The position numbers and the translations under genes are program-made. The notes beneath the pieces were generated by a model, which worked only from the letters and a program-made list of their open reading frames with translations, ran no database searches and had not been told where the DNA came from. 64,000 bases of DNA, from NCBI GenBank assembly GCA_028724905.1, contig JAQYTG010000004.1, forward strand, positions 62,001-126,000, given 5' to 3'. The stretch comes from Actinomycetaceae bacterium (lineage in GTDB: Bacteria > Actinomycetota > Actinomycetes > Actinomycetales > Actinomycetaceae). Position 1 is the first letter of the stretch, and each line of letters opens with the position of its first letter. Of the stretch, positions 1 to 64,000 are shown one piece after another.

Positions 1-837
1 GCCACGTCTCAGCGCCAGGCAATCGGAGCAGTCAAACTCGGCGACGTCCGGCTCCTCATAGCGGATGGGGCTCCGCAACTGGAGAGCTGGATGGTGCCAG
101 AGCCGGCATACGCATTACTGTTCGTGCGCGAGCACCAAGATGGGTGCCCGCTCTTGATCGTGCGCCGAATGGGACGCGAAAAACGGTGGGATTGGAGCGG
201 TGAACAGCCAGCTTTTCGATGGTTGATGCTCGCTGATACTCCTGCGGATGCGCGCGATTTTGTGCGTGACGAGCTAGGAGCTGGAGGCGTGGCACGCGCG
301 GCGGTGGCCGATCTGGTGGATGCCACATTTTCGGCGGTGCGCGAGGCGCTGCTCGTTCCCGCAGATCGGGCATTGCCGGCGCTGGTATCCGCCCTGCGGC
401 TGCCGAGCCAGGTAGTAGCAGTGGTGAATGGCGAAGCGGGCATTGATACCGTGCCTGGAGTTCGGATATTTCAGCCGCAGGGAGCGGCCAGCACATTCAC
501 TGAAGCGCTCGCGTGGGAGGTGGCTGGAGAAGGCCGCGTACATTCAGGGCTGGCTGGCGTCTATCGCTCTGTGTATCTGGAGCGCCCGTGGCTGACGTCA
601 ATTGTGGCTGCTGCCCAGGCGGGCGTGGGCGGTGCAGTGCTGATGAGCGGCTTTAAGAAGTCGCTCGGCGGTGCTCGTTCGCCGTGGAAGATGGTAGCAG
701 GGGCAGCGCTCGTGGCCAATGCAATATCACGGATCGCCACCACACAATATATGAGTGCTGCTATGCGGCGTTTTGTGGGGGATGTGTCTGCGCAGGAGAT
801 GGAGCAACCAGTTTCCGATATCCACCAAGGCGAGTGA
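1..837 (+). CDS. Hypothetical protein, 5' end outside window
   Basis: The reading frame is open from the first base, so the protein probably begins before the window; the first internal ATG is at 91. I do not recognise a family. The visible 278 residues are mostly soluble and Ala/Val-rich. A pair of short hydrophobic stretches lies near residues 200-245 (TSIVAAAQAGVGGAVLMSG and KMVAGAALVANAIS), which could be amphipathic or weakly membrane-associated. It is followed by 268 bp without a gene and then the ASCH-domain gene on the same strand, so the two are probably separate units. Coding is supported by length and by codon use like its neighbours; the function is unknown. Confidence 0.6.
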   Translation, partial: ATSQRQAIGAVKLGDVRLLIADGAPQLESWMVPEPAYALLFVREHQDGCPLLIVRRMGREKRWDWSGEQPAFRWLMLADTPADARDFVRDELGAGGVARAAVADLVDATFSAVREALLVPADRALPALVSALRLPSQVVAVVNGEAGIDTVPGVRIFQPQGAASTFTEALAWEVAGEGRVHSGLAGVYRSVYLERPWLTSIVAAAQAGVGGAVLMSGFKKSLGGARSPWKMVAGAALVANAISRIATTQYMSAAMRRFVGDVSAQEMEQPVSDIHQGE

Positions 838-1105
838 GCGGATCGGGTAAAATGCCCGCGGCTGGGTAGCGAGTCGAATCGAGCACGCGGCCGATAGTGC
901 GAAGTTGGCACACAGATACAGTGGCGCAGGAAAAACGGTGTACACAAGAATACAGTGGGTCATAAATGCAGTGGGTATAGAAAAGCGGCGAGCATGGGTG
1001 CGCAGTGCACGGGAAACACCTGTGCTTTTCTCGTAGCGAAGCTCGTGTGATGAACGGCTGTGTCAGGAATACGTGGACGGCACGTACAGGTAGAGGAGGG
1101 TTAAT

Positions 1106-1531
1106 ATGAGTGAGATTCTCGCTCCGGTAGAGGCTGATGTCGAGGCATTTTGGGTACACGCGATCAATGCTGCTCGGCTCAATCCGGCTGAGGCCGTAAT
1201 GGGGCAGAACGATTTTCTCTCGCTGCGTCCGCCGTTTTTTGCTTATGGGCAGACGGCTGAGGAAGCGGATGAGTTTTGTGCGGCGGTGCTCGATGGCTCA
1301 GTGCGGCAGATACATACAGATATGGGCGATACGGATGCGAACGAAAACGTTGAGGCCGATGAGGGCGTTGCTCAGCAGCTACGTGCCGAACAGCCGCGCG
1401 TGGGTGATCTAGCCGTTATGTGTGACGGCAGGGGCATTCCGCGAGCTTTGATCGTCACCAAGCGGGTGGAGATCGTGCCCGGCAGTGGCGTCACCGAATA
1501 TATTGACGTGCTCTATCCGGCAGATGCGTGA
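1106..1531 (+). CDS. ASCH domain protein, short form
   Basis: The 141-residue protein resembles the ASCH family, a PUA-related fold proposed to bind RNA or to act in RNA metabolism. The visible family traits are an N-terminal helix with LNPAEAVMG, the PPFFAYGQTAEEADEFC block, and the strand pair VGDLAVMCDGRGIPRALIVT followed by VEIVP. Family members usually continue with a glutamate/aspartate-rich segment and a final Tyr/Trp helix. Here the protein stops soon after EIVPGSGVTEYIDV, so the C-terminus is short. The start is supported by a GGAGG site 7 bases before the ATG. It stands alone between two convergent or unrelated units. Confidence 0.65.
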   Translation: MSEILAPVEADVEAFWVHAINAARLNPAEAVMGQNDFLSLRPPFFAYGQTAEEADEFCAAVLDGSVRQIHTDMGDTDANENVEADEGVAQQLRAEQPRVGDLAVMCDGRGIPRALIVTKRVEIVPGSGVTEYIDVLYPADA

Positions 1532-1665
1532 GCGGAGCCAACCGCAACGCGGGAGTGCGCAGCGCAAGCAAACTGCAACGCGGGAAGTATGCAGTGCAAC
1601 AGTACATAGCGTCAAGGCATTGCCGAGATGATGAGGTATCACGAGACGATATAGGTATCAGCGGA

Positions 1666-2271
1666 TTAGGCATCCGGCGTGGGGATATCTGCAATGGGGG
1701 TGCAGTTATCGAGGTTCTTCATCGCTCTAGCAAAAGCGCCGTTATCGGGAGTAGCCGCAAAATCTGCGGCTTCGTTCCATTTGTTGCCAAGTACTACGTC
1801 TACTTGACTGCCGGTGAGAGTGGGATCGTAGACCACTGAAGATCGCGGGAAGAAAGCGCGCAGTGTGTAGGCCGAGGCGACGCTCTCCTTGCTCGTGAAA
1901 AGAATGACGGAAGAATCTATCGGTTTGCCCGCCCAGTTGGCAGTTGCAGAAACGGTTACGGTGGCTTTCGTGAGGGCTTCTCCTACCCTGCTGGCGAGTC
2001 CTTCCGTCTCTCCGGCGTTGTAGACGCGCACGCTGATGGTTTTACGATCCATAGCTGCGGCACCATCGGTGAGGCAGGGGATATATGCGGTGTCTTTCGG
2101 AGTGCGGGTAAAATCTCGATTAAACGGGAAAGGGATGATGTTGAGCCAAAACATCGTGCACAGCACAAGCAGTACCAGCATCGCAGTGCCAATACTGCCA
2201 AACACCACCGTTTGCCGCTGGTGCATACGATTTTGATACTCTGCGCGCTGATTGCTTGAGGAAGAAGTCAC
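1666..2271 (-). CDS. LytR C-terminal domain membrane protein
   Basis: This 201-residue protein has a short polar N-terminus (about 20 residues), one transmembrane helix (VFGSIGTAMLVLLVLCTMFW) and an extracytoplasmic LytR_C-type domain of about 90 residues, starting near VRVYNAGETEGLASRVGEAL. The LytR_C domain occurs at the C-terminus of LytR-CpsA-Psr ligases and also as a stand-alone membrane-anchored protein in actinobacteria; its exact task is unknown. The catalytic LCP domain is absent. The gene lies directly downstream of the SufR-like regulator on the same strand with a 17-bp gap, so they may be co-transcribed. Confidence 0.75.
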   Translation of the reverse strand: MTSSSSNQRAEYQNRMHQRQTVVFGSIGTAMLVLLVLCTMFWLNIIPFPFNRDFTRTPKDTAYIPCLTDGAAAMDRKTISVRVYNAGETEGLASRVGEALTKATVTVSATANWAGKPIDSSVILFTSKESVASAYTLRAFFPRSSVVYDPTLTGSQVDVVLGNKWNEAADFAATPDNGAFARAMKNLDNCTPIADIPTPDA

Positions 2272-2288
2272 ACGCCTAATGTAGCTTA

Positions 2289-2888
2289 CTAGCAGCGTGG
2301 CTTGCTAACTTTTGGGGCTCGAACCTCTTTGATTTTGATGCGGCATTCGTTGTCGGCGTGTAGTGGGCTGAGTTGCACGAGGCCGCGCGAACCGATGGCT
2401 TGCTGGATAATCATGCGGTGAATACGGCAAGTGTAGCCAGGTTGCCCCTCGTTGATTTCACGGAACGGGCAGGCCGTTACGTGAATTTCGTTGTCTGCTT
2501 CGTAAGAATCCACATCGACGTTTTTCAAAAACTCCACGACGTCTGATTCGAGATTTTCAGACTCTTCGAGGCTTCCCTCATATCGGCCAGAAATGAGAGC
2601 CTCCAAAATGTGCTGTTCGTCGTCTGTGGCAGATTCCATCGCGCGCAGGGCATCTTTCAGCATTGTGAACCGCCCTTGGCGAGCACGGAAGATAAATGTC
2701 GGTCTGCCTTTTTTGCCGTCTCGATACTGTTTGCGCTCAAGAACTCCGCTGTCTGCCAGAGCAGTGACGGCGGCGCGTATGGAATTTGGATGCACGTCTA
2801 CGTCGTCGGCTATCTCGGAGATAGTAGCCCAGTCCTTTTTGTTCTGGATATATCTGAGCACTTGCTTCTGAATATCCGTCAGTTCCAT
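2289..2888 (-). CDS. SufR/DeoR-like winged-helix regulator with cysteine cluster
   Basis: A 199-residue cytoplasmic DNA-binding protein. Residues 1-70 form a winged helix (ISEIADDVDVHPNSIRAAVTALADSGVL, then a basic wing KKGRPTFIF). The C-terminal half carries ACPFREI, then CRIHRM, then ECRIKI. That Cys...Cys-x2-His...Cys spacing resembles SufR-type repressors, which hold an Fe-S cluster and control Fe-S assembly or redox genes. Cluster binding is an inference. It is divergent from the pyruvate oxidase gene with a 657-bp gap and lies upstream of a LytR_C gene on its own strand. No suf genes are seen in the window, so the target is open. Confidence 0.65.
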   Translation of the reverse strand: MELTDIQKQVLRYIQNKKDWATISEIADDVDVHPNSIRAAVTALADSGVLERKQYRDGKKGRPTFIFRARQGRFTMLKDALRAMESATDDEQHILEALISGRYEGSLEESENLESDVVEFLKNVDVDSYEADNEIHVTACPFREINEGQPGYTCRIHRMIIQQAIGSRGLVQLSPLHADNECRIKIKEVRAPKVSKPRC

Positions 2889-3545
2889 GGAGACCTCTCG
2901 AAGTGGCTGTTTTTGTGCATCAGAGTTTCACCGCATATCAGCAACCTTGGTGCAGCTGTCTTACTTTGTCGTCGCTACAATGGCTAACGCATCTATCATA
3001 TTCCAGATTCTTTAAATAATACATTTTTAACAGAACTAAAATCATTGATTTTTCAGCGTTTTCTCAGGTTGTGTCATTTATTTTTCGTATTTCAAACAAA
3101 GCGAACAATTGACAGGGGGAGGTGGGAGGGTGTGTGGGTGGTTTTGCTCTATACAAGTGGGTGGTTTTATCTCTTATATACGGTATGCTCGGCGAATCTT
3201 CTATGGATCTGCGAATCTACAAATCTGTAACTCTATAAATTATAAATCTATGGCCTGTGCCACATTGGAATATCTCCAGATATTAGCTGTTTTATTAGAT
3301 GAACACTCATGGCTGGCTCATGGCTGATGGAGCGTGCATACGCTGCTGATGGATGTGTATACGCTTACGCGGCAGCGAGTACGACGTGAAGACATGAGCG
3401 CGGTGAGGGCTGCGTGACGCACAGCGAAAGCGCAGGGCACATAGCGAAAGCGCAGACGCATGGTGAAAGCATGGGTGTGCAGTGAAAGCGTAGGGCGCAG
3501 CGAAGTAGACGCGCAGTGAAAGCGCACGAGGGAAAGAAGAACGTG
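2889..3545. other. Divergent intergenic region with AT-rich half and repeat half
   Basis: No convincing gene is seen here. Bases about 2990-3310 are clearly richer in A and T than the rest of the window and probably contain the promoters of the regulator and of the pyruvate oxidase. Bases about 3370-3540 consist of loose direct repeats of the kind AGCGAAAGCGCAG, at irregular spacing up to the pyruvate oxidase ribosome binding site. ORFs listed here are in shadow frames. Confidence 0.6.
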
Positions 3546-5303
3546 ATGGCTAAAATAACTGCAGCAGATGCCATGATGAAAGTACTAGAGAGCTGGGGCG
3601 TGAAGCGGATTTACGGCCTGCCAGGAGGATCTCTAGATTCCACCATGAACGCGATATACAACTACCGCGATCGGATTCATTACGTGGGGGTGCGTCATGA
3701 AGAGGCTGGAGCGCTCGCAGCTGTGGCAGAGGCGAAACTCACGGGGCGTATTGGCGTCACGCTAGGATCGGCAGGCCCAGGGGCAGTGCACCTACTCAAC
3801 GGCCTCTACGACGCTAAAACCGATCACATTCCGGTGCTGGCGATCATCGGGCAGGTGCCAAGCTCGCGCATGAACCTCGACTTTTTCCAGGAGATGCCGG
3901 AGAATCCGATATTTGCGGATGTGGCTATCTACAACCGCACGGTGATGACCCCCGAGCAGCTTCCGCTGGTGATCGACGCCGCCATCCGCGAAGCGTACGA
4001 ACGGCGTGGCGTGGCCGTAGTGGTGATTCCTAAAGATTTTGGCTGGGCTGAGATCGAAGATAGCTACCCCAGCTCTGCTCAGGCATTCGCTGAGCCGCAG
4101 TGGGTGCGCAGTGCTCGTGACGCCGATGTGCAGCGTGCCCTTGATCTGCTCGTTCAGGCCAAGCGTCCGTACATCTACTTTGGCCAAGGTGCACGCCAGA
4201 GTGGCGATGCCCTGCGCGAACTCAGCGATCTATTGAAAGTGCCGCTGGGTAGTACCTATCTCGGCAAGCCTACTCTTGAGGGGGACGAACCAGCGTGGAT
4301 GCTCTCCACTGGCCGCGTGAGCACGAAGCCAGGTGTGGACGTCGCACGCAATGCTGATACTGTGCTCTTCTTGGGCACTAATTTTGAGTTTCCGGCGTTC
4401 AATCCGAAAGCTGCTTTTATCGACGTCAATTTGCGCCCGAGCACCATTGGTAAACGTCACAAGGCTGAACTGGGTATTGTGGCAGACGTCAATGTGTTCT
4501 TGAGTCAGTTGCTCGATGCGGCTCATGCTCGCGTTAAGAGTGGTGAAGATCTCACTGCGACTCATCAAGGGTGGTACAGTGCCGCCGTGGAGGATCGGGC
4601 GCAGTGGGATGCGTGGATTGCGCGCAAAGCGCAGCAGCAGGATGCATCGCCAGCGCGTTTTGAGCCGCTGTATGCCGCGATTAATAAGGTGGCCGATCCG
4701 GATGCGATCTTTGGGGTAGACGTGGGCAACGTCAATATCGCCACTGGGCGTTTCCTACACATGGATCACGACAAGACGTTCGTCACCTCTCCGCTCTATG
4801 CCACGATGGGGTTTGGGGTGCCGGCAGGTCTCGCGGCGGCGCTCGAATTTCCAGGCCGCGAAGTGTGGACGCTCTCCGGCGACGGCGGGTTTGCGATGAT
4901 GAGCCAGGATTTGATCGCCCAGCGAGATGAGCACTTGCCGATTATTAATGTGGTGTTTAGCAACGGTTCACTTGGGTTTATCGAAGCTGAGCAAGATGAC
5001 ACCCGCCAGCCGCATTCGGGAGTGAAAATTTCTGATGTCGATTTTGCTCAGGTAGCTCAAGGCTTCGGCGTCACGGGATATACCGTCCACTCTGGAACGG
5101 AGTTCGAGAAAGTCCTCAATGAGGTGAAAGGCACTCGTGAGCCGGTAGTGATTGACGTCAAGATCACGAACGATCGCCTGCTGCCGGTGGAAAAATTCCC
5201 CACGCACGCTGAGGATATGGAGGGCTTTGAAGAATTTCGGCAGCGCTATGATGCGTCCGAGCTGGAGCCGTTCGGAGAGATTTTAGCTCGGCACAATGGC
5301 TGA
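3546..5303 (+). CDS. spxB: Pyruvate oxidase (acetyl phosphate and H2O2 forming)
   Basis: This 585-residue enzyme of the thiamine diphosphate family most resembles SpxB/Pox of lactic acid bacteria, which converts pyruvate, phosphate and O2 to acetyl phosphate, CO2 and H2O2 using FAD and ThDP. The N-terminal Pyr domain has the activating glutamate in RHEEAGALAAVAEAKLTG. A central FAD domain follows, and the C-terminal PP domain has GDGGFAMMSQDL ending in NGSLGF, the ThDP/metal motif. The ATG at 3546 is preferred over the GTG at 3516 because GAGGGAAAG precedes it. It is a monocistronic gene. A related POX/acetolactate-type enzyme is possible, but the N-terminal half fits Pox better. Confidence 0.85.
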   Translation: MAKITAADAMMKVLESWGVKRIYGLPGGSLDSTMNAIYNYRDRIHYVGVRHEEAGALAAVAEAKLTGRIGVTLGSAGPGAVHLLNGLYDAKTDHIPVLAIIGQVPSSRMNLDFFQEMPENPIFADVAIYNRTVMTPEQLPLVIDAAIREAYERRGVAVVVIPKDFGWAEIEDSYPSSAQAFAEPQWVRSARDADVQRALDLLVQAKRPYIYFGQGARQSGDALRELSDLLKVPLGSTYLGKPTLEGDEPAWMLSTGRVSTKPGVDVARNADTVLFLGTNFEFPAFNPKAAFIDVNLRPSTIGKRHKAELGIVADVNVFLSQLLDAAHARVKSGEDLTATHQGWYSAAVEDRAQWDAWIARKAQQQDASPARFEPLYAAINKVADPDAIFGVDVGNVNIATGRFLHMDHDKTFVTSPLYATMGFGVPAGLAAALEFPGREVWTLSGDGGFAMMSQDLIAQRDEHLPIINVVFSNGSLGFIEAEQDDTRQPHSGVKISDVDFAQVAQGFGVTGYTVHSGTEFEKVLNEVKGTREPVVIDVKITNDRLLPVEKFPTHAEDMEGFEEFRQRYDASELEPFGEILARHNG

Positions 5304-5430
5304 TGCCTGTGTGGGCTATCCATCGTGCCAGGCTATCCCTCTTAAAATATGAGACACACGTTCAGTATGTGATCGAGATGCTTATGCTGGCGGCAAGCCT
5401 AAACAGAATTCATACTCTGGAGGGATTGCT

Positions 5431-6423
5431 ATGAAGAAAAAATTGAGCGCAGCGCTCACATTGGTAGGTACGTTGGCACTAGCACTCGCGGGTTGCTCAA
5501 ATTCGCCATCTGGCTCGGGGCAAAGCGGATCAGCTGGCGATAAGACGTATACCGTGGGGATTGCTCAATACTTGAGCCATCCCTCCCTTGACGCCGCCGT
5601 CAAAGGTTTCAAAGCGGCGCTGACGGATGCGAAACTCAACGTCACCTACGACGAGCAAAATGCTCAGGGGGATCAGGGCACAGCTACATCGATCGCCTCC
5701 AAATTTGCCACCCAAAAGATGGATCTGGTGCTGGCCGTGGCTACACCTATGGCTCAAGCTGTGGCTCAGAACGTGGTGAGTGCTCCGGTACTCTTTACCG
5801 CCGTCACCGATCCTGTGGCTGCTCAGCTCGTGGATTCCAATGACAAGCCAGGCGCGAACGTCACCGGCACGACGGACTTAAACCCTGTGGCAGAGCAGAT
5901 TGACTTGATAAAGCAGGTGCTGCCCAGTGCTAAGAGCGTGGGCGTGGTCTACTCGTCGGGCGAAGTAAATTCGCAGGTACAGGTGGATCTGGCCAAGGCT
6001 CAGGCGCAGAAGCAAGGCCTGAAGCTGGTGGAAAAGAAGATCACCAATTCCTCTGAAGTGGTGCAGGCAGTGCAGACGCTTGGCGATGTGGATGCCATTT
6101 ACGTGCCGACGGACAATATGGTGGTCTCGGCTCTAGATTCTGTGCTTCAGATTGCTCAGGAGAAGAAAATTCTCGTGGTGGTAGCGGAAGCGACATCCGT
6201 GGAAAAGGGTGGAGCGCTCACCTACGGGCTTGACTACGAGAAGCTGGGGTATCAAACCGGCCAGATGGCTGTCAAAATTCTCAAAGATGGAGCAGATCCT
6301 GCCACAACTCCGGTAGAGGCACAGGCAGATCCGCAGCTCGTGGTGAATCCTAAGGGAGCTGAGCTCACAGGTGTGACGCTTCCGAAAGAGCTATTAGACA
6401 AAGCAGATCGAACCATCGAGTAA
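5431..6423 (+). CDS. ABC importer substrate-binding lipoprotein, TrpX/COG2984 type
   Basis: The 330-residue protein has a lipoprotein signal (LALALAGCSNSPSG; lipidated Cys near residue 22) and a two-lobed ABC_sub_bind domain as in the tryptophan/tyrosine-binding TrpX family. Recognisable parts are TVGIAQYLSHPSLD, the SIASKFATQKMDLVLAVATPMAQ segment, and VDAIYVPTDNMVVSAL. It should capture an aromatic amino acid or related ligand outside the membrane; the ligand is not proven by sequence. A GGAGGG site precedes the ATG. It is the first gene of a three-gene importer operon with the permease and ATPase downstream. No T-box leader, which often controls trpXYZ in Firmicutes, is visible upstream. 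Confidence 0.8.
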   Translation: MKKKLSAALTLVGTLALALAGCSNSPSGSGQSGSAGDKTYTVGIAQYLSHPSLDAAVKGFKAALTDAKLNVTYDEQNAQGDQGTATSIASKFATQKMDLVLAVATPMAQAVAQNVVSAPVLFTAVTDPVAAQLVDSNDKPGANVTGTTDLNPVAEQIDLIKQVLPSAKSVGVVYSSGEVNSQVQVDLAKAQAQKQGLKLVEKKITNSSEVVQAVQTLGDVDAIYVPTDNMVVSALDSVLQIAQEKKILVVVAEATSVEKGGALTYGLDYEKLGYQTGQMAVKILKDGADPATTPVEAQADPQLVVNPKGAELTGVTLPKELLDKADRTIE

Positions 6424-6490
6424 GACGCTTGAATGGCTAAAGCCGTAAATGGCGCGCTTCTGCGCGGCCACACGGCAATTGATGAACTGA

Positions 6491-6524
6491 GAAATGGGCT
6501 TGCGCTCCGGCGTAAGCCCATTTC
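6491..6524 (+). promoter_or_regulatory. Strong hairpin between binding-protein and permease genes
   Basis: The arms GAAATGGGCTTGCG and CGTAAGCCCATTTC pair over 14 bases with one G-T wobble around a 6-base loop. No T-run follows. This fits an intra-operon 3' stabiliser or weak terminator that makes the binding protein more abundant than the membrane parts. Confidence 0.7.
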
Positions 6525-6588
6525 CGCTAAGCTAGAGCATGACGTGCCTCTGAGGGGGATATAAAGGAAGCACACAGAAGGGGAATCA

Positions 6589-7581
6589 ATGATCGCAGCA
6601 CTCGATCTGGGTTTGATCTACGGGCTGATGGCTCTGGGTGTTTATCTCACATTTCGCATTCTCGATTTTGCAGATCTCACCATTGACTCCAGCTTTACCA
6701 CCGGTGCTGCCACCACGGCTATGGCACTGATTGCTGGCTGGAATCCTTGGATTGCTACGGTTGCTGGATTCGTCGTAGGGCTGATCGCTGGCCTCATCAC
6801 TGGCCTGCTCAATACAGTTGGGAAGATTCATCCGCTGCTCGCCGGAATCCTCACGCAGATTGGCCTATACTCCATCAATCTGCGGATTATGGGTAAAGCG
6901 AACGTCCCCTTGCTACGATCCAACACCTTATTCTCTGAGCTGCGCCGCAACCATTTGGTAGGCACGTTTACGTCGGTGGCCATTTTGGCACTGGCAGTGG
7001 CCGTCTTTGGTGCGGCGCTCATCTGGTTTTTGAATACGAATCTTGGCCTTGCGCTGCGCGCCACCGGAGACAACGAAGAAATGGCTCGGGCGCAGGGAAT
7101 CAACACCGACGGTGCAAAGCTCGTTGGCCTGGCGCTCTCGAACGGACTAGTTTCGCTCAGTGGAGCGCTCTTTGCCCAATACCAGGGGTTTGCAGATATC
7201 TCGATGGGCATTGGCTTGATCGTGGCCGGCCTGGCCTCGGTGATTATCGGCACCGCTGTGGTGCCCACGGGCAGAGTATGGGTGGCGGTACTGGCCGTGA
7301 TGGGCGGTTCGATTGTCTACCGCCTGATTATTCAGGTGGCGCTCATGATTCCGTGGTTTGATCCCAACGATATGAAGCTCCTCTCGGCACTAATCGTGAT
7401 GGTGGCACTCATTGCCCCGAGGGCGCGTGGCTTTAGCCGGCTCAAGAGAAACCAGCCAAAAGCTGAGTTTTCCAGCGTGCAGCCGTGGGACACTCCCGAT
7501 CCTGAAGAACTCGATTCCGGAGATACACGGCCAGCTGAGCGCAACGTCGCCCGCCGCCAACGGAAAGGAGCAGCAAAATGA
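6589..7581 (+). CDS. ABC importer permease, TrpY/COG4120 type
   Basis: An integral membrane permease of 330 residues in the branched-chain-type permease superfamily (BPD_transp_2), partner of the COG2984 binding protein. It begins with ALDLGLIYGLMALGVYLTFRI and the LTIDSSFTTGAA segment typical of this subfamily, and has about eight to nine hydrophobic helices. The conserved cytoplasmic loop is NTNLGLALRATGDNEEMARAQGI, the likely contact to the ATPase. A hydrophilic tail of about 50 residues ends in a basic cluster (RNVARRQRKGAAK). Its stop overlaps the ATPase start by four bases, indicating translational coupling. Confidence 0.82.
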   Translation: MIAALDLGLIYGLMALGVYLTFRILDFADLTIDSSFTTGAATTAMALIAGWNPWIATVAGFVVGLIAGLITGLLNTVGKIHPLLAGILTQIGLYSINLRIMGKANVPLLRSNTLFSELRRNHLVGTFTSVAILALAVAVFGAALIWFLNTNLGLALRATGDNEEMARAQGINTDGAKLVGLALSNGLVSLSGALFAQYQGFADISMGIGLIVAGLASVIIGTAVVPTGRVWVAVLAVMGGSIVYRLIIQVALMIPWFDPNDMKLLSALIVMVALIAPRARGFSRLKRNQPKAEFSSVQPWDTPDPEELDSGDTRPAERNVARRQRKGAAK

Positions 7582-8411
7582 TGCGAAAGATGTCGCATGA
7601 TGTGCACGCTGGATCACCCATGCTTGATATTCGCAACGTCTCAAAAGCGTTCTTTGCGGGCACGATCAACGAGAAAGTGGCTCTCAGAGACGTCTCCCTC
7701 TCGCTGAACAAAGGCGATTTCGTGACGATCATCGGCTCAAACGGAGCCGGAAAATCCACGCTGCTCAATATCGTTTCTGGGCGCTATAAAGCTGATATTG
7801 GTACGGTGGCGATCGACGGGCGATTCACGACTCGGCTGCCAGACTACAAAGTGGCGAAATACGTGGGTAGAGTTTTTCAAGATCCGATGGCTGGCACCTG
7901 CCCGCATATGACGATTGAGGAAAACCTAGCCATTGCCTTGGGGCGGGCGCGCGGGCACGGCTTGGGGATCGGCGTCACCAAAGCTAGAAAAGCACGATTC
8001 CGCGAAGAGTTGAAGGTGCTTGAGCAAGGCCTTGAGAGTCGTTTGACGGCGCGCGTCGGCTTACTCTCAGGCGGCCAACGCCAGGCACTCAGCCTCGTGA
8101 TGGCAGTGTTTACACAGCCGAAGATCCTTTTGCTCGATGAGCATACGGCCGCTCTGGATCCTGCTCGTGCGGAGTTGATCACGCGCCTCACGCGCGAGTT
8201 GGTGGCTAGCCATGAGCTCACCACACTGATGGTGACGCACAATATGAGCCAGGCTCTGGAACTCGGTAACCGTCTGATTATGATGCACGAGGGGAAGATC
8301 CTCTTTGAACTGAGTGGCGCAGATAAAGAAAACGCGACGGTGGAGGATCTGCTCGCAGAGTTTGCGAAGTTCAAAGATGTGCAGATGAGTGATAGGAGCT
8401 TGCTGGCCTAG
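7578..8411 (+). CDS. ABC importer ATPase, TrpZ/COG1101 type
   Basis: A 277-residue ABC ATPase. Walker A is GSNGAGKSTL, the signature is LSGGQRQAL, Walker B is ILLLDEHTAALDP and the switch histidine is in MVTHNM. The DEHTAALDP form, with histidine after the catalytic Glu, is typical of the COG1101 subgroup paired with COG2984/COG4120. It powers import through the preceding permease. GGAAAGGAG lies just before its ATG, and a second in-frame start lies a few codons later. The operon seems to end here, because the next open frame is a dhaL remnant. Confidence 0.85.
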   Translation: MMRKMSHDVHAGSPMLDIRNVSKAFFAGTINEKVALRDVSLSLNKGDFVTIIGSNGAGKSTLLNIVSGRYKADIGTVAIDGRFTTRLPDYKVAKYVGRVFQDPMAGTCPHMTIEENLAIALGRARGHGLGIGVTKARKARFREELKVLEQGLESRLTARVGLLSGGQRQALSLVMAVFTQPKILLLDEHTAALDPARAELITRLTRELVASHELTTLMVTHNMSQALELGNRLIMMHEGKILFELSGADKENATVEDLLAEFAKFKDVQMSDRSLLA

Positions 8412-8582
8412 AGGAGATCCACCCTCGCCAGCCTAAATCCCTCGCTAGCCCGACAGGCTGCCAGAAATGAGCCTGAAAAGCCGCCCCAGGAGCAACCCTG
8501 GGATGTCAGAGCTTTTGTGCTTGCCTGGGATGCGAGAACTTTATGAGAGCCCTATTAGAGCTCTTGTGCTTGTGGAAATTGA

Positions 8583-8921
8583 TCTGCCACGGACGCGAAG
8601 TTTGCCGCGCTGGCGGCGTGGATGGAGAGTATTCAGTGCCGTGGCAGGGCAAAGCTGGGCGACAAGACGGTTCTCGACGCTATGGATGCGGCGTTGGGAG
8701 TGCTGAGAACATACACACCAGCTGCGGATTCACGAGTGCTGTTTGATCGGATTTGTGCAGCCGTTGCCGGCGTGGTGGAATCAGGCGCACAGGCCATGAG
8801 CCAACGCGGGAGAGCGGCATGGGTGGGCGAACGCTCACGAGGACACAAAGATCCTGGTCAGGTAGCTTTCCTGCGGCTCGTTGAAACGATTGCACGTCTG
8901 CCGATAGGCGAGAGTGAGTGA
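8583..8921 (+). pseudogene. dhaL: Remnant of dhaL, dihydroxyacetone kinase ADP/nucleotide subunit
   Basis: The open frame of 112 residues matches only the C-terminal half of DhaL or the DhaL domain of a dihydroxyacetone kinase: FAALAAWMESIQCRGRAKLG, DKTVLDAMDAAL and GRAAWVGERSRGHKDPG. These are the region around the nucleotide-binding helical barrel and the closing SxGHxDPG motif. The first half of the roughly 210-residue protein, with its metal-binding aspartates, is missing; a stop codon (TGA at 8580) lies just upstream in frame and no start with a good ribosome site is visible. No dhaK or dhaM is nearby. The upstream 170 bp contain short duplicated words (CCTGGGATG, AGAGCTYTTGTGCTTG), so the gene seems to be a deletion scar. 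Confidence 0.75.
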
Positions 8922-9054
8922 CGCTGCAGATCGAGCGATGCTCCGGATTGGATCGCGCTGCAGAGTGAGTGGGCTGCGGAGTGAGTGCACCGTGGATTGG
9001 GTTGCGCTGCGGGTTGATGAACTCCGCAGGGCACTCCTTAATCCGTAAGGTTGC

Positions 9055-10470
9055 TTATGTGTGGGGGTTTGCAGGCGCCGAGCGCGGAGCAATTTTGTCG
9101 AGAATGAGGCCGAGGATGAGCATAATTCCTGCTGGTATCACCCATCCGAGTGAGAGCTGTGCGAGTGGAATCGACTCTAGCAATGCGGATAAGAAACCAG
9201 GCAGCGTTCTTTGGGCAAGTTTGAAACCTTGGACGATGCCGTCAAGTAAGCCGAAAACCGCTGCCGTCCACACCGGCAAGCGATATGTGAAGAAGAGATG
9301 CCCAGGCACGAAGATGTCGATAATGCTCACCGCTATGACGGCGATCGTGATCGGATAGCAAAAGTACATCATCGGCACCACGACGTTCATTAGCGTGGCC
9401 AGCCCCAAGTTGGCAACGGCTAAGGCGATCACAGTGTGGATGACGAGCAAAGCATGGCGCGAAATGTTGGGGAACTGCCGCTCAAAGAACTGTACACTGG
9501 CTCCGATCAGGCCGACGCTCGTCGTCAAACACGCCAGAATTGCAATCAACCCAAGAATCCACTGGCCGGGGCTTCCAAAGAGCAGCTTAGCAGCATACGA
9601 AAGCCCCACGGCACCATCTGGCACGTCTGCATCTGCGATACGTAAGCCGACGTTGGCCAATCCGAGATACACCAGGGCAAGCAGGATTCCAGCCACGACT
9701 CCAGCGCTCACGGTGGCGCGGAAAAGCGGTTTCCCCTGCTGGAATCCCCAAGCGCGCAGCGAAGTGATGATAATCATGCCAAATACCAGCGAGGCAATAG
9801 CATCGAGAGTGTTGTATCCGGTGAGCAATCCGGAAATGAATGGCGTGGCGGCATATTTTTCCGCTGGAGTATCTAAGACGGGCGGTAATTTTATAAACGC
9901 GCCGAGAATCAGTGCCACCATCAAGATCAGCAATGCCGGCGTGAGCCAGGTGCCGATTTTCTGGATCACGTTGCTGGGGTTGATCACGAAGATAGCCGTG
10001 ACGACGAGGAATACTAGCGAATAGATGAAGAGTGCGAGACTGCCTGGGGTGCTTGGCAGATCGCCGATAGCTCCGACGCTCATGGAGAAACTCACAGTGG
10101 CCACGCGGGGTACGGCATAGAGTATGCCGGTGGTGAGCATGGCTATCCAGCAAAACACCAGGCCAGGAAGATGGCCGATACGTTTGGCGATCCCTTCAAT
10201 TCCTTGAGTGCTCGTGGCAGCGGCAACCATCGCCAAGACGGGCAAAAGTACGCCCGTCATAATGAAGCCCGCTGTGATCGCCATCCCGTTTGTGCCGCCC
10301 TCGACGCCAATCATCACCGGCAAGATAAGGTTGCCAGCTCCGAAAAACATGGCAAACAGCGCCAGCCCCGTGATGAGAATTGAGAGAATCGGCTGATTTT
10401 GTTTCGTTTCTGAAGATGTCTCTGGCACAAAATCCCATGTTACCCGATGGTTTCGCAGTTCTAGAATCAT
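9055..10470 (-). CDS. brnQ: Branched-chain amino acid:cation symporter BrnQ
   Basis: A 471-residue membrane transporter of the LIVCS family, importing Leu, Ile and Val with Na+ or H+. After a 25-residue polar N-terminus, about twelve hydrophobic helices follow. The family hallmark FAMFFGAGNLILPVMIGVEGG lies in helix 1, and GLLTGYNTLDAIASLVFG lies mid-protein. Length matches the family. An alternative start at a later Met would shorten only the polar N-terminus. It is transcribed alone toward the dhaL remnant. I searched the upstream region by eye for a T-box sequence on the minus strand and found none. Confidence 0.9.
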   Translation of the reverse strand: MILELRNHRVTWDFVPETSSETKQNQPILSILITGLALFAMFFGAGNLILPVMIGVEGGTNGMAITAGFIMTGVLLPVLAMVAAATSTQGIEGIAKRIGHLPGLVFCWIAMLTTGILYAVPRVATVSFSMSVGAIGDLPSTPGSLALFIYSLVFLVVTAIFVINPSNVIQKIGTWLTPALLILMVALILGAFIKLPPVLDTPAEKYAATPFISGLLTGYNTLDAIASLVFGMIIITSLRAWGFQQGKPLFRATVSAGVVAGILLALVYLGLANVGLRIADADVPDGAVGLSYAAKLLFGSPGQWILGLIAILACLTTSVGLIGASVQFFERQFPNISRHALLVIHTVIALAVANLGLATLMNVVVPMMYFCYPITIAVIAVSIIDIFVPGHLFFTYRLPVWTAAVFGLLDGIVQGFKLAQRTLPGFLSALLESIPLAQLSLGWVIPAGIMLILGLILDKIAPRSAPANPHT

Positions 10471-11159
10471 AGGTCTGAGACGTCATAGCGGGGAGCATCG
10501 AGCAGGTGGCCATGCTGGTGTAGGGGTTGCGTGACGGTTGTTGCGGGGACGGCCATGTGGGCGGTGGCGGTGGCGGCAGTGCGGGTGGTTGTAGTCGTGG
10601 CGTCTGTATGGCGGAGCGGGCAGCCATCCACGCACTCGGCTGCCCGCTCCAGGGGAAAGGAAAAGAACCGTGGGGCACTACTCCCACAACCCGATTCCCG
10701 TTATTCACTTGCACTCATATTCACAGGAAAGATTCTCAGAACCTCACACCAGCTGAGTCCCAGGGGAAGAACTCTTCGCTGACGTATCTATCATGACCTC
10801 CGAAGCTGCGATTCCCTCCAAATAAACCTGAGTATTTCCTGTGAATCACCTTTCGCGGTGACGATGCGATGCTTGAGTTCGTGGGTGCAGTGCTCCGATA
10901 GCTGCTCGTGCCATTCGTGTTTGGTGTCACCGATGATTGATAAAGTCGAGCCGTGAATGAGCTGGGTGATGGGGGGGGGCAGCGTTCAGATTAGATTTAT
11001 ATCCCTACTACTTCCGCAGGCAATGGTGCAGATGCGCGCAGCTGCGTCGATGAGCACCACGACTCAGGGATGGCTTAGAGTGAGAGACTCAGGCGCGGTA
11101 GTATCAGTGGTGGTTAAAGATACCGTGACTGCAACATTTTGAAAGTCGAGGAGCTGTCT
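10471..11159. other. Intergenic region with G9 tract and an unassigned minus-strand frame
   Basis: No firmly supported gene. On the minus strand, about 10970 to 10793, an open frame directly after a C9 run reads ITQLIHGSTLSIIGDTKHEW and continues HEQLSEHCTHELKHRIV. It has plausible amino acid use but no start codon, so it may be the end of a lost gene. The HG...G-T...W-H pattern is faintly like AlkB-type 2-oxoglutarate oxygenases, which I cannot confirm. The plus-strand copy of the homopolymer is G9 at 10971-10979. The rest should contain the promoters of brnQ (minus) and of the nucleotide-sugar dehydrogenase (plus). Confidence 0.45.
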
Positions 11160-12455
11160 ATGCGTATCGCAGTTGTTGCTCTGGGGAAGATTGGGTTGCC
11201 GTTAGCTGTGCAGTATGCGCAGGCTGGGCATGAGGTCATAGGCGTAGATGTGGACGAGCGCACTGTGCAGCTGGTCAATGAGGGCGTCGAGCCGTTCCCG
11301 GGAGAGGCTCACCTGCAGGAGAAACTCTCTGAGCTAGTGGCGGCAGGCAAGCTGAGCGCCACCACTGATTATTCACAGGCAATTCCCGATGCCGACGCCG
11401 TGGTGATTGTAGTGCCGCTTTTTGTCGATGACGAGACGTGGCAGCCAGATTTCACCTGGATGGATACCGCCACCGAATCGCTGGCAGAAAATATCACCCC
11501 GGGCGTCTTGATCTCCTATGAGACGACGCTTCCAGTGGGCACCACCCGCAACCGCTGGAAACCTATGATTGAGGGAATTTCAGGGCTGAAAGAGGGCAGC
11601 GATTTTCATCTAGTATTTTCGCCCGAGCGGGTGCTCACTGGGCGCGTATTCCAGGATTTGCGCCGCTATCCTAAGCTGGTAGGGGGCTTGGATGACGCCG
11701 GTACCCAAGCGGGCATTGAGTTCTATGAGTCAGTGCTCACCTTTGACGAGCGTCCAGATTTGCCGCGTCCGAATGGTGTATGGGATATGGGATGCGCCGA
11801 AGCAGCTGAAATGGCAAAGCTCGCCGAGACGACGTATCGTGACGTCAATATCGGCCTTGCCAACCAGTTCGCAGTGTATGCCGACAAAGCCGGTATTGAT
11901 ATTCAACGTGTGATTGATGCGTGCAACTCGCAGCCGTACTCGCACATCCACCGCCCAGGAATTGCCGTGGGTGGCCACTGCATCCCTGTGTATCCGCGCC
12001 TGTATCTCTCTACGGATCCCGATGCCTCTATCGTGCGCACGGCGCGCACCTTCAACGCCGGAATGCCGGCATACGTGGTAGAGCGTGTGGAAAGTCTGCT
12101 CGGCGATCTGGAGGGGCAAAAGGTGGCCGTGCTCGGAGCTGCATACCGTGGGGGCGTGAAAGAAACGGCATTTTCTGGCGTCTTCGCCACTGTGAGTGAG
12201 CTGCGCAAGCGCGGGGCAGTGGTGGGCGTACACGATCCGATGTTTACTGATGCTGAGCTGCTTCGGTTTGGCTGGGATGCCTATCACTTCGGAGATCCGG
12301 TGGATGCCGTGATTGTGCAGACAGACCATGCGCAGTATAAGACGGTCAGTCCCGCTGACTTCCCAGGCGTGAAGCTGCTTTTTGACGGGCGCAGAGTGAC
12401 TAATCCTGATCTATGGAAAGGCACTGTGCGACTGGTGATCGGGGATGCAGCTTAA
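11160..12455 (+). CDS. UDP-sugar 6-dehydrogenase family (WecC/Ugd-like)
   Basis: A 431-residue NAD-dependent nucleotide-sugar dehydrogenase that oxidises C6 of a UDP-hexose (UDP-Glc, UDP-GlcNAc or UDP-ManNAc) to the uronate. An N-terminal Rossmann fold (VALGKIGLPLAVQYAQAGHEVIG) is followed by FSPERVLTGR, the central helix EMAKLAETTYRDVNIGLANQ and the catalytic cysteine in GGHCIPVYP. A C-terminal NAD-linked domain (LGAAYRGGVKETAFSG) ends the protein. The FSPER form is commoner in WecC/WbpA enzymes, so an N-acetylated substrate is somewhat more likely. ATG 11160 is chosen because AGGAG lies just upstream. It probably feeds surface glycan made with the nearby DUF6541 and glf genes. Confidence 0.82.
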   Translation: MRIAVVALGKIGLPLAVQYAQAGHEVIGVDVDERTVQLVNEGVEPFPGEAHLQEKLSELVAAGKLSATTDYSQAIPDADAVVIVVPLFVDDETWQPDFTWMDTATESLAENITPGVLISYETTLPVGTTRNRWKPMIEGISGLKEGSDFHLVFSPERVLTGRVFQDLRRYPKLVGGLDDAGTQAGIEFYESVLTFDERPDLPRPNGVWDMGCAEAAEMAKLAETTYRDVNIGLANQFAVYADKAGIDIQRVIDACNSQPYSHIHRPGIAVGGHCIPVYPRLYLSTDPDASIVRTARTFNAGMPAYVVERVESLLGDLEGQKVAVLGAAYRGGVKETAFSGVFATVSELRKRGAVVGVHDPMFTDAELLRFGWDAYHFGDPVDAVIVQTDHAQYKTVSPADFPGVKLLFDGRRVTNPDLWKGTVRLVIGDAA

Positions 12456-12538
12456 GCTCTGTCGTCACCGCGCGCGTCACTTGCGGATGCCGCGTACGCA
12501 GCTTCATCTCCCTTGAGCTCCCGCATAAACTGGAGTCC

Positions 12539-12574
12539 GTGCAGCAAAAGTGGATGCGTGCAGCAAAAGTGGAT
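12539..12574 (+). repeat. Two adjacent copies of a 17-base word
   Basis: GTGCAGCAAAAGTGGAT occurs at 12539-12555 and again at 12558-12574, a 19-base period. It lies in the 237-bp gap between two convergent genes, where no terminator is obvious. Confidence 0.8.
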
Positions 12575-12692
12575 TGTGCGGCTTGAAGAAAGACGCGTGC
12601 GGCTTTGAGAAGGCCATAAGAAATACGTGGTGCGGAGCGTCTACGGCGGCATCCATAGGGCGGCTGCGCTTGGGTGGATCTCGCCTCGGGCG

Positions 12693-14867
12693 TCACTCTA
12701 GCCCGCAGTAATTGATGCGGTAGATCACGGAGTCGTTGCCTTTGAGTACCGGAGTGAGAATATCTACTCGGTGTGAGAGCTTGTCAATGCCGTCGAATAT
12801 CTGCCCTGCCTCATTTTCCGGCCAGTAGGTGATGGAGTCTGCGTAGAGGTATCGGATATTGTAGGCGCGAATAATGGAGCAAATTTTCGGATCGCTCTTG
12901 ATCTTGTGAGCGTTTTGTGCGAGATACACCATATCTGGATCCCACGATCCGCTCATGTGTCGGAAGCTCACATCCATACCGCTTAATGCGTATGCGTAGC
13001 TTGCTCCTTGACGAGGGTCGCCCAGGAGCATTCCGTTATTTTTTATCGAGTTGGGGATAGATCGGAGCATCTTGACTTCGCTGGGGCTGAGGGTGGCATT
13101 GAAGCCATCAGCTGAATAAAACTTGTAATTGACGAAGAGTTGCCGAGCGCTCTGGCGCACTCCAAGCACGCCTGTCGTCACGATTGCGATGATGACGACG
13201 AGCGTCACGTACTCTAAGCGGGTGAGGCGGCTGTGAGCTAGTTCTCCCCATTTTTTGACGCCGTATGAGGCGCATTCGCCAAGGCCAATAGCTGCGAGTG
13301 GGGCTGCGAAGATGGGGATGATAGCTCCCAGGCGCACGGCGTCGGCATACCAAGGCCCCACGAGCGAAAACCCGGGGACGTTGACGGCCGCTGCCAGAGT
13401 GAACAGATAGATGCTCCACGCCCAGGAAGCCACGAGCCATCCGTAGCGGAGTTTCACGAGCGCAAAGCCAACTCCGGCGAGTGTGAATAAGCCGAGAAGC
13501 AGGTCTAATTCGGCGTCGCCATAGGTCAATGCTGGAAGCTGAGCTTCAAAAATACTTCCTATGATGGCGTCTTTCACTGAACTTTTCGGTACCCGCCCCC
13601 ATGAGCTCACATGGGTCCACAAACTTGTGCGGCTGGCGAGCACTAATCCGCCACAGGCCAGGGCGATCAATGTCCAGAGCATGATGAGCTTGCTGCGGTG
13701 TACTGCTGTGACGGCGGTAGTACGGGCAGCTGGATTGTGGTGGTGTGTGGATAGCGTGACGGCAGAGTTCCCAGCTGTTTCGGCGTCACGGATTGCAGGC
13801 GTCCTCCTGTTGTGGAACGCGACTCGGTAGGTGCGGATAAAGAAGTGGGCACACAGAGCGAGGAGGGCAAAGAAAGCACTGAGAATGCCGGTGGGGTGCA
13901 CAATAGCGATGCCGAGCGCTGCTGCGATGAGGAGCGGCAGGAAACTGTAGCGGAGCGGAGGATCGGCGCTGCGCGGTTCGAGCCACCAGGCTACGGCCAC
14001 TAATAGTAGGGGGATTAATGCGTAGGCGTAGACGGTGGGCCAGAGGACGCCATACGACATCGGCCGCTCTGGAAATGACGTAAAGACGGAAGCCAACAGC
14101 GGTGCCACCACCTGTACATAGCGGTTGCGAGGTTCGAGGTAGGCGGTGAGACAGCCGATGGCAATCGGCCACAGCGCCAGGGTGATGACTGCTACCACGG
14201 CGTTGGTGATGAGGATGGTATCGCCTGGAATGAGCGCCACAAGTGCGTGAAACCCAGATGGGTAAAATCCGCCTGTGCCAGCTTGGGATTCTGGAAGATT
14301 GCTAGAAACCGCTGCTAAGTGCAGGGTGGAGGCATCTCCAGTGCGTTTGATCCACTCGATAGCAGATTCGTGAAAAGCTGCATCCCAGGTCTGCGAGGGG
14401 GAGAAAGGACTTTCTAAACCTTTGGTGTATCCAGCAGTGCTGAGCGGAAAAGCGCAGAGAGTGCCGGTGATAGTCCAGCGCAGGGAACTCCAAGAATTGC
14501 GCAGTGTGCCAGGTGGTGAGGCTTTCTTGGTGGGGAGAGCGTCGGTGGCACTGCGATGTTTGTAGGGTGTGCTGTCGGGGGCGTGCTGCACAAGACCAGA
14601 TTGGCGCACAGCGTATGCGAGTAGCCATAGCAACCCCACTGCCAGTAGGAAGCTCCAGATGTTCCACGGTAGGTGAATGGCGGCATACACAATAGGGAAG
14701 ATGCCGATGATGAATGCGGCTGTGAGTGGAGCGAGTGTGAAAGCGAGAAAGCGATGCACGCGAGCAGTGCGTAAAATTAGGTACCCTGGGAGCCAGAGCA
14801 GCGCCAATGCTTGCACGGCAGGCACAATGATTGCCGCCCACATAGCAATAAACTCCAGCATCGTCAC
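12693..14867 (-). CDS. Large polytopic membrane protein, DUF6541-like
   Basis: A 724-residue membrane protein with about 14 hydrophobic helices. It resembles the actinobacterial DUF6541 family, whose overall shape recalls lipid-linked-sugar GT-C glycosyltransferases. The N-terminus (VPAVQALALLWLPGYLILR) and the conserved extracellular loop SPSQTWDAAFHESAIEWIKR are typical; an acidic catalytic residue could sit in this loop. A soluble C-terminal domain of about 150 residues includes NNGMLLGDPRQGASYAYALS. One cytoplasmic loop near residues 340-390 is polar and His/Thr-rich. It is divergent from glf by about 200 bp, so a role in building or modifying a galactofuranose-containing glycan is a reasonable inference. 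Confidence 0.7.
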   Translation of the reverse strand: MTMLEFIAMWAAIIVPAVQALALLWLPGYLILRTARVHRFLAFTLAPLTAAFIIGIFPIVYAAIHLPWNIWSFLLAVGLLWLLAYAVRQSGLVQHAPDSTPYKHRSATDALPTKKASPPGTLRNSWSSLRWTITGTLCAFPLSTAGYTKGLESPFSPSQTWDAAFHESAIEWIKRTGDASTLHLAAVSSNLPESQAGTGGFYPSGFHALVALIPGDTILITNAVVAVITLALWPIAIGCLTAYLEPRNRYVQVVAPLLASVFTSFPERPMSYGVLWPTVYAYALIPLLLVAVAWWLEPRSADPPLRYSFLPLLIAAALGIAIVHPTGILSAFFALLALCAHFFIRTYRVAFHNRRTPAIRDAETAGNSAVTLSTHHHNPAARTTAVTAVHRSKLIMLWTLIALACGGLVLASRTSLWTHVSSWGRVPKSSVKDAIIGSIFEAQLPALTYGDAELDLLLGLFTLAGVGFALVKLRYGWLVASWAWSIYLFTLAAAVNVPGFSLVGPWYADAVRLGAIIPIFAAPLAAIGLGECASYGVKKWGELAHSRLTRLEYVTLVVIIAIVTTGVLGVRQSARQLFVNYKFYSADGFNATLSPSEVKMLRSIPNSIKNNGMLLGDPRQGASYAYALSGMDVSFRHMSGSWDPDMVYLAQNAHKIKSDPKICSIIRAYNIRYLYADSITYWPENEAGQIFDGIDKLSHRVDILTPVLKGNDSVIYRINYCGLE

Positions 14868-14972
14868 CTACCTTGATTTGGCTCGCCCTTAAAGATATCA
14901 TTGCTCACCACATAAGTGAGATGATTGGCGGTTTCTGGACGCGAATGCGATTTTTTTCTCGGTTGTGGCTAA

Positions 14973-16268
<1,296 letters not shown>

Positions 16269-16427
16269 GAGATTCCTGCGCTTGCGGGCGGATTTCCTGT
16301 ATGTGGTATTTACCTAACGAAGAGCGTAACTGTAGCTCGGCTTACGCAGTTAGGCGGCAGTTAGATGTAGCTGGACTGCATTGCCTGATAGTCGTTGTCT
16401 AATAGTCGATCTGATGGTACTCATCGT

Positions 16428-16750
16428 TATGTTCCTCCTGCGGCGCCCCTCGTCCTTTACTGTCTGTCGTCACTCTCTCTACTGGTCGTCACGCTCTCCA
16501 CCTACTCGTCGTCACCCTTTTCTACCCGTCCCCCTTCTCGTCCGTCACTCTTTCTGCCTCCTGTGACCTCTTCTGTCCGTCACCCTTCCCGCTCGTTATT
16601 CTTCCCGCTTGTCGTTCTTCGGGCTCGTCATCCTTTTTCTGCCGCTCGTGACTCTTTTCTGCCTCCCGTGACTTTTCCCCTCTCTCGTGGGCTCTTCTGC
16701 GCGTCACTATCCTTTCTGTCTGTCGTTGCGTTACCACCCTTTCTGCTCGA
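16428..16750 (+). repeat. Long pyrimidine-rich tract with loose CGTCAC/CTTTTCTGCC repeats
   Basis: For more than 300 bp the plus strand is dominated by C and T, with recurring words such as CGTCACYCTTT, TTTTCTGCC and CTCGTSACT at irregular 20-35 bp spacing. No neighbouring intergenic region has such strand asymmetry. ORFs here read as Ser/Pro/Leu or Arg/Glu low complexity and are not credible genes. It lies about 250 bp upstream of the GH25 lysozyme gene. Confidence 0.8.
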
Positions 16751-16916
16751 CGCACGCGTTTGTAGCGCCTTATCTTCTCTGCTCATCTCGACTGCTGCTT
16801 CGTGGTTGTGGGATTTCGTGCCGCCCTTATACCGTGTGAATCATGTTAATGTTGTGAAAATTTTTAATATTGTTGCACAAATGTGAAAGCTGTTATACAT
16901 TGTTTATTAAGCGTTT

Positions 16917-16945
16917 TTTGAGACACGTGGGGAAGGTGTCTCAAA
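16917..16945 (+). promoter_or_regulatory. Hairpin in the probable leader of the GH25 gene
   Basis: TTTGAGACAC and GTGTCTCAAA are exact inverted repeats around a 9-base loop. It lies 57 bases before the lysozyme start, in an AT-rich stretch (TTTTTAATATTGTTG upstream) that probably holds the promoter. I compared it by eye with the c-di-AMP riboswitch found before some actinobacterial cell-wall hydrolases and do not see that motif. Confidence 0.6.
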
Positions 16946-17001
16946 GGGCGCTAACAGTTTCGTTAAGTTTTGGTGGCAACACGTGTTGAAGGGCTTCGGG
17001 C

Positions 17002-18663
17002 ATGAAGAAAAATGTGCGGGCACGTCTTTTGGTGGCGATTTCCCTCGCTAGTGCGCTAGCTGTTTCCCCTGTCGTGACGGCAGTACCTGCTGTGGCAGCG
17101 CCTAGCGCGACGATTGCACGAGTAAGCGGTTCGTTTACGGGGGTACACGCACAGCTTCCTGGCGGTATCGTCCAGGCGCGGCAAGAAGATGACGGGCAAG
17201 CGATCCCGAGTGAAGACGATATTGCTGCGGCCAAGGGGGCAGAGCAGCAAACGCAGGCTTCTATCGCCGATATTGAAGTGCAGCTGGCCAACCTCTCGGC
17301 GCAAAGTCTACAAGCACAGCAGGCAGCTGATGCTGCCCGCCAGGCTTTTGCCCAGGCTCAGGCCGCTGCAGAGCAAGCGGCACGCGAAGCTGAGCAGGCG
17401 AAGCAGCAAGCGGACAAAGCCCAGAAAGATGTGGAGGCGGCTCGCGCAAACATGGCCTCCATCGCTCAGGCGATCTATCAGAACTCCGCCACCAACCTCA
17501 CCACCGCTTACTATTTGTTTGACGCCGATTCCCTCGCAGACGCCTCAGCACACGATCATGCTTTTAGCGTGGTGGCCGACAGTGCCGATGCGAAAGTGCA
17601 GAGTTTTAAGGCGATGCAGGATGTGGCTCGCAACCTCAAAAAACGTGCTGACGCTAAAGCTGCTGAGCAAACTCGCCTGATGGAGGCCGCCGATGTGGCA
17701 GCTGATGAGGCGGCGGCTGCTGCTGAGGCGGCGGCAGCGCAAGAGGCGGCCGTTGATGCCCAGCGAGATGAGTTGCTATCGCAGCTTGCCGCCCAGAAAA
17801 ATACCACCAAGAGCTTAGAGGCGCAGAGGTTCAAAGCCTTGGAAGAGCAGCGCATCGCCCGTGAGAAAGCCGCTGAACAGGCGCGTATCAAAGCTGAAAA
17901 GGAACGGCAGGCCAAGGCTCAAGCGGCGGCTGCTGCTGCGGCGGCTGAAGAGAAGCGGCAGGAGCAGGAGTATGCCAAAGCGGCGGCCAAGGCGAAAGCT
18001 AACGGTCAGCCAGCTCCGCAGAAGCCCACGCCCGCCTCTTCTCCGAAGCCGACTACAAAGAAGGTAGATACCTCAAAACCGATCATCGACGTCTCTTCGT
18101 GGCAGTCGCCGTCACTCATCGACTATGATGCGCTCGCTCAATCCGTGAGTGGTGTGATCATCCGCATTGGTTTCACGGGCACGTACTCGGGCAGTTCGGT
18201 GAATAAGGATTCTGCTTTTGATCGTCACTATGCAGAGTTTACGAAGCGTGGAGTGCCGGTGGGTGCCTACTGGTACTCTGCTGCCAATGAGGGTGACGAA
18301 GGAGCCAATGAGGCGCGTGCTGCACTGCGTTTCCTCGGTGGACGTTCTCTGAGTTTCCCGCTCTACATCGACGTAGAAGACCCCACCCATCAATCGTGGG
18401 CATCAATGTCTACGCTCACGGATCAGAGCCTGAAGTTTGCCTCAGTGGTCAAGGCGGGCGGATATCGCCCAGGGGTGTATGCTTCGTCCAGCTGGTATTA
18501 CAACAAGCTCAACCACTCGAAACTGGCTGGTGCTGGCTTGTCGATTTGGATAGCACAGTGGAGTTCGTATCGTCCGGAGTTGAGCCACGGCCTGTGGCAG
18601 TATACCGATGCGGCACGGCTCAGAGGCTACGCTGGCAATCTCGACGCCAACTGGCTGGGCTGA
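17002..18663 (+). CDS. Secreted coiled-coil GH25 lysozyme
   Basis: A 553-residue exported muramidase that should cut the MurNAc-GlcNAc bond in peptidoglycan. Residues 1-33 are a signal peptide ending near VPAVAA. Residues about 70-310 form long Ala/Gln/Glu-rich coiled coils of the PcsB/RipA/CwlO type, followed by an Ala/Lys/Pro linker to about 355. The GH25 barrel starts with PIIDVSSWQSP, has the catalytic acid pair in YIDVEDPTH and ends at GLWQYTDAARLRGYAGNLDA. Coiled-coil hydrolases of this N-terminal type are usually NlpC/P60 or CHAP enzymes gated by FtsEX; a GH25 end is unusual. No ftsEX is in the window. AAGGG precedes the ATG. Confidence 0.85.
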   Translation: MKKNVRARLLVAISLASALAVSPVVTAVPAVAAPSATIARVSGSFTGVHAQLPGGIVQARQEDDGQAIPSEDDIAAAKGAEQQTQASIADIEVQLANLSAQSLQAQQAADAARQAFAQAQAAAEQAAREAEQAKQQADKAQKDVEAARANMASIAQAIYQNSATNLTTAYYLFDADSLADASAHDHAFSVVADSADAKVQSFKAMQDVARNLKKRADAKAAEQTRLMEAADVAADEAAAAAEAAAAQEAAVDAQRDELLSQLAAQKNTTKSLEAQRFKALEEQRIAREKAAEQARIKAEKERQAKAQAAAAAAAAEEKRQEQEYAKAAAKAKANGQPAPQKPTPASSPKPTTKKVDTSKPIIDVSSWQSPSLIDYDALAQSVSGVIIRIGFTGTYSGSSVNKDSAFDRHYAEFTKRGVPVGAYWYSAANEGDEGANEARAALRFLGGRSLSFPLYIDVEDPTHQSWASMSTLTDQSLKFASVVKAGGYRPGVYASSSWYYNKLNHSKLAGAGLSIWIAQWSSYRPELSHGLWQYTDAARLRGYAGNLDANWLG

Positions 18664-19113
18664 GTGCTCGGCTGGGGCTGCTGGGTTGAGGATCGTTGCT
18701 GGCTAGGCTGCTCGTTGTTGGCTGACGTTGCTCAGCAGACGCCACCAGACAGAAGTTCATTGTTGGCTGGTACTTGCGTCGGCTAGTACCTGCGCGTCGA
18801 TATGCCCTCCCGTACTCATGTGCGACTGACTGTCTGTATGCGCGCTTGATATGCTGCCATCTTGGCGGCTCAGATGCGGCTCAGTGGCAGATCTTGGCTG
18901 GTACAGTAGTGATTCTCGGCTGACGCAGCGATGAGTCTTGGCTGATGCAGTGGCGAGTCTCGGATGGCACAGATGGGCGAAGATGGGGGAAGCTGGCTTC
19001 CAGGTAAACACGCACATCCCACAATTTCAGCATTTGCCTTGACTTTACGGCAGTTACACGAGTGTAATTTATCTAGTACTTTCTATCCGACGCGCCAGCA
19101 AAGGAGTAACTTC
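18664..19113. other. Intergenic region of degenerate GGCTG-rich repeats and whiB promoter
   Basis: Bases 18664-18965 consist of loosely repeated words such as TTGGCTG and CGGCTGACGCAG/TTGGCTGATGCAG with no credible ORF. The last 100 bases are different: CTTGACTTTACGG followed by GTGTAATTTATCTAGTA could provide the whiB promoter, and AAAGGAG lies before the ATG at 19114. The listed ORF beginning at 18964 is the whiB frame read too far upstream. Confidence 0.55.
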
Positions 19114-19554
19114 ATGCGGGAACGGATGAGCGATTTTGAGTGCGGGAGCGCTCCGCGGCTGCGGCTAGCACACTCCGTTCCAGAGCTTGTAGATGTTGAG
19201 CTGGAAGAAGATCCACGCGATTCAGAGCCTCTGAGCGCTCGCGGCGCGCAGCGGCTGATGCGCGGGATTTTCGATCTGGGCTACGGCACGGTAGGTGGCG
19301 TCTCGGATCGTTCGTGGATGGAAGACGCGCTGTGTGCTCAGACTGATCCGGATATTTTCTACCCCGAAAAAGGTGGATCTACTGCTCCGGCTACCTCGGT
19401 GTGCAACAACTGCCTTGTGCGGGCACAGTGCTTAGAGTATGCCATCGCCAATGATATCCGGCATGGAATTTGGGGTGGCACCTCAGATAATGATCGTAAA
19501 CGCATTGCCCGTGAACGTCGTATGGGGCGCGTGGCGCAGAGGGGAAGTCGGTAA
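19114..19554 (+). CDS. whiB2: WhiB-family Fe-S transcription factor (WhiB2/WhmD-like)
   Basis: A 146-residue regulator with a 4Fe-4S-binding Wbl domain: the first Cys in ALCAQTDPDIFYPEKGG, then VCNNC and QCLEYA, followed by the HGIWGGTSDNDRKRIARER turn and basic helix that binds DNA together with the primary sigma factor. WhiB2/WhmD members of this type act in septation and cell division. The N-terminal 70 residues are acidic and longer than usual. ATG 19114 with AAAGGAG is preferred; ATG 19126 is possible. The adjacency of whiB2 and a GT2/DUF5719 pair recurs in actinobacteria, which supports the assignment. The symbol is by resemblance only. Confidence 0.82.
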   Translation: MRERMSDFECGSAPRLRLAHSVPELVDVELEEDPRDSEPLSARGAQRLMRGIFDLGYGTVGGVSDRSWMEDALCAQTDPDIFYPEKGGSTAPATSVCNNCLVRAQCLEYAIANDIRHGIWGGTSDNDRKRIARERRMGRVAQRGSR

Positions 19555-19558
19555 TCGA

Positions 19559-22500
19559 GTGCCAGCGAGGCAGGGGAATATCCGTGTTGCACACCACGAT
19601 AGCGTTGCAGCTGTGGTGGTGGCAGTGGGCGCTGATGCCAGTTTACTGACGGCCACGCTCGCTGGACTTGCCGCCCAAAGCGTCGTACCAGATCGTATTT
19701 TAGTGGCTGTCCCGACGGCTCAAGCAGCTGAAAAAGCCATAGAAAATGCGGCTCTTCCAGCGCAGTTTCTCGCCCGTTGCGTGATCATTCCCGTGGGAAG
19801 TACCCGCACTTTTGGTGACGCCGTCGCCCTCGCTCGCAAGCGCGATAATGACGAGCACCGAGATCTCACTTCAGCTCAGGAGAATCAGAGTGCCCAGACG
19901 ATTGCTCAGGGGGCAGAGAAAACTCAGTGGCTGTGGCTGTTGCACGCAGATTCCACTCCGCTGCCATCTGCGCTAGAAAACCTGCTAGCGGCTGGCGAGA
20001 AATCAGCAAAAATTGGCGTGGTCGGCCCTAAATATGTGGCTGTGCGATCTGCGCCGAGTGATCCGTACTATGTGCGTGAAGTGGGGATTCGAGCCACGCG
20101 CTCAGCGCGACGGGTGCCTGAAACCCGCGAAGTGGAGCGAGATCAAGGGCAGTTCGATACCCGCGAGGATGTGCTCGCGGTGGGCAGTGCCGGTATGTTG
20201 GTGCGCACGAACGTGTGGGAACAGTTGGGCGGTTTTAATCCCAATTTAGGGCCTTTTGGAGACGGCTTAGAGTTCTCGCGGAGGGTGCATCTGGCCGGAT
20301 ATCGGGTGGTCGTGGCTCCGAGGGCACTCGTGGAACATCATGGACACTCGCTACGCCCTGACTCTGATTTAGCTCTCTCCTATGGAGCCCGCCGGAGAGC
20401 TCAGATTTTCAATGCGCTGCTGGCCGCTCCTCGGCTGCTCGTGGTACCGCTCTGGCTCGGCTATGTGCTCGGCGGTCTTCCCCGAGCACTCGTGCGTCTG
20501 ATGTGGCGTGACTTCGTGCGTGCTAGGGGTGAACTGAGCGCCAGTGTGCGTACGCTGGGAGCATTGGGCGCAGTGCTGAATGGGCGCAAAGCAATTGCCC
20601 TCACTGGCGGGCAGCAATCGTCGCTGAGGGCGCTGGAAGCCAGTTCCCGCGATATTCGTGAAGCAAAGAAAGCGCTGCGCATTGCTGAGGAAGATGAAGC
20701 CGCCGAGGTGCCCGACGTCGATCCTCTGGATCTGAAAGCTGCACGTGAAGCCCGTGTACGCACCGGTAAAGGGGCGCTAGTTGCAGTGCTGGTAGCGGCG
20801 GCATTTGCGGCGATTCTCAACGTGAAAAATTTTGCTGCCGGAACGCTCATTGGCGGCGCTCTCGCGCCAGACAAACTCACTGCCGCAGGGCTGTGGCAGA
20901 CGGCTATTCACGATTGGCTTGACAGCGCAGATGGGGTTGCTGGCACGATCGACCTGTACTGGTTGGCATGGCTGCCGGCGCTCGCAGTAGGGGCGCCGTG
21001 GGGGCTGACGCTCGGAGCACTGCTCACTGCATGGGTTTATGTTGCTCCGGTGTTGGCTGTGCTCACTGCCTACCTTGCCGTCGGCCGCCTAACGCGCATT
21101 GCCAGTATGCGGGTGGTACTCGCCCTGCTGTGGGTGGTGAGTCCGTCGTTCCTGGAAGCGCTCGCGCAAGGGAGAGTGGCCGCTCTCAGCGTACACGTGC
21201 TGATACCGCTCGCGCTCTTCGCCGTGGTAGGGGCGTGGCGTGAGAAATTTGGGTACGAAGAAACTGTGCACAGCAGGATGAAGCGCCGGAGAGCTGGGCG
21301 GCATTCGAGCCAAGCTCATATCCATATCGGGCTATCCTCGCTGGTGTTTGCGTTACTAGCTCTGGCAGCCCCGATTTTCGCGCTGCTCGCCGCACTGCTG
21401 GCGCTCATTTGCGCGCTCTGTGCCCGCTCTGGGCGGCTTCGTTGGCTGTGGGTGCCGGTGCCGGCGATTGCCGTGAGCATTCCGGCTATGGTGCATCTTC
21501 GCCTCAACTGGCAGGCCTGGCTGGCATTTTTCATGAGCACTCCTGGGGTACCCGTAAGTGGGATTGCAGCGCCGCGCCAGATTCTCACAGGTTTTACCAC
21601 CCGCGCATTCCATGTCACTGCTCCGAGCCTCGATTGGTTGCTGTTCATACCGCTCATGGTGGTTGTGGCAGTGGCTGCGCTCATGGCGCTCTACCCGCGC
21701 TCTGGAGGAGCTACGAAACTCGGGTGGCTGCTGGTGGCGGCGGGGATGGCGCTCGCGGTGTGTAGCCCGTTTGTACCGGTGGGCGCGGCAGTAGAAGCTG
21801 GGCAGTTTGTGCCGGTAGCAGCCTGGCACGGAGTGGGATTCTCGCTCGCATGGCTGGGGATTATCACTGCTATTGCCCGAGGCAGTGCACGTATGCGGCC
21901 AGTGGCGGCGCCTCAGACTGATCTCGCCAGCAGCACCGACGATTCACAGACCAGCAGTTCAGCGGTGAACAGTTTGCAGATGCGCAATCTACACCTGGGT
22001 GGCGCACAGACCGACGATCTACAGACCTCAGATTCGCATACAGCGCTAGGTGCGCACTCGGCGTCAAATGAACATCTGACGGCGGATTCACCTGCGCATC
22101 AAGACTCAGATGGATGGCGCAGCCCAGAGCGAGAAGTTTCGCAAGAGTCCGAAGATCCAGATGAATCAGCGGATTCGGCACAGCTCACACAAGAATCTGC
22201 AGAGCCGATAGAGGAGCCCAGAGAAGAATCTGCACAGCTCCCAGAGGATTTGGCAGAACCCATAGAAGAGTCTGCAGCCGCTGAGCCTGCAGACTCAGCA
22301 GCCGACGTTCCAGATAGTACCGTCACCTCCGGTCGCAAGCGTGCAGGTGCACGGCGTGCGGCCTACAGCGCGCTGGCCACACTCCTCTGTGTGAGCGCGC
22401 TCGTGATAGGCGGATGGTGGGCTGGCAGTGAAGCGATCTCTGCCTCAGGGGAATTGCGCGGTGAGCCAGCAGCACTTGCCCCAGCGCTTGCCGTCACCAA

Positions 22501-23326
22501 TCAAACATCGCATGAGCGTTCGCGGCTGGTGGCTCTCCATGCCACTGCTAATGGCTTGGAAGTGGAAATATGGCGTGGGCAGGGCGTGCAGTTGCACGAG
22601 TATACGATGGCTCGGGAAGCCAACCGTGCCAGCTCTCTCTATCCGATTGGCGCACGGTGGCAGGTCGATCCAGATGAGCAAGCCGCCGCGAGTTTCGATC
22701 TTGCCCAAGAGAATCTCTCTGCGGCGCTCGCGAATGTGCCGGCAGCTGGGCAAGATGTGGCGAACGTGCTGGCAGAGCACGCAATCTCCGTGGTGCTCGT
22801 CGTCCCTCAACGTGAATTGACTGATTCGCAGGCTCGCTCTCAGCTCATTGCTGATCTGAACGCCGTGCCTGGGCTGGAATACGTGACGCAGAATGAAACC
22901 GGCACATTCTGGCGCGTCAATGCGTCTCGTGCTGCCAGTGCGACTCAGACTCCGGCGCGTGTGCAGGTGGTAGACAGTGAATCTGGGCTGTGGCAGGCAT
23001 TGGACTCAGACGTGTGGGATGCTCAGGCTTTCCTTGATGCAGCTGCTGGCGCGAGAACGCTGGTGCTCGCTGAGCGTGCCAATAATGGCTGGAAAGCAGC
23101 TCTGGATGGTGCGGCGTTAGCTCCTCTAGATGAGCGAGCTAAGGCTCGTGCTGGAGTACCTGTATGGGCTAACGCTTGGACGATTCCCGCAGGGGCTGGT
23201 GGAGAAATAGCGATCTGGCGCAGAGATTGGTTCTTGTGGGGAGCATTGAGTTTTGCTGCGCTGGCGTTGCTTGTGGGGATAGCCGCCTCGGTACCGCTTC
23301 GCCCACGCAAGGAGGATGTGGCATGA
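19559..23326 (+). CDS. Large GT2 glycosyltransferase membrane protein
   Basis: A 1,255-residue protein. Residues about 10-280 form a GT2 glycosyltransferase domain (WLWLLHADSTPLPSALENLL holds the metal/UDP-sugar acidic motif; GGFNPNLGPFGDGLEFSRR is the acceptor-side acidic motif). Residues about 410-800 contain roughly ten transmembrane helices. A Ser/Glu/Asp-rich disordered stretch of about 130 residues precedes another helix (ALATLLCVSALVIGGWW), followed by an exported domain and a final helix. It should add sugar to an envelope polymer; the substrate is unknown. The GTG start at 19559, four bases after whiB, has only a distant AGGGGA site, so translation may be coupled to whiB. The disordered insert is unusual in length. 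Confidence 0.78.
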   Translation: MPARQGNIRVAHHDSVAAVVVAVGADASLLTATLAGLAAQSVVPDRILVAVPTAQAAEKAIENAALPAQFLARCVIIPVGSTRTFGDAVALARKRDNDEHRDLTSAQENQSAQTIAQGAEKTQWLWLLHADSTPLPSALENLLAAGEKSAKIGVVGPKYVAVRSAPSDPYYVREVGIRATRSARRVPETREVERDQGQFDTREDVLAVGSAGMLVRTNVWEQLGGFNPNLGPFGDGLEFSRRVHLAGYRVVVAPRALVEHHGHSLRPDSDLALSYGARRRAQIFNALLAAPRLLVVPLWLGYVLGGLPRALVRLMWRDFVRARGELSASVRTLGALGAVLNGRKAIALTGGQQSSLRALEASSRDIREAKKALRIAEEDEAAEVPDVDPLDLKAAREARVRTGKGALVAVLVAAAFAAILNVKNFAAGTLIGGALAPDKLTAAGLWQTAIHDWLDSADGVAGTIDLYWLAWLPALAVGAPWGLTLGALLTAWVYVAPVLAVLTAYLAVGRLTRIASMRVVLALLWVVSPSFLEALAQGRVAALSVHVLIPLALFAVVGAWREKFGYEETVHSRMKRRRAGRHSSQAHIHIGLSSLVFALLALAAPIFALLAALLALICALCARSGRLRWLWVPVPAIAVSIPAMVHLRLNWQAWLAFFMSTPGVPVSGIAAPRQILTGFTTRAFHVTAPSLDWLLFIPLMVVVAVAALMALYPRSGGATKLGWLLVAAGMALAVCSPFVPVGAAVEAGQFVPVAAWHGVGFSLAWLGIITAIARGSARMRPVAAPQTDLASSTDDSQTSSSAVNSLQMRNLHLGGAQTDDLQTSDSHTALGAHSASNEHLTADSPAHQDSDGWRSPEREVSQESEDPDESADSAQLTQESAEPIEEPREESAQLPEDLAEPIEESAAAEPADSAADVPDSTVTSGRKRAGARRAAYSALATLLCVSALVIGGWWAGSEAISASGELRGEPAALAPALAVTNQTSHERSRLVALHATANGLEVEIWRGQGVQLHEYTMAREANRASSLYPIGARWQVDPDEQAAASFDLAQENLSAALANVPAAGQDVANVLAEHAISVVLVVPQRELTDSQARSQLIADLNAVPGLEYVTQNETGTFWRVNASRAASATQTPARVQVVDSESGLWQALDSDVWDAQAFLDAAAGARTLVLAERANNGWKAALDGAALAPLDERAKARAGVPVWANAWTIPAGAGGEIAIWRRDWFLWGALSFAALALLVGIAASVPLRPRKEDVA

Positions 23327-25014
23327 GCACAGTGAAACGTGCGATTGGTGCGGTGGCAGCTGGCGTCCTCTCCCTCGCTTTAGCAGCTGGGGTGGGGGTA
23401 GGTGGAGTTCTCTTGCCCGCTCCGGAGCTTGCCCAGCCCGCAATGGCACTGGGAGCGGCGACAGTGAGCTCAAGCGAAGGTCGGGCAGCGATGGTGTGCC
23501 TCGGAGGGATTGAACGCTCGGTGGCAACCGGAGTCAATGTAGACAATGGTGATGAGAAAATCCGTTCCTTCGCTGGAGCGCTGCTCACGGGTGTAGACCC
23601 AGCCACGGCGCTGACGCGTTGGCAGACGTTTACCGCCACATCTAAGACCAGTTCTGATGCCAGAGCGGCAGGCAACTCTTCGGCCGGCAACTCTTCCGTC
23701 AGCGGCGCCACTGCAAACGACGCTGCAGGCAGCAGCTCCGCAAACGGACGCAACAACTCCGCAACGCTGGCACAGACCTCCGGCACCGCCGTCACGGCAG
23801 CCGTGATTGAGGGGGGATTCACGAGCAAGACGGGCTTGGGGATGCCGGCTCTCACAGGAGCTGTGTCGATTGATCGCGTGGCTGGGCAGGGAGCTTTCCT
23901 CATGGGAGGGAATGCGCACGTGGCGAGCGCTGGCGATCTGCGCGGGCTGGCGTACGTGCCGTGTGCGTGGCCAGCTAACTCGATGTGGCTCGTGGGTTCG
24001 GCTAGTACCGTGGGCACATCCAACCGGTTGGTGCTGTCCAATCCCACGCTCACGAGTGTGCAAGTGAAAATTCGGGCGTTTACGTCACTCGGAGAAGTGC
24101 CGTTGGGCACGAGTGCGCTGGTGGCTTTAGCTCCGCAGACGATTCGCGCCATCTCGCTTGATGGACTCGTCAGCGACGACGATCACATAGCGTTTTCCCT
24201 CTCTGCACAGGCCGGCCAGTTTGCTGCAGCTTTGCAAACCAATACCCTATCGGGGTTCACACCGGCTGGTATTGACGTGATTAGTGCCGGCCGCGAGGGA
24301 CGTTCCGTGGTGATTCCTGGCTTGGTACTCCCCGCAGGGCAAGTAAATCTCGGCGGTATTAGGTCGGCCACAGAGACCGGCACATCGGCTCTGGTTGATC
24401 CAGCCGTGAAAGCTGGAGTGCGCATCGTGAATCCGAATGCGCAACCGGCTGCCGCTTCCGTGGCATTAATCGGAGCAGATGGGAAAGCTCGCACTCTGCC
24501 TGGCGGGGAGAACACAAAAATCCTGCCTGGCGGGGTGTTGGATTTGAGCCTTGACGGCGTTCAGCCAGGTGCCTATGCACTGCGGGTGAGTGCCGATGTG
24601 CCGATAGCGGCTGGTGCTTTCACCCGCTACGATTCCGGCGCAGCAGGTAAAGATGTGGCCTGGTTGGCTAGTCAAGGGGCGGTGACTGATGCGGGTGCAG
24701 CCGTCGGCATCGGGGCAGCGCAGTTGGTGGTGCTTCCGGTACTCAACGCGGATCAAGCGCGAGAAACTGACGTCACTTGGACAGCTTTCGATGCCCGAGG
24801 CAAACAGCTGGCTCAGAAAAAGGTGACGGCAAAAGGGACGCTGGCAATCTCTTTGCCGTCCGGCACCGCTTACGTGAGTGTGAGTGCTTCGTCCCCGCTG
24901 TATGCAGCGGTGGCGGGGAGCGTCACTCTCGGCCAGGGCAAAGGTGTAGCCTGGGCTCCGCTGAGCCAGACTGGAGCGGGCAACTCCAGCACTCGGGTGC
25001 TTTTCGCCAACTGA
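23323..25014 (+). CDS. DUF5719 family exported protein
   Basis: A 563-residue protein with an N-terminal signal or anchor helix (AIGAVAAGVLSLALAAGVGVGG) and an extracellular region rich in Ala, Val and Gly. Recognisable DUF5719 features are the paired beta-type repeats, e.g. STVGTSNRLVLSNPTLTSVQ and AGVRIVNPNAQPAAASVALI. Residues about 100-150 are a Ser/Asn/Ala-rich linker (NSSAGNSSVSGATAND). The function of the family is unknown. Its ATGA start overlaps the glycosyltransferase stop and is preceded by AAGGAGG, so the two proteins are coupled and may act in one envelope process. Confidence 0.8.
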   Translation: MSTVKRAIGAVAAGVLSLALAAGVGVGGVLLPAPELAQPAMALGAATVSSSEGRAAMVCLGGIERSVATGVNVDNGDEKIRSFAGALLTGVDPATALTRWQTFTATSKTSSDARAAGNSSAGNSSVSGATANDAAGSSSANGRNNSATLAQTSGTAVTAAVIEGGFTSKTGLGMPALTGAVSIDRVAGQGAFLMGGNAHVASAGDLRGLAYVPCAWPANSMWLVGSASTVGTSNRLVLSNPTLTSVQVKIRAFTSLGEVPLGTSALVALAPQTIRAISLDGLVSDDDHIAFSLSAQAGQFAAALQTNTLSGFTPAGIDVISAGREGRSVVIPGLVLPAGQVNLGGIRSATETGTSALVDPAVKAGVRIVNPNAQPAAASVALIGADGKARTLPGGENTKILPGGVLDLSLDGVQPGAYALRVSADVPIAAGAFTRYDSGAAGKDVAWLASQGAVTDAGAAVGIGAAQLVVLPVLNADQARETDVTWTAFDARGKQLAQKKVTAKGTLAISLPSGTAYVSVSASSPLYAAVAGSVTLGQGKGVAWAPLSQTGAGNSSTRVLFAN

Positions 25015-25046
25015 ACAAGACGTGCCAACTGAACTAGACTGGATAT

Positions 25047-25598
25047 GTGCCGATGGAAGAGCTGAGAGGAATGGCGGGCAGCGAGCCGCATTCTGACGAT
25101 CCTCATTTCGCTCAAGAAAGCAGTGATAACGAGCGTTCTAGCGCTGCGCACGCAGATCGCATCGTAGATCGTATCCAGCTCCGCTTCCACAGAGTGCGCA
25201 GGGATCGGCATGGGCGTGGTATGCGCGGACCGGTACTCCCTGCACGGCTGCCGGCGTGGCGTACTCGTGCCCAGATGTTCGACGACGTGATCGCTTGGGA
25301 TTTAGGTACTTTTCGCCGGTATCTTGGCGAGAAAATGGATCGTTTTGACTTCGCCGTCATCGACGTCCCCCACTCGGATCCAGCTCCTTGGGAAGATGGA
25401 GTGCCGCTGGGCAGAGTAGTTCCTTTTGAGCGTCCATCGAAACTGGAGGCGCGCATTATCTTTTATCGGATGCCTATCCTTGAGCAGGCAGGTAGGCACC
25501 CATTTCCGAGGATGTTTATTCACGAAGTGGTCACGAATCATTTGGCCAGCGCGCTCGGAGAGTATCCAGAAGATATTGACTACATCCGCTCCCGTTAA
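25047..25598 (+). CDS. Metallopeptidase-family (zincin-like, PF06262) protein
   Basis: A 183-residue protein. The C-terminal 120 residues resemble the actinobacterial zincin-like metallopeptidase family with MMP-like fold: FDDVIAWDLGTFRRYLGEKM, DFAVIDVPHSDPAPW, ARIIFYRMPILEQAG and the helix FIHEVVTNHLASALGEYPEDID. Here the canonical HExxH is replaced by HEVVTNH, so zinc peptidase activity is uncertain. The N-terminal 50 residues are polar and variable. The GTG at 25047 is the longest start; ATG 25053 or 25071 are alternatives. It sits between DUF5719 and DUF3499 as in related genomes. Confidence 0.75.
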   Translation: MPMEELRGMAGSEPHSDDPHFAQESSDNERSSAAHADRIVDRIQLRFHRVRRDRHGRGMRGPVLPARLPAWRTRAQMFDDVIAWDLGTFRRYLGEKMDRFDFAVIDVPHSDPAPWEDGVPLGRVVPFERPSKLEARIIFYRMPILEQAGRHPFPRMFIHEVVTNHLASALGEYPEDIDYIRSR

Positions 25599-25631
25599 GT
25601 ACCGACGCCTTTTTAGTGCTACTTTTGCTTC

Positions 25632-26069
25632 ATGGGTGAAATCCGCAGCTGCTCTCGTGCCACGTGTACGAAGCCAGCTATTGCCACAATGACGTTTGAT
25701 TATCGAGGGGCGCTTGCAGTGCTCGGGCCGCTTGCGCCGGAGACGTTGCCAGGTACTCTGGATCTGTGCGAACAGCACGTCCAGAGCGTCACTGTGCCTG
25801 TTGGGTGGGAGCTGGTGCGGCTTCAGACGGATGTATCGCGAGAAGCGGCAGCTGAGGATTCCCAGCCGGATAGCAGCCGCCTCACGGCACTTGCCGACGC
25901 CTTACGGGAAGCGGAAAAAGCTGCTCAAAAACGCGGCAACGGTACCGGTACCAGGAACGCTCAAGGGGCTAGCAGCGCTAATATGCCGCCAAATCCGTGG
26001 ATATCACACGTGCCCCTCCCGCCTGTGCGTCCGCACCTGAGCGTGATCGACGGAGGTGCCGGTGATTAA
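25632..26069 (+). CDS. DUF3499 family protein
   Basis: A 145-residue cytoplasmic protein of the actinobacterial DUF3499 family. It begins with CSRATCTKPAIATMTFDYRG and has CEQHVQSVTVPVGWELVRLQ. The Cys-x4-Cys pair near the N-terminus and Cys-x2-His are a likely zinc site. The C-terminal half is polar, with a low-complexity KKRGNGTGT-like piece, and ends in PPVRPHLSVIDGG, a conserved tail. Function unknown. It is probably the last gene of the whiB-to-DUF3499 run; 267 bp without a gene follow before the convergent RDD gene. Confidence 0.82.
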   Translation: MGEIRSCSRATCTKPAIATMTFDYRGALAVLGPLAPETLPGTLDLCEQHVQSVTVPVGWELVRLQTDVSREAAAEDSQPDSSRLTALADALREAEKAAQKRGNGTGTRNAQGASSANMPPNPWISHVPLPPVRPHLSVIDGGAGD

Positions 26070-26336
26070 TGCTCACGTTTGTGATGGGGGAGCGCCTATG
26101 GTCGGGCAGGCATCGCTGGGCAGGTACCGTTGGAGAGGCATCGCTGGGCAGACTGCTGAGTAGACACCGCGCTTCAACTACATCTGAGGTGGTGAAGCTA
26201 CACCTGTGAGATGGCTTTTGACGTCACTCCTGGCGCTGTGTCTGATGCACATCTGAAGCACTCACAGCACACAGCAGTTTGTGGCCACGCATTCAGGAGC
26301 GCACTGTATTCAGGCAGTGCATTGCTACCCGTGCAG

Positions 26337-27215
26337 TTACTCGTCTATAGCGGCGTTACGCATCTGATAAGGCAAACGATTGACGGCAGTGAGGGTGCGT
26401 GCCTGGCGCTCGCGTGAAAGCTGCGAGCGAGAGAACTCTACGTGATTGCGGATTACCAAAAGTGCAGCTAGAAAATCTTCAGGCGCTGTTCCCCACGGAG
26501 GGGCAGGGCTCACGTACTGCTCTGCCGCCGCAGCTAGCACCCGCGCTTGCTCGGAGCGAGCCTGCGGGGTGAGCGTGGGGATTGCTTTGAAATGGCTGGT
26601 GATATTGAGTAAAAGCCCGCCTGGGACTTCGCGGGTGCGGGCGCTGCTCGCCCAGGCCTGCATGGAAGCTGGCATCGAGATGTCAAGCTCAAAGGAACGC
26701 CGCTTTGGCCAGCGTACAACGTACGTATCAGCGAGCATATCCCCGAAGCGCTGCCCTCGATCCGATATGACGACGGCGAGGAAAGCGGGTACTCCTTGGA
26801 ATACATACACCTCAAAAATACCGATTGTGGCACGAATAAAAGCGTGACGGAACGTGATCACGCCGCCGTCAGAGCGTACCACGCGCGTGCGCGTTATAAT
26901 TTTTCCCAGTGAAAATCCGCGAGTGATTCCGCATACGAGTGCCGGCACGAGCCACACCCACAGGGCAACGATCCCAATAAGAGCAGCTGTGGTGAGAGGT
27001 GCATTGAGCATTGTCTGGCTCGCATAGCGGGCGAAAAAAAAGACGTTCACTGCCATTCCAAGGATGAGGACGATCCAGTCGATCGCACCAGCTAACACCC
27101 GCGAAGCTGCTGTGGCAGCGGGGAGGTCAAGCGCCACACCTTCGCCGATGACTATTTCATCGCCAAGGTATCCGCGGGCTTTGAGCTGCTCGAACTGATC
27201 TAGATTTCGTGCCAC
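26337..27215 (-). CDS. RDD-family membrane protein
   Basis: A 292-residue protein. The RDD domain spans residues about 30-170 with three membrane helices, containing AASRVLAGAIDWIVLILGMA (its Arg and Asp are the name-giving residues) and SLGKIITRTRVVRSDGG. The last 100 residues are soluble and charged. Members are thought to be transport or lipid-related membrane proteins, but no activity is established. It is divergent from the spoIIM-like gene by 155 bp; RDD + SpoIIM + DUF58 + MoxR genes lie together in many actinobacteria. Confidence 0.85.
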   Translation of the reverse strand: MARNLDQFEQLKARGYLGDEIVIGEGVALDLPAATAASRVLAGAIDWIVLILGMAVNVFFFARYASQTMLNAPLTTAALIGIVALWVWLVPALVCGITRGFSLGKIITRTRVVRSDGGVITFRHAFIRATIGIFEVYVFQGVPAFLAVVISDRGQRFGDMLADTYVVRWPKRRSFELDISMPASMQAWASSARTREVPGGLLLNITSHFKAIPTLTPQARSEQARVLAAAAEQYVSPAPPWGTAPEDFLAALLVIRNHVEFSRSQLSRERQARTLTAVNRLPYQMRNAAIDE

Positions 27216-27370
27216 GTACTAAGAGTATGCGATCAGCGGGGGATAGCGGTAGTGAGTTTTAGCTGGTGCAACAGATGCTCTGGGTGCCGCAACATTCGTG
27301 GGCGTGCTGGGTGCCGCAACATTCGTGGGCGTGTCTGCGCGCACTGCCGTCAATGTGGCACAGTTGAGAT

Positions 27371-28363
27371 ATGGATTCATTAGCTTACGCGAAAGCCCAT
27401 AGCGACGAATGGATGCGCTTAGAACAACTCGCCAAAAAAAGCCGACTCAGCGGAGCCCAGAGCGATGAGTTGATCCAGCTCTATCAACGAGTGGCAGGAG
27501 AGTTGGCCGTGATTCGCACGAAAGCTCCCGATCCGGATGTGGTCTTGAGAATGTCGATGGCGCTCAGCAGGGCGCGCTCGCGGATCACGACAGAGCCAAT
27601 CTCGCCCTGGGCGGCTATTCTGCGCTTTTTCGCAGTGATCTTGCCGTTGTCGTTCTATCGAATTCGCCGTTGGATCTGGGTGGTGAGTGCTGCGTGCGTA
27701 GCTGTGGGAACCGCAGTATTCCTGGTGTATTCTCTGACCCCGAATCTGGTTGATACGCTTGGCTCTTATTCGGCGCAGCAGGCGTATGCTAAACAAGCGT
27801 TTGAGGCGTACTACACGGAGAATGCCCACGCTGATTTTTCGATGGTGGTGTGGAGCAACAACGCTTGGATTGCGCTGCAGTGCGTAGCTGGTGGATTCAC
27901 AGGAATATATCCGATCGTTGTCCTCGCGCAGAATATGGTGAGCGTTGGGCAGACAGGTGCCGTCATGGATCGTTTTGGTGATTTAGGAATTTTCTTCCAG
28001 CTTATCCTGCCTCATGGGCTGCTGGAGCTAACGGCGATCTTCATTGCGGGAGCTGCTGGGCTGCGAATTTTCTGGGCCTTGGTGCATCCAGGTGCTCTCC
28101 CGAGGGTGGCGAGCTTAGGACGAGAGGGTAGGCATACCGTGATGGTGGCTCTCGGCTTGGTGTTTGTACTCTTCATCTCGGGGCTGATCGAAGGGTTCGT
28201 CACGCCATCTGCACTGCCGTGGTGGCTCAAAATTATCATTGGTGCACTGGCTCTCGCAGGATTCTGGGCATGGGTGATGATTCTCGGAAAGCGAGCTGCT
28301 AGCCCCAGCAGCGGTGAGATGGATAGCGGCGAAGTGGGCTGGCATATTGAATATGCGCAGTGA
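27371..28363 (+). CDS. Stage II sporulation protein M family membrane protein
   Basis: A 330-residue protein. The first 95 residues are soluble (WMRLEQLAKKSRLSGAQSDE, then YQRVAGELAVIR) and are followed by about five to six membrane helices, including FTGIYPIVVLAQNMVSVGQT and ILPHGLLELTAIFIAGAAGL, the conserved HGxxE region of SpoIIM proteins. The name comes from Bacillus engulfment protein SpoIIM; non-sporulating actinobacteria keep this paralogue, role unknown. It is convergent with the DUF58 gene. Confidence 0.85.
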   Translation: MDSLAYAKAHSDEWMRLEQLAKKSRLSGAQSDELIQLYQRVAGELAVIRTKAPDPDVVLRMSMALSRARSRITTEPISPWAAILRFFAVILPLSFYRIRRWIWVVSAACVAVGTAVFLVYSLTPNLVDTLGSYSAQQAYAKQAFEAYYTENAHADFSMVVWSNNAWIALQCVAGGFTGIYPIVVLAQNMVSVGQTGAVMDRFGDLGIFFQLILPHGLLELTAIFIAGAAGLRIFWALVHPGALPRVASLGREGRHTVMVALGLVFVLFISGLIEGFVTPSALPWWLKIIIGALALAGFWAWVMILGKRAASPSSGEMDSGEVGWHIEYAQ

Positions 28364-28430
28364 AGCGTGACCGCGTGCAGGCAGTGGAAATAGTGACGCA
28401 AAAGTTGCGGCGACTGCTTCTGCGGCTGTT

Positions 28431-29747
28431 TCAGAGCTTCCCGTGAGCTTTGAGCTCAATATAAGCGTCGGCAATAGCCGGAGGAAGTTCGTCGGCTCCT
28501 GCCTGTATCACCGTAGCTCCAAGCTGCTGGAGATTGCGGATTACTGCCGCTACTTCCAGTTCGGAACGCGCATCCGCTGCTGTCTGGAACGCCTGGAAAG
28601 CGTCGTCACCAGCTTTCAGGGGATGGACTTTGAGGGAGTCGGGTAGAAGATCAGCTTTGGCCCGCTGCACGGAACCGATCAAAACGGTGTGTCGTGACGT
28701 CAGCTTGGGGAGAACGTCGAGCAGCCCATCAGAGATTGCAGACAAACCAACAGTGGTGAGTACGATCACCAGTGCGCGTTGACGGGTGAAACGATCAATA
28801 TCGCTCGCTGCCAGTTGCCAATCAGTAGCTTCCAGGCTTGGCTCTACGTCTGCAAATGCTTCTCCAAGACGATTGATCATGCCTGTCCCGCGGGAGTCAG
28901 TCAAGGCCGAGCGTACTTGAGAATCGAGAGTGAGCACGCGCACGCGGTCGCCAGCGCGTCCGGCGAGTGCCGCCATCAGCAGACTCGTCTCAATATAGGC
29001 ATCGAACGCCGGATTTTCCCCAATCCGCAATGCCCCGCCGCGCCCAGAATCAGCCACGATAATCACTCGGCGATCCCGCTCTGGCCGCCATGTGCGCACC
29101 ACTGTCGTACCTAAGCGGGCAGTGGAACGCCAGTCGATAGCGCGCACGTCGTCACCAGCTACGTATTCGCGCAGAGAGTCGAACTCAGTGCCTTGGCCGC
29201 GCGTGAGGAGCAGTGCCCGCCCCTCTAGCTCTCTGAGCCGACTGACGCGAGCAGGTAGATGCTTGCGCGAACTAAACGCCGGAAGTACCCGCACATCCCA
29301 CAGCGTAGCGCGAGAGCTCTGGCGGCCAGCAAGCCCTAACGGGCCGTGCAGACGCACAGTGATATGTTCAGATTTACGGGTGCCGCGCCGGCGCGGTGTG
29401 ATGGTGGAGGTGGTGCTCATCGTAGCTCCGGGAGCCAGATTGAAACTGTGCCGGTTAGGATTGACATCGGCAGAGGGCGGCCAGGCATCGCGCCACTGGC
29501 CGCACATCCGACGGGTGGAGGTATTGCTCAGCGTGAACGTCTGTTCAAGAGCTATATGTACGCGGGTCGAGGGAGCTGCCTCACGCTGAAAGCTGAGTTG
29601 CTTCGGGGAGGGAGCGAGTGCGGCATCCATCAGGCAGGCGAGCGCCAGCACACATTCAAAAAGCGCCACGGCAGCTAATGAACTTGTGAACAGAGCGACG
29701 AAAATGCCTACCAGAGAGACCACGGCAGCAGAAAAACGGATGTACAC
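28431..29747 (-). CDS. DUF58 domain protein (vWA-like)
   Basis: A 438-residue protein with one or two N-terminal membrane helices (VVSLVGIFVALFTSSLAAVA) and a DUF58 domain. The diagnostic block is DSLREYVAGDDVRAIDWRST followed by VVRTWRPERDRRVIIVADSG, the start of a vWA fold with a partly kept metal-site pattern (DSGRG). DUF58 proteins pair with MoxR AAA+ ATPases as chaperone-like modules that may insert metals or mature complexes. The gene starts 12 bases after moxR ends, on the same strand, consistent with one operon. Confidence 0.85.
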   Translation of the reverse strand: MYIRFSAAVVSLVGIFVALFTSSLAAVALFECVLALACLMDAALAPSPKQLSFQREAAPSTRVHIALEQTFTLSNTSTRRMCGQWRDAWPPSADVNPNRHSFNLAPGATMSTTSTITPRRRGTRKSEHITVRLHGPLGLAGRQSSRATLWDVRVLPAFSSRKHLPARVSRLRELEGRALLLTRGQGTEFDSLREYVAGDDVRAIDWRSTARLGTTVVRTWRPERDRRVIIVADSGRGGALRIGENPAFDAYIETSLLMAALAGRAGDRVRVLTLDSQVRSALTDSRGTGMINRLGEAFADVEPSLEATDWQLAASDIDRFTRQRALVIVLTTVGLSAISDGLLDVLPKLTSRHTVLIGSVQRAKADLLPDSLKVHPLKAGDDAFQAFQTAADARSELEVAAVIRNLQQLGATVIQAGADELPPAIADAYIELKAHGKL

Positions 29748-29759
29748 AGCTGCTCACAA

Positions 29760-30929
29760 TCACCGCGGTGCCGGTACGGATGCGAGAATGGTCGAGAGTA
29801 CTTGCGCTGTGGTGAGGCCATCGAGCTCTGCTTCGGGCTGGAGTCGCATCCGGTGCCCGAGGGCAGCCAGTGCGAAGGCTTTCACGTCGTCAGGGATCAC
29901 GAAGTTGCGCCCGTTGAGCCAAGCCCAGGCTCGGCAGATAGCCAACAAAGCGGTGGTGCCGCGTGGAGATACCGCCACCTGCACGGCGGGGTTGGAACGG
30001 GTGGCGCGTACCAGCTCTACGATGTACCCCAAAATAGCTTCGTGCACGCTCACGTTTTTCACCTGTGCGCGCGCTGCCAGGATATCCTCAGCGCTGGCTA
30101 CAGCAGTGATTCCAGCCGAATCGAGGTTGCTCGGATCAAATGTTCCTGCGTGACGCCGCAGCATCTCCAGCTCAACCTCGCGCTCAGGTAGGGGCACCTG
30201 CACTTTCATCAAGAAACGATCTAACTGAGCCTCTGGCAACGAGTAGGTGCCTTCATATTCGATTGGATTTTGCGTGGCAACCACTAAGAATGGGTCGGGA
30301 AGAGCTTTCGCTTGGCCATCGACGGACACTTGATGCTCGGCCATCGCTTCGAGCAGCGCAGCTTGAGTCTTCGGAGGGGTGCGGTTGATTTCATCAGCCA
30401 GCAAGATATTCGTGAAAACGGGTCCAGGGCGGAACGTAAATTCTCCGGTCGAATTTGAATAGATCAGCGAGCCGGTGAGATCTCCAGGCATGAGATCAGG
30501 GGTGAACTGTACACGTTTGAAGTCGGTGGCGAGCGCCACTGCAAGGGCACGCACCAACAGGGTTTTTGCCGTTCCTGGCACTCCCTCAAGCAGGATATGG
30601 CCGCCGGTGAGCAGCCCAATCAGGGTGGCGCTCACGGCTTGATCCTGCCCGACGACGGCTTTAGCGATCTCTGTGCGTACCTGCCTAAACGTTCCTGCCA
30701 AGTCGGTAGGTTCGGGTGCGCCGGTGGGTTCGGATGTACCCGAGAGGTCGGGAGTGCCGGCGAGGGCGGGTGTGCTTGCACGTTCAGGTGTACTGGCTAG
30801 GTTCGGTGTACCGGCCAGGTTGGGTGTGCCGGAGGGGGTTGGTGTGCCGGCGAGTGCAGGTGTGCTTGGAAATTCGGGAGTACCCCCAAGTTCGGGCACA
30901 CCGTTAGTTTCTTGCTCAGGAACGGTCAT
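29760..30929 (-). CDS. MoxR-type AAA+ ATPase with repeat-rich N-terminus
   Basis: A 389-residue AAA+ ATPase. From about residue 75: [20 protein letters not shown], Walker A GVPGTAKT, Walker [21 protein letters not shown] with the MoxR motif [10 protein letters not shown], sensor 1 [13 protein letters not shown] and the lid region [20 protein letters not shown]. It probably remodels a partner together with the DUF58 protein. Residues about 6-72 are an unusual tandem of GTPxLAGTP-like six-residue units; ordinary MoxR proteins start close to the VGQ helix. It overlaps the DUF4350 gene upstream by 14 bases. Confidence 0.88.
30715..30905 (-). repeat. About ten 18-bp tandem repeats in the moxR 5' end
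   Basis: The plus strand repeats words like GGTGTGCCGGCGAGTGCAGG with changes, coding for (G/S)TPxLAGTP-type units in the minus-strand protein. The period stays a multiple of three, so the frame is kept. Confidence 0.85.
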
Positions 30930-32109
30930 GAGTGAACTCCTTCTCTAAATCGCCCACCGCTGAAGCAAGCTGGGCAAGATCTGTTTGAGTGTCGATAGGT
31001 TGAGTGTAAAGAGTGCGCATCACGGCCTCTGGATCGCCGTGGCAGGCGCTGGCAACAGCTAATGCAACCTCGGTGGGCGTGGCGTTAGCAGCCAGGCCGA
31101 GCCGCTGCGCATGGCGGGCAATGAAAGCAGAGCGCAACACTCGTGCAGCGTGTGCCAGATCGCGGTTTGTGCGATAGAGCCGAGCTCGGCCGGTATTAGC
31201 CTCTTCTGCAGGCACGGCCACGGGCAGCGGCTCGGCCACCAGTTTGCCAAATCGGCGTGCCGAGACCAGCATAAACCATGCTCCGCTGGCGACGGCTGCC
31301 ACAAATGCCAGGAAAAGCCATGCGGGCAGCTTGCCGGTGGCAGCCAGTGCACTGACGTCACCAGGTGTATATCCCTCTACCCACAGCAGTGTGGGATGCT
31401 GGCTGAGGGCTCGCATGGCCACGCCGGCGTTGTCGAATTCTCCTAAGTATTGATTGGTGAGCGCAGTAGCTGCCCCAAAGTAAAACACCTGAGGATAGCG
31501 TTCAGACTGAATCCACGCAGAGCCGTAAGTCGCATCGAAGCAATGCGACTGGTTCTGGGCACGAACCATTACTTGACTCACAGGGCCGAGAGTGGATCCA
31601 TCGGCGTCTGCTTCCACCAGTGTGGCCGGAGTACACGAGCGGGCACTCACCTGACTCTTTGCTGCAGGCTCGTCCTCACGAGCAAGAGCAGACGTCCAAG
31701 CATCCTCACCGAACCCCCAGGCGTCCCGACTCCACCAGGAAGACGTGCCCAGTAAAATTATTGTGGCTCCAGACTCTTTGAGTGCGTTTGCGTCTTCCTC
31801 CTCCAGTTCTATCTCCATCGGATCTATGAGTAGCACTGTGGTGGTGGCATTTGCCCGCTTCAGATCGGCAGCCGTTTGCGCGTGTACAACGTCTACTCCG
31901 GCATCGGTGAGTAGCTGTGCGAGAGCGCCGCCGCCATTGGGATCGAGAGAGGCGGGGGAGTAAGGGCGGTGATCGTTGCGGGTGCTCAGCATCATATTGG
32001 CAATTCCCGCAGCAATGGCGAGCACTGCGATGACGACGCCGAGAATAATTCCGGTGCGCAGGCGATGTGCGGGGGCGGCGCTGGCGTCCGTGGCGTGGGT
32101 GGTGCTCAT
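30916..32109 (-). CDS. DUF4350 domain membrane protein
   Basis: A 397-residue protein with an N-terminal helix (GIILGVVIAVLAIAAGIANMM), an extracellular DUF4350 domain (SPASLDPNGGGALAQLLTDA starts it; TTTVLLIDP and GATIILLGTSSWW follow), a second helix (FLAFVAAVASGAWFMLVSA) and a cytoplasmic tail with RDLAHAARVLRSAFIARHAQ. The fold is related to glutamine amidotransferase-like ThuA/DUF4350 proteins; function unknown. It overlaps its neighbours on both sides (ATG overlaps the DUF4129 stop), so the DUF4129-DUF4350-MoxR-DUF58 block is one operon. Confidence 0.85.
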   Translation of the reverse strand: MSTTHATDASAAPAHRLRTGIILGVVIAVLAIAAGIANMMLSTRNDHRPYSPASLDPNGGGALAQLLTDAGVDVVHAQTAADLKRANATTTVLLIDPMEIELEEEDANALKESGATIILLGTSSWWSRDAWGFGEDAWTSALAREDEPAAKSQVSARSCTPATLVEADADGSTLGPVSQVMVRAQNQSHCFDATYGSAWIQSERYPQVFYFGAATALTNQYLGEFDNAGVAMRALSQHPTLLWVEGYTPGDVSALAATGKLPAWLFLAFVAAVASGAWFMLVSARRFGKLVAEPLPVAVPAEEANTGRARLYRTNRDLAHAARVLRSAFIARHAQRLGLAANATPTEVALAVASACHGDPEAVMRTLYTQPIDTQTDLAQLASAVGDLEKEFTHDRS

Positions 32110-32798
32110 ACGGCCACCTCGCTTGGGCCGGCTGAATCCCTCGCGCTGGCCGAAGCCGCAGGGCTGCCCGAGCTAGCGCTGCGCACAAAATCGGCGAGCT
32201 CCTCTAGATCAGCCAGGGATCGTTCATCGGCGTGCAGATCGGCAAAAAATACTTCATTAAACCAAGCGGCTCCGCGCATAAACAGCTCTCGATGCCCCAT
32301 TTTGTCTGCTGCGGCTTCGGCCGCCTCGGTGGCAGTGAGCCCTGGGCGCAGAGTCAGCTCTCCGCGTTCACTCAAGAGCCGGATGACGGCGCGGAACAGT
32401 TCGATGACGCTCATGTCGTAGTTGTGCTCACGCTGCGCCTGGGCTGCTGCCGCAAAAAGTTGATCGGAGGAACGGGCATCCCCAAAGAGTGCCTGCGAGC
32501 CAACAGATCCAAGCTGTGCGCTGCTGGCCGCGCCCGTGCGTGCACGCACGGAACGCCACACGAGCAGGGCGATCACTGCTGCTGCGATGATTACCAGCAC
32601 GGTGAGCAAGATCGTCACTGTGCCGCGATTGCCGACTGCCATGATGTTCGCACTGAAAAGCTCGCTGATCCAGTCGATGATTCGTTGGAGCAGCGTTTCT
32701 TGCTCGTGGTATTTCGATTTGGCAAGCTCGTTTTCCGCCCATTGCTGGGCGGTGTGATCACTGGGATCGGCGGCAAGGAGGAGCAGTGACGTGAGCAT
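32106..32798 (-). CDS. DUF4129 domain protein
   Basis: A 230-residue protein with a short N-terminal part, one membrane helix (GTVTILLTVLVIIAAAVIALLVW) and a C-terminal cytoplasmic DUF4129 domain (YDMSVIELFRAVIRLLSERGE, then LTATEAAEAAADKMG, then AWFNEVFFADLHADERSLAD). DUF4129 is a common partner of DUF58/MoxR and transglutaminase-like proteins; its molecular role is unknown. There is a 9-base gap after the preceding membrane-domain gene on the same strand. Confidence 0.82.
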   Translation of the reverse strand: MLTSLLLLAADPSDHTAQQWAENELAKSKYHEQETLLQRIIDWISELFSANIMAVGNRGTVTILLTVLVIIAAAVIALLVWRSVRARTGAASSAQLGSVGSQALFGDARSSDQLFAAAAQAQREHNYDMSVIELFRAVIRLLSERGELTLRPGLTATEAAEAAADKMGHRELFMRGAAWFNEVFFADLHADERSLADLEELADFVRSASSGSPAASASARDSAGPSEVAV

Positions 32799-32807
32799 GG
32801 GAGAGCC

Positions 32808-34133
32808 TCAGGCCTGGCCGTTTGTTTCCTGAATCAGACGCAGGTGGAAATTCTCGCGCCGGAAGCGCATATTCACATAGATCAGATTCATCAGTACGCA
32901 TTCGACGGGAGCGAGTGCCATAGAAAAGGCCACAGACATTCCGAGGGATGACACAAAGACTACGGCAGAGGTGGCGGCAGAGCTTGACGCTAGCTCAACG
33001 ACCACTGCAATGATCCCGAAAAAGCCGCCTACCACACTGCCTATCACGCTCGAAATAAGGGTGACGACGATGACCGTGCCGAGCAGGTATCCGAACGAGC
33101 CTTTGGTGAGCTGCCATGAGCGGCGGATAGCGCGGATAGGACCGATGTTTTCAGCCACGATAGCGCTGGGTGCCAGCGCGAAGCGCAGGTAGAACATCAT
33201 CATGCCGAGATAGAGCAGCAGGAAGATAGCGAGGATCAGCAGTAGCACTCCCAATGCGGCCACGGGGAAATCGTCGCTGCTGACGGTGGCGGAATCGGCA
33301 AAGAAGACCGCCGGTCCAGCCGCTGCAAAGGCAACAATCATGAAGATCACGAACACGACTGCGAAGACGGCTCCAACGATGGCGTCAAAGCCGAGCACTC
33401 GTGCGAATGTGCTACCGGCCCGTTTTTTCATCAGGGCGAAGGATTCTTTAAGGCTTACTTTTTGCCCACGTACGGAAGCAATCGTCACGCGGGTGCCGAC
33501 GATCGTCACAAAAATTTGCACGATAAAACTCAGGACGATTGTGGCAATAGTACCTGATCCGGCGATAGCTTTGGCGGAGTCGAGAGCTGAACCCATCGGC
33601 GTCAGCACCGACGTTTCTCCTGAGAGAAGCTCAAATATCGCCGAGAAAAGCCCCACAATCAACCCCATAATGAGCGGAAAGACGAAGTAAGCCACAGGGT
33701 TGAACTTCAGGAGACGGAATGCCGCGTCCAGAGTGTCTCCGATGCCAAGTGGGCGCAGTGGGATTACGGTGCCGTAGCCATGCTGAAAATGGTGAGTTTG
33801 GGCATTTGCTTCGCCAAACTGACCGTAGCCACCCGCATGAGGTGCGGCAGGATTAGGGGGAATGGGCGCAGCGTATGCGGGTGCTCCAGGATTTGCGTAC
33901 CCTTGCGCGTATCCTTGCTGGTATCCCTGCGGAGGATAGCTTTGGGCTGCTGGATCGTACTGCGCATAGCCTGGCTGGGGAGATCCTTGCACTGGATTCT
34001 GTGCGAGATTGGTATTCGTGCGGGTATCCGAGGTATTCGTGCGGGTATTCGAATTCGGCGCCGTGTTGGAGGTAGGAGACCCGTTGGGGGTAAAAGAACC
34101 GTCAGGGGTAAAAGAATTAGGATCAATACTCAT
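32808..34133 (-). CDS. Membrane protein with glycerophosphodiesterase-type membrane domain
   Basis: A 441-residue protein. Residues 1-120 are a disordered, cytoplasmic Asn/Thr/Pro/Gly/Tyr/Gln-rich region built of short repeats (NTRTNTSDTRTNTN; GYQQGYAQGYANPGAP). It is followed by about seven helices matching the GPDPase membrane domain found in actinobacterial proteins near MtrAB (RPLGIGDTLDAAFRLLKFNP; AIVAENIGPIRAIRRSWQLT). There is no catalytic phosphodiesterase domain. It is divergent from mtrA by about 160 bp and is the first gene of the DUF4129/DUF4350/MoxR/DUF58 operon. Confidence 0.75.
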   Translation of the reverse strand: MSIDPNSFTPDGSFTPNGSPTSNTAPNSNTRTNTSDTRTNTNLAQNPVQGSPQPGYAQYDPAAQSYPPQGYQQGYAQGYANPGAPAYAAPIPPNPAAPHAGGYGQFGEANAQTHHFQHGYGTVIPLRPLGIGDTLDAAFRLLKFNPVAYFVFPLIMGLIVGLFSAIFELLSGETSVLTPMGSALDSAKAIAGSGTIATIVLSFIVQIFVTIVGTRVTIASVRGQKVSLKESFALMKKRAGSTFARVLGFDAIVGAVFAVVFVIFMIVAFAAAGPAVFFADSATVSSDDFPVAALGVLLLILAIFLLLYLGMMMFYLRFALAPSAIVAENIGPIRAIRRSWQLTKGSFGYLLGTVIVVTLISSVIGSVVGGFFGIIAVVVELASSSAATSAVVFVSSLGMSVAFSMALAPVECVLMNLIYVNMRFRRENFHLRLIQETNGQA

Positions 34134-34292
34134 ACAGGAAATCCTCTAGTCGCTAGCTACTTCTGCGACTCAGTTTAATAGATTCTTGAGTTCAGTAGCA
34201 GATCTTCCCAGCTGGTAGGAAGAGTGACACAGAGTTTTTGCGCTAAACTGAAGACGTCGATCGGCGGCACGGATGTGGGAGAAAGAGCGTAT

Positions 34293-34973
34293 ATGAGCCA
34301 GAAAATTCTTGTGGTTGATGACGATCCTGGCATTTCAGAGATGGTAGCGATTCTTCTAGAATCTGAGGGGTATGCGGCTATTACGGTGGCTAATGGGTTG
34401 CAGGTGCTCCCGATTTTTCACGCTGAGCGGCCAGATTTAGTGCTGCTCGACGTCATGCTTCCAGGGATGGATGGCGTGTCAGTATGCCGTCAGCTGCGTT
34501 CAGAATCAGATGTGCCCATCATTATGATGAGTGCTAAAACCGATTCGGTGGACGTCATTGCTGGTTTGGAAGCTGGCGCAGACGATTATGTGACGAAACC
34601 ATTTGAAAACTCCGTGCTCATCGCGCGCGTGAAAGCTCGTCTACGCCGGCAAGAATCGGAGCCGGAAAAGCTGCATATCGGGGATCTCACGATTGATCTA
34701 GCTGCTCACGAAGTGTTGCGAGGGGAGCAGAAGCTGCATCTCACACCGCTTGAATTTGAGCTGCTCTCGGTGCTGGCGCGCAAACCACACCAGGTATTCT
34801 CACGAGAAGAGCTGCTGGAAGTTGTGTGGGGGTATCGGCACGCCGCTGATACCCGACTCGTCAATGTGCATATACAGAGGCTGCGTTCCAAAGTGGAGCA
34901 CGATCCTGAACGGCCCGAGATTGTGCTCACCGTGCGGGGCGTTGGATATCGAGCAGGATCTGTGCAGGCGTGA
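34293..34973 (+). CDS. mtrA: Response regulator MtrA
   Basis: A 226-residue OmpR/PhoB-type regulator. The receiver domain has VVDDDPGISEMVAILLESEG, the phosphorylated Asp in LVLLDVMLPGMDG and the Lys in DYVTKPFENSVLIARVKARL. The DNA-binding winged helix has HLTPLEFELLSVLARKPHQV and VVWGYRHAADTRLVNVHIQR. MtrA with sensor MtrB governs cell-wall and division genes in actinobacteria. ATG 34293 is chosen over the upstream frame start because it begins the conserved receiver and has GGGAGAAAG before it. Its stop overlaps the mtrB GTG. Confidence 0.92.
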   Translation: MSQKILVVDDDPGISEMVAILLESEGYAAITVANGLQVLPIFHAERPDLVLLDVMLPGMDGVSVCRQLRSESDVPIIMMSAKTDSVDVIAGLEAGADDYVTKPFENSVLIARVKARLRRQESEPEKLHIGDLTIDLAAHEVLRGEQKLHLTPLEFELLSVLARKPHQVFSREELLEVVWGYRHAADTRLVNVHIQRLRSKVEHDPERPEIVLTVRGVGYRAGSVQA

Positions 34974-36910
34974 ATTCCTCATCTGCTGATGGCTCTCTCC
35001 TTACGCCTGAGCTGCCGGTTCAGGAATCGGGTGCGCGCTCCGCGCTTTCTCCCGCCACTACCGCTGCAGCTTCTTCTGGAGCTTCTCCTGTGGTTAGTCC
35101 GCGGGAGCGTGGCGCTTTTTTTGAACGGATCTGGTCTGCCATCACGGGCGTACGTCACTTATGGAGCTCGTCGCTCAGATTGCGCGTGATTACAATCATT
35201 CTCATCGGCGGCACAGTGGGGGCTTCCATCGTGGGCGTGGTGATCACTGCTCAAGAGCGGGCGGCGATCTTCGATCAGGCTGTGCGGGTGAATGTGGAGC
35301 AGTTTTCGAATGAATCGGCTGCGGCTCAAGAGAAGTTTTCAGCAGGTTTGGCATACACCACGGGGCAGACGCAGCAGGTGGCCAACAATTTAGTGGCATC
35401 TATGTACGATCCAGCCCGTGGCCTTATGGGTGCGGTGCTGATGCGTAGCCAAGGGCAAGAAGCTACCCCAGCGCAGATTGTCGAGCCGTCCACGGCGAGC
35501 GCTGCTACATTGCGTTCGCTGGTTTCTGCGCAGCTGCGGGCAGAAGTGGCACATTCGCGGAATGTGGCGTGGCAATCGGTAGCTATCCCTCGCGATCCGC
35601 AAAACTATAGAGGAGCTACATCCCCAGGGATTGTGGTCGGTACGGCTTTGGAAATTCCCAGTTCTGGAGATTACGAACTCTATGCCGTCTACTCGTTGGA
35701 AAGCCAAGAATCGTTGCTCAACTCCAGCTACAGGGTACTCAGTTTCGGGATTGTGGCATTTATTTTGGCGCTCACGCTGCTCATTGTGTTGGTTTTGCGT
35801 ATGGTGCTACGGCCAATTCAAGAAGCCTCAGAGGGGGCTCGGCAGCTTGCGCAAGGAGCTCTTGATACCCGCATGGATGTCGAAGGCTCTGATGAGTTAG
35901 CTCAGCTAGCGACGTCGTTCAATCAAATGGCCAGTTCTCTTGAAGATCAATTTGCTCGCATGGAGCGCATGAGTGAGGTACAGACGGAGTTTGTCTCAGC
36001 CGTTAGCCATGAGTTGCGTTCGCCCGTGACGACGATCAGAATGGCCGGCCAACTCATCTACGATAAGCGAGACGAACTCTCTCCCGCGTTGAAACGTTCG
36101 GCAGAGCTGCAACACGATCAGCTGAACAATCTCGACTCTATGCTCTCCGATCTGTTGGAGATATCGAGGTATGATGCCGGAGCTATGAATCTCGCCGCTA
36201 CTGATGTCGATGTGGTAGAGATTGCCGAAAAGGTGGTGGAAATGGCACAGCCGCTGGCGCAATCCAACGGGGTGCAGGTGACGCTCACGCAGAGCGGAGA
36301 TACCACAGCGCAGGTGGAGCCGCGTCGTATTGAACGGGTGATCCGAAATCTGGTCGTGAATGCTGTGGAACACGGCGAGGCGCGTCCCGTTCAGGTGCGG
36401 GTCGTGGGTGGGCATGATGCCGTCGCTGTAGAAGTCATGGATCATGGGGTCGGCCTGAGCGATGAGCAAGCTGCGCACGTTTTTGATCGTTTCTGGAGGG
36501 CAGATACCTCGCGTGTGCGCAAGACGGGAGGTACTGGGCTCGGGCTCACGATTGCCCGTGAGGATGCGCTCATTCACGGTGGCTCTTTGAAAGCCATCGG
36601 CGAGCTGGGGGTGGGCTCGACATTTTTGCTAGTCGTGCCGAAACGTCCAGGTGCTCCATACACTTCTCCCATCAAACTCAAGAAGCCACAGCCAATAACG
36701 GAGTCTGCGGATAGAGCGCAATCTGTAGATATGCAGCAGGCGAACGTCGAGGAGCACGGCAAAGATAAACACAGCGCAGATAAACACAGCGCTGATGAGC
36801 GCAACGCAGATAAGCACGGTGCAGATAAGCGCAGCGTTGATAGGCACGGCGCAGATGAGCTTTCGGCAGACGGGGGGGGGAGAGACCGTGGATGCGTGCT
36901 TGAGCAATGA
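34970..36910 (+). CDS. mtrB: Sensor histidine kinase MtrB with variable tail
   Basis: A 646-residue kinase partnering MtrA. After 60 polar residues come TM1 (VITIILIGGTVGASIVGVVI), an extracellular sensor of about 160 residues, TM2 (GIVAFILALTLLIVLVLRM), HAMP, the phospho-His box VSAVSHELRSPVTTIRMAGQ and the ATPase boxes NLVVNAVEHGE, DHGVGL and TGGTGLGLTIARED. The core ends near residue 560; the tail is a hydrophilic, repeat-made extension rich in DKHSA units. A G9 run near the end decides the final frame. With one G fewer, translation would continue to 37025 and overlap the lpqB start by four bases. GTG start overlapping the mtrA stop. Confidence 0.9.
   Translation: MNSSSADGSLLTPELPVQESGARSALSPATTAAASSGASPVVSPRERGAFFERIWSAITGVRHLWSSSLRLRVITIILIGGTVGASIVGVVITAQERAAIFDQAVRVNVEQFSNESAAAQEKFSAGLAYTTGQTQQVANNLVASMYDPARGLMGAVLMRSQGQEATPAQIVEPSTASAATLRSLVSAQLRAEVAHSRNVAWQSVAIPRDPQNYRGATSPGIVVGTALEIPSSGDYELYAVYSLESQESLLNSSYRVLSFGIVAFILALTLLIVLVLRMVLRPIQEASEGARQLAQGALDTRMDVEGSDELAQLATSFNQMASSLEDQFARMERMSEVQTEFVSAVSHELRSPVTTIRMAGQLIYDKRDELSPALKRSAELQHDQLNNLDSMLSDLLEISRYDAGAMNLAATDVDVVEIAEKVVEMAQPLAQSNGVQVTLTQSGDTTAQVEPRRIERVIRNLVVNAVEHGEARPVQVRVVGGHDAVAVEVMDHGVGLSDEQAAHVFDRFWRADTSRVRKTGGTGLGLTIAREDALIHGGSLKAIGELGVGSTFLLVVPKRPGAPYTSPIKLKKPQPITESADRAQSVDMQQANVEEHGKDKHSADKHSADERNADKHGADKRSVDRHGADELSADGGGRDRGCVLEQ
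36764..36860 (+). repeat. 15-bp tandem repeats in the mtrB 3' end
   Basis: About six copies of a unit like GATAAGCACAGCGCA encode DKHSA/DERNA/DKHGA/DKRSV/DRHGA. The 15-base period keeps the frame, so copy number could change tail length without truncation. Confidence 0.85.
36872..36880 (+). repeat. G9 homopolymer inside the mtrB tail
   Basis: Nine consecutive G residues lie 30 bases before the present mtrB stop. The three reading frames after it end at different points; only the frame entered by losing one G (or gaining two) reaches the lpqB start. Confidence 0.9.
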
Positions 36911-37021
36911 GCAAGATGAACCATACGTGTACAAGCGAGGCGTAAAGGCTGCGGCGGAAGTTGCGCGAGAAGATGGAGCGACGGTGCCCACCGCGGAAAC
37001 CCGTGAAGATGGTGATGCCTC

Positions 37022-38788
37022 GTGAAGCGGATGCGTCTTCGGGTTCTCGCTGCTGTCAGTATTGTGTTGGTGGTACTGAGCTCCTGCGCTGGACTCCCTC
37101 GGCGAGGTGGCGTCACAGTCGTAGAGCGAAGTACTGCTCCTCTGGGAGGGGTGGTACTCGATGCTAAAGGGCCAACGGTCGGGGCTAGCCCAGAGGAACT
37201 GATCCAAGGTTTTTTGCGTGCTTCCTCAGTGGGGGTGTCCGACAATTTCCGCGTGGCACGGCAGTTTTTGACTCCTGAGGCGGCTGCGCGTTGGAATCCC
37301 TCTGGCGGCGTCAATATCTTCTCCGATTCAGAGTCGGTACAGTTTTCTCAAACGACGCAAGGGGCAGTGCTTGCTTCGGTGCCAGCGCTTGGAAGAGTAG
37401 ATAGCACAGGGCACTACACGGCTGCCGAAACTGGAGCGACGCTCAGCAGAGAATTCTCGTTAATGGTGAATGAGGATGGGGAGTGGCGTATCGCGGCACT
37501 CGACGATTCAGTGATGATGGCGCAGACGGTTTTTTCGTCACTCTATGTGCGCTCACCCCTGTATTTCCTCAATTCGGAGCAGACCGCTTTCGTGCCGGAT
37601 GTGCGCTGGTTCCCGCGTGCTCGGGCGCTTTCACTGATGGCGGCGTCACTCATCACTGGCCCTTCTGCGTGGCTGGCTAAGACGGCACACACTGCTTATA
37701 TGAGTGGGCTCGATCAGATAGAGACCAACGTCACCGTGGAAGACACCACCGCCATCGTGGATCTCCCAGTTGGTGTGGAGGGGCTTTCTCCAGACAAGTT
37801 GGCATTTCTGGAAGCGCAGTTTACGAAGACTCTCGTTGGTTCGGGGCTCGTGCAGCGGGTACAGCTCACGGTGCAGGGTGCTTCGGTGAGCTCTGGCGAG
37901 GTGCTCAATCTGCCCGCCTACCCTTATACGACAGCTCCGTTGGTGGCTATCGTGCAAGGCAACGTGCTGAGTATCAACAACGGGCAGAGCAGTGTGCTCC
38001 GCCTGGCAGATGAATACAATCCAAAAAACTTTGCGCGCATTGCCATTGATTCCACTCAGCCTGCCACTCGTCTGGTGGGTCTCAATGACGCTGGAACTAA
38101 GCTCTCGGTGCTTCCTCTCGGCGGAGGAGAAGAGATGACTCTCTATGCGAGCAGCGCACAGCCAGCCGCAGGGGCAGCGGCTTCGGGGTCAGCTCAGGCT
38201 TCGGGATCTGTTCGGGCTTCGCGGTCCGCGCTCGCTGCTCCATCTATTGACGAAATGGGGTGGGTGTGGAGCGCCGATTCGGCAGCGCCGGGCAAACTTT
38301 TGGCTATCAACGCGGAGACTGGCGAGAAAGTGCAGCTCCCCGCTCCAGATATAGCGCACGGGGGTGTGTTGCAGGTGGCAGTCTCGCGTGAGGGCAGCCG
38401 CGTGGTGGTGCTTTTGGCGGGAGATAGCACCAGCCACATCGCCGTTTTCGGAGTGCAGCGTGACCCGATGGGAGCGCCGACGGGTCTGGGGGATCCACTG
38501 TGGCTCGGACAAGATTTCACAGATGTGCATGATGTGAGCTGGATGAGCGACGCGAAAGTGCTGCTGCTCGGCACGGTGGGTGACGGCGGAGTCGAGGGCT
38601 TGTACTCGCTCGATATTGGTGGTTTGCGTGAGCCAGTGGCTGGAGTCTCAAAAGCAAAAAGCGTGACGACAGGGCGCGGTCTCGACTCTGCCGTCGTACT
38701 CACCGAAGATGGGACAGTGCAGAAGTTTTCTGGTGCCAGCTGGGCGACTCTCACTCCTGATGCCACGGCGATTGCATTCCCAGGGTGA
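37022..38788 (+). CDS. lpqB: Lipoprotein LpqB, MtrAB accessory protein
   Basis: A 588-residue exported lipoprotein (VSIVLVVLSSCAGLPRRGGV, lipidated Cys near residue 22) of the LpqB family, which associates with the MtrB sensor domain. It has an N-terminal NTF2-like part, a GerMN domain near residues 195-300 (VTVEDTTAIVDLPVGVEGLS) and a beta-propeller-like C-terminus (VLQVAVSREGSRVVVLLAGD). A Ser/Ala-rich linker near residue 385 (ASGSAQASGSVRASRSALAA) is made of short duplications. The GTG start has no strong ribosome site, consistent with coupling to an upstream frame that ends in GTGA at the same place. Confidence 0.9.
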   Translation: MKRMRLRVLAAVSIVLVVLSSCAGLPRRGGVTVVERSTAPLGGVVLDAKGPTVGASPEELIQGFLRASSVGVSDNFRVARQFLTPEAAARWNPSGGVNIFSDSESVQFSQTTQGAVLASVPALGRVDSTGHYTAAETGATLSREFSLMVNEDGEWRIAALDDSVMMAQTVFSSLYVRSPLYFLNSEQTAFVPDVRWFPRARALSLMAASLITGPSAWLAKTAHTAYMSGLDQIETNVTVEDTTAIVDLPVGVEGLSPDKLAFLEAQFTKTLVGSGLVQRVQLTVQGASVSSGEVLNLPAYPYTTAPLVAIVQGNVLSINNGQSSVLRLADEYNPKNFARIAIDSTQPATRLVGLNDAGTKLSVLPLGGGEEMTLYASSAQPAAGAAASGSAQASGSVRASRSALAAPSIDEMGWVWSADSAAPGKLLAINAETGEKVQLPAPDIAHGGVLQVAVSREGSRVVVLLAGDSTSHIAVFGVQRDPMGAPTGLGDPLWLGQDFTDVHDVSWMSDAKVLLLGTVGDGGVEGLYSLDIGGLREPVAGVSKAKSVTTGRGLDSAVVLTEDGTVQKFSGASWATLTPDATAIAFPG

Positions 38789-38897
38789 GTTTCTGCTAGC
38801 GGCTGCCTGGATGTAAGGGGAGAGCGATGTTAATTGCTCCGGCTATGCACGCCCAAACGGTTTCTGCTAGCGAATGCCTGGATGCAATGGGAGAGTG
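38789..38897 (+). repeat. Two copies of a 38-bp direct repeat downstream of lpqB
   Basis: GTTTCTGCTAGCGGCTGCCT... at 38789-38826 recurs with a few changes at 38860-38897, a 71-bp offset. It starts directly after the lpqB stop. No hairpin terminator is evident here; the rest of the 261-bp gap to comF has no gene. Confidence 0.85.
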
Positions 38898-39049
38898 TCG
38901 GCAAGGAGCCCAGCGATGGGCTGGCCGTACGCCCTGCTCTGTAGATGTTGCGCTGTAATCGCTGCTGTGTAGATGCTGCGTGCACATCGAGGTGACAGGC
39001 GCTACTTATCCACAGACTGCAACGGCTATAGATATGCCACCAGTGTTGT

Positions 39050-40051
39050 GTGCACGATGAGTCTGTGACGACTACCCTGATGCGCCTGCGTCAGCTGCGC
39101 CAAGCGGCAGCTGATGTGATGTTTCCACGTGCGTGTGCCGGCTGCGGCGCCTGGGATGAAGATGTGTGTGAACCCTGCTCTCGTGCATTTTGCCGAGATT
39201 GGGTTGATGTGGCGAGTAGGGCGCCGTATCTGGTGCGCGTGCAGCCCTTCACAGGAGAGTGCGTCTCAGATTTTCCTTGCTTTGCCCTTGCTGCTTATGA
39301 GGGGAGGATGCGCGACGTGATCGTCACGTGGAAACACTCAAATGTGCGTGCTCTCGATCGCAGGATTACATCTCTGTGGAGGGATGCAGTGCAGAGACTA
39401 CTGGGCACTGAGAGTTTTATCACTGCACGCCGAGCGGTAGGGCCTGCTCCGATATGCGTCGTTCCTGCCCCCTCGCGTTGGCACAGGAGACACAAGGGGC
39501 AATTAGTGGTGCATAAGCTTGCCGTCGGCTTGTGTGAGGAAAGCGGGTGGCCGGTAGCGGACGTCTTGCGGACGACGGCTTCCACGGGCGCTGCTTGGCC
39601 TGCTACGGGCCTTGCTTGGCCTGCCGTGGATCAATTCTGGGAGCGTGGGTCGAATCACCTGTGGGATTGCGTTTCGGATCGGTTGTCGGATCAGGAGCGG
39701 ATCGGCGTGAGGGGAATGCCTGATAGCTGGAGTTTGATGGCTCGCGTGCGCACGGCAGTGCGATCTGCAGGAGCTCCGCGTTGGAGGGCGAGGCACGGAT
39801 ATCAGGTGGCAAATTTTTCTGAGCGCGGCGATAAACGTGCCGGCATCTACAGCGTGGAAGATATGAGCGGGAAAGGAGTGGTGATCGTGGATGATGTGGT
39901 GACGACGGGCGCAACAGCTAGTGGAGCAGAAGCGGCAATTGCGAGAGCCGGAGGGAAAGTGATAGCAGTGGTGGCCTTAGCTGCTCCAGCTAGAATAAGC
40001 GGCGCGAGAGCTAAGATGGACGATGTGACTTTCGGCTCACGTCACCAGTGA
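39050..40051 (+). CDS. ComF-family phosphoribosyltransferase-like protein
   Basis: A 333-residue ComF-like protein. The N-terminal zinc ribbon is CAGCGAWDEDVCEPC. A linker with WKHSNVRALDR follows, then the phosphoribosyltransferase-type domain with VVPAPSRWHRRHKGQLVVHK and the PRPP loop VVIVDDVVTTGATASGAEAA. ComF acts in DNA uptake in competent bacteria; in actinobacteria the role is unclear. Residues about 180-225 are an insertion built of repeated pieces (GLAWPAVDQFWERG; two nearby RLSDQERIG-like units) within the PRTase region. The gene starts with GTG and lies between lpqB and hpf, its usual place. Confidence 0.82.
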   Translation: MHDESVTTTLMRLRQLRQAAADVMFPRACAGCGAWDEDVCEPCSRAFCRDWVDVASRAPYLVRVQPFTGECVSDFPCFALAAYEGRMRDVIVTWKHSNVRALDRRITSLWRDAVQRLLGTESFITARRAVGPAPICVVPAPSRWHRRHKGQLVVHKLAVGLCEESGWPVADVLRTTASTGAAWPATGLAWPAVDQFWERGSNHLWDCVSDRLSDQERIGVRGMPDSWSLMARVRTAVRSAGAPRWRARHGYQVANFSERGDKRAGIYSVEDMSGKGVVIVDDVVTTGATASGAEAAIARAGGKVIAVVALAAPARISGARAKMDDVTFGSRHQ

Positions 40052-40233
40052 AGTGGCTGAATGAATGATCGCTGTTAGCCAAAGAGATACTAAAAGTCGG
40101 TGGCTTGGGTCACATTTATTGTGTGTGGCAGCTATACTGGAAAAGTCTCTATGAGATGCTCCGTCTATGGGCGTGACGTGCTGAAATACAGGGCGGCCGA
40201 GCGGATTGTGTAGAGAGTAGGTGATGCCAAAGC

Positions 40234-40280
40234 GTTCCACGCAGCCGTGGAACTGCGTTCTGGTGGAGTAGCGTCCACCA
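40234..40280 (+). promoter_or_regulatory. Two tandem hairpins in the hpf leader
   Basis: GTTCCACG-CAGC-CGTGGAAC (40234-40253) is followed after a short spacer by TGGTGGA-GTAGCG-TCCACCA (40261-40280). They end 17 bases before AGGAGG and could affect stability or initiation of the hibernation factor mRNA. Confidence 0.65.
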
Positions 40281-40307
40281 TCATTCAGACCGATTCAGGA
40301 GGTCATG

Positions 40308-40994
40308 ATGGAATTCGTTGTCAAGGGGCGGAATACAGAAATTTCCGACCGCTTCCGCAACCACGTTGAAGAAAAGCTAGAAAAAGTGGAGCAATTCGCT
40401 CCGCGGGCGCAGCGGGTAGATGTGGAGCTCACACATGAGCCGAATCCCGCGCAGGTGGAGAGATCTGAGCGCATTGAAATCACAGTACGCGACAAAGGGC
40501 CAGTGATTCGCGCGGAGGCTTCTTCTGCCGATCAATACAGTGCGTTAGATCTGGCTATTCAAAAACTCTTCGAGCAGTTGCGCCGAGCCCATGAGCGTAA
40601 GAAAGATCACCGGCGTCGCCGTGGGGTAGAGCCAACTCCTGAAGAACTCAACGTGGATACGCTGTTGGAGTCACTCCATCTCGATGGAGCAGATCAAGCT
40701 GCGGCAGGCTCAGGCTCTGCTGGCTTAGGAGTGCCGACCAAGCCTGGCGAAGAGATTGAGACGCAGCTTGGAGATTCTCCGGTGGTGGTGCGGCAGAAAC
40801 TGTATGAGGCAAAACCCATGACCGTCGATCAAGCCCTCTATGAGATGGAGCTCGTAGGGCACGCTTTCTACCTGTTTATTGACGAAGAGACGAAACAGCC
40901 GTGTGCCGTGTATCGGCGCCACGGGTGGACGTATGGCGTGATTCGTTTGAATGCCGTGGCTGGAGAGTTTGGGCCTGCTGGCAGTGATGCGTGA
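40308..40994 (+). CDS. hpf: Ribosome hibernation promoting factor, long form
   Basis: The 228-residue protein has an N-terminal S30AE domain (MEFVVKGRNTEISDRFRNHV, VDVELTHEPNPAQVERSERI), a basic linker (ERKKDHRRRRGVEPTPEEL) and a C-terminal dimerisation domain (PMTVDQALYEMELVGHAFYL, YRRHGWTYGVIRL). Long HPF binds the 30S decoding region and pairs ribosomes into inactive 100S dimers in slow growth. Two adjacent ATG codons occur; the second (40308) is better spaced from AGGAGG. It has its own leader with hairpins, so it is probably transcribed independently from comF. Confidence 0.93.
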   Translation: MEFVVKGRNTEISDRFRNHVEEKLEKVEQFAPRAQRVDVELTHEPNPAQVERSERIEITVRDKGPVIRAEASSADQYSALDLAIQKLFEQLRRAHERKKDHRRRRGVEPTPEELNVDTLLESLHLDGADQAAAGSGSAGLGVPTKPGEEIETQLGDSPVVVRQKLYEAKPMTVDQALYEMELVGHAFYLFIDEETKQPCAVYRRHGWTYGVIRLNAVAGEFGPAGSDA

Positions 40995-41065
40995 GGAGGT
41001 AGATGCGGCAGGAGCATGAACGCTGCAGCACATATCTGCAGATATGACGTGCTGTGACCGGCTTA

Positions 41066-41108
41066 CCACCCATGTGTGGGGCAGTAGCTTTGCACTGCAC
41101 ATGGGTGG
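41066..41108 (+). terminator. Hairpin downstream of hpf
   Basis: CCACCCATGTG and CACATGGGTGG are exact 11-base arms around a 21-base loop. There is no T-run, so termination efficiency is uncertain. It lies between hpf and tRNA-Tyr. Confidence 0.55.
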
Positions 41109-41150
41109 CCTGCTAGAGTATCTGAGCGTGCGAGCGAAAGCGAGTACCGA

Positions 41151-41232
41151 GGCGGGTTACCCGAGCGGCCAAAGGGGGCTGACTGTAAATCAGCTGCGAA
41201 ATGCTTCGGGGGTTCAAATCCCTCACCCGCCA
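41151..41232 (+). tRNA. tRNA-Tyr (GTA)
   Basis: The acceptor arms GGCGGGT and ACCCGCC pair, the anticodon arm CTGACTGTAAATCAG carries GTA, there is a long variable arm as in bacterial tRNA-Tyr, and the T arm GGGTTCAAATCCC is intact. The CCA end is not encoded. Confidence 0.95.
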
Positions 41233-41235
41233 CTG

Positions 41236-41260
41236 CTCAATTCCCACTGTGGGAATTGAG
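41236..41260 (+). terminator. Hairpin after tRNA-Tyr
   Basis: CTCAATTCCCA and TGGGAATTGAG are perfect arms with a 3-base loop, four bases after the tRNA. It lacks a clear T-run and might be a processing or termination element. Confidence 0.6.
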
Positions 41261-41458
41261 GGCACATGACGTGGTTTAGCTATATGGTCTGGAAGCGTGC
41301 TTTCGCCATCAACATCTACAAAAGTGTGCGAAATTGAAACCGCTGAGATGAGTTGCTATTCTCTTCTTGGCTTGGTCTTTGCTTGCGAAGGCTGAGGGAG
41401 TTCTCTGCGGAGGATTCCCGCCGTGAGGATATGGCTGTATGGCTGATTCTTACGCAGT

Positions 41459-41531
41459 GCCCCGATAGCTCAGTCGGCAGAGCATCTCCATGGTAAGGAG
41501 AAGGTCAAGAGTTCGATTCTCTTTCGGGGCT
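41459..41531 (+). tRNA. tRNA-Thr (GGT)
   Basis: Acceptor GCCCCGA with TCGGGGC, D arm AGCTCAGTCGGCAGAGC, anticodon arm TCTCCATGGTAAGGAGA with anticodon GGT, and T arm GAGTTCGATTCTC. 73 nt, CCA not encoded. Confidence 0.95.
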
Positions 41532-41604
41532 CGCTTCACCGCGGTGAGCCGCATATACACGGCGCAAGAGGTGAATAGCGTTCCAGATGTGATCGCGCAG
41601 CCGA

Positions 41605-41678
41605 GGCGGGGTAGCTCAGTTGGTCAGAGCGCACGACTCATAATCGTGAGGTCGCGGGTTCAAACCCCGCCCCCGCTA
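41605..41678 (+). tRNA. tRNA-Met (CAT), elongator type
   Basis: Acceptor GGCGGGG with CCCCGCT (first pair G-T), anticodon loop CTCATAA with CAT, T arm GCGGGTTCAAACCCCGC. The paired first position and the lack of three G-C pairs in the anticodon stem argue against the initiator. It lies upstream of rpmG. Confidence 0.92.
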
Positions 41679-41826
41679 CTCATCGGTCGAAAAATCGCGT
41701 CATGCTGGGGCGTACTTATTCCCTTTTGTTCCCTGATTTGTTGACTTTGACCATGAGTGAAGTAGTCGCCTAGCGCGAGTTAGCTACGCGGCGTAGAGCT
41801 ATCCCAGCAAGGCAAGGAGATAAACG

Positions 41827-41997
41827 ATGGCTTCTAAAGCTCAAGATATTCGCCCCAAGGTCACTCTGGCGTGTGAGGTGTGCAAGTGGCGTAACTACAT
41901 CACTCGGAAGAACCGTCGCAACACTCCTGACCGCTTGGAGTTGAAGAAGTATTGCCCGAACTGCAAAAAGCACACGGTGCACCGCGAAACTCGCTGA
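41827..41997 (+). CDS. rpmG: 50S ribosomal protein L33, zinc-binding form
   Basis: A 56-residue protein too short for the ORF track. The sequence begins [20 protein letters not shown] and has a second CPNC pair, so all four zinc-ligand cysteines are kept (C+ form), followed by [16 protein letters not shown] lies 7 bases before the ATG. The order tRNA-Met - rpmG - murB is typical for actinobacteria. A clear terminator follows. Confidence 0.95.
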
Positions 41998-42032
41998 CGA
42001 AGTACCGGCGTTTGCCGCGTCAGATCAAGGAG

Positions 42033-42057
42033 CCTCCGCATCAGCGGAGGTTCTTTT
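42033..42057 (+). terminator. Intrinsic terminator after rpmG
   Basis: CCTCCGC-ATCA-GCGGAGG followed by TTCTTTT: a 7-base GC-rich stem with a T-rich tail, 36 bases after the L33 stop. Confidence 0.85.
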
Positions 42058-42167
42058 GCTGTTGGTTGAGAAGAGGGGTTAAAGTGCAAAACGGGGTTAA
42101 GTAGCAAAACGCGGGCCTATTTGGTGTGTGTTGCTAGTTTTGACTCTTAGCCCTGCATCAATAAATC

Positions 42168-42269
42168 TTGCCCACCAGCCCCAATTTCCCCCGTTACCTC
42201 CACGCCCTACAAGATGAGAGAGCCTTGCACGGGTTGCCCACCAGCCCCAATTTCCCCGCTACCTCCACG
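42168..42269 (+). repeat. 36-37 bp direct repeats upstream of murB
   Basis: TTGCCCACCAGCCCCAATTT... occurs at 42168-42204 and 42234-42269, almost identical. A shorter pair, GGGTTAAAGTGCAAAAC and GGGTTAAGTAGCAAAAC, lies just before at about 42075-42110. The murB promoter must lie within or after these. Confidence 0.85.
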
Positions 42270-42309
42270 TGGACGACATAGACAGTCTGATTCGCGGTAA
42301 AATTCAGCT

Positions 42310-43506
42310 GTGACGTGTAATATCCCAGAATTTCATGAACCTGTTGCCACGATACCGCCGGTGCCCTGGACGCGCGCGCGGGAATATCCGCCTCCTGAGA
42401 GCCTCGCTGATATCACCACGTTCGGCGTTGGCGGACGTATCAAAAATATGGTTCATGCCACATCTGAGCGTGAGCTTATCAATGCGATCGTGGCTGGTGA
42501 CGACGCCGGACTTCCGCTTCTGGTGGTCGGGGGAGGCTCAAATATCCTGGCGGGTAGTGCTGATTTTGCCGGCGTGGTGGTGCGAGATATGCGCCACGAG
42601 ATCACTACTGTCTTTGAAGAGGGATGCCCTGGTGCTCGCATTCATGTGACGGCAGGCACGCCGTGGGATGAAACTGTGGTGTACGCCGTCACTCACGGAT
42701 GGATGGGGATGGAAGCCCTCTCCGGTATTCCGGGCACTACTGGTGCAGCGATTGTGCAAAATATCGGGGCATACGGCCAAGAGGTAGCTGGCACAGTAGC
42801 TGCGGCGCGCACATTTGATCGGCTCACCCGTTCGGTGCGAACGCTTTTTATGAGTGATATGAAGCTCGGATATCGCACGTCGATTTTGAAAGAATCAATG
42901 AGGGTTCCTGACGCCGAAGGACGTGTGTGGGGGCCGAGTCCACGCTGGATTGTACTCGATGTGGATTTCCAGCTGCGGCTAGCGTCGCTCAGTGAACCCA
43001 TTCGCTATGGCCAGCTGGCAACGTTCCTGGGGGTGGCTCCGGGGGATCGAGCGCCGAGCTCTGATGTGCGTGAAGCGGTGTTGGAGCTGCGGCGTGGCAA
43101 AGGGATGGTACTTGACGACGAGGATCGAGATACCTACTCGGCTGGATCGTTTTTTATCAATCCAGTGTTGGCACAATCTGATGCCCTGTGCCTGCCCCCT
43201 GAAGCTCCGCGTTATGACGTCACTGATGCTACTGCTGTGAATCAGATCGGGGCGGCAGCTCTCAAAATTCCTGGCCTCGTGAAGACCTCTGCAGCCTGGT
43301 TGATTGATCACGCCGGCTTCTCCAAAGGATACGGGATGCCAGGGCCGGCAGCGCTCAGCTCAAAGCACGCGCTGGCGCTCACAAATCGCGGTGGGGCAAG
43401 TGGAGAGCAGATTGCGGATGTGGCTCGTACGATTCGCGCCGGAGTACGTGAGCAGTTTGGTGTGGATTTGGAGCCGGAGCCGGTGGTCATAGGGCTGGAT
43501 ATCTGA
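42310..43506 (+). CDS. murB: UDP-N-acetylenolpyruvoylglucosamine reductase
   Basis: A 398-residue FAD enzyme that reduces UDP-GlcNAc-enolpyruvate to UDP-MurNAc in peptidoglycan synthesis. The N-terminal FAD domain has LADITTFGVGGRIKNMVHAT, LLVVGGGSNILAGSADFAGV and ALSGIPGTTGAAIVQNIGAY GQEV as FAD and substrate contacts. The catalytic serine lies in YSAGSFFINPVL, and AWLIDHAGFSKGYGMPGPAA leads to the C-terminal acid region. The GTG start gives about 25 extra residues before the conserved fold; no strong ribosome site is visible, so a downstream start is possible. Confidence 0.93.
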   Translation: MTCNIPEFHEPVATIPPVPWTRAREYPPPESLADITTFGVGGRIKNMVHATSERELINAIVAGDDAGLPLLVVGGGSNILAGSADFAGVVVRDMRHEITTVFEEGCPGARIHVTAGTPWDETVVYAVTHGWMGMEALSGIPGTTGAAIVQNIGAYGQEVAGTVAAARTFDRLTRSVRTLFMSDMKLGYRTSILKESMRVPDAEGRVWGPSPRWIVLDVDFQLRLASLSEPIRYGQLATFLGVAPGDRAPSSDVREAVLELRRGKGMVLDDEDRDTYSAGSFFINPVLAQSDALCLPPEAPRYDVTDATAVNQIGAAALKIPGLVKTSAAWLIDHAGFSKGYGMPGPAALSSKHALALTNRGGASGEQIADVARTIRAGVREQFGVDLEPEPVVIGLDI

Positions 43507-43632
43507 GCTGCAAGCCTCGGAGTGGCTCTCATAGTGGCCAAAGTGCCGCCGCGCATAGATGCGTATCGAGGAACTCTTGTCAATTTATGGTATTGCGCAC
43601 GAGAGTGGGCGCGTATGTGTCAAGATGGGTGC

Positions 43633-44835
43633 ATGAGTAAAGAAAATTTGCGCCGCGTTTCTCAGCGCTTGGGCGCCATCCAAGAATCTGCCACCCTCGC
43701 CGTTGATGCAAAAGCGAAAGCTCTGAAAGCTGCTGGGCAGCCAGTGATCGGTTTTGGTGCGGGGGAGCCGAACTTTCCCACGCCAGAGTTCATTGTGGAA
43801 GCTGCAGTTCAGGCCGCCCGCGATCCGAAGAATCATAAATACACTCCGGCTAAAGGTCTTCCTGAGCTGCGTGCCGCGATTGCGGAGAAGACGTTGCGCG
43901 ATAGCGGCGTCACCGTTGATCCCAACAATATCGTGGTCACTAACGGCGGTAAGCAGGCTGTGTACCAAGCGTTTGCCTCGATTGTAGATGAGGGTGACGA
44001 CGTGCTCTTGCCAGCTCCGTACTGGACGACCTACCCCGAGGCTATCCGGCTGTGTGGCGGCAATCCTATCGAGGTATTTGCCGGTTCTGATCAGGGATAC
44101 AAGGTGACGGTGGAGCAGCTGGATGCTGCTTGGACTGCACAGACGAAAGCGCTGCTAGTGTGTTCTCCTAGCAACCCGACGGGTGCCGTCTACAGCGCTG
44201 ACGAACTGCGGGCAATCGGGCAGTGGGCGCTGGATAAAGGCGTGTGGGTGATCACCGACGAGATTTACGAGCACTTGGTCTACGAAGGGGAGCCGGCCTA
44301 CATTTTGGCAGTGTGCCCAGAGCTAGCTGATCAGACGATCGCAGTGAATGGCGTGGCGAAGACCTATGCCATGACGGGCTGGCGCGTCGGCTGGATGTAT
44401 GGCCCTGCTGATGCCATCAAGGCGGCGGGCAATTTCCAGAGCCACGTGACGTCGAACGTGGCAAACGTTTCACAGCGGGCAGCGTTGGCAGCTCTCACCG
44501 GAGATCAAGGCGTGGTGGAAGAGATGAAAGCTGCTTTCGACCATCGTCGCAAGACGATTGTGCAGATGCTGCGGGATGTGCGCGGCTTTGAGGTGCCCAT
44601 GCCAACTGGCGCCTTCTACGTCTTCCCGAATGTGCAAGCTATGCTTGGCACGGAGGTGGCAGGGCGTGTGGCACACACCAGCTCTGAACTCGCAGAGTTG
44701 ATTCTCGATCAAGCTCAAGTGGCCGTGGTGCCAGGAGAGGCTTTCGGCGCTCCTGGCTATCTGCGGTTGGGCTATGCCTTAGCTGACGAAGACTTAGTGG
44801 AGGGCATTGAGCGGCTGCAGAAGCTCTTTGCCTAG
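43633..44835 (+). CDS. aspC: Aspartate/aromatic class I aminotransferase
   Basis: A 400-residue PLP enzyme of aminotransferase class I, subgroup I-gamma. The signature parts are [51 protein letters not shown], the PLP-binding lysine in [15 protein letters not shown] and the C-terminal substrate arginine in [11 protein letters not shown]. It transfers amino groups between aspartate and 2-oxoglutarate; related enzymes accept prephenate or aromatic acids. ATG 43633 begins the conserved N-terminus. Lying near secE-nusG is usual in actinobacteria, supporting the housekeeping role. Confidence 0.88.
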
Positions 44836-44865
44836 ACTCTAGGGCGCGGGGCTGCTCTCTTGTGT

Positions 44866-44874
44866 GGGGGGGGG
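44866..44874 (+). repeat. G9 homopolymer downstream of aspC
   Basis: Nine G residues in the 184-bp convergent gap. Around it the word TGTGAGCGGCTGTGC occurs twice (near 44882 and 44936) with degenerate further copies. No gene is seen. Confidence 0.85.
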
Positions 44875-45019
44875 CTTGCTCTGTGAGCGGCTGTGCAGGC
44901 TACGGAATCTGTAGACGAAAGTTCCAGAAAGACTTGTGAGCGGCTGTGCGGGTCTTGCGAGGCGAGCTGTGTAGGCTTTGGTGCCACGTGAGTGGCTGCG
45001 CAAGCCGCTTGTGGTAAAG

Positions 45020-46288
45020 CTACGTGAGTGGGATGACGCGCACGGCGGGAGAGCTAGCTAGGATCTGTTCCCCCGCCGCCGCCCACTCTTGGGCGAGGGT
45101 GAGGCGGATGTCGGCCAGCGATTCGGAGCGCTTGTGGACTCCGGCCACCAGCGAGAGTATTACCCCCGCAGTTGAGGCACACAGCGCCACTGGATCTACT
45201 TTGGAACTCAGCACATCAAACCAGTAGGAGCAGAGCGTCTCGGCGTGCGGATAGCGCGTCGGGGCGAGGCTAGGCAGCACCGATAGATGCCCGAGCAGAC
45301 ACCCCCAATCGTGCACGCGGCGCCCAGGCCCGAGGGAATCCAAATCGAGCAAACCCGTGACGACGAGCTCGTCGGGATTGACCAACACGTTGGCTTCGTA
45401 GAAATCCCCGTGCGTAGGTAGCATCTGGCCGAGTTCTGCCTGTGAGAGCAGAGAACGAATAATGCGTGCCACATCTGCTGCCGCCTCCGCTCCGCGTGGG
45501 TAGGCCACAGCAGCAGCGTGTGCATAGTGTTCGCATTTATCTACCCAGGCCGGTTTTCGTGGAAAGAGCATGGCCGTTCGCGGAATGCTATCGAGAGTGC
45601 GCTCGATAGCGCCGAGCATAGATCGCGCTTCAGGCAGCTGATTTGGCGTGAATTGGGCGTAAAAACGCGAGAGCGGCACCCCGCTCGCGGCGTGGGTAAG
45701 AATCAGTCCGCGGGCGCTGAGCACCTCCCCATCGGCGTCACGCAGCAATGAAAAACTCGGTATGGTGGAGCTTTCTATGGTGCGGATTCGCTGCATGAGG
45801 TCGTGCTGAGTACTTGGGCGTACCACTTTGGCATAGAGATCTTCTCCATGCTCAGGCTCGATGCGCAGTACGGCTCTGCGGGTGGGGCGGTAAGAGAGCA
45901 ATTCAATATTCACGTCGGCGCCGAGAAAAGCGCCAAGCTGAACGGAGTCTGAGGCGAGTTCGAGAGCGGGGAGTTCCGGATCGAACGGATATTCCCACAG
46001 GTGTACACGGGTGTCGTCAAATGTGAGCGTGAGGCCACCGCTAGCTGCCAGTGCTGCTTCATCCACGCGGGCGGTAGAAGCCAACATATACAGATCGCTA
46101 TGATCAGAGAGAATCACGGAGTACCCCACCGAAACGCCAGCTCCTGGGCGGTGGTGACGCTGATGCACTCGCCAGGAGAGCACCCGAGCGCGATTGTTGA
46201 GCGCCAGCCGGAGCATCTCCCCTGCCTGCGGACTCGTGAGCAAAGCCAGGTCGGCCTTTTCTCTCGCTGCGCGCTGCGCTAAACTCAT
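45020..46288 (-). CDS. APH/choline-kinase-type phosphotransferase
   Basis: A 422-residue protein with a kinase fold of the aminoglycoside phosphotransferase family. The catalytic loop is LPTHGDFYEANVLVN (HGDxxxxN) and the metal-binding acid is in VTGLLDLDSLGPGRRVHDWG. The N-terminal ATP lobe includes RAVLRIEPEHGEDLYAKVVR. Such enzymes phosphorylate small alcohols or sugars; an aminoglycoside role should not be assumed from sequence alone. ATG 46288 is chosen, with AAGAAG upstream; the ORF begins 11 codons earlier. It runs opposite to aspC and secE. Confidence 0.75.
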   Translation of the reverse strand: MSLAQRAAREKADLALLTSPQAGEMLRLALNNRARVLSWRVHQRHHRPGAGVSVGYSVILSDHSDLYMLASTARVDEAALAASGGLTLTFDDTRVHLWEYPFDPELPALELASDSVQLGAFLGADVNIELLSYRPTRRAVLRIEPEHGEDLYAKVVRPSTQHDLMQRIRTIESSTIPSFSLLRDADGEVLSARGLILTHAASGVPLSRFYAQFTPNQLPEARSMLGAIERTLDSIPRTAMLFPRKPAWVDKCEHYAHAAAVAYPRGAEAAADVARIIRSLLSQAELGQMLPTHGDFYEANVLVNPDELVVTGLLDLDSLGPGRRVHDWGCLLGHLSVLPSLAPTRYPHAETLCSYWFDVLSSKVDPVALCASTAGVILSLVAGVHKRSESLADIRLTLAQEWAAAGEQILASSPAVRVIPLT

Positions 46289-46507
46289 GCTTCTTTTATA
46301 CCATCGTTGTGCTGCCAGCATATTTCTGAGCGTGCACTAGCCCGCGATGGGGCCAATAGTCAGTGAAAAATATAGTCAGTGAGAAATAGCGCACGCTTCA
46401 TGTGCGGGCTTGCCCCTGGCTACTTCTGGCTATTAAACTGGCACGAGTGTGGCGGCGTGAGCTTGCTCGCATCATGCCAGCGGTATGTCGTAGGCTCGTC
46501 ATGTCAT

Positions 46508-46580
46508 AGGGTAGTGGCGCAATTGGTAGCGCACCGGTCTCCAAAACCGGCGGTTGTGGGTTCGAGTCCCTCCTGCCCTG
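46508..46580 (+). tRNA. tRNA-Trp (CCA)
   Basis: Acceptor AGGGTAG with CTGCCCT (one wobble), D arm GGCGCAATTGGTAGCGC, anticodon loop TCTCCAAAA with CCA, and T arm GTGGGTTCGAGTCCC. It directly precedes secE, the usual actinobacterial arrangement. Confidence 0.95.
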
Positions 46581-46719
46581 CTGAAACGCCCTGCGGGGCG
46601 TTTATCTTTCTGTGCGGCGCAGGGTGTGCGTCGCATGGCAGTGCTCAGCAGTGCTCAACGGGCGCTGCACGGCACAAGTAGACGGCACAAGTGATGTGGC
46701 AAGCACGAAAGGAATCGCA

Positions 46720-46965
46720 GTGAATGAAGTAGCTCGCGCACGCGGTGCGAAAGGTGCTGACGGCGCAGAAAAGCAGAGCATCTTTGCTCGGCTTGTCACG
46801 TTTTTTCGGCAAGTGATCGCAGAATTTCGTAAGGTGCAGCGCCCCACCCGCTCGGAGCTGTGGAGTATGTTTCTCACGGTGATTGCTTTTCTGCTTATCG
46901 TCATGGCTTTTGTGTTTGTACTCGATACTGCGTTTACCAAATCGGTGTTTTGGATTTTTGGCTAG
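46720..46965 (+). CDS. secE: Preprotein translocase subunit SecE
   Basis: An 81-residue single-helix subunit of the SecYEG channel. The amphipathic helix FFRQVIAEFRKVQRPTRSEL is followed by the membrane helix LTVIAFLLIVMAFVFVLDTA. The GTG at 46720 has AAAGGA seven bases upstream and gives the usual length; the longer track frame reaches back toward the tRNA and is not supported. It is followed by nusG at 55 bp. Confidence 0.92.
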   Translation: MNEVARARGAKGADGAEKQSIFARLVTFFRQVIAEFRKVQRPTRSELWSMFLTVIAFLLIVMAFVFVLDTAFTKSVFWIFG

Positions 46966-47020
46966 CGTCGTCACTGCTCATAGGTGAGGCCATAGCAGGT
47001 GAATGGGTGAAGGAAGAGAC

Positions 47021-47842
47021 ATGGCAAACGAAGATGATGTGCTGAAAGATGACGAGCAAGCCGTAGCACTGGTGCCGGATGCTGTAGGCGACGAGGCTGC
47101 GGATGCACCAGCGGTGGCCGAGGTGGCAGATAGCGAAGCTAGTAATGCAGCTGACGCCGGTGACGCACAGGCAGCTGAAACTTCAACAGTTGAAACACCT
47201 GAAGCGCCTGAAACTGAAAACTCAGCATCTGAAACTGCGCAGATGGTGCGCAAAAAGATCAAAGGTTTACCTGGGCGCTGGTACGTCTTGCACACCTATG
47301 CTGGCTATGAAAAGCGCGTGAAGCAGGATCTGGAGATCCGTCTGCATTCCATGAACATGGAGGATTACATTTTCCAAGTGGAAGTGCCGATGGAGGAAGT
47401 GATTGAAGTCCGCAAGGGGCAAAATAAGCTCGTTTCGCGGGTGCGGATGCCTGGCTACGCGTTGATTCGTATGGATATGACGAACGACTCGTGGCGAGTG
47501 GTGCAAGAGACGAATGGCGTCACGGGTTTTGTGGGCAATGGGCGCAATCCGGTGGCTCTCTCAGAAGATGAAGTGGTCGATATGCTCACGCCAGTGGTGG
47601 AGCAGCAGGTTGCCCACGAGGCTGTGGCGGCTGGTAAACCAGTGCCTGGCGGTGGGCCGGTGCTCGTCACCCAGTATGAGGTGGGAGAGACGGTGACCCT
47701 CACGACTGAGCCGTGGATAGGTATGCCAGCTACCATTTCACAGATAGATCCGGTCAATCAGCGACTCACTGTGCTGATGACGCTCGTGGGGCAAGAAACC
47801 CCAGTAGAACTTTCGTTTAGTCAAGTGCAGAAGATGGACTGA
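47021..47842 (+). CDS. nusG: Transcription termination/antitermination protein NusG
   Basis: A 273-residue protein. The first 80 residues are an acidic Ala/Glu/Asp-rich extension (VEADxx-like, e.g. VETPEAPETENSASETAQ), common in actinobacterial NusG. The NGN domain begins RWYVLHTYAGYEKRVKQDLE and includes LVSRVRMPGYALIRMDMTND and the VTGFVGNG core. The KOW domain at the C-terminus has VGETVTLTTEPWIGMPATIS. It binds RNA polymerase, and its KOW domain binds Rho or S10. ATG 47021 with GGAAGAG is preferred to the GTG at 47003. Confidence 0.94.
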   Translation: MANEDDVLKDDEQAVALVPDAVGDEAADAPAVAEVADSEASNAADAGDAQAAETSTVETPEAPETENSASETAQMVRKKIKGLPGRWYVLHTYAGYEKRVKQDLEIRLHSMNMEDYIFQVEVPMEEVIEVRKGQNKLVSRVRMPGYALIRMDMTNDSWRVVQETNGVTGFVGNGRNPVALSEDEVVDMLTPVVEQQVAHEAVAAGKPVPGGGPVLVTQYEVGETVTLTTEPWIGMPATISQIDPVNQRLTVLMTLVGQETPVELSFSQVQKMD

Positions 47843-47918
47843 TCCTAGCTGCACGGCACTCAACGAATCGCGCTGCTATTGCCATGCAGCGTAACAAACA
47901 AGAAAAGGAACAATATAG

Positions 47919-48353
47919 ATGGCACCGAAGAAAAAGGTTGTTGGCCTGATTAAACTCCAGATTCAGGCTGGCGCTGCCACTCCTGCTCCGCCAGTTGGCC
48001 CAGCTCTTGGCCAGCACGGCGTGAACATTGTGGAATTCACGCAGGCATACAACAAAGCTACGGAATCCATGCGTGGCAATATCGTGCCGGTGGAAATCAC
48101 CGTGTACGAAGACCGCTCGTTTACGTTCGAGCTGAAGACGCCGCCGGCAGCGGAACTTTTGAAGAAAGCTGCTGGAGTGAACAAGGGTTCTGGCACGCCA
48201 AACACCGTCAAAGTGGGGCACGTGACGGCCGATCAGCTGCGCGACATTGCGCGCACGAAGCAGCCTGATCTCAATGCGAACGATATCGACAACGCCGCTC
48301 GCATCATTGCTGGCACTGCTCGTTCGATGGGCTTGACCACCGACGAGATCTGA
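47919..48353 (+). CDS. rplK: 50S ribosomal protein L11
   Basis: A 144-residue protein that forms the GTPase-associated centre with 23S rRNA. The proline-rich switch [20 protein letters not shown] and the C-terminal RNA-binding part [14 protein letters not shown] ... [10 protein letters not shown] are intact. AAAAGGA precedes the ATG. It is co-transcribed with rplA. Confidence 0.97.
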
Positions 48354-48470
48354 TCTGGCACAAGATAAGAATCCCGCAAGGGAGCAGGCACGAAACCATC
48401 AGGAATCGTGCTGTGGTTGGGCCCAGAGCTGGCTCGCACAACCACAACTGCTAAAAAGGAGAAAAGCAGA

Positions 48471-49175
48471 ATGGCAAAGCGCTCAAAGAATTACCGTAAA
48501 GCTGCCGAATTGATTCAAAGCGGTGAGTTTTACACCCCAGCCGAGGCAATGGATCTCGCGCTGAAGACGTCTGTGACGAAGTTTGCTTCTACAGTGGAGG
48601 CAGTGTTTCGTCTGGGCGTAGATCCCCGTAAGGCAGATCAGATGGTGCGCGGCACCGTTTCGCTGCCAAATGGCACTGGCAAGACGGCGCGAGTGATCGT
48701 GTTCGCTGTGGGGCCGAAAGCACAAGAGGCGCTTGACGCCGGTGCTGACGAAGTGGGCGGCGATGAACTCATCGCCAAAGTTGCTGACGGCTGGACTGAC
48801 TTCGATGCCGCCGTGGCAACCCCTGACATGATGGGCAAAGTCGGTCGCCTCGGCCGCGTGCTCGGCCCGCGTGGCTTGATGCCTAACCCCAAGACCGGCA
48901 CAGTGACGATGGATACCGCGAAAGCCGTGACGGACATCAAGGGCGGCCGTATCGAGTTCCGTGTAGACAAGCACGGAAACTTGCCGTTTATTGTGGGCAA
49001 CACCAGCTTCACAGCGCAGCAGCTCGAAGAGAATTTTAAAGCTGCCGCGGAAGAGATTATCCGTTTGAAGCCGGCTGCTGCTAAAGGCCGCTACGTATTG
49101 AAAGCCACTGTGAGTACCACTATGGGGCCAGGCATCCCGCTTGATACCTCGAAGCTCACAGATCAGAAGAAGTGA
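48471..49175 (+). CDS. rplA: 50S ribosomal protein L1
   Basis: A 234-residue protein of the L1 stalk and, in many bacteria, repressor of the L11-L1 mRNA. It starts [20 protein letters not shown]; the conserved block [20 protein letters not shown] and [12 protein letters not shown] are present. ATG 48471 has AAGGAG upstream. The 117-bp gap after rplK contains no obvious hairpin of L1-binding type that I could define. Confidence 0.97.
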
Positions 49176-49284
49176 CGGCGCAGCCACAGCAGATACTGTG
49201 GCTGTAGGTAAGTACTAGTGGCTGCCGATTAGCTATTGCTAGCCAGCAGTGAGCCTACTAGTACAGATGCCGAGAACTACATCA

Positions 49285-49322
49285 CGAAAGTGCACACGGG
49301 TTTGCCCTCGTGTGCACTTTCG
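49285..49322. terminator. Strong inverted repeat between rplA and rplJ
   Basis: CGAAAGTGCACACG and CGTGTGCACTTTCG form a perfect 14-base stem with a 10-base loop. T-rich bases lie within the distal arm. It probably ends the L11-L1 transcript. Confidence 0.8.
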
Positions 49323-49451
49323 CATTAGCCTATTAATGCCCAAGACCGCAGGTCTGCCCGTTGCCAACGGGGTGAAATTCGGAGATCCGAAGCCAGCGTA
49401 GGTATGTGAGAAGATAGTGAACGCCACGCGCGTAAGCTATCTCCTTGGTTT

Positions 49452-49480
49452 GCCTTGCGCTGTGTGCGTGAGGCTTTTTT
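49452..49480 (+). promoter_or_regulatory. Terminator-like attenuator hairpin in the rplJ leader
   Basis: GCCTTGCGC-TGTGT-GCGTGAGGC forms a 9-base stem with two wobbles and is followed by six T. It lies 80 bases before rplJ. This matches a rho-independent attenuator inside an L10 leader, where L10(L12)4 binding to the RNA could control read-through. Confidence 0.7.
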
Positions 49481-49559
49481 GTTGCTTGTGCAGCAGATAT
49501 ACGTCGAACGTGGAGGCTCTGAAAACGGAATCTGCGGCGGATATTCGGAAGGAGGCCTC

Positions 49560-50081
49560 ATGGCAAAGGCCGATAAGTCTGCAGCGATCGAGCAGCTCAC
49601 GGAGAAATTCCGCAGCTCTTCGGCCGTGCTAGTCACTGAATACCGCGGTCTCACCGTGGCTCAGCTGAAAACGCTGCGCCGCTCTCTCGGTGAAGATGGC
49701 ACGTATACGGTGGCTAAGAACACCCTCGCGCGCATTGCAGCCCACAATGTTGGCATTGATTTTCTCGATGCCGATCTGAAAGGGCCTACGGCGCTGGTGT
49801 TCGTCAGCGGTGATGTTGCTTCCGCAGCTAAGGCACTCAAGGCATTCAACAAAGAGAACGAAGCTCTCGTCGTGAAAGCTGGAGCTCTTGAGGGAAGCTA
49901 CCTTGATGCTGAAGGCGTGAAGAAACTCGCTGATCTCGAATCGCGTGAAGTGCTTCTGGCCAAGACTGCCGGAGTGCTCAAAGCATCGCTGTACAAAGCT
50001 GCATACGTGTTTACGGCACCCGCCGTCAAAGCTGTGCGCACTATCGACGCCCTGCGCGAGAAGCAGGAAACCGCTGCCTGA
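49560..50081 (+). CDS. rplJ: 50S ribosomal protein L10
   Basis: A 173-residue protein, base of the L7/L12 stalk. It starts MAKADKSAAIEQLTEKFRSS, followed by VLVTEYRGLTVAQLKTLRRS and VAKNTLARIAA; the C-terminal helix that holds L12 dimers is at AVKAVRTIDALREKQE. AAGGAGG lies 4 bases before ATG 49560, while the upstream ORF start is unsupported. It is preceded by an attenuator-like hairpin and followed by rplL. Confidence 0.96.
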   Translation: MAKADKSAAIEQLTEKFRSSSAVLVTEYRGLTVAQLKTLRRSLGEDGTYTVAKNTLARIAAHNVGIDFLDADLKGPTALVFVSGDVASAAKALKAFNKENEALVVKAGALEGSYLDAEGVKKLADLESREVLLAKTAGVLKASLYKAAYVFTAPAVKAVRTIDALREKQETAA

Positions 50082-50171
50082 GAATCCTCGGTGCACCCGC
50101 ACCGCCAGGCATAGGTACAAACAAAAATCACATATTAACCGCCTCGCGTAGGCAATGGAAGGACGGTCATC

Positions 50172-50558
50172 ATGGCCAAGCTCACCACCGAAGAGCTCAT
50201 CGCAGCTTTCAAGGAACTCACCCTTGTAGAGCTCAATGATTTCGTGAAAGCATTTGAGGAAGAATTCGACGTCGAAGCTGCCGCTCCTGTAGCTGCCGTG
50301 GCTGCTGCTCCAGCTGCTGGTGCCGATGCTCCAGCTGAGGAAGAGAAAGATTCTTGGGACGTCATCATTGAAGCTGCTGGCGATGCCAAGATCAAGGTCA
50401 TCAAAGAGGTGCGCGTGCTCACCCCGCTCGGCCTGAAAGAAGCGAAGGATCTCGTGGATTCCGCTCCTAAGGCTGTGCTTGAAGGCGTGAATAAGGAAAC
50501 CGCTGAGAAGGCTAAGGAACAGCTCGAGGCCGCTGGCGCTACCGTCACCCTCAAGTGA
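50172..50558 (+). CDS. rplL: 50S ribosomal protein L7/L12
   Basis: A 128-residue stalk protein recruiting translational GTPases. N-terminal dimer helices ([20 protein letters not shown]), an Ala/Pro hinge ([20 protein letters not shown]) and the C-terminal domain with [20 protein letters not shown] are standard. A perfect terminator stem lies about 320 bp downstream; the gap between is repeat-like (TGTGGCACT words) without a gene. Confidence 0.97.
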
Positions 50559-50877
50559 GTGACGCCGCTGAGTGTCTCTAATGTGTGAGTCGCTCACTCA
50601 TGCTGTACTCGCGCTGTACTCGCGCTTGTAGTTGAGCTGCGGTATCTCGCAGCGGTACATCGTAGAGCGCAGCACTTAGCGGTGTGGCACTGTGCCCTGG
50701 CACCGGTGCAGGGTGATCACGTCCGAAGCGATAGCGCACGTGACGACGGATCTACCACTGCATTAGCTGCCGCACAGAGCCGTACAGCGGTGTGGCACTT
50801 GACAGCGATGCAGCGCGTATAGGGACGAGCGGTATATAGATTGCAGTATAGGGGCTAGCTCCTATACAAAATTGATA

Positions 50878-50921
50878 AACGTGTGGGGTGTCAATCCATT
50901 GCGATTGGCACCCCACACGTT
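50878..50921. terminator. 19-bp stem terminator between rplL and the sugar importer
   Basis: AACGTGTGGGGTGTCAATC and GATTGGCACCCCACACGTT pair with one wobble around a 6-base loop. It lies between convergent genes, 32 bases from the permease stop, and may act on both strands, most clearly for the importer operon. Confidence 0.85.
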
Positions 50922-50952
50922 GCTATGAGATCCTCGAATTTATTGCTGGGCA

Positions 50953-51915
50953 TTAGCCTTTCACTGAGCCAGACATCAGACCTGAGACGAAGTATTTTCC
51001 GAGGAAAATGTAGACGATCAACGTGGGCGCTGAAGCGATGAGTGCTCCGGCCATAGACCCGCCGTAGTCAGCCATGATTGAGCCGTGAGCTAGTTCGTTC
51101 AGTGCCAATGTCACGGGGCCATTTTGCGATGAGCCACCGAAGAACAGCGCGAAAAGGAAGTCGTTCCAGGCCTGCGTGAACTGCCAGATAATCACCACCA
51201 CGAACGACGTGACCGAGAGCGGAAGTACCACAGAACGATACGTACGAATCATTCCGGCGCCGTCCACTTTCGCAGCTTCGATCAGTTCGTTTGGTACGGA
51301 CTCGTAGTAATTGCGGAAAATGAGGGTGCAGATGGGGATGCCGTAGACCACGTGCATCACGATCAGAGCGGGGATGCCGAAAGGTGAGACACCGAGCGCA
51401 CTTCCGGCGCCGACGATGATCTTCATCAACGGGATCATCACGGCCTGATAGGGGATAAACATCCCGAAGAGAATCAGAGTGAAGATGATATTAGCCCCAG
51501 GGAAACGCCAGCGGGAGAGCACAAAGCCGTTCATCGAGCCCAGGATGGCGGAGATGATGGACGATGGAATGACCAGCATCAGCGAGCGAACCAACCCACC
51601 TTTGAGGGCTTCCCAGGCATTGACCCAGTTGGTTGGATCCCAGGTCTCTGGAAGTGCCCACGCCGTCGTTGGGCTTGCCTCTGCCCCATTTTTGAACGAC
51701 GTAATAATGAGTACATACACCGGAATCAGCACCAGGCATAGCACCATAAGCATCAGGAAATAACGCACAGCAGTCCAGCCGATTGACTGCGAACCAACTG
51801 AGCGATCAGCACCTGCTTTTTTGGCTTCCCGCTTGAGCTGGCGAGCGCGAGCCTTATCTACCTGTGTTGCCCCCGCTTCTGCGGCTGTCGTCGTCATTGA
51901 AGCTGTTGCGCTCAT
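50953..51915 (-). CDS. Sugar ABC importer permease, MalG type
   Basis: A 320-residue membrane permease. A 45-residue basic cytoplasmic N-terminus (ARARQLKREAKKAGADRS) precedes six helices. The EAA motif that contacts the ATPase is ELIEAAKVDGAGMIRTYRSV with VLPL. It pairs with the MalF-type permease, whose stop it overlaps by four bases. The substrate is unknown. No ATP-binding subunit is in the cluster, so a shared MsiK-type ATPase elsewhere would be needed. Confidence 0.88.
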   Translation of the reverse strand: MSATASMTTTAAEAGATQVDKARARQLKREAKKAGADRSVGSQSIGWTAVRYFLMLMVLCLVLIPVYVLIITSFKNGAEASPTTAWALPETWDPTNWVNAWEALKGGLVRSLMLVIPSSIISAILGSMNGFVLSRWRFPGANIIFTLILFGMFIPYQAVMIPLMKIIVGAGSALGVSPFGIPALIVMHVVYGIPICTLIFRNYYESVPNELIEAAKVDGAGMIRTYRSVVLPLSVTSFVVVIIWQFTQAWNDFLFALFFGGSSQNGPVTLALNELAHGSIMADYGGSMAGALIASAPTLIVYIFLGKYFVSGLMSGSVKG

Positions 51916-52991
51916 CGGTTCCTCGATTCTTTCGCGTCGTGAATGAGATAGGGGATCACCAGTATGGCCACAATCACGAGCAGCACTGTGCCGATAGCGG
52001 CAGCCTTGGAGTAATCACTCACAGTCATAGCGTTGTACATATCAATGGCTGGCACTTTCGTCTGATACCAGGTTTGAGATGTGATCGCCATAATCAGATC
52101 GAAGCTCTTGAGCGACATATGGCCAATAATGATCACTGCTGAGAGTGCTACGGGAGCTAGCTGCGGGAAAATCACCATCCGATACATTTGCCAGCCACTC
52201 GCCCCATCCATGCGTGCCGCTTCGCGTAGCTCCTCTGGAATACCGCGGAAGCCGGCCAAGAAGAGCGCCATAATATAGCCCGATAGCTGCCAGATAGCGG
52301 GCACGGCAATAGCGAGGATGCCCCATTTCTGCCCGCTAATCCAGGCATTTTCAAGGAAGCCAAGATGCAGCATATCGAACAGCCTGTTTAAGCCAGTGGC
52401 TTGTTCTCCGGTGCCAGAATTGAGCAGCCAGCGCCACACCACGCCGGAGGCAATGAACGAGACGGCCATTGGGAACATATATATCGAACGGAAGAAACCA
52501 TCGCCTTTGACGGGTTTTTCCATGAGCCAGGCGAGCAGGAAGCCGATCACTAAAGTGCCGACCAAAAAAACGACGGTGAAAATAATCAAGTTGCGCAGTG
52601 ACCACAGGAAATCAGGGTCTGAGAAGAGCACTTTGAAATTTTCAAAGCCGACGAAGTGTACTGGCTGTACACCATTGACCTGTGCAGGGGTGTGGTTGTC
52701 GAGCAACGAGGTATAGATATTCGTGCCCAACAAGCCATACACAAAGATGGCCACCAAAATAAGGGAGGGCAAGATGAGTAAAACGGGCGGCCCCCACTGT
52801 TTGATACTGCGATGCCCTCGCCGATGCTTCCGCTGATGGGGCTGCTGCGGCGGGCGTTTGCGCGTGGCCTGAACGGTAGCAACCGTTGAATCGGCGGTAG
52901 CAACTGCTGAATCGGATGCAAGCTCGGCTGTCGAGTGTGGCTTCTCAGTCGGCGACGTTGGATGATCTGGTGCTCTCGGTGGTCTATTCAC
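51912..52991 (-). CDS. Sugar ABC importer permease, MalF type
   Basis: A 359-residue permease with a polar N-terminus of about 65 residues, including a Thr/Val repeat (ADSTVATVQATRKRP) and basic RKHRRGHRSIK, then six helices. The EAA loop is ELREAARMDGASGWQMYRMV. A periplasm-facing loop after TM1 (TSLLDNHTPAQVNGVQPVHF) is typical of the family. It is translated after the binding-protein gene across a 250-bp spacer with hairpins. Confidence 0.88.
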   Translation of the reverse strand: MNRPPRAPDHPTSPTEKPHSTAELASDSAVATADSTVATVQATRKRPPQQPHQRKHRRGHRSIKQWGPPVLLILPSLILVAIFVYGLLGTNIYTSLLDNHTPAQVNGVQPVHFVGFENFKVLFSDPDFLWSLRNLIIFTVVFLVGTLVIGFLLAWLMEKPVKGDGFFRSIYMFPMAVSFIASGVVWRWLLNSGTGEQATGLNRLFDMLHLGFLENAWISGQKWGILAIAVPAIWQLSGYIMALFLAGFRGIPEELREAARMDGASGWQMYRMVIFPQLAPVALSAVIIIGHMSLKSFDLIMAITSQTWYQTKVPAIDMYNAMTVSDYSKAAAIGTVLLVIVAILVIPYLIHDAKESRNR

Positions 52992-53084
52992 AATGTGCCT
53001 TCATTCTGCGTGCGAAACATGGAAAATCAGCTGTCTGACATCAGCGTCTGATCTGTGATGGTGTACAGCTGGCGGATGCAGCCT

Positions 53085-53185
53085 GGACTGTGCAGCGTTG
53101 CACAGTCCAACGCTGATGGATCCAGATGGAACGATGCAGATGAAGAGGTGGCGTATGCGCCAGAATGATCGTACGCATACGCCAC
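53085..53185. promoter_or_regulatory. Two hairpins between binding-protein and permease genes
   Basis: GGACTGTGCA-GCGT-TGCACAGTCC (53085-53108) and GTGGCGTATGCG ... CGCATACGCCAC (53148-53185) are perfect stems. On the minus strand they follow the binding-protein stop and could protect or partly terminate that mRNA, giving more binding protein than permease. Confidence 0.7.
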
Positions 53186-53241
53186 ACTTCTCATCTTGCG
53201 TCAGGAAACTACTGACTTTTTACTGACTTTTCGGCTGCCTG

Positions 53242-54537
53242 CTATTTAGCAGCTGCTGCTGCGAATTCTTTCTGCAAGCCAGCAATGTCGATAGATCCGC
53301 CGGTGTACTTGCCCAGCGAAGCGTTCATTGCTTCAGTCACGGTGAGCGGGAGGGCTGCGCCGTGAGCGATCGAAGAGACGATCTTATCGGCCTTGAACGA
53401 CTTCATGGCATCTTGCTGATAGGCAGAGAATTCGCCGATTTCTTCGTCGGTCAGATCAGAACGAGCAGGGATAGAGCCCTTGATCTTGTTGAAGGCAATC
53501 TGGCCTTCTTTCGAGGAAATCGTGCTCAGCCATGCTTTTGCGCCATCAGCGTGCTTGGCGCCCACGGGGAGCGTGAACGAATCTGCGAGGAAGTCAAAGA
53601 CGCCATCGGTGCCTGGCACGGGCCATGCAAAGAAGTCTTCATTGTATTTTTTGCCGGCAGCGTCGAATGCTGGCGGCGTCCAGTCGCCCATCACGGAGTA
53701 GGCTTGCGTGCCATCTCCCTTGATGACGCCAGCCATTGCGGGCTCCCAGTCTTCACCGAAGAACTTCGGATCGGCAAATTTCATCAGCTTGTCGAAGTGA
53801 TCGAAAGCCTTGGTGACGGAGGCATCATCCCACTTAAGTTCGCCAGCCATGAGCTTGTTGTAGTTGTCAGCTCCGAGATCGGCGATGAGGGTGGTCTCCA
53901 GCAGCTCAAGCTGCGTCCAGGCCATGCCGACGGCCAGTGGATATTGCACACCGGCGTCACGCAGTTTCTGCAAATCAGCGAGCCAAGCATCGAGATCGGC
54001 AGGAGCTTTAGATGGGTCGATTCCCGCTTTATCCAAAGCTGCTTTGGATGCCCACACCACGTTGGCGCGGTGGATATTCGATGGGATGGAGTAGATCTTG
54101 CCGTCTACCGTCACGCGGTCTACAAGATCTTTCGGGAAAGCGTCGCGCAGTTTGAACTCGTCGTAGAGAGCCGAGACGTCTTGCAAATATCCAGCGGCGA
54201 TATCGGCTGAAAGTTCAGCGCCTGCGTGAGCCTGATAGCTGTCCGGTGGATTCTTAGCCGCAAGGTCTGCTTGGAGTTTCTGCTTGGCCTGGGAGCCGCC
54301 ACCACCAGAGACAGCTTGATTAACGAATTTAATGCCTGAGTTTTGCTTGGCAAATACTTCTTGGAGGGCGTTGTAGCCGTCTTTCTCAGAGCCTGCAGAC
54401 CACCATGAGACGACGCCCACTTCGGTACTACCGGCGCCACCCCCCCCTGATCCAGAATCGGCCTTATTAGTGCCACCGCACGCAGAGAGTGCAAATGCGA
54501 GTGACGCTGCGGCGATGCCCGCAATAAGTTTGCGCAT
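53242..54537 (-). CDS. Sugar ABC importer binding lipoprotein
   Basis: A 431-residue extracellular solute-binding protein of family 1. The signal peptide ends in the lipobox LAFALSACGG, and a Gly/Ser linker encoded by a C8 run on the plus strand (SGSGGGGAGS) follows. Mature parts include VVSWWSAGSEKDGYNALQEV, DSYQAHAGAELS, YSIPSNIHRANVVWASKAAL and AYSVMGDWTPPAFDAAG. Such proteins bind mono- or oligosaccharides; AHAGAEL and NIHR are typical of glucose/mannose-type binders (GtsA-like). ATG 54537 has AAAGGAG; the track start is 10 codons upstream. Confidence 0.88.
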   Translation of the reverse strand: MRKLIAGIAAASLAFALSACGGTNKADSGSGGGGAGSTEVGVVSWWSAGSEKDGYNALQEVFAKQNSGIKFVNQAVSGGGGSQAKQKLQADLAAKNPPDSYQAHAGAELSADIAAGYLQDVSALYDEFKLRDAFPKDLVDRVTVDGKIYSIPSNIHRANVVWASKAALDKAGIDPSKAPADLDAWLADLQKLRDAGVQYPLAVGMAWTQLELLETTLIADLGADNYNKLMAGELKWDDASVTKAFDHFDKLMKFADPKFFGEDWEPAMAGVIKGDGTQAYSVMGDWTPPAFDAAGKKYNEDFFAWPVPGTDGVFDFLADSFTLPVGAKHADGAKAWLSTISSKEGQIAFNKIKGSIPARSDLTDEEIGEFSAYQQDAMKSFKADKIVSSIAHGAALPLTVTEAMNASLGKYTGGSIDIAGLQKEFAAAAAK

Positions 54538-54836
54538 ACTATGCTCCTTTTTATGTATGTCGCGCACCTACAAGCTCCGTTACTCGTGTGTACGCGCCCA
54601 ATTTCGTGAACGGCTGCCGATCGCGCTAGCTAGCAGACACCTGCTGTGAGCTGGCACGGACGGGCACTGCCGTCACTAACCGCCATCGGTGATGGCATGG
54701 GTCTATTATAAAGCTGACGCGGGTAGCAGGAATTATTCACGAGAATGCAGAGGCAAATGTGTCCAAATCGTTACACTCTGGTGTTCAGGCGTGACGCCAA
54801 AGCGGAGCGAAAGTCCTGCAAGCTGCGTGAGGTCGC

Positions 54837-54927
54837 CGAGGTTTGAGAGCTTCGAGACTGAGAGCCCCACAACCCGAGGTCGCTGAAATCTGAGAGCTGT
54901 GGAGGTCGCCGAGGCCTGAGAGTTCAG
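54837..54927 (+). repeat. Three degenerate 25-bp repeats in a gene-free region
   Basis: GAGGTCGCCGAGGTTTGAGAG, CGAGGTCGCTGAAATCTGAGAG and GAGGTCGCCGAGGCCTGAGAG (first 20-22 bases each) occur at 54837, 54875 and 54902. The surrounding interval 54568-55154 has no credible gene; its 3' part repeats GCCAGGCTAGTG and CACTGG/CTCTATCA words. The binding-protein promoter should lie near 54568-54720. Confidence 0.75.
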
Positions 54928-55154
54928 CGAGCCGCCCTGCCAGCGCTTTGAGCGCTGCCAGGCTAGTGAGCGCTCAGGCCAGGCTAGTGGGCCAGCGCGG
55001 TAAGTGCTTGATATTGCCTCCGACTGGGTTGCCGGCTTGCACTGGCTTGTCAGTTCACTGGACTCTATCAGCTCACTGTGGTCTGTGCCAGGTTCTGCCA
55101 GCTCGTCACTTCTGCAGCTAACGGCGCTCTACCGGTTTACTGGGCTCTATCAAT

Positions 55155-55571
55155 TCAGTGAGCCAGCGCGTTCGTATTCTCAGTGCCGCGGAAGACCACG
55201 AATTTCCACCAGAGGAACTCGCCGATGAAGTTGATGATCATGGTGAAAATTTTTATCACCCAATCGAGCCAACCAAGCTGCGCCAGAGCGTTGCCCCACC
55301 AGCTGGAAGCGGGGATAAACAGCGCATAGAAGAGCGCCACGAGCAGCATAGCTTTGGGCACATTACCGGCACTCTTGAATGTGTACCTGCGGTTTAGTGT
55401 GAAGTTGTACAGCACCGAGAGGGTCAGCGATATGGCGTGCTTCACCCAGTATGCTCAGCCAGGGGCGAGCCACTCCAACACCGCAAATGAGGCAGCTTCT
55501 ACCACGCCAGCGCTGATGGAGAGCAGCGTAAATTTGATGGCCTGTATCTGTGTCTCGTTGAGCTTCGCCAT
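55155..55571 (-). pseudogene. gtrA: gtrA-family flippase-like gene with one in-frame TGA
   Basis: One frame of 139 codons matches a complete GtrA protein, a small four-helix membrane protein that moves or anchors polyprenyl-linked glucose or other sugars. It starts MAKLNETQIQAIKFTLLSIS after GGAGG, then FAVLEWLAPG, a TGA codon (55455-55457), and continues AYWVKHAISLTLSVLYNFTL NRRYTF in the same frame up to a natural stop. GtrA proteins carry a residue such as Trp or Gly here; TGG to TGA would be one base change. The downstream half has a GTG five codons later but loses helix 1. No other defect is visible, so the mutation looks recent, or it is a sequencing error. Confidence 0.8.
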
Positions 55572-55898
55572 TGAGCCTCCTGCATTGGTGCAATCACGCC
55601 ATTGCCACTGCACGATGATGATCGCTCCAACTGCGATCATGCGATTATCATACAGCTGGTTGCCAGCTGCGTGGTGTCATTGCGTGACGAGGTCGGGGCA
55701 ATTGCGTGACGAAAAACTGACGCGAAAAGCTGACGCGAAAAGCTGAAAAGAAAAAACGAAAGGTGTGTTCATGGCTCGCGGGCATTGCGCACCTGATCCA
55801 CGGGGATCGCGCACCTGACCCACGAGTATCATGGAGCCCAGGTCAGGAAGCTCCGGCTCTCACCAGTGAGGGTACGTGCTGACCCACAGCATCGGGCG

Positions 55899-55925
55899 CT
55901 TGGCTCGTGAGTATCACGCGCCAAG
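55899..55925 (-). terminator. Hairpin downstream of the FGGY kinase
   Basis: CTTGGCTCGTG and CACGCGCCAAG pair over 11 positions with one mismatch, loop AGTAT. It lies 28 bases after the kinase stop on the minus strand. No T-run is evident, so efficiency is uncertain. Confidence 0.55.
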
Positions 55926-55952
55926 GGACGAATATCAACTAATCACTGCCGT

Positions 55953-57617
55953 CTAGGCACCGTCAATTGCCGTGCTAGCGGCTGCTTGCATATCCAGTGA
56001 GCTTCCGCCGGCTCCGCCATCATCAGATTCATTCATAATTTTGTAAATCTTCCGATTGGCTTGGTAGAGCATCGTGAAAATCTTGAAATTCCGATCGTAG
56101 ATCTCGCGGTTGGCGGGGTTTGGCTGGTAACGATGGTTGGCCTTAATTTGCGTGGATGCCTGGGCAATGGTGGCATAGACGCCGAGACCCACGGCCACGA
56201 GCATGGCTGCACCCACTCCGCCGACGTTTTGCGGATAGTCCATCGTCTCCACCGGCCGTCCCAACACGTCTGCCAGGATTTGTGCAGTCACGGGTGAGAG
56301 TGCGCCGCCGCCTGCGAAACGGATCACCTCAGAGGCCGGTACTTTGCGTTCCGAGGCTTCCAGCAGCCAGCGCAGATGCATACATACGCCCTCTAGCACG
56401 GCGCGAATCATCTCTGACTTTCCGGTTTCGATTCCCAGGTTGAAAAACATTCCGCGCACGAACGGGTCTTCAAAGGGCGAACGATTCCCATGTAGCCAGG
56501 GGGCAAAGATCACGCCGCCGGAGCCAGCAGGCACCTGATCGACGACGGCGCTCATATAGTCATACATACTCTCGTAGGCAGTCTCCGGATCGTCAGCCAC
56601 AGTGGCCTGATCTACGTACATATTGATCTCGTCTGCGGCCAGATGATCGCGCACCCACTGGAAGCATTTTCCAGCTGTTTCTAGCTCGGCGAAATAGTTG
56701 AAGAGGCCGTGCTCGGCTCCGGTGACGGCAGCAATCATCGCCTGCAGATCCACGGTCGGTTTGTTGATGGTGGTGCCCACCCAGCCGGATGTGCCCCAAT
56801 AGACGTGCGTAGCTCCAAGGGTGCCGGCGCCAGCGCCCACTCCGATCAACGAAGCATCCCCGCCGCCCGCGAATACCGGAATGCCTGGCTGTAGCCCTAA
56901 TTCGCGGGCTTGCTGTTCGCGCAGTTTCCCTACGATCGCTGTAGATTCCACGATTTTAGGCAGGTGTGTAATATCCACCCCGAGCATCTCGCATTCGGCT
57001 TTGCTCCAGGCTCGGCCATCAGATTTCTTATCTACAAGCAGTGTAGAGAAGGCAGAATCCTCGGAGCGCACGCAGATGCCCGTCATTCGTGCGGCGATAT
57101 ATTCTTTGACGTCCAGCCATTTGTAGATTTTGGCAAACACCTCGGGTTCGTTGGCTTTCACCCACAGGTATTTCCACACCGGATCTTTCGCGGAAGCCGA
57201 AGCGACGCCGGTGTGCGAGAGGGAGCGCAGCAGCGTGGATGCATTCATGCCCGAAATTTTGATGCCGCGATCAAAAACAGCGCGCTGCTGGACGGCTCCG
57301 CGCTGATCCATATAGCTCATTGAGGGGCGTAGAGCATTCGTATTCTCATCGACGAGCACTAGCGCCTGCATTTGAGCGCAGAAAGAAATGCCCTCTATGT
57401 GCGCCATCTGCTCGGGGTTGTTGCGCGAGAGGGTGGCCATGGAGATGCAAATCTTCTCCCACCATTCGTCGGGATCTTGTTCAACGCCGCCATCGGGAAG
57501 CACGGTGAGTCCGTATTCTTCCACCTCGGCGTCAATCAGATGAAAAATTCCATTTTGGTGATCGTAGAGTGAGGTTTTCACGGCCGTGGTGCCCAGGTCG
57601 TACGTGAGAATCAGCAT
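55953..57617 (-). CDS. FGGY-family carbohydrate kinase
   Basis: A 554-residue sugar kinase. The N-terminal ATPase-fold start is ILTYDLGTTAVKTSLYD, followed by DPDEWWEKICISMATLSR, SYMDQRGAVQQRAVF (the family aspartate-Gln-Arg site), the substrate loop ARMTGICVRSEDSAFSTLLV, GGGDASLIGVGAGAG with the catalytic Asp, FAPWLHGNRSPFEDPFVRGM and the C-terminal FAGGGALSPVTAQILADVLG. FGGY enzymes phosphorylate ketopentoses, ketohexoses or polyols; the exact sugar is not readable. ATG 57617 has AAGGAGG upstream. It is divergent from an aminotransferase-aldolase operon, suggesting one pathway. Confidence 0.85.
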   Translation of the reverse strand: MLILTYDLGTTAVKTSLYDHQNGIFHLIDAEVEEYGLTVLPDGGVEQDPDEWWEKICISMATLSRNNPEQMAHIEGISFCAQMQALVLVDENTNALRPSMSYMDQRGAVQQRAVFDRGIKISGMNASTLLRSLSHTGVASASAKDPVWKYLWVKANEPEVFAKIYKWLDVKEYIAARMTGICVRSEDSAFSTLLVDKKSDGRAWSKAECEMLGVDITHLPKIVESTAIVGKLREQQARELGLQPGIPVFAGGGDASLIGVGAGAGTLGATHVYWGTSGWVGTTINKPTVDLQAMIAAVTGAEHGLFNYFAELETAGKCFQWVRDHLAADEINMYVDQATVADDPETAYESMYDYMSAVVDQVPAGSGGVIFAPWLHGNRSPFEDPFVRGMFFNLGIETGKSEMIRAVLEGVCMHLRWLLEASERKVPASEVIRFAGGGALSPVTAQILADVLGRPVETMDYPQNVGGVGAAMLVAVGLGVYATIAQASTQIKANHRYQPNPANREIYDRNFKIFTMLYQANRKIYKIMNESDDGGAGGSSLDMQAAASTAIDGA

Positions 57618-57933
57618 GAGCCCTCCTTGGTGCGCGCCGTGGGATTGCGAGCGCGCGACAGTGCAAACTTCGTACATTCTATACCGAGGAGGAGTGAGAG
57701 GAGAACGCGCGGAGGCGGGAGAAAAGCGCTCGCTGGTGACGGGCAGCTCTCTTTTCTGTGCTACTGCTGGTGTGTATGAGAACCGTTGGTTCTAGCAGCT
57801 CGGCGGGGAGCGGCGTCACTCATTTTTATTGAAATGGCGTAAATAAGCGGAAATCTACAGTTTGTAGGTATATGATTTGCGATGCGTTGCGCCATGCGGC
57901 GAGCTAGGATAGAGCCAATGCGTCGCAAACCAC

Positions 57934-57971
57934 AATGTTGCAGACTCAACCGAAAATGTTGCAGATTCAAC
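57934..57971 (+). promoter_or_regulatory. Two tandem 17-bp operator-like repeats before the aminotransferase gene
   Basis: AATGTTGCAGACTCAAC (57934-57950) and AATGTTGCAGATTCAAC (57955-57971) differ by one base and are 21 bp apart, two turns of the helix. Each contains the dyad GTTG-N6-CAAC. They end 8 bases before the AGGAGG of the gene starting at 57994, a position suited to repression. Confidence 0.75.
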
Positions 57972-57993
57972 GTTCGCACAGGAGGCGTTCCCG

Positions 57994-59457
57994 ATGGCTA
58001 TGAATCAACCGAGTGCGGCGGCAATTACTCGCCAGCTCGATGAACTCATCAAAAAACCCATATATTCGATCAGCCCAGCAGCGCTGAAAGACTATGAGGA
58101 GAACTACTTTGAGGCTAAATGTCGCACCAGTAAGGCGGCGATCACAGAGGCCAAGAAAGTCATTCCAGGAGGGGTACAGCACAATCTGGCGTTCAACTAT
58201 CCTTTCCCACTGGAGTTCGTAAAAGCTAAAGACACGTTCCTGTGGGACGTAGACGGCAATAAGTATTTCGATTTCTTGCAAGCTGGCGGGCCGACGGTGC
58301 TCGGCTCCAACCAAGACGTGGTGCGCGAACACGTGATTGAGCTGCTCAACGACGGCGGCCCGAGCACTGGCCTTTTCCACGAGTATGAATACAAGCTGGC
58401 CAAGTTGATCGTGGATTTGATCCCCAATGTGGATATGTTCCGAATGCTTGGCTCTGGCACTGAAGCCTGCATGGCGGCGATCCGCGTGGCGCGGCTGGCC
58501 ACCAAAAAGAAGCACGTGCTGAAGATGGGCGGCGCCTACCACGGCTGGAGTGATTCGCTCGGCTACGGTATTCGAGTGCCTGGCTCAAAGTGGACTCAGG
58601 CGCACGGCGTGCCGCACGCATATTTCAAGTACACCGATGAGTTTTTCCCTGGTGATCTGGAGGATCTGGAGGCAAAACTCAAGCTCAAGAAACTCCACGG
58701 CGGCACGGCGGCGGTGATGATCGAACCCATCGGGCCAGAATCTGGCACCCGTCCGCTCGACAAAGAGTTTTTGCTCGGGGTGCAAGAGCTGTGCCGTAGA
58801 TATGGGGCGTTGCTGATCTTCGATGAGGTGGTGACGGCATTCCGTATCAGCGAGCACGGAGCCCAAGGGTACTTCGGGGTTTCACCCGATCTCACGGTGT
58901 TTGGCAAGGTCATAGCTGGCGGATATCCTGGGGCTGGCGGCCTGGGGGGCAAACGCGAATATATGAAGTACCTCGGAGCCGGATTGGACGACGGCGAAGT
59001 GAAAGTCCACAAAGCTCTTGTGGGTGGCACGATGAGTGCCACACCGCTCTCGTGTGTGGCCGGCTATTGGGCGATCAAGACCATCGCTGAGACGGGTGCG
59101 TGCCAGAAAGCCGGAGAGATGGGCGATCGCATGACGAAAGGGCTACGTGAGCTCATTGCCAAGTATCACCTCCCATTCGTGGCCTGGAATGAGGAATCAG
59201 TGTGCCATCTGGAGACGGTAGGCACGATGCACTTTGCGATCGACTGGCACAAGCCGTGGACGATTCCGAACGTGCTGAAAGAGACGTCGGTCCGCAAGAA
59301 AGAAATGGAACACATGGGCGCTGCCTATATGGCAGAGGGGCTCGTGACGCTCGCAGGTTCGCGCTTGTACACCAGCGCTTCTTATACGCCGGAGCTGATT
59401 GACGAAGCGCTAGAGCGCTTTGACCGAGTGTTCCAGCACGTAGAGCAGGTGGGCTGA
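57994..59457 (+). CDS. Class III PLP aminotransferase, HemL-like
   Basis: A 487-residue fold-type I aminotransferase of class III related to glutamate-1-semialdehyde aminomutase. Substrate and PLP parts: VIPGGVQHNLAFNYPFPLEF, FLQAGGPTVLGSNQDVVREH, LGSGTEACMAAIRVARLATK, MGGAYHGWSDSLGYG, LLIFDEVVTAFRISEHGAQG and the PLP lysine in TVFGKVIAGGYPGAGGLGG. A housekeeping GSA aminomutase is less likely because of the length (typical about 430) and because the neighbours are a sugar kinase and an aldolase. It may remove or add the amino group of an amino-sugar or amino-polyol. Good AGGAGG; the stop overlaps the aldolase ATG by one base. Confidence 0.82.
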   Translation: MAMNQPSAAAITRQLDELIKKPIYSISPAALKDYEENYFEAKCRTSKAAITEAKKVIPGGVQHNLAFNYPFPLEFVKAKDTFLWDVDGNKYFDFLQAGGPTVLGSNQDVVREHVIELLNDGGPSTGLFHEYEYKLAKLIVDLIPNVDMFRMLGSGTEACMAAIRVARLATKKKHVLKMGGAYHGWSDSLGYGIRVPGSKWTQAHGVPHAYFKYTDEFFPGDLEDLEAKLKLKKLHGGTAAVMIEPIGPESGTRPLDKEFLLGVQELCRRYGALLIFDEVVTAFRISEHGAQGYFGVSPDLTVFGKVIAGGYPGAGGLGGKREYMKYLGAGLDDGEVKVHKALVGGTMSATPLSCVAGYWAIKTIAETGACQKAGEMGDRMTKGLRELIAKYHLPFVAWNEESVCHLETVGTMHFAIDWHKPWTIPNVLKETSVRKKEMEHMGAAYMAEGLVTLAGSRLYTSASYTPELIDEALERFDRVFQHVEQVG

Positions 59458-60938
59458 TGGCACAGCAAAGTTCCGGCAAAAGTGCTGGCAAGCATGAGTC
59501 TGCCTCTGGTGAGCAGGGATCTGTGCCCGTGAACGGATCCGTGAATGATCCTGTGGGTGAGTTTGCGGCTGAGTCTGCACGTGAGTTTACAAGTGATTCA
59601 GTGGGCGAGTTTGCGGCTGAGTCTGCACGTGATTCGGTGAGCGGTTCTGCAAGTGACTTTGCGGGCAGATATCCCGCGCGCGAGCAGCAAGAGATGGCTG
59701 TGATTGCGGCGGCGCAGACGCTACTCGCTGAGGGGCTCGTAGCTCGCACGTGGGGGAATCTATCAGCGCGGATTAGCTCTGATCGCTTCGTGATCACCCC
59801 CTCAGGGCGTGATTACCGCGATCTGGCAGGGGCAGATTTAGTGCAGGTAAACCTCGATGGAGAATGGGAGGGAACGCATAAACCATCGGGAGAGAAAGGT
59901 ATCCATGCGCTCATTTATCGAGAGCGCCCCGATGCGAAATTTATCATTCACACCCATCAGCCTTACGCTTCGGCGCTCTCCCTGGGCGCGAAAAGCTATA
60001 AGCTGCCCGCTGATCTGCAAGAATTGCTGGGCGCGCGCGTGCTCCCCATCGCCAGCTATGGTTTGCCGGGTACGAAGAAACTACACAAAGCCATGTTGGA
60101 GGCAGTGCGGCGCACGGGGGCGCGAGCCGTGCTCATGCGGGCTCATGGGTTGCTGGTATTCGGCGGTGACGCCCAGGAGGCACTCGCCATTGCGCGCGCC
60201 GTGGAGAAATTCTGCCGCAGCGTATATCTCACCCGCGTCTCCATCGTGCCCGAAGACGACGTTCAGGTTCAAGATGGTTCAGGCAGTGGCGGCGTGCTCA
60301 GCGCAGAGCGGATCTGGACGCGCAGCGGGATGGCTGCACGGGGAGCCGGTGCTTATGGCGCAGAATCGAGCGGTGTAGCCGCTGATGGCATGGCCACGGG
60401 TGGATCAGCCACAAACGGGATGGCTGGGCAGAATCGGGCGCAGGCCGGCGCCGAAGCGGCCCTAGAATCGGCGGCATTAGGCCCAGAAGAGCAGGCGAAA
60501 GCCGAGGTGGCAGCGCTCTTTGCCGCGCGCCCAGACGTGCACTGCATTATCGGAGAATCCGATCCGGCAGTGCTGGCGCACAGCACCGGCCTGCGCCCAT
60601 ACCTCGACGATTTCTCGCAGATTGTGGGGCTGAAAGCCGGCACTGTGGAGCACAGCGTGCGCTCTGCGCGGGGAATCGTACACGGCAAAGTTTTCGGTGC
60701 CCTCAAGAAAGTGGGCGTGCCAGATCTTGGCCTGTCCAATGCGGCATTCGGGGTGTATGCCTATTGCATGGGTAAGGATGTGGAAGATGCGCAGGCTGTG
60801 CAAATGGTGCTCCACAAGAATGCGCTCGCGGCTAGCTTTGGCCGCACGTATGCAGCTAAACCGCTCGGCAGTCTCGACGGAGCACTGCAGCACGCCGTCT
60901 ACGCGCTGCAGTATTCCAAGTTGAAAGACGAAAGCTGA
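59457..60938 (+). CDS. Class II aldolase/adducin-family protein, two-domain
   Basis: A 493-residue protein. Residues 1-75 are a low-complexity extension containing a near-exact repeat (VGEFAAESAR twice). Residues about 78-270 form a class II aldolase domain: WGNLSARISSDRFVITPSGR, KPSGEKGIHALIYRERPDAK, the zinc/Glu region FIIHTHQPYASALSLGAKSY and VLMRAHGLLVFGGDAQEALA. A linker rich in Gly/Ala/Ser (residues about 290-330) leads to a second related domain (ARPDVHCIIGESDPAVLAHS; ARGIVHGKVFGALKKVGVPD) lacking the histidine motif. Such enzymes cleave phosphorylated ketoses or polyols to DHAP and an aldehyde. Co-translation with the aminotransferase suggests one pathway. Confidence 0.82.
   Translation: MAQQSSGKSAGKHESASGEQGSVPVNGSVNDPVGEFAAESAREFTSDSVGEFAAESARDSVSGSASDFAGRYPAREQQEMAVIAAAQTLLAEGLVARTWGNLSARISSDRFVITPSGRDYRDLAGADLVQVNLDGEWEGTHKPSGEKGIHALIYRERPDAKFIIHTHQPYASALSLGAKSYKLPADLQELLGARVLPIASYGLPGTKKLHKAMLEAVRRTGARAVLMRAHGLLVFGGDAQEALAIARAVEKFCRSVYLTRVSIVPEDDVQVQDGSGSGGVLSAERIWTRSGMAARGAGAYGAESSGVAADGMATGGSATNGMAGQNRAQAGAEAALESAALGPEEQAKAEVAALFAARPDVHCIIGESDPAVLAHSTGLRPYLDDFSQIVGLKAGTVEHSVRSARGIVHGKVFGALKKVGVPDLGLSNAAFGVYAYCMGKDVEDAQAVQMVLHKNALAASFGRTYAAKPLGSLDGALQHAVYALQYSKLKDES
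59553..59632 (+). repeat. 32-bp near-exact repeat in the aldolase 5' end
   Basis: GTGGGTGAGTTTGCGGCTGA... at 59553 recurs at 59601 with a single change over 32 bases (48-bp period, frame kept). It codes for the VGEFAAESAR duplication. Confidence 0.9.
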
Positions 60939-61072
60939 CGGCAGCGGCTGAAGACTAGCAAACTGACAATTAACGAGCTGACAATTAACGAGCTGACGGC
61001 TGTGAACTGATGGCTGTGAATTAACAGCTGGCGAACTGCGGTCGGCGATTCAAATCCGAGCTCGACATCATT

Positions 61073-61118
61073 GATCCGCCCGCTAGTACCACCTGGGAGT
61101 GATACTAGCGGGCGGATC
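61073..61118. terminator. 16-bp perfect stem between aldolase and XylR genes
   Basis: GATCCGCCCGCTAGTA and TACTAGCGGGCGGATC are exact arms with a 14-base loop, the most stable structure of the region. It lies between convergent genes and may stop both. Upstream, ACAATTAACGAGCTG occurs twice in tandem near 60965-60995. Confidence 0.85.
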
Positions 61119-61175
61119 ATTGTGAGCTGTGATGCTCACAGGCAGCTAAACCTTCAACCACCGGCGAATGCGCTA

Positions 61176-61249
61176 TAAAGCATGGGCGAACGCGCATATC
61201 GCGGCTAGATCTTAAAGCATGGGCTAGCGCGCATATCGCGGCTGAAACT
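61176..61249 (+). repeat. Two tandem copies of a 37-bp repeat
   Basis: TAAAGCATGGGCGAACGCGC... (61176-61212) and TAAAGCATGGGCTAGCGCGC... (61213-61249) are head-to-tail with only a few changes. They lie just downstream of the xylR stop; no gene is present. Confidence 0.88.
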
Positions 61250-61269
61250 TAAACCGCGAGCTTTACAAC

Positions 61270-62454
61270 TCACGAGGCGGTCATGGAGGCATAAGGATTG
61301 CGGAAGAAATGCTCGAACGCAGCAAAACACGCGCCGGTGGCGGAGGCAAGTACTCCATGCTCATCAGCTATGACGGAGATAGTGTTCCAGCGAGAACTCA
61401 GGGTGCGGTATTTCAGCTCGGCGTGCAATATGTGCTCAAAGTGGGGTAGGAGCAGCCCGAGATTTCCCCCTAATATCACTAGATCGAGATCTAGCAGGTT
61501 AAAGACGTTCGCAATCCCGCGCCCAAGGGAAACTGAAGCAGTGTCAAGAGCTGCACGTACGTCGTCATCCCCAGCTAAAAAGCGTTCAATGAAAGTCTCT
61601 ATTGTCTCTCCGAGCGGGATGTGTGCTCGGCGGAGCAATGCATCTTGCCCAAGGTATTGTTCGAGGCACCCGTTTGCTCCGCAGGTGCATTGCGGGCCAG
61701 TGGGGTCGATGCAAATGTGCCCAATCTCGCCAGCCCACCCGTGTTTGCCTTTGAAGATGGAGCCATTAATCATAATCGCCGAGCCGATTCCCACTTCTCC
61801 TGAGAGATAGAGAAAAGTGTGATTTTTGGTGGCACGCCCAGGGGAGGTGTAGAGAGAGGCGAAAGCCGAGGCGTCGGCCTCGTTGAGCACGCAAAATTGC
61901 GCTTCGGGGAAGGGGATAGATAGGTAATCCAAGGGGGCTAGATCCGTCCAGCCAAGGTTGGGGGCTGTGAGTAGATGGTTGGTGTGCTCGTCCACGAGCC
62001 CAGGCAGGCACAGGCTCACGCAGATCACGTGGGCGCCAGCGGGCTTTTCCCATTGGTCAAGAAGTTTCTGAACGGCTGCAAACACTGTGGCAGGCTCGGA
62101 GTTTCGATTGCTGGTGCGCGTGACGGTGGACAACACACGGGCGCCGGAAAGATCGAGCACCACGATGGCAATGTAGTTAATGTTGATTTCAATGCCGATG
62201 CTGAGATACGCCAGCTGAGTGAGAGCCAGTGGTAGCGATGGGCGCCCTGCCGAGGCATAGGTAGGCTCTAGCTCGCGTATGATGTGGCGCGACATGAGAT
62301 CTTCTACTAGGCGCGAGACCGTCGCTTTCGTCAGTCCAGTGCGTGCAGCTACGGCTGCGCGTGACGGCGGTTCGGCACTCTGAGCGATGGTGCGCAGGAC
62401 GAGTGACGAGTTTTGCTCTCGAAGAGTCTGAGCTTTCATCGCTGCGTGTGTCAT
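61270..62454 (-). CDS. xylR: ROK-family repressor, XylR-like
   Basis: A 394-residue regulator. The N-terminal winged helix is TIAQSAEPPSRAAVAARTGL TKATVSRLVEDLMSR. The ROK sugar-kinase-like domain follows with IGIEININYIAIVVLDLSG, TFLYLSGEVGIGSAIMINGS, the signature GKHGWAGEIGHICIDPTGPQ and the zinc motif CTCGANGCLEQYLG. XylR proteins repress xylose genes and release DNA when sugar is bound. ATG 62454 is chosen because it begins the conserved part; the ORF extends 54 codons upstream into the promoter. It is divergent from the xylA remnant, with a fitting operator between. Confidence 0.85.
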   Translation of the reverse strand: MTHAAMKAQTLREQNSSLVLRTIAQSAEPPSRAAVAARTGLTKATVSRLVEDLMSRHIIRELEPTYASAGRPSLPLALTQLAYLSIGIEININYIAIVVLDLSGARVLSTVTRTSNRNSEPATVFAAVQKLLDQWEKPAGAHVICVSLCLPGLVDEHTNHLLTAPNLGWTDLAPLDYLSIPFPEAQFCVLNEADASAFASLYTSPGRATKNHTFLYLSGEVGIGSAIMINGSIFKGKHGWAGEIGHICIDPTGPQCTCGANGCLEQYLGQDALLRRAHIPLGETIETFIERFLAGDDDVRAALDTASVSLGRGIANVFNLLDLDLVILGGNLGLLLPHFEHILHAELKYRTLSSRWNTISVIADEHGVLASATGACFAAFEHFFRNPYASMTAS

Positions 62455-62595
62455 AGTCTCACCGTTGTCTCTAGGTATTCTCTCGGCAGAATAAGGAAAT
62501 TCTCCATGGCCTATCTTAGCGAATGATGCTTGCTGCATAACTTTCCTGCCCACGAAAAGGTGAAGTGTAAACGCTTGACAACGCACAGCTAATAA

Positions 62596-62613
62596 TTTAG
62601 TTTTATAACTAAA
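62596..62613. promoter_or_regulatory. XylR-type operator between xylR and xylA
   Basis: TTTAGTT-TTAT-AACTAAA is a perfect 7-base dyad. It matches the TTAGTTT/AAACTAA style of XylR operators known in Gram-positive bacteria and lies in an AT-rich stretch in the divergent promoter region. Control of both genes is an inference. Confidence 0.75.
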
Positions 62614-62736
62614 CAAAGTACTGGCGGCAACGGAGCGGCATGATGAATCTTTATTCTTCTAGCACTGACGTATCGAATCGGTGTATTAGCCGCAGCAAGA
62701 TGCGGGCTCTGCAGCGGATAGTGAAAGGAAAGACGA

Positions 62737-63231
62737 ATGAATTTGTGGGATGTAGATCCGATTGCTTATGTGGGAACGAAAGAGGTCGGGCAAGATCTTG
62801 GCTTTCGCTATTATGATGCCGAGCGCGTCGTAGCGGGCAAAAAAATGAAAGACTGGCTGCGTTTCGGCGTGGCCTGGTGGCACACGTTTAATCAAGAACT
62901 CGTTGATCCTTTTGGTGACGCCACAGCGCAGCGCCCCTGGATGGGTAAGTATTCCAAGCCGCGTGATGAAGCACTCGCCAAGGTAGACTATGCGTTCGAG
63001 TTTTTCACAAAACTGGGTGTGGAGTACTTCTGTTTCCATGATCGTGATATCGCCCCCGAGGGAAACACCCTGCGGGAGACAAATGCCAACCTGGATAAAG
63101 TGGTGGCGAAGATTCACGAGAATATGGAGGCCACTGGCGTCAAGCTCTTGTGGAACACCTCTAGTCTCTTCACGAACCCTCGGTTTTTAGCTGGGGCAGC
63201 GTCGTCACCGTATGCTGATTCAAATCCTTGA
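62737..63231 (+). pseudogene. xylA: Truncated xylose isomerase gene (5' third)
   Basis: The first 155 residues or so are a good xylose isomerase, which converts xylose to xylulose: [60 protein letters not shown] and [21 protein letters not shown]. The ORF then ends in SNP-stop. XylA should be about 390-440 residues; the metal-binding Glu and Asp residues of the C-terminal two thirds are missing. From about 63218 the DNA reads as a sugar ABC ATPase. ATG with GAAAGG upstream. It is a deletion fusion rather than an early stop. Confidence 0.88.
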
Positions 63232-63541
63232 GATTGCACGTTCGGTTTACCATCGAGCTGACGTCATCATTATGGATGAGCCTACTTCTGCAATCGCTGA
63301 AAAGGAGGTGACAGCGCTTTTTGAAAAAATTGCTAAATTGAAAGCTGATGGGAAATCAGCAGAAGGTCCTCGTTGCCCGTTGGCTTGCAGCAGATTCGGA
63401 TCTACTCCTCCTCGATGAGCCAACTCGAGGTATTGATGTTGCCGCTAAATTTGAAATTTACGAGATTATTGATGAACTTGCGAAGAAAGGCTGTGGCATT
63501 TTGGTTGTTTCTTCAGAGCTTCCTGAACTAATTGGTTTGTG
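63218..63541 (+). pseudogene. Remnant of RbsA/XylG-type sugar ABC ATPase, internally deleted
   Basis: The first piece ([39 protein letters not shown]) is the Walker B region of the first nucleotide-binding domain. At about 63348, after GCTGATGGG, the frame changes and the text jumps to the second domain: [40 protein letters not shown] and [17 protein letters not shown]. The stretch between (rest of domain 1 and start of domain 2) is missing, as are both ends. Codon use is more AT-rich than in the window. Originally about 500 residues; such proteins power monosaccharide import (xylose/ribose type). Confidence 0.85.
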
Positions 63542-63605
63542 TGATCGCCTATAAATCCACGGGAAGCCTTATTATTGCTATTCTTGTTGGGATTCTTATA
63601 GGTGC
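63541..63605 (+). pseudogene. Possible fragment of a sugar ABC permease
   Basis: Directly after the ATPase remnant, the bases encode STGSLIIAILVGILIGAS, the hydrophobic turn typical of RbsC/XylH-type permeases (TG...A.LVG...G). Only about 20 residues are left. The order ATPase then permease agrees with such operons. The boundary to the next remnant is unclear. Confidence 0.5.
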
Positions 63606-63946
63606 ATCTGTAATCTCGTTTCTGCATTTTTTGTTGTGAATCGGCCGCAGATGCAGCCTGCGTATAATGCTTCGAAAGCAGCTGTTCATCATCTGACTAA
63701 ATCACTTGCAGCCGAATGGGCTCCGAAAGGAGTGCGGGTAAACGCCATTGCTCCTGGTTATATCAAGACTGCGATGTCTCCTGTGGACGATCCCCGCTTT
63801 CGTCGTATGTGGATCGAGGATGCGCCAATGCAAAGATATGGGATGCCTGAGGAACTTGGGTCAGCTGTTGTTTTTTGGCTTCTGAAGCTGCCAGCTTTGT
63901 GACTGGCAGTGTGTTAGTGATTGATGGGGGATATACCGCGTACTGA
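63600..63946 (+). pseudogene. Remnant of a short-chain dehydrogenase/reductase (polyol type)
   Basis: The frame VNRPQMQPAYNASKAAVHHLTK holds the catalytic YxxxK motif of an SDR, followed by LAAEWAPKGVRVNAIAPGYI and the proline-rich DAPMQRYGMPEELGSAVVF. A T6 run (63871-63876) needs one more T to keep frame; after it SEAASFVTGSVLVIDGGYTA Y continues in the corrected frame to a TGA. The NAD-binding N-terminal half is missing. NRPQ...QxAYNASKA is typical of arabitol/sorbitol/xylitol-type dehydrogenases. It may have begun near 63600, with a further base lost in TTTCTGCA. It is thus truncated and frameshifted. Confidence 0.82.
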
Positions 63947-64000
63947 CGTGTGATAGCAGCTTCGAACTAAGATCCTGCGGGCGGCAAACTTACGGTTTGT

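Follow-up and report, generated by a model that had tools for sequence, protein, structure and literature searches.

The locus examined here raises the question of whether a coiled coil of the division-hydrolase type has been joined to a muramidase, and whether such a coil may place the enzyme under the control of the divisome. In the window, the 64,000-nucleotide stretch of DNA that was analysed, an open reading frame with an ATG start and no internal stop encodes a protein of 553 amino acids (positions 17002–18663, plus strand; Table 1). The source genome belongs to Arcanobacterium, and its closest named records are the Arcanobacterium sp. MAGs SUG972 and SUG109. The initial annotation had proposed that an FtsEX-style coil is joined here to a GH25 muramidase, and the joining itself was confirmed by the intact reading frame, the domain match, the aligned acidic residues, the modelled hairpin and the recurrence of the protein in three species.

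Table 1. Features of the coil-GH25 gene and its upstream region (positions in the window)
Feature	Position	Strand	Basis or remark
AT-rich block, TGTT-type repeats about every 10 bp	16871..16909	+	Conserved in three species
5' hairpin, 17-pair main stem	16910..16952	+	Fold z = -4.3; conserved in three species
coil-GH25 gene	17002..18663	+	553 aa plus stop; full-length homologues in two further species
Predicted Sec-type signal peptide, residues 1-33	17002..17100	+	Sequence prediction: basic start, hydrophobic core, AVA-A-P site
Variable N-terminal stretch, residues 34-69	17101..17208	+	Fast evolving; disordered in AlphaFold2 model
Coil helix 1, residues 71-171	17212..17514	+	AlphaFold2 models
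Hairpin tip, residues 151-182, including Tyr159 (17476-17478)	17452..17547	+	Conservation; alignment to RipC and Cg1735
Coil helix 2, residues 177-334, including Asn211 (17632-17634)	17530..18003	+	AlphaFold2 model; alignment
Pro/Thr/Ser-rich linker, residues 335-356	18004..18069	+	Low-confidence segment in AlphaFold2 model
GH25 muramidase domain, residues 357-553	18070..18660	+	Pfam PF01183; 4ff5
GH25 acid Asp363 (IIDVSSW)	18088..18090	+	Invariant in three orthologues; aligned with IIDLSGW of 4ff5
GH25 D-x-E, Asp457 and Glu459 (YIDVEDP)	18370..18378	+	Invariant in orthologues; aligned with LDVED of 4ff5

GH25 (PF01183) was the single Pfam domain found, covering residues 362–542 and profile positions 1–179 of 180 (72.2 bits against a cut-off of 27, E = 8.7e-20), and no NlpC/P60, CHAP or M23 domain was matched by Pfam in the 553-residue protein. 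Among solved structures, the GH25 enzyme 4ff5 is the nearest (E = 9e-18). From general knowledge of the GH25 family, we take D363, D457 and E459 to be the catalytic acids. AlphaFold2 models showed residues ~71–334 as one long antiparallel helical hairpin, and the model of the coil alone reached a pLDDT of 85.5, with the turn at about residues 172–176. The full-length model (pLDDT 64, pTM 0.34) was too poor to place the coil relative to the GH25 cleft. The basic start and hydrophobic stretch of the predicted signal peptide are kept in all three species. The sequence thus predicts an exported protein that consists of a signal peptide, a helical hairpin, a linker and a GH25 muramidase.

The relationship of the coil to known division hydrolases was evaluated at the level of family, profile and fold. 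Against NCBIfam, the coil matched NF046048, the DIP1281/RipA family, at 3.5e-8 and SMC at 1e-5; the former match lay far under its cut-off and only ~9 bits above SMC proteins, and DIP1281/RipA was the sole division-hydrolase family matched. Because these family scans were ambiguous, a profile was built from this coil and 32 homologous Actinomycetaceae coils (n = 33) and searched against all PDB sequences. The first rank was taken by Cg1735/RipA (8aud, E = 7e-4) and the third, after a talin fragment, by the RipC chain of the M. tuberculosis FtsEX–RipC complex (8idc, E = 0.037); PcsB and EnvC gave no sequence match in this search. In a control with 1000 heptad-preserving or local shuffles of each target, Cg1735 scored 28.7 bits with the profile against 8.7 for its best shuffle, and RipC 17.4 bits against 6.4. 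Generic coiled-coil similarity was therefore ruled out by the shuffles, whereas the plain NCBIfam scores would have been insufficient alone. In addition, the hairpin and tip of RipC could be aligned with the coil over about 160 residues. A Foldseek search with the coil-only model placed the N-terminal domain of RipA first, EnvC (from the FtsE/FtsX/EnvC complex) at rank 8 and PcsB at rank 16, with weak E-values (best 0.04) and SMC coils mixed among the matches. RipA is a closer structural match to the coil than RipC. Taken together, the profile and shuffle scores indicate that homology to the RipA/RipC coil is established, and the wider likeness to EnvC and PcsB, as seen in the model, may serve as support only.

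Conservation across the 33 coils is highest at the tip (residues 153–178), and Tyr159 is invariant in all of them. FtsX grips RipC at its hairpin tip, where RipC Tyr111 packs on a Phe cluster of FtsX and its mutation abolishes binding (PMC10694151). In the alignment, this Y111 corresponds to the identical Tyr159, the further FtsX contacts I122 and M141 are replaced conservatively by Leu172 and Val191, and M112 differs, being Gln160. The dN/dS values were mostly 0.02–0.09 in the coil (where computable) against 0.045–0.081 in GH25, and 0.17–0.38 in the N-terminus (segment 1–69) and linker; these values are rough since dS is near saturation, and the amino-acid identities among the three species agree with them (tip, 84–90%; GH25, 82–90%; linker, segment 296–356, 44–61%). 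These patterns indicate that the coil is under purifying selection as strong as that on the enzyme domain and is a working part of the protein.

Full-length orthologues occur in two other Arcanobacterium species, with 81% and 75% identity. An assembly chimera or artefact was rejected because the same protein is present in three divergent species. The architecture is rare, as the survey suggested in the initial annotation showed: it was found in 3 of 10 genomes of the genus and in no other among the 213 Actinomycetaceae genomes searched. The closest GH25 proteins, 54–57% identical, are lysozymes of two congeners (L039 and L040), which carry N-terminal choline-binding repeats in place of the coil and lie at another chromosomal place; their GH25 domains and those of the coil-GH25 proteins form one clade (support 100/99). 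In three further congeners the GH25 is only distantly related and is flanked by other domains, and no GH25 was found in two congeners. A sample of 113 GH25 loci from the class Actinomycetes, made up of the best-scoring loci and a selection with long frames, was also searched for the flanking coil, which was present only in two coil-GH25 orthologues (score 0.88; next 0.35) and absent at the 111 other loci.

Homologous coils are found elsewhere on NlpC/P60 hydrolases across the Actinomycetaceae, including one in the source genome, and the coil tree groups the coil of coil-GH25 weakly (87/94) with NlpC coils of other genera. A strikingly long branch (1.17) carries the coil of the NlpC/P60 paralogue in the source genome (L037:6426-7775, G000 contig 16) and its counterparts in the three species, which looks as though this coil changed at the time coil-GH25 arose. 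The neighbours of the coil-GH25 gene are glf on one side and a whiB2-like gene on the other, both in the source genome and in one of the other species (G111); in the third (G137), the gene lies beside whiB and the whiB-GT-DUF5719 side is kept, with the contig ending soon upstream. No GH25 gene was found at the whiB locus of seven congeners. The simplest history suggested by these comparisons is that a resident lysozyme exchanged its wall-binding module for a hydrolase coil and that the gene acquired a new location. Several Actinomycetaceae also have, within gene clusters for polysaccharides, a separate secreted GH25 architecture (L055, L057, L058, L088 and L092), with a conserved N-terminal VADPAIVG..PPDPLAKT region, a central GH25 domain and C-terminal repeats.

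What the coil may bind was assessed by comparison with the two known control systems. The part of the initial annotation that placed the coil with those of RipA-type hydrolases held, and its assignment of RipA to the FtsEX type did not, since RipA is autoinhibited by its own coil and controlled by SteB rather than FtsEX, and RipC is the FtsX client (PMC9897464, PMC12977500; for RipC also PMC10694151). Both systems are encoded in the genome, in a prfB-ftsE-ftsX-(coil-M23) cluster and as adjacent steA and steB genes; ftsX lies at G000:C2:125460-126368 and steB at C18:211056-211982. The FtsX of this genome aligns with M. tuberculosis FtsX over its whole length, and by eye its aromatic clamp is partly kept, with aromatic residues at the equivalents of Y52, F61 and F110 and Met and Leu at those of F113 and F122. 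Only one of the six SteB-bonding residues of RipA (Q163, R164, T167, N171, S174 and R177) is kept, namely Asn171, which corresponds to Asn211. Moreover, the RipA-docking α3–α4 loop of the genome's SteB (L141, G144–L147) appears about five residues shorter in a weak alignment (E = 0.006). The interface residues therefore appear to favour neither FtsX nor SteB decisively.

We consider it somewhat probable, judging from the sequence comparisons, that the coil docks to the divisome through either FtsEX or SteAB. FtsEX alone as the receptor is a tentative choice, and we lean towards it because conservation is centred on the tip. That the coil docks instead to septal SteAB as RipA does, with FtsEX serving the coil-M23 protein of the neighbouring gene, is unlikely, although RipA leads both the PDB profile and the fold matches, supplies the sole division-hydrolase family match in NCBIfam and shares with the three orthologues the SteB-contacting Asn aligned with Asn211. 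The adjacency of steA and steB adds to this case; SteB was found in 208 of the 213 Actinomycetaceae, and its presence, being nearly universal in the family, is uninformative as a discriminator of the receptor. The ftsX operon has its own coil-M23 gene (L038:7407-8798, G000 contig 2), which lies directly downstream of ftsX; its position makes its product the better-placed FtsX partner and likely the cognate one. The tip motif of this product, AYRGE..LDLLANSATPEEF, resembles the RipC lip, and its coil is only distantly related to that of coil-GH25 (-0.4 bits). The SteAB reading is weakened by the replacement of the other five SteB-bonding residues, by the apparently shortened local docking loop and by the sub-cut-off NCBIfam match, which exceeds SMC so little.

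It is also rather unlikely that the protein has no divisome receptor and is a housekeeping lysozyme or a constitutive autolysin of the ordinary kind, with the coil serving as a spacer, a self-association module or a wall-surface module. The sister GH25 proteins do use generic choline-binding repeats, and the coil is rich in Ala and resembles coil proteins such as SMC in part for generic reasons; nevertheless, tip-centred conservation and selection at the level of the enzyme fit a specific binding surface better, and the homology to RipA/RipC exceeds that of composition-matched shuffles. It is highly improbable that the protein acts outside the cell cycle, as a lysin of phage origin or a secreted weapon. 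The same genome does contain two GH25 lysins with C-terminal repeats near apparent phage structural genes (L001 and L002, G000 contigs 18 and 15), probably in two prophages, but these lack the coil and fall in a distant GH25 clade, whereas coil-GH25 starts with a predicted signal peptide and, in two species or more, its gene keeps the same chromosomal neighbours (in the order glf–gene–whiB2-like). An origin as a phage lysin was thus rejected as strongly disfavoured by clade, neighbours and the absence of the coil from the prophage lysins.

Under the favoured reading, that of divisome docking, a swap of the targeting module would have produced a secreted cell-separation muramidase. We infer its septal location, docking, receptor, gating and enzymatic activity. 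The receptor of the hairpin tip would be a divisome regulator in the membrane, for which the extracellular domain of FtsX is the likeliest candidate and SteB the main alternative. Docking would concentrate the enzyme at the septum. Movement of the coil may then present or uncover the GH25 domain, which would cut MurNAc–GlcNAc bonds alongside the coil-NlpC/P60 and coil-M23 hydrolases of the genome. We regard it as conceivable, somewhat short of probable, that FtsEX (or SteAB) is the direct docking site and activator of a septal glycan-cutting enzyme; in this lineage, the same type of coil-mediated control would then govern the cutting of both sugar strands and peptides.

The region upstream of the gene contains two conserved elements (Table 1). 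Across the three species, pairing in the stem of the 5' hairpin survives one change from A-U to G-C, and one pair is G-U; the loop GTGGGGAAG is invariant in them, and hairpins of this type are present only upstream of the coil-GH25 gene in the 10 genomes of the genus. Rfam gave only sub-threshold chance matches for it. It is possibly an RNA regulator. The AT-rich block with TGTT-type repeats is a possible response-regulator site, MtrA-like by comparison with the consensus quoted in PMC3353115. MtrA controls ripA in mycobacteria (PMC6265350), and by analogy MtrA control of the coil-GH25 gene may be guessed. Further upstream in the gap between glf and coil-GH25 (window 16440–16770), the plus strand is strongly pyrimidine-rich, with AT skew to -0.68 and GC skew to -0.40, and contains degenerate ~20-bp TTTTCTGCC..CGTGACT repeats.

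In comparison with characterized systems, coil-GH25 resembles the RipA family (Cg1735/DIP1281 and M. tuberculosis Rv1477; coil and NlpC/P60, SteAB-controlled) in its signal peptide, its hairpin with a homologous tip, its long variable linker and its C-terminal wall hydrolase, and differs in having a GH25 muramidase instead of a D,L-endopeptidase and in its mostly changed SteB-bonding residues. RipC (M. tuberculosis Rv2190c; coil and NlpC/P60, FtsEX-controlled) shares the alignable hairpin and tip, with the Tyr and two conservative contacts, but ends in NlpC/P60 and has Met112 where Gln is found here. The FtsX partners PcsB (CHAP) and EnvC (M23-like) are alike in the coil-hairpin fold recovered by Foldseek, and unlike in their effector domains and in the lack of a coil-profile match. 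The CHAP or NlpC/P60 ends named as usual in the initial annotation do exist among these relatives; M23 has to be added, as in the ftsEX-operon protein of this genome. In the cited papers, coil proteins controlled by FtsEX or SteAB end in endopeptidases or amidase activators, and a search of the open-licence PMC literature found no paper describing the coil-GH25 architecture. Judged by its domains, the RipA/RipC-type coil with a GH25 effector is a variant of the known coil hydrolases.

If the proposed control is true, it would be new for a muramidase to be controlled by the divisome through a coil. Septal cutting of glycan strands alone is not, being already known for AtlA, the N-acetylglucosaminidase of Enterococcus faecalis (PMC12208459). 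Together with the sister lysozymes that have choline-binding repeats, coil-GH25 forms a natural before-and-after pair in which one catalytic domain either has the coil or lacks it, and what the coil alone confers is therefore directly testable. The coil on GH25 would show that this control and targeting module is portable and can be uncoupled from the kind of bond cleaved.
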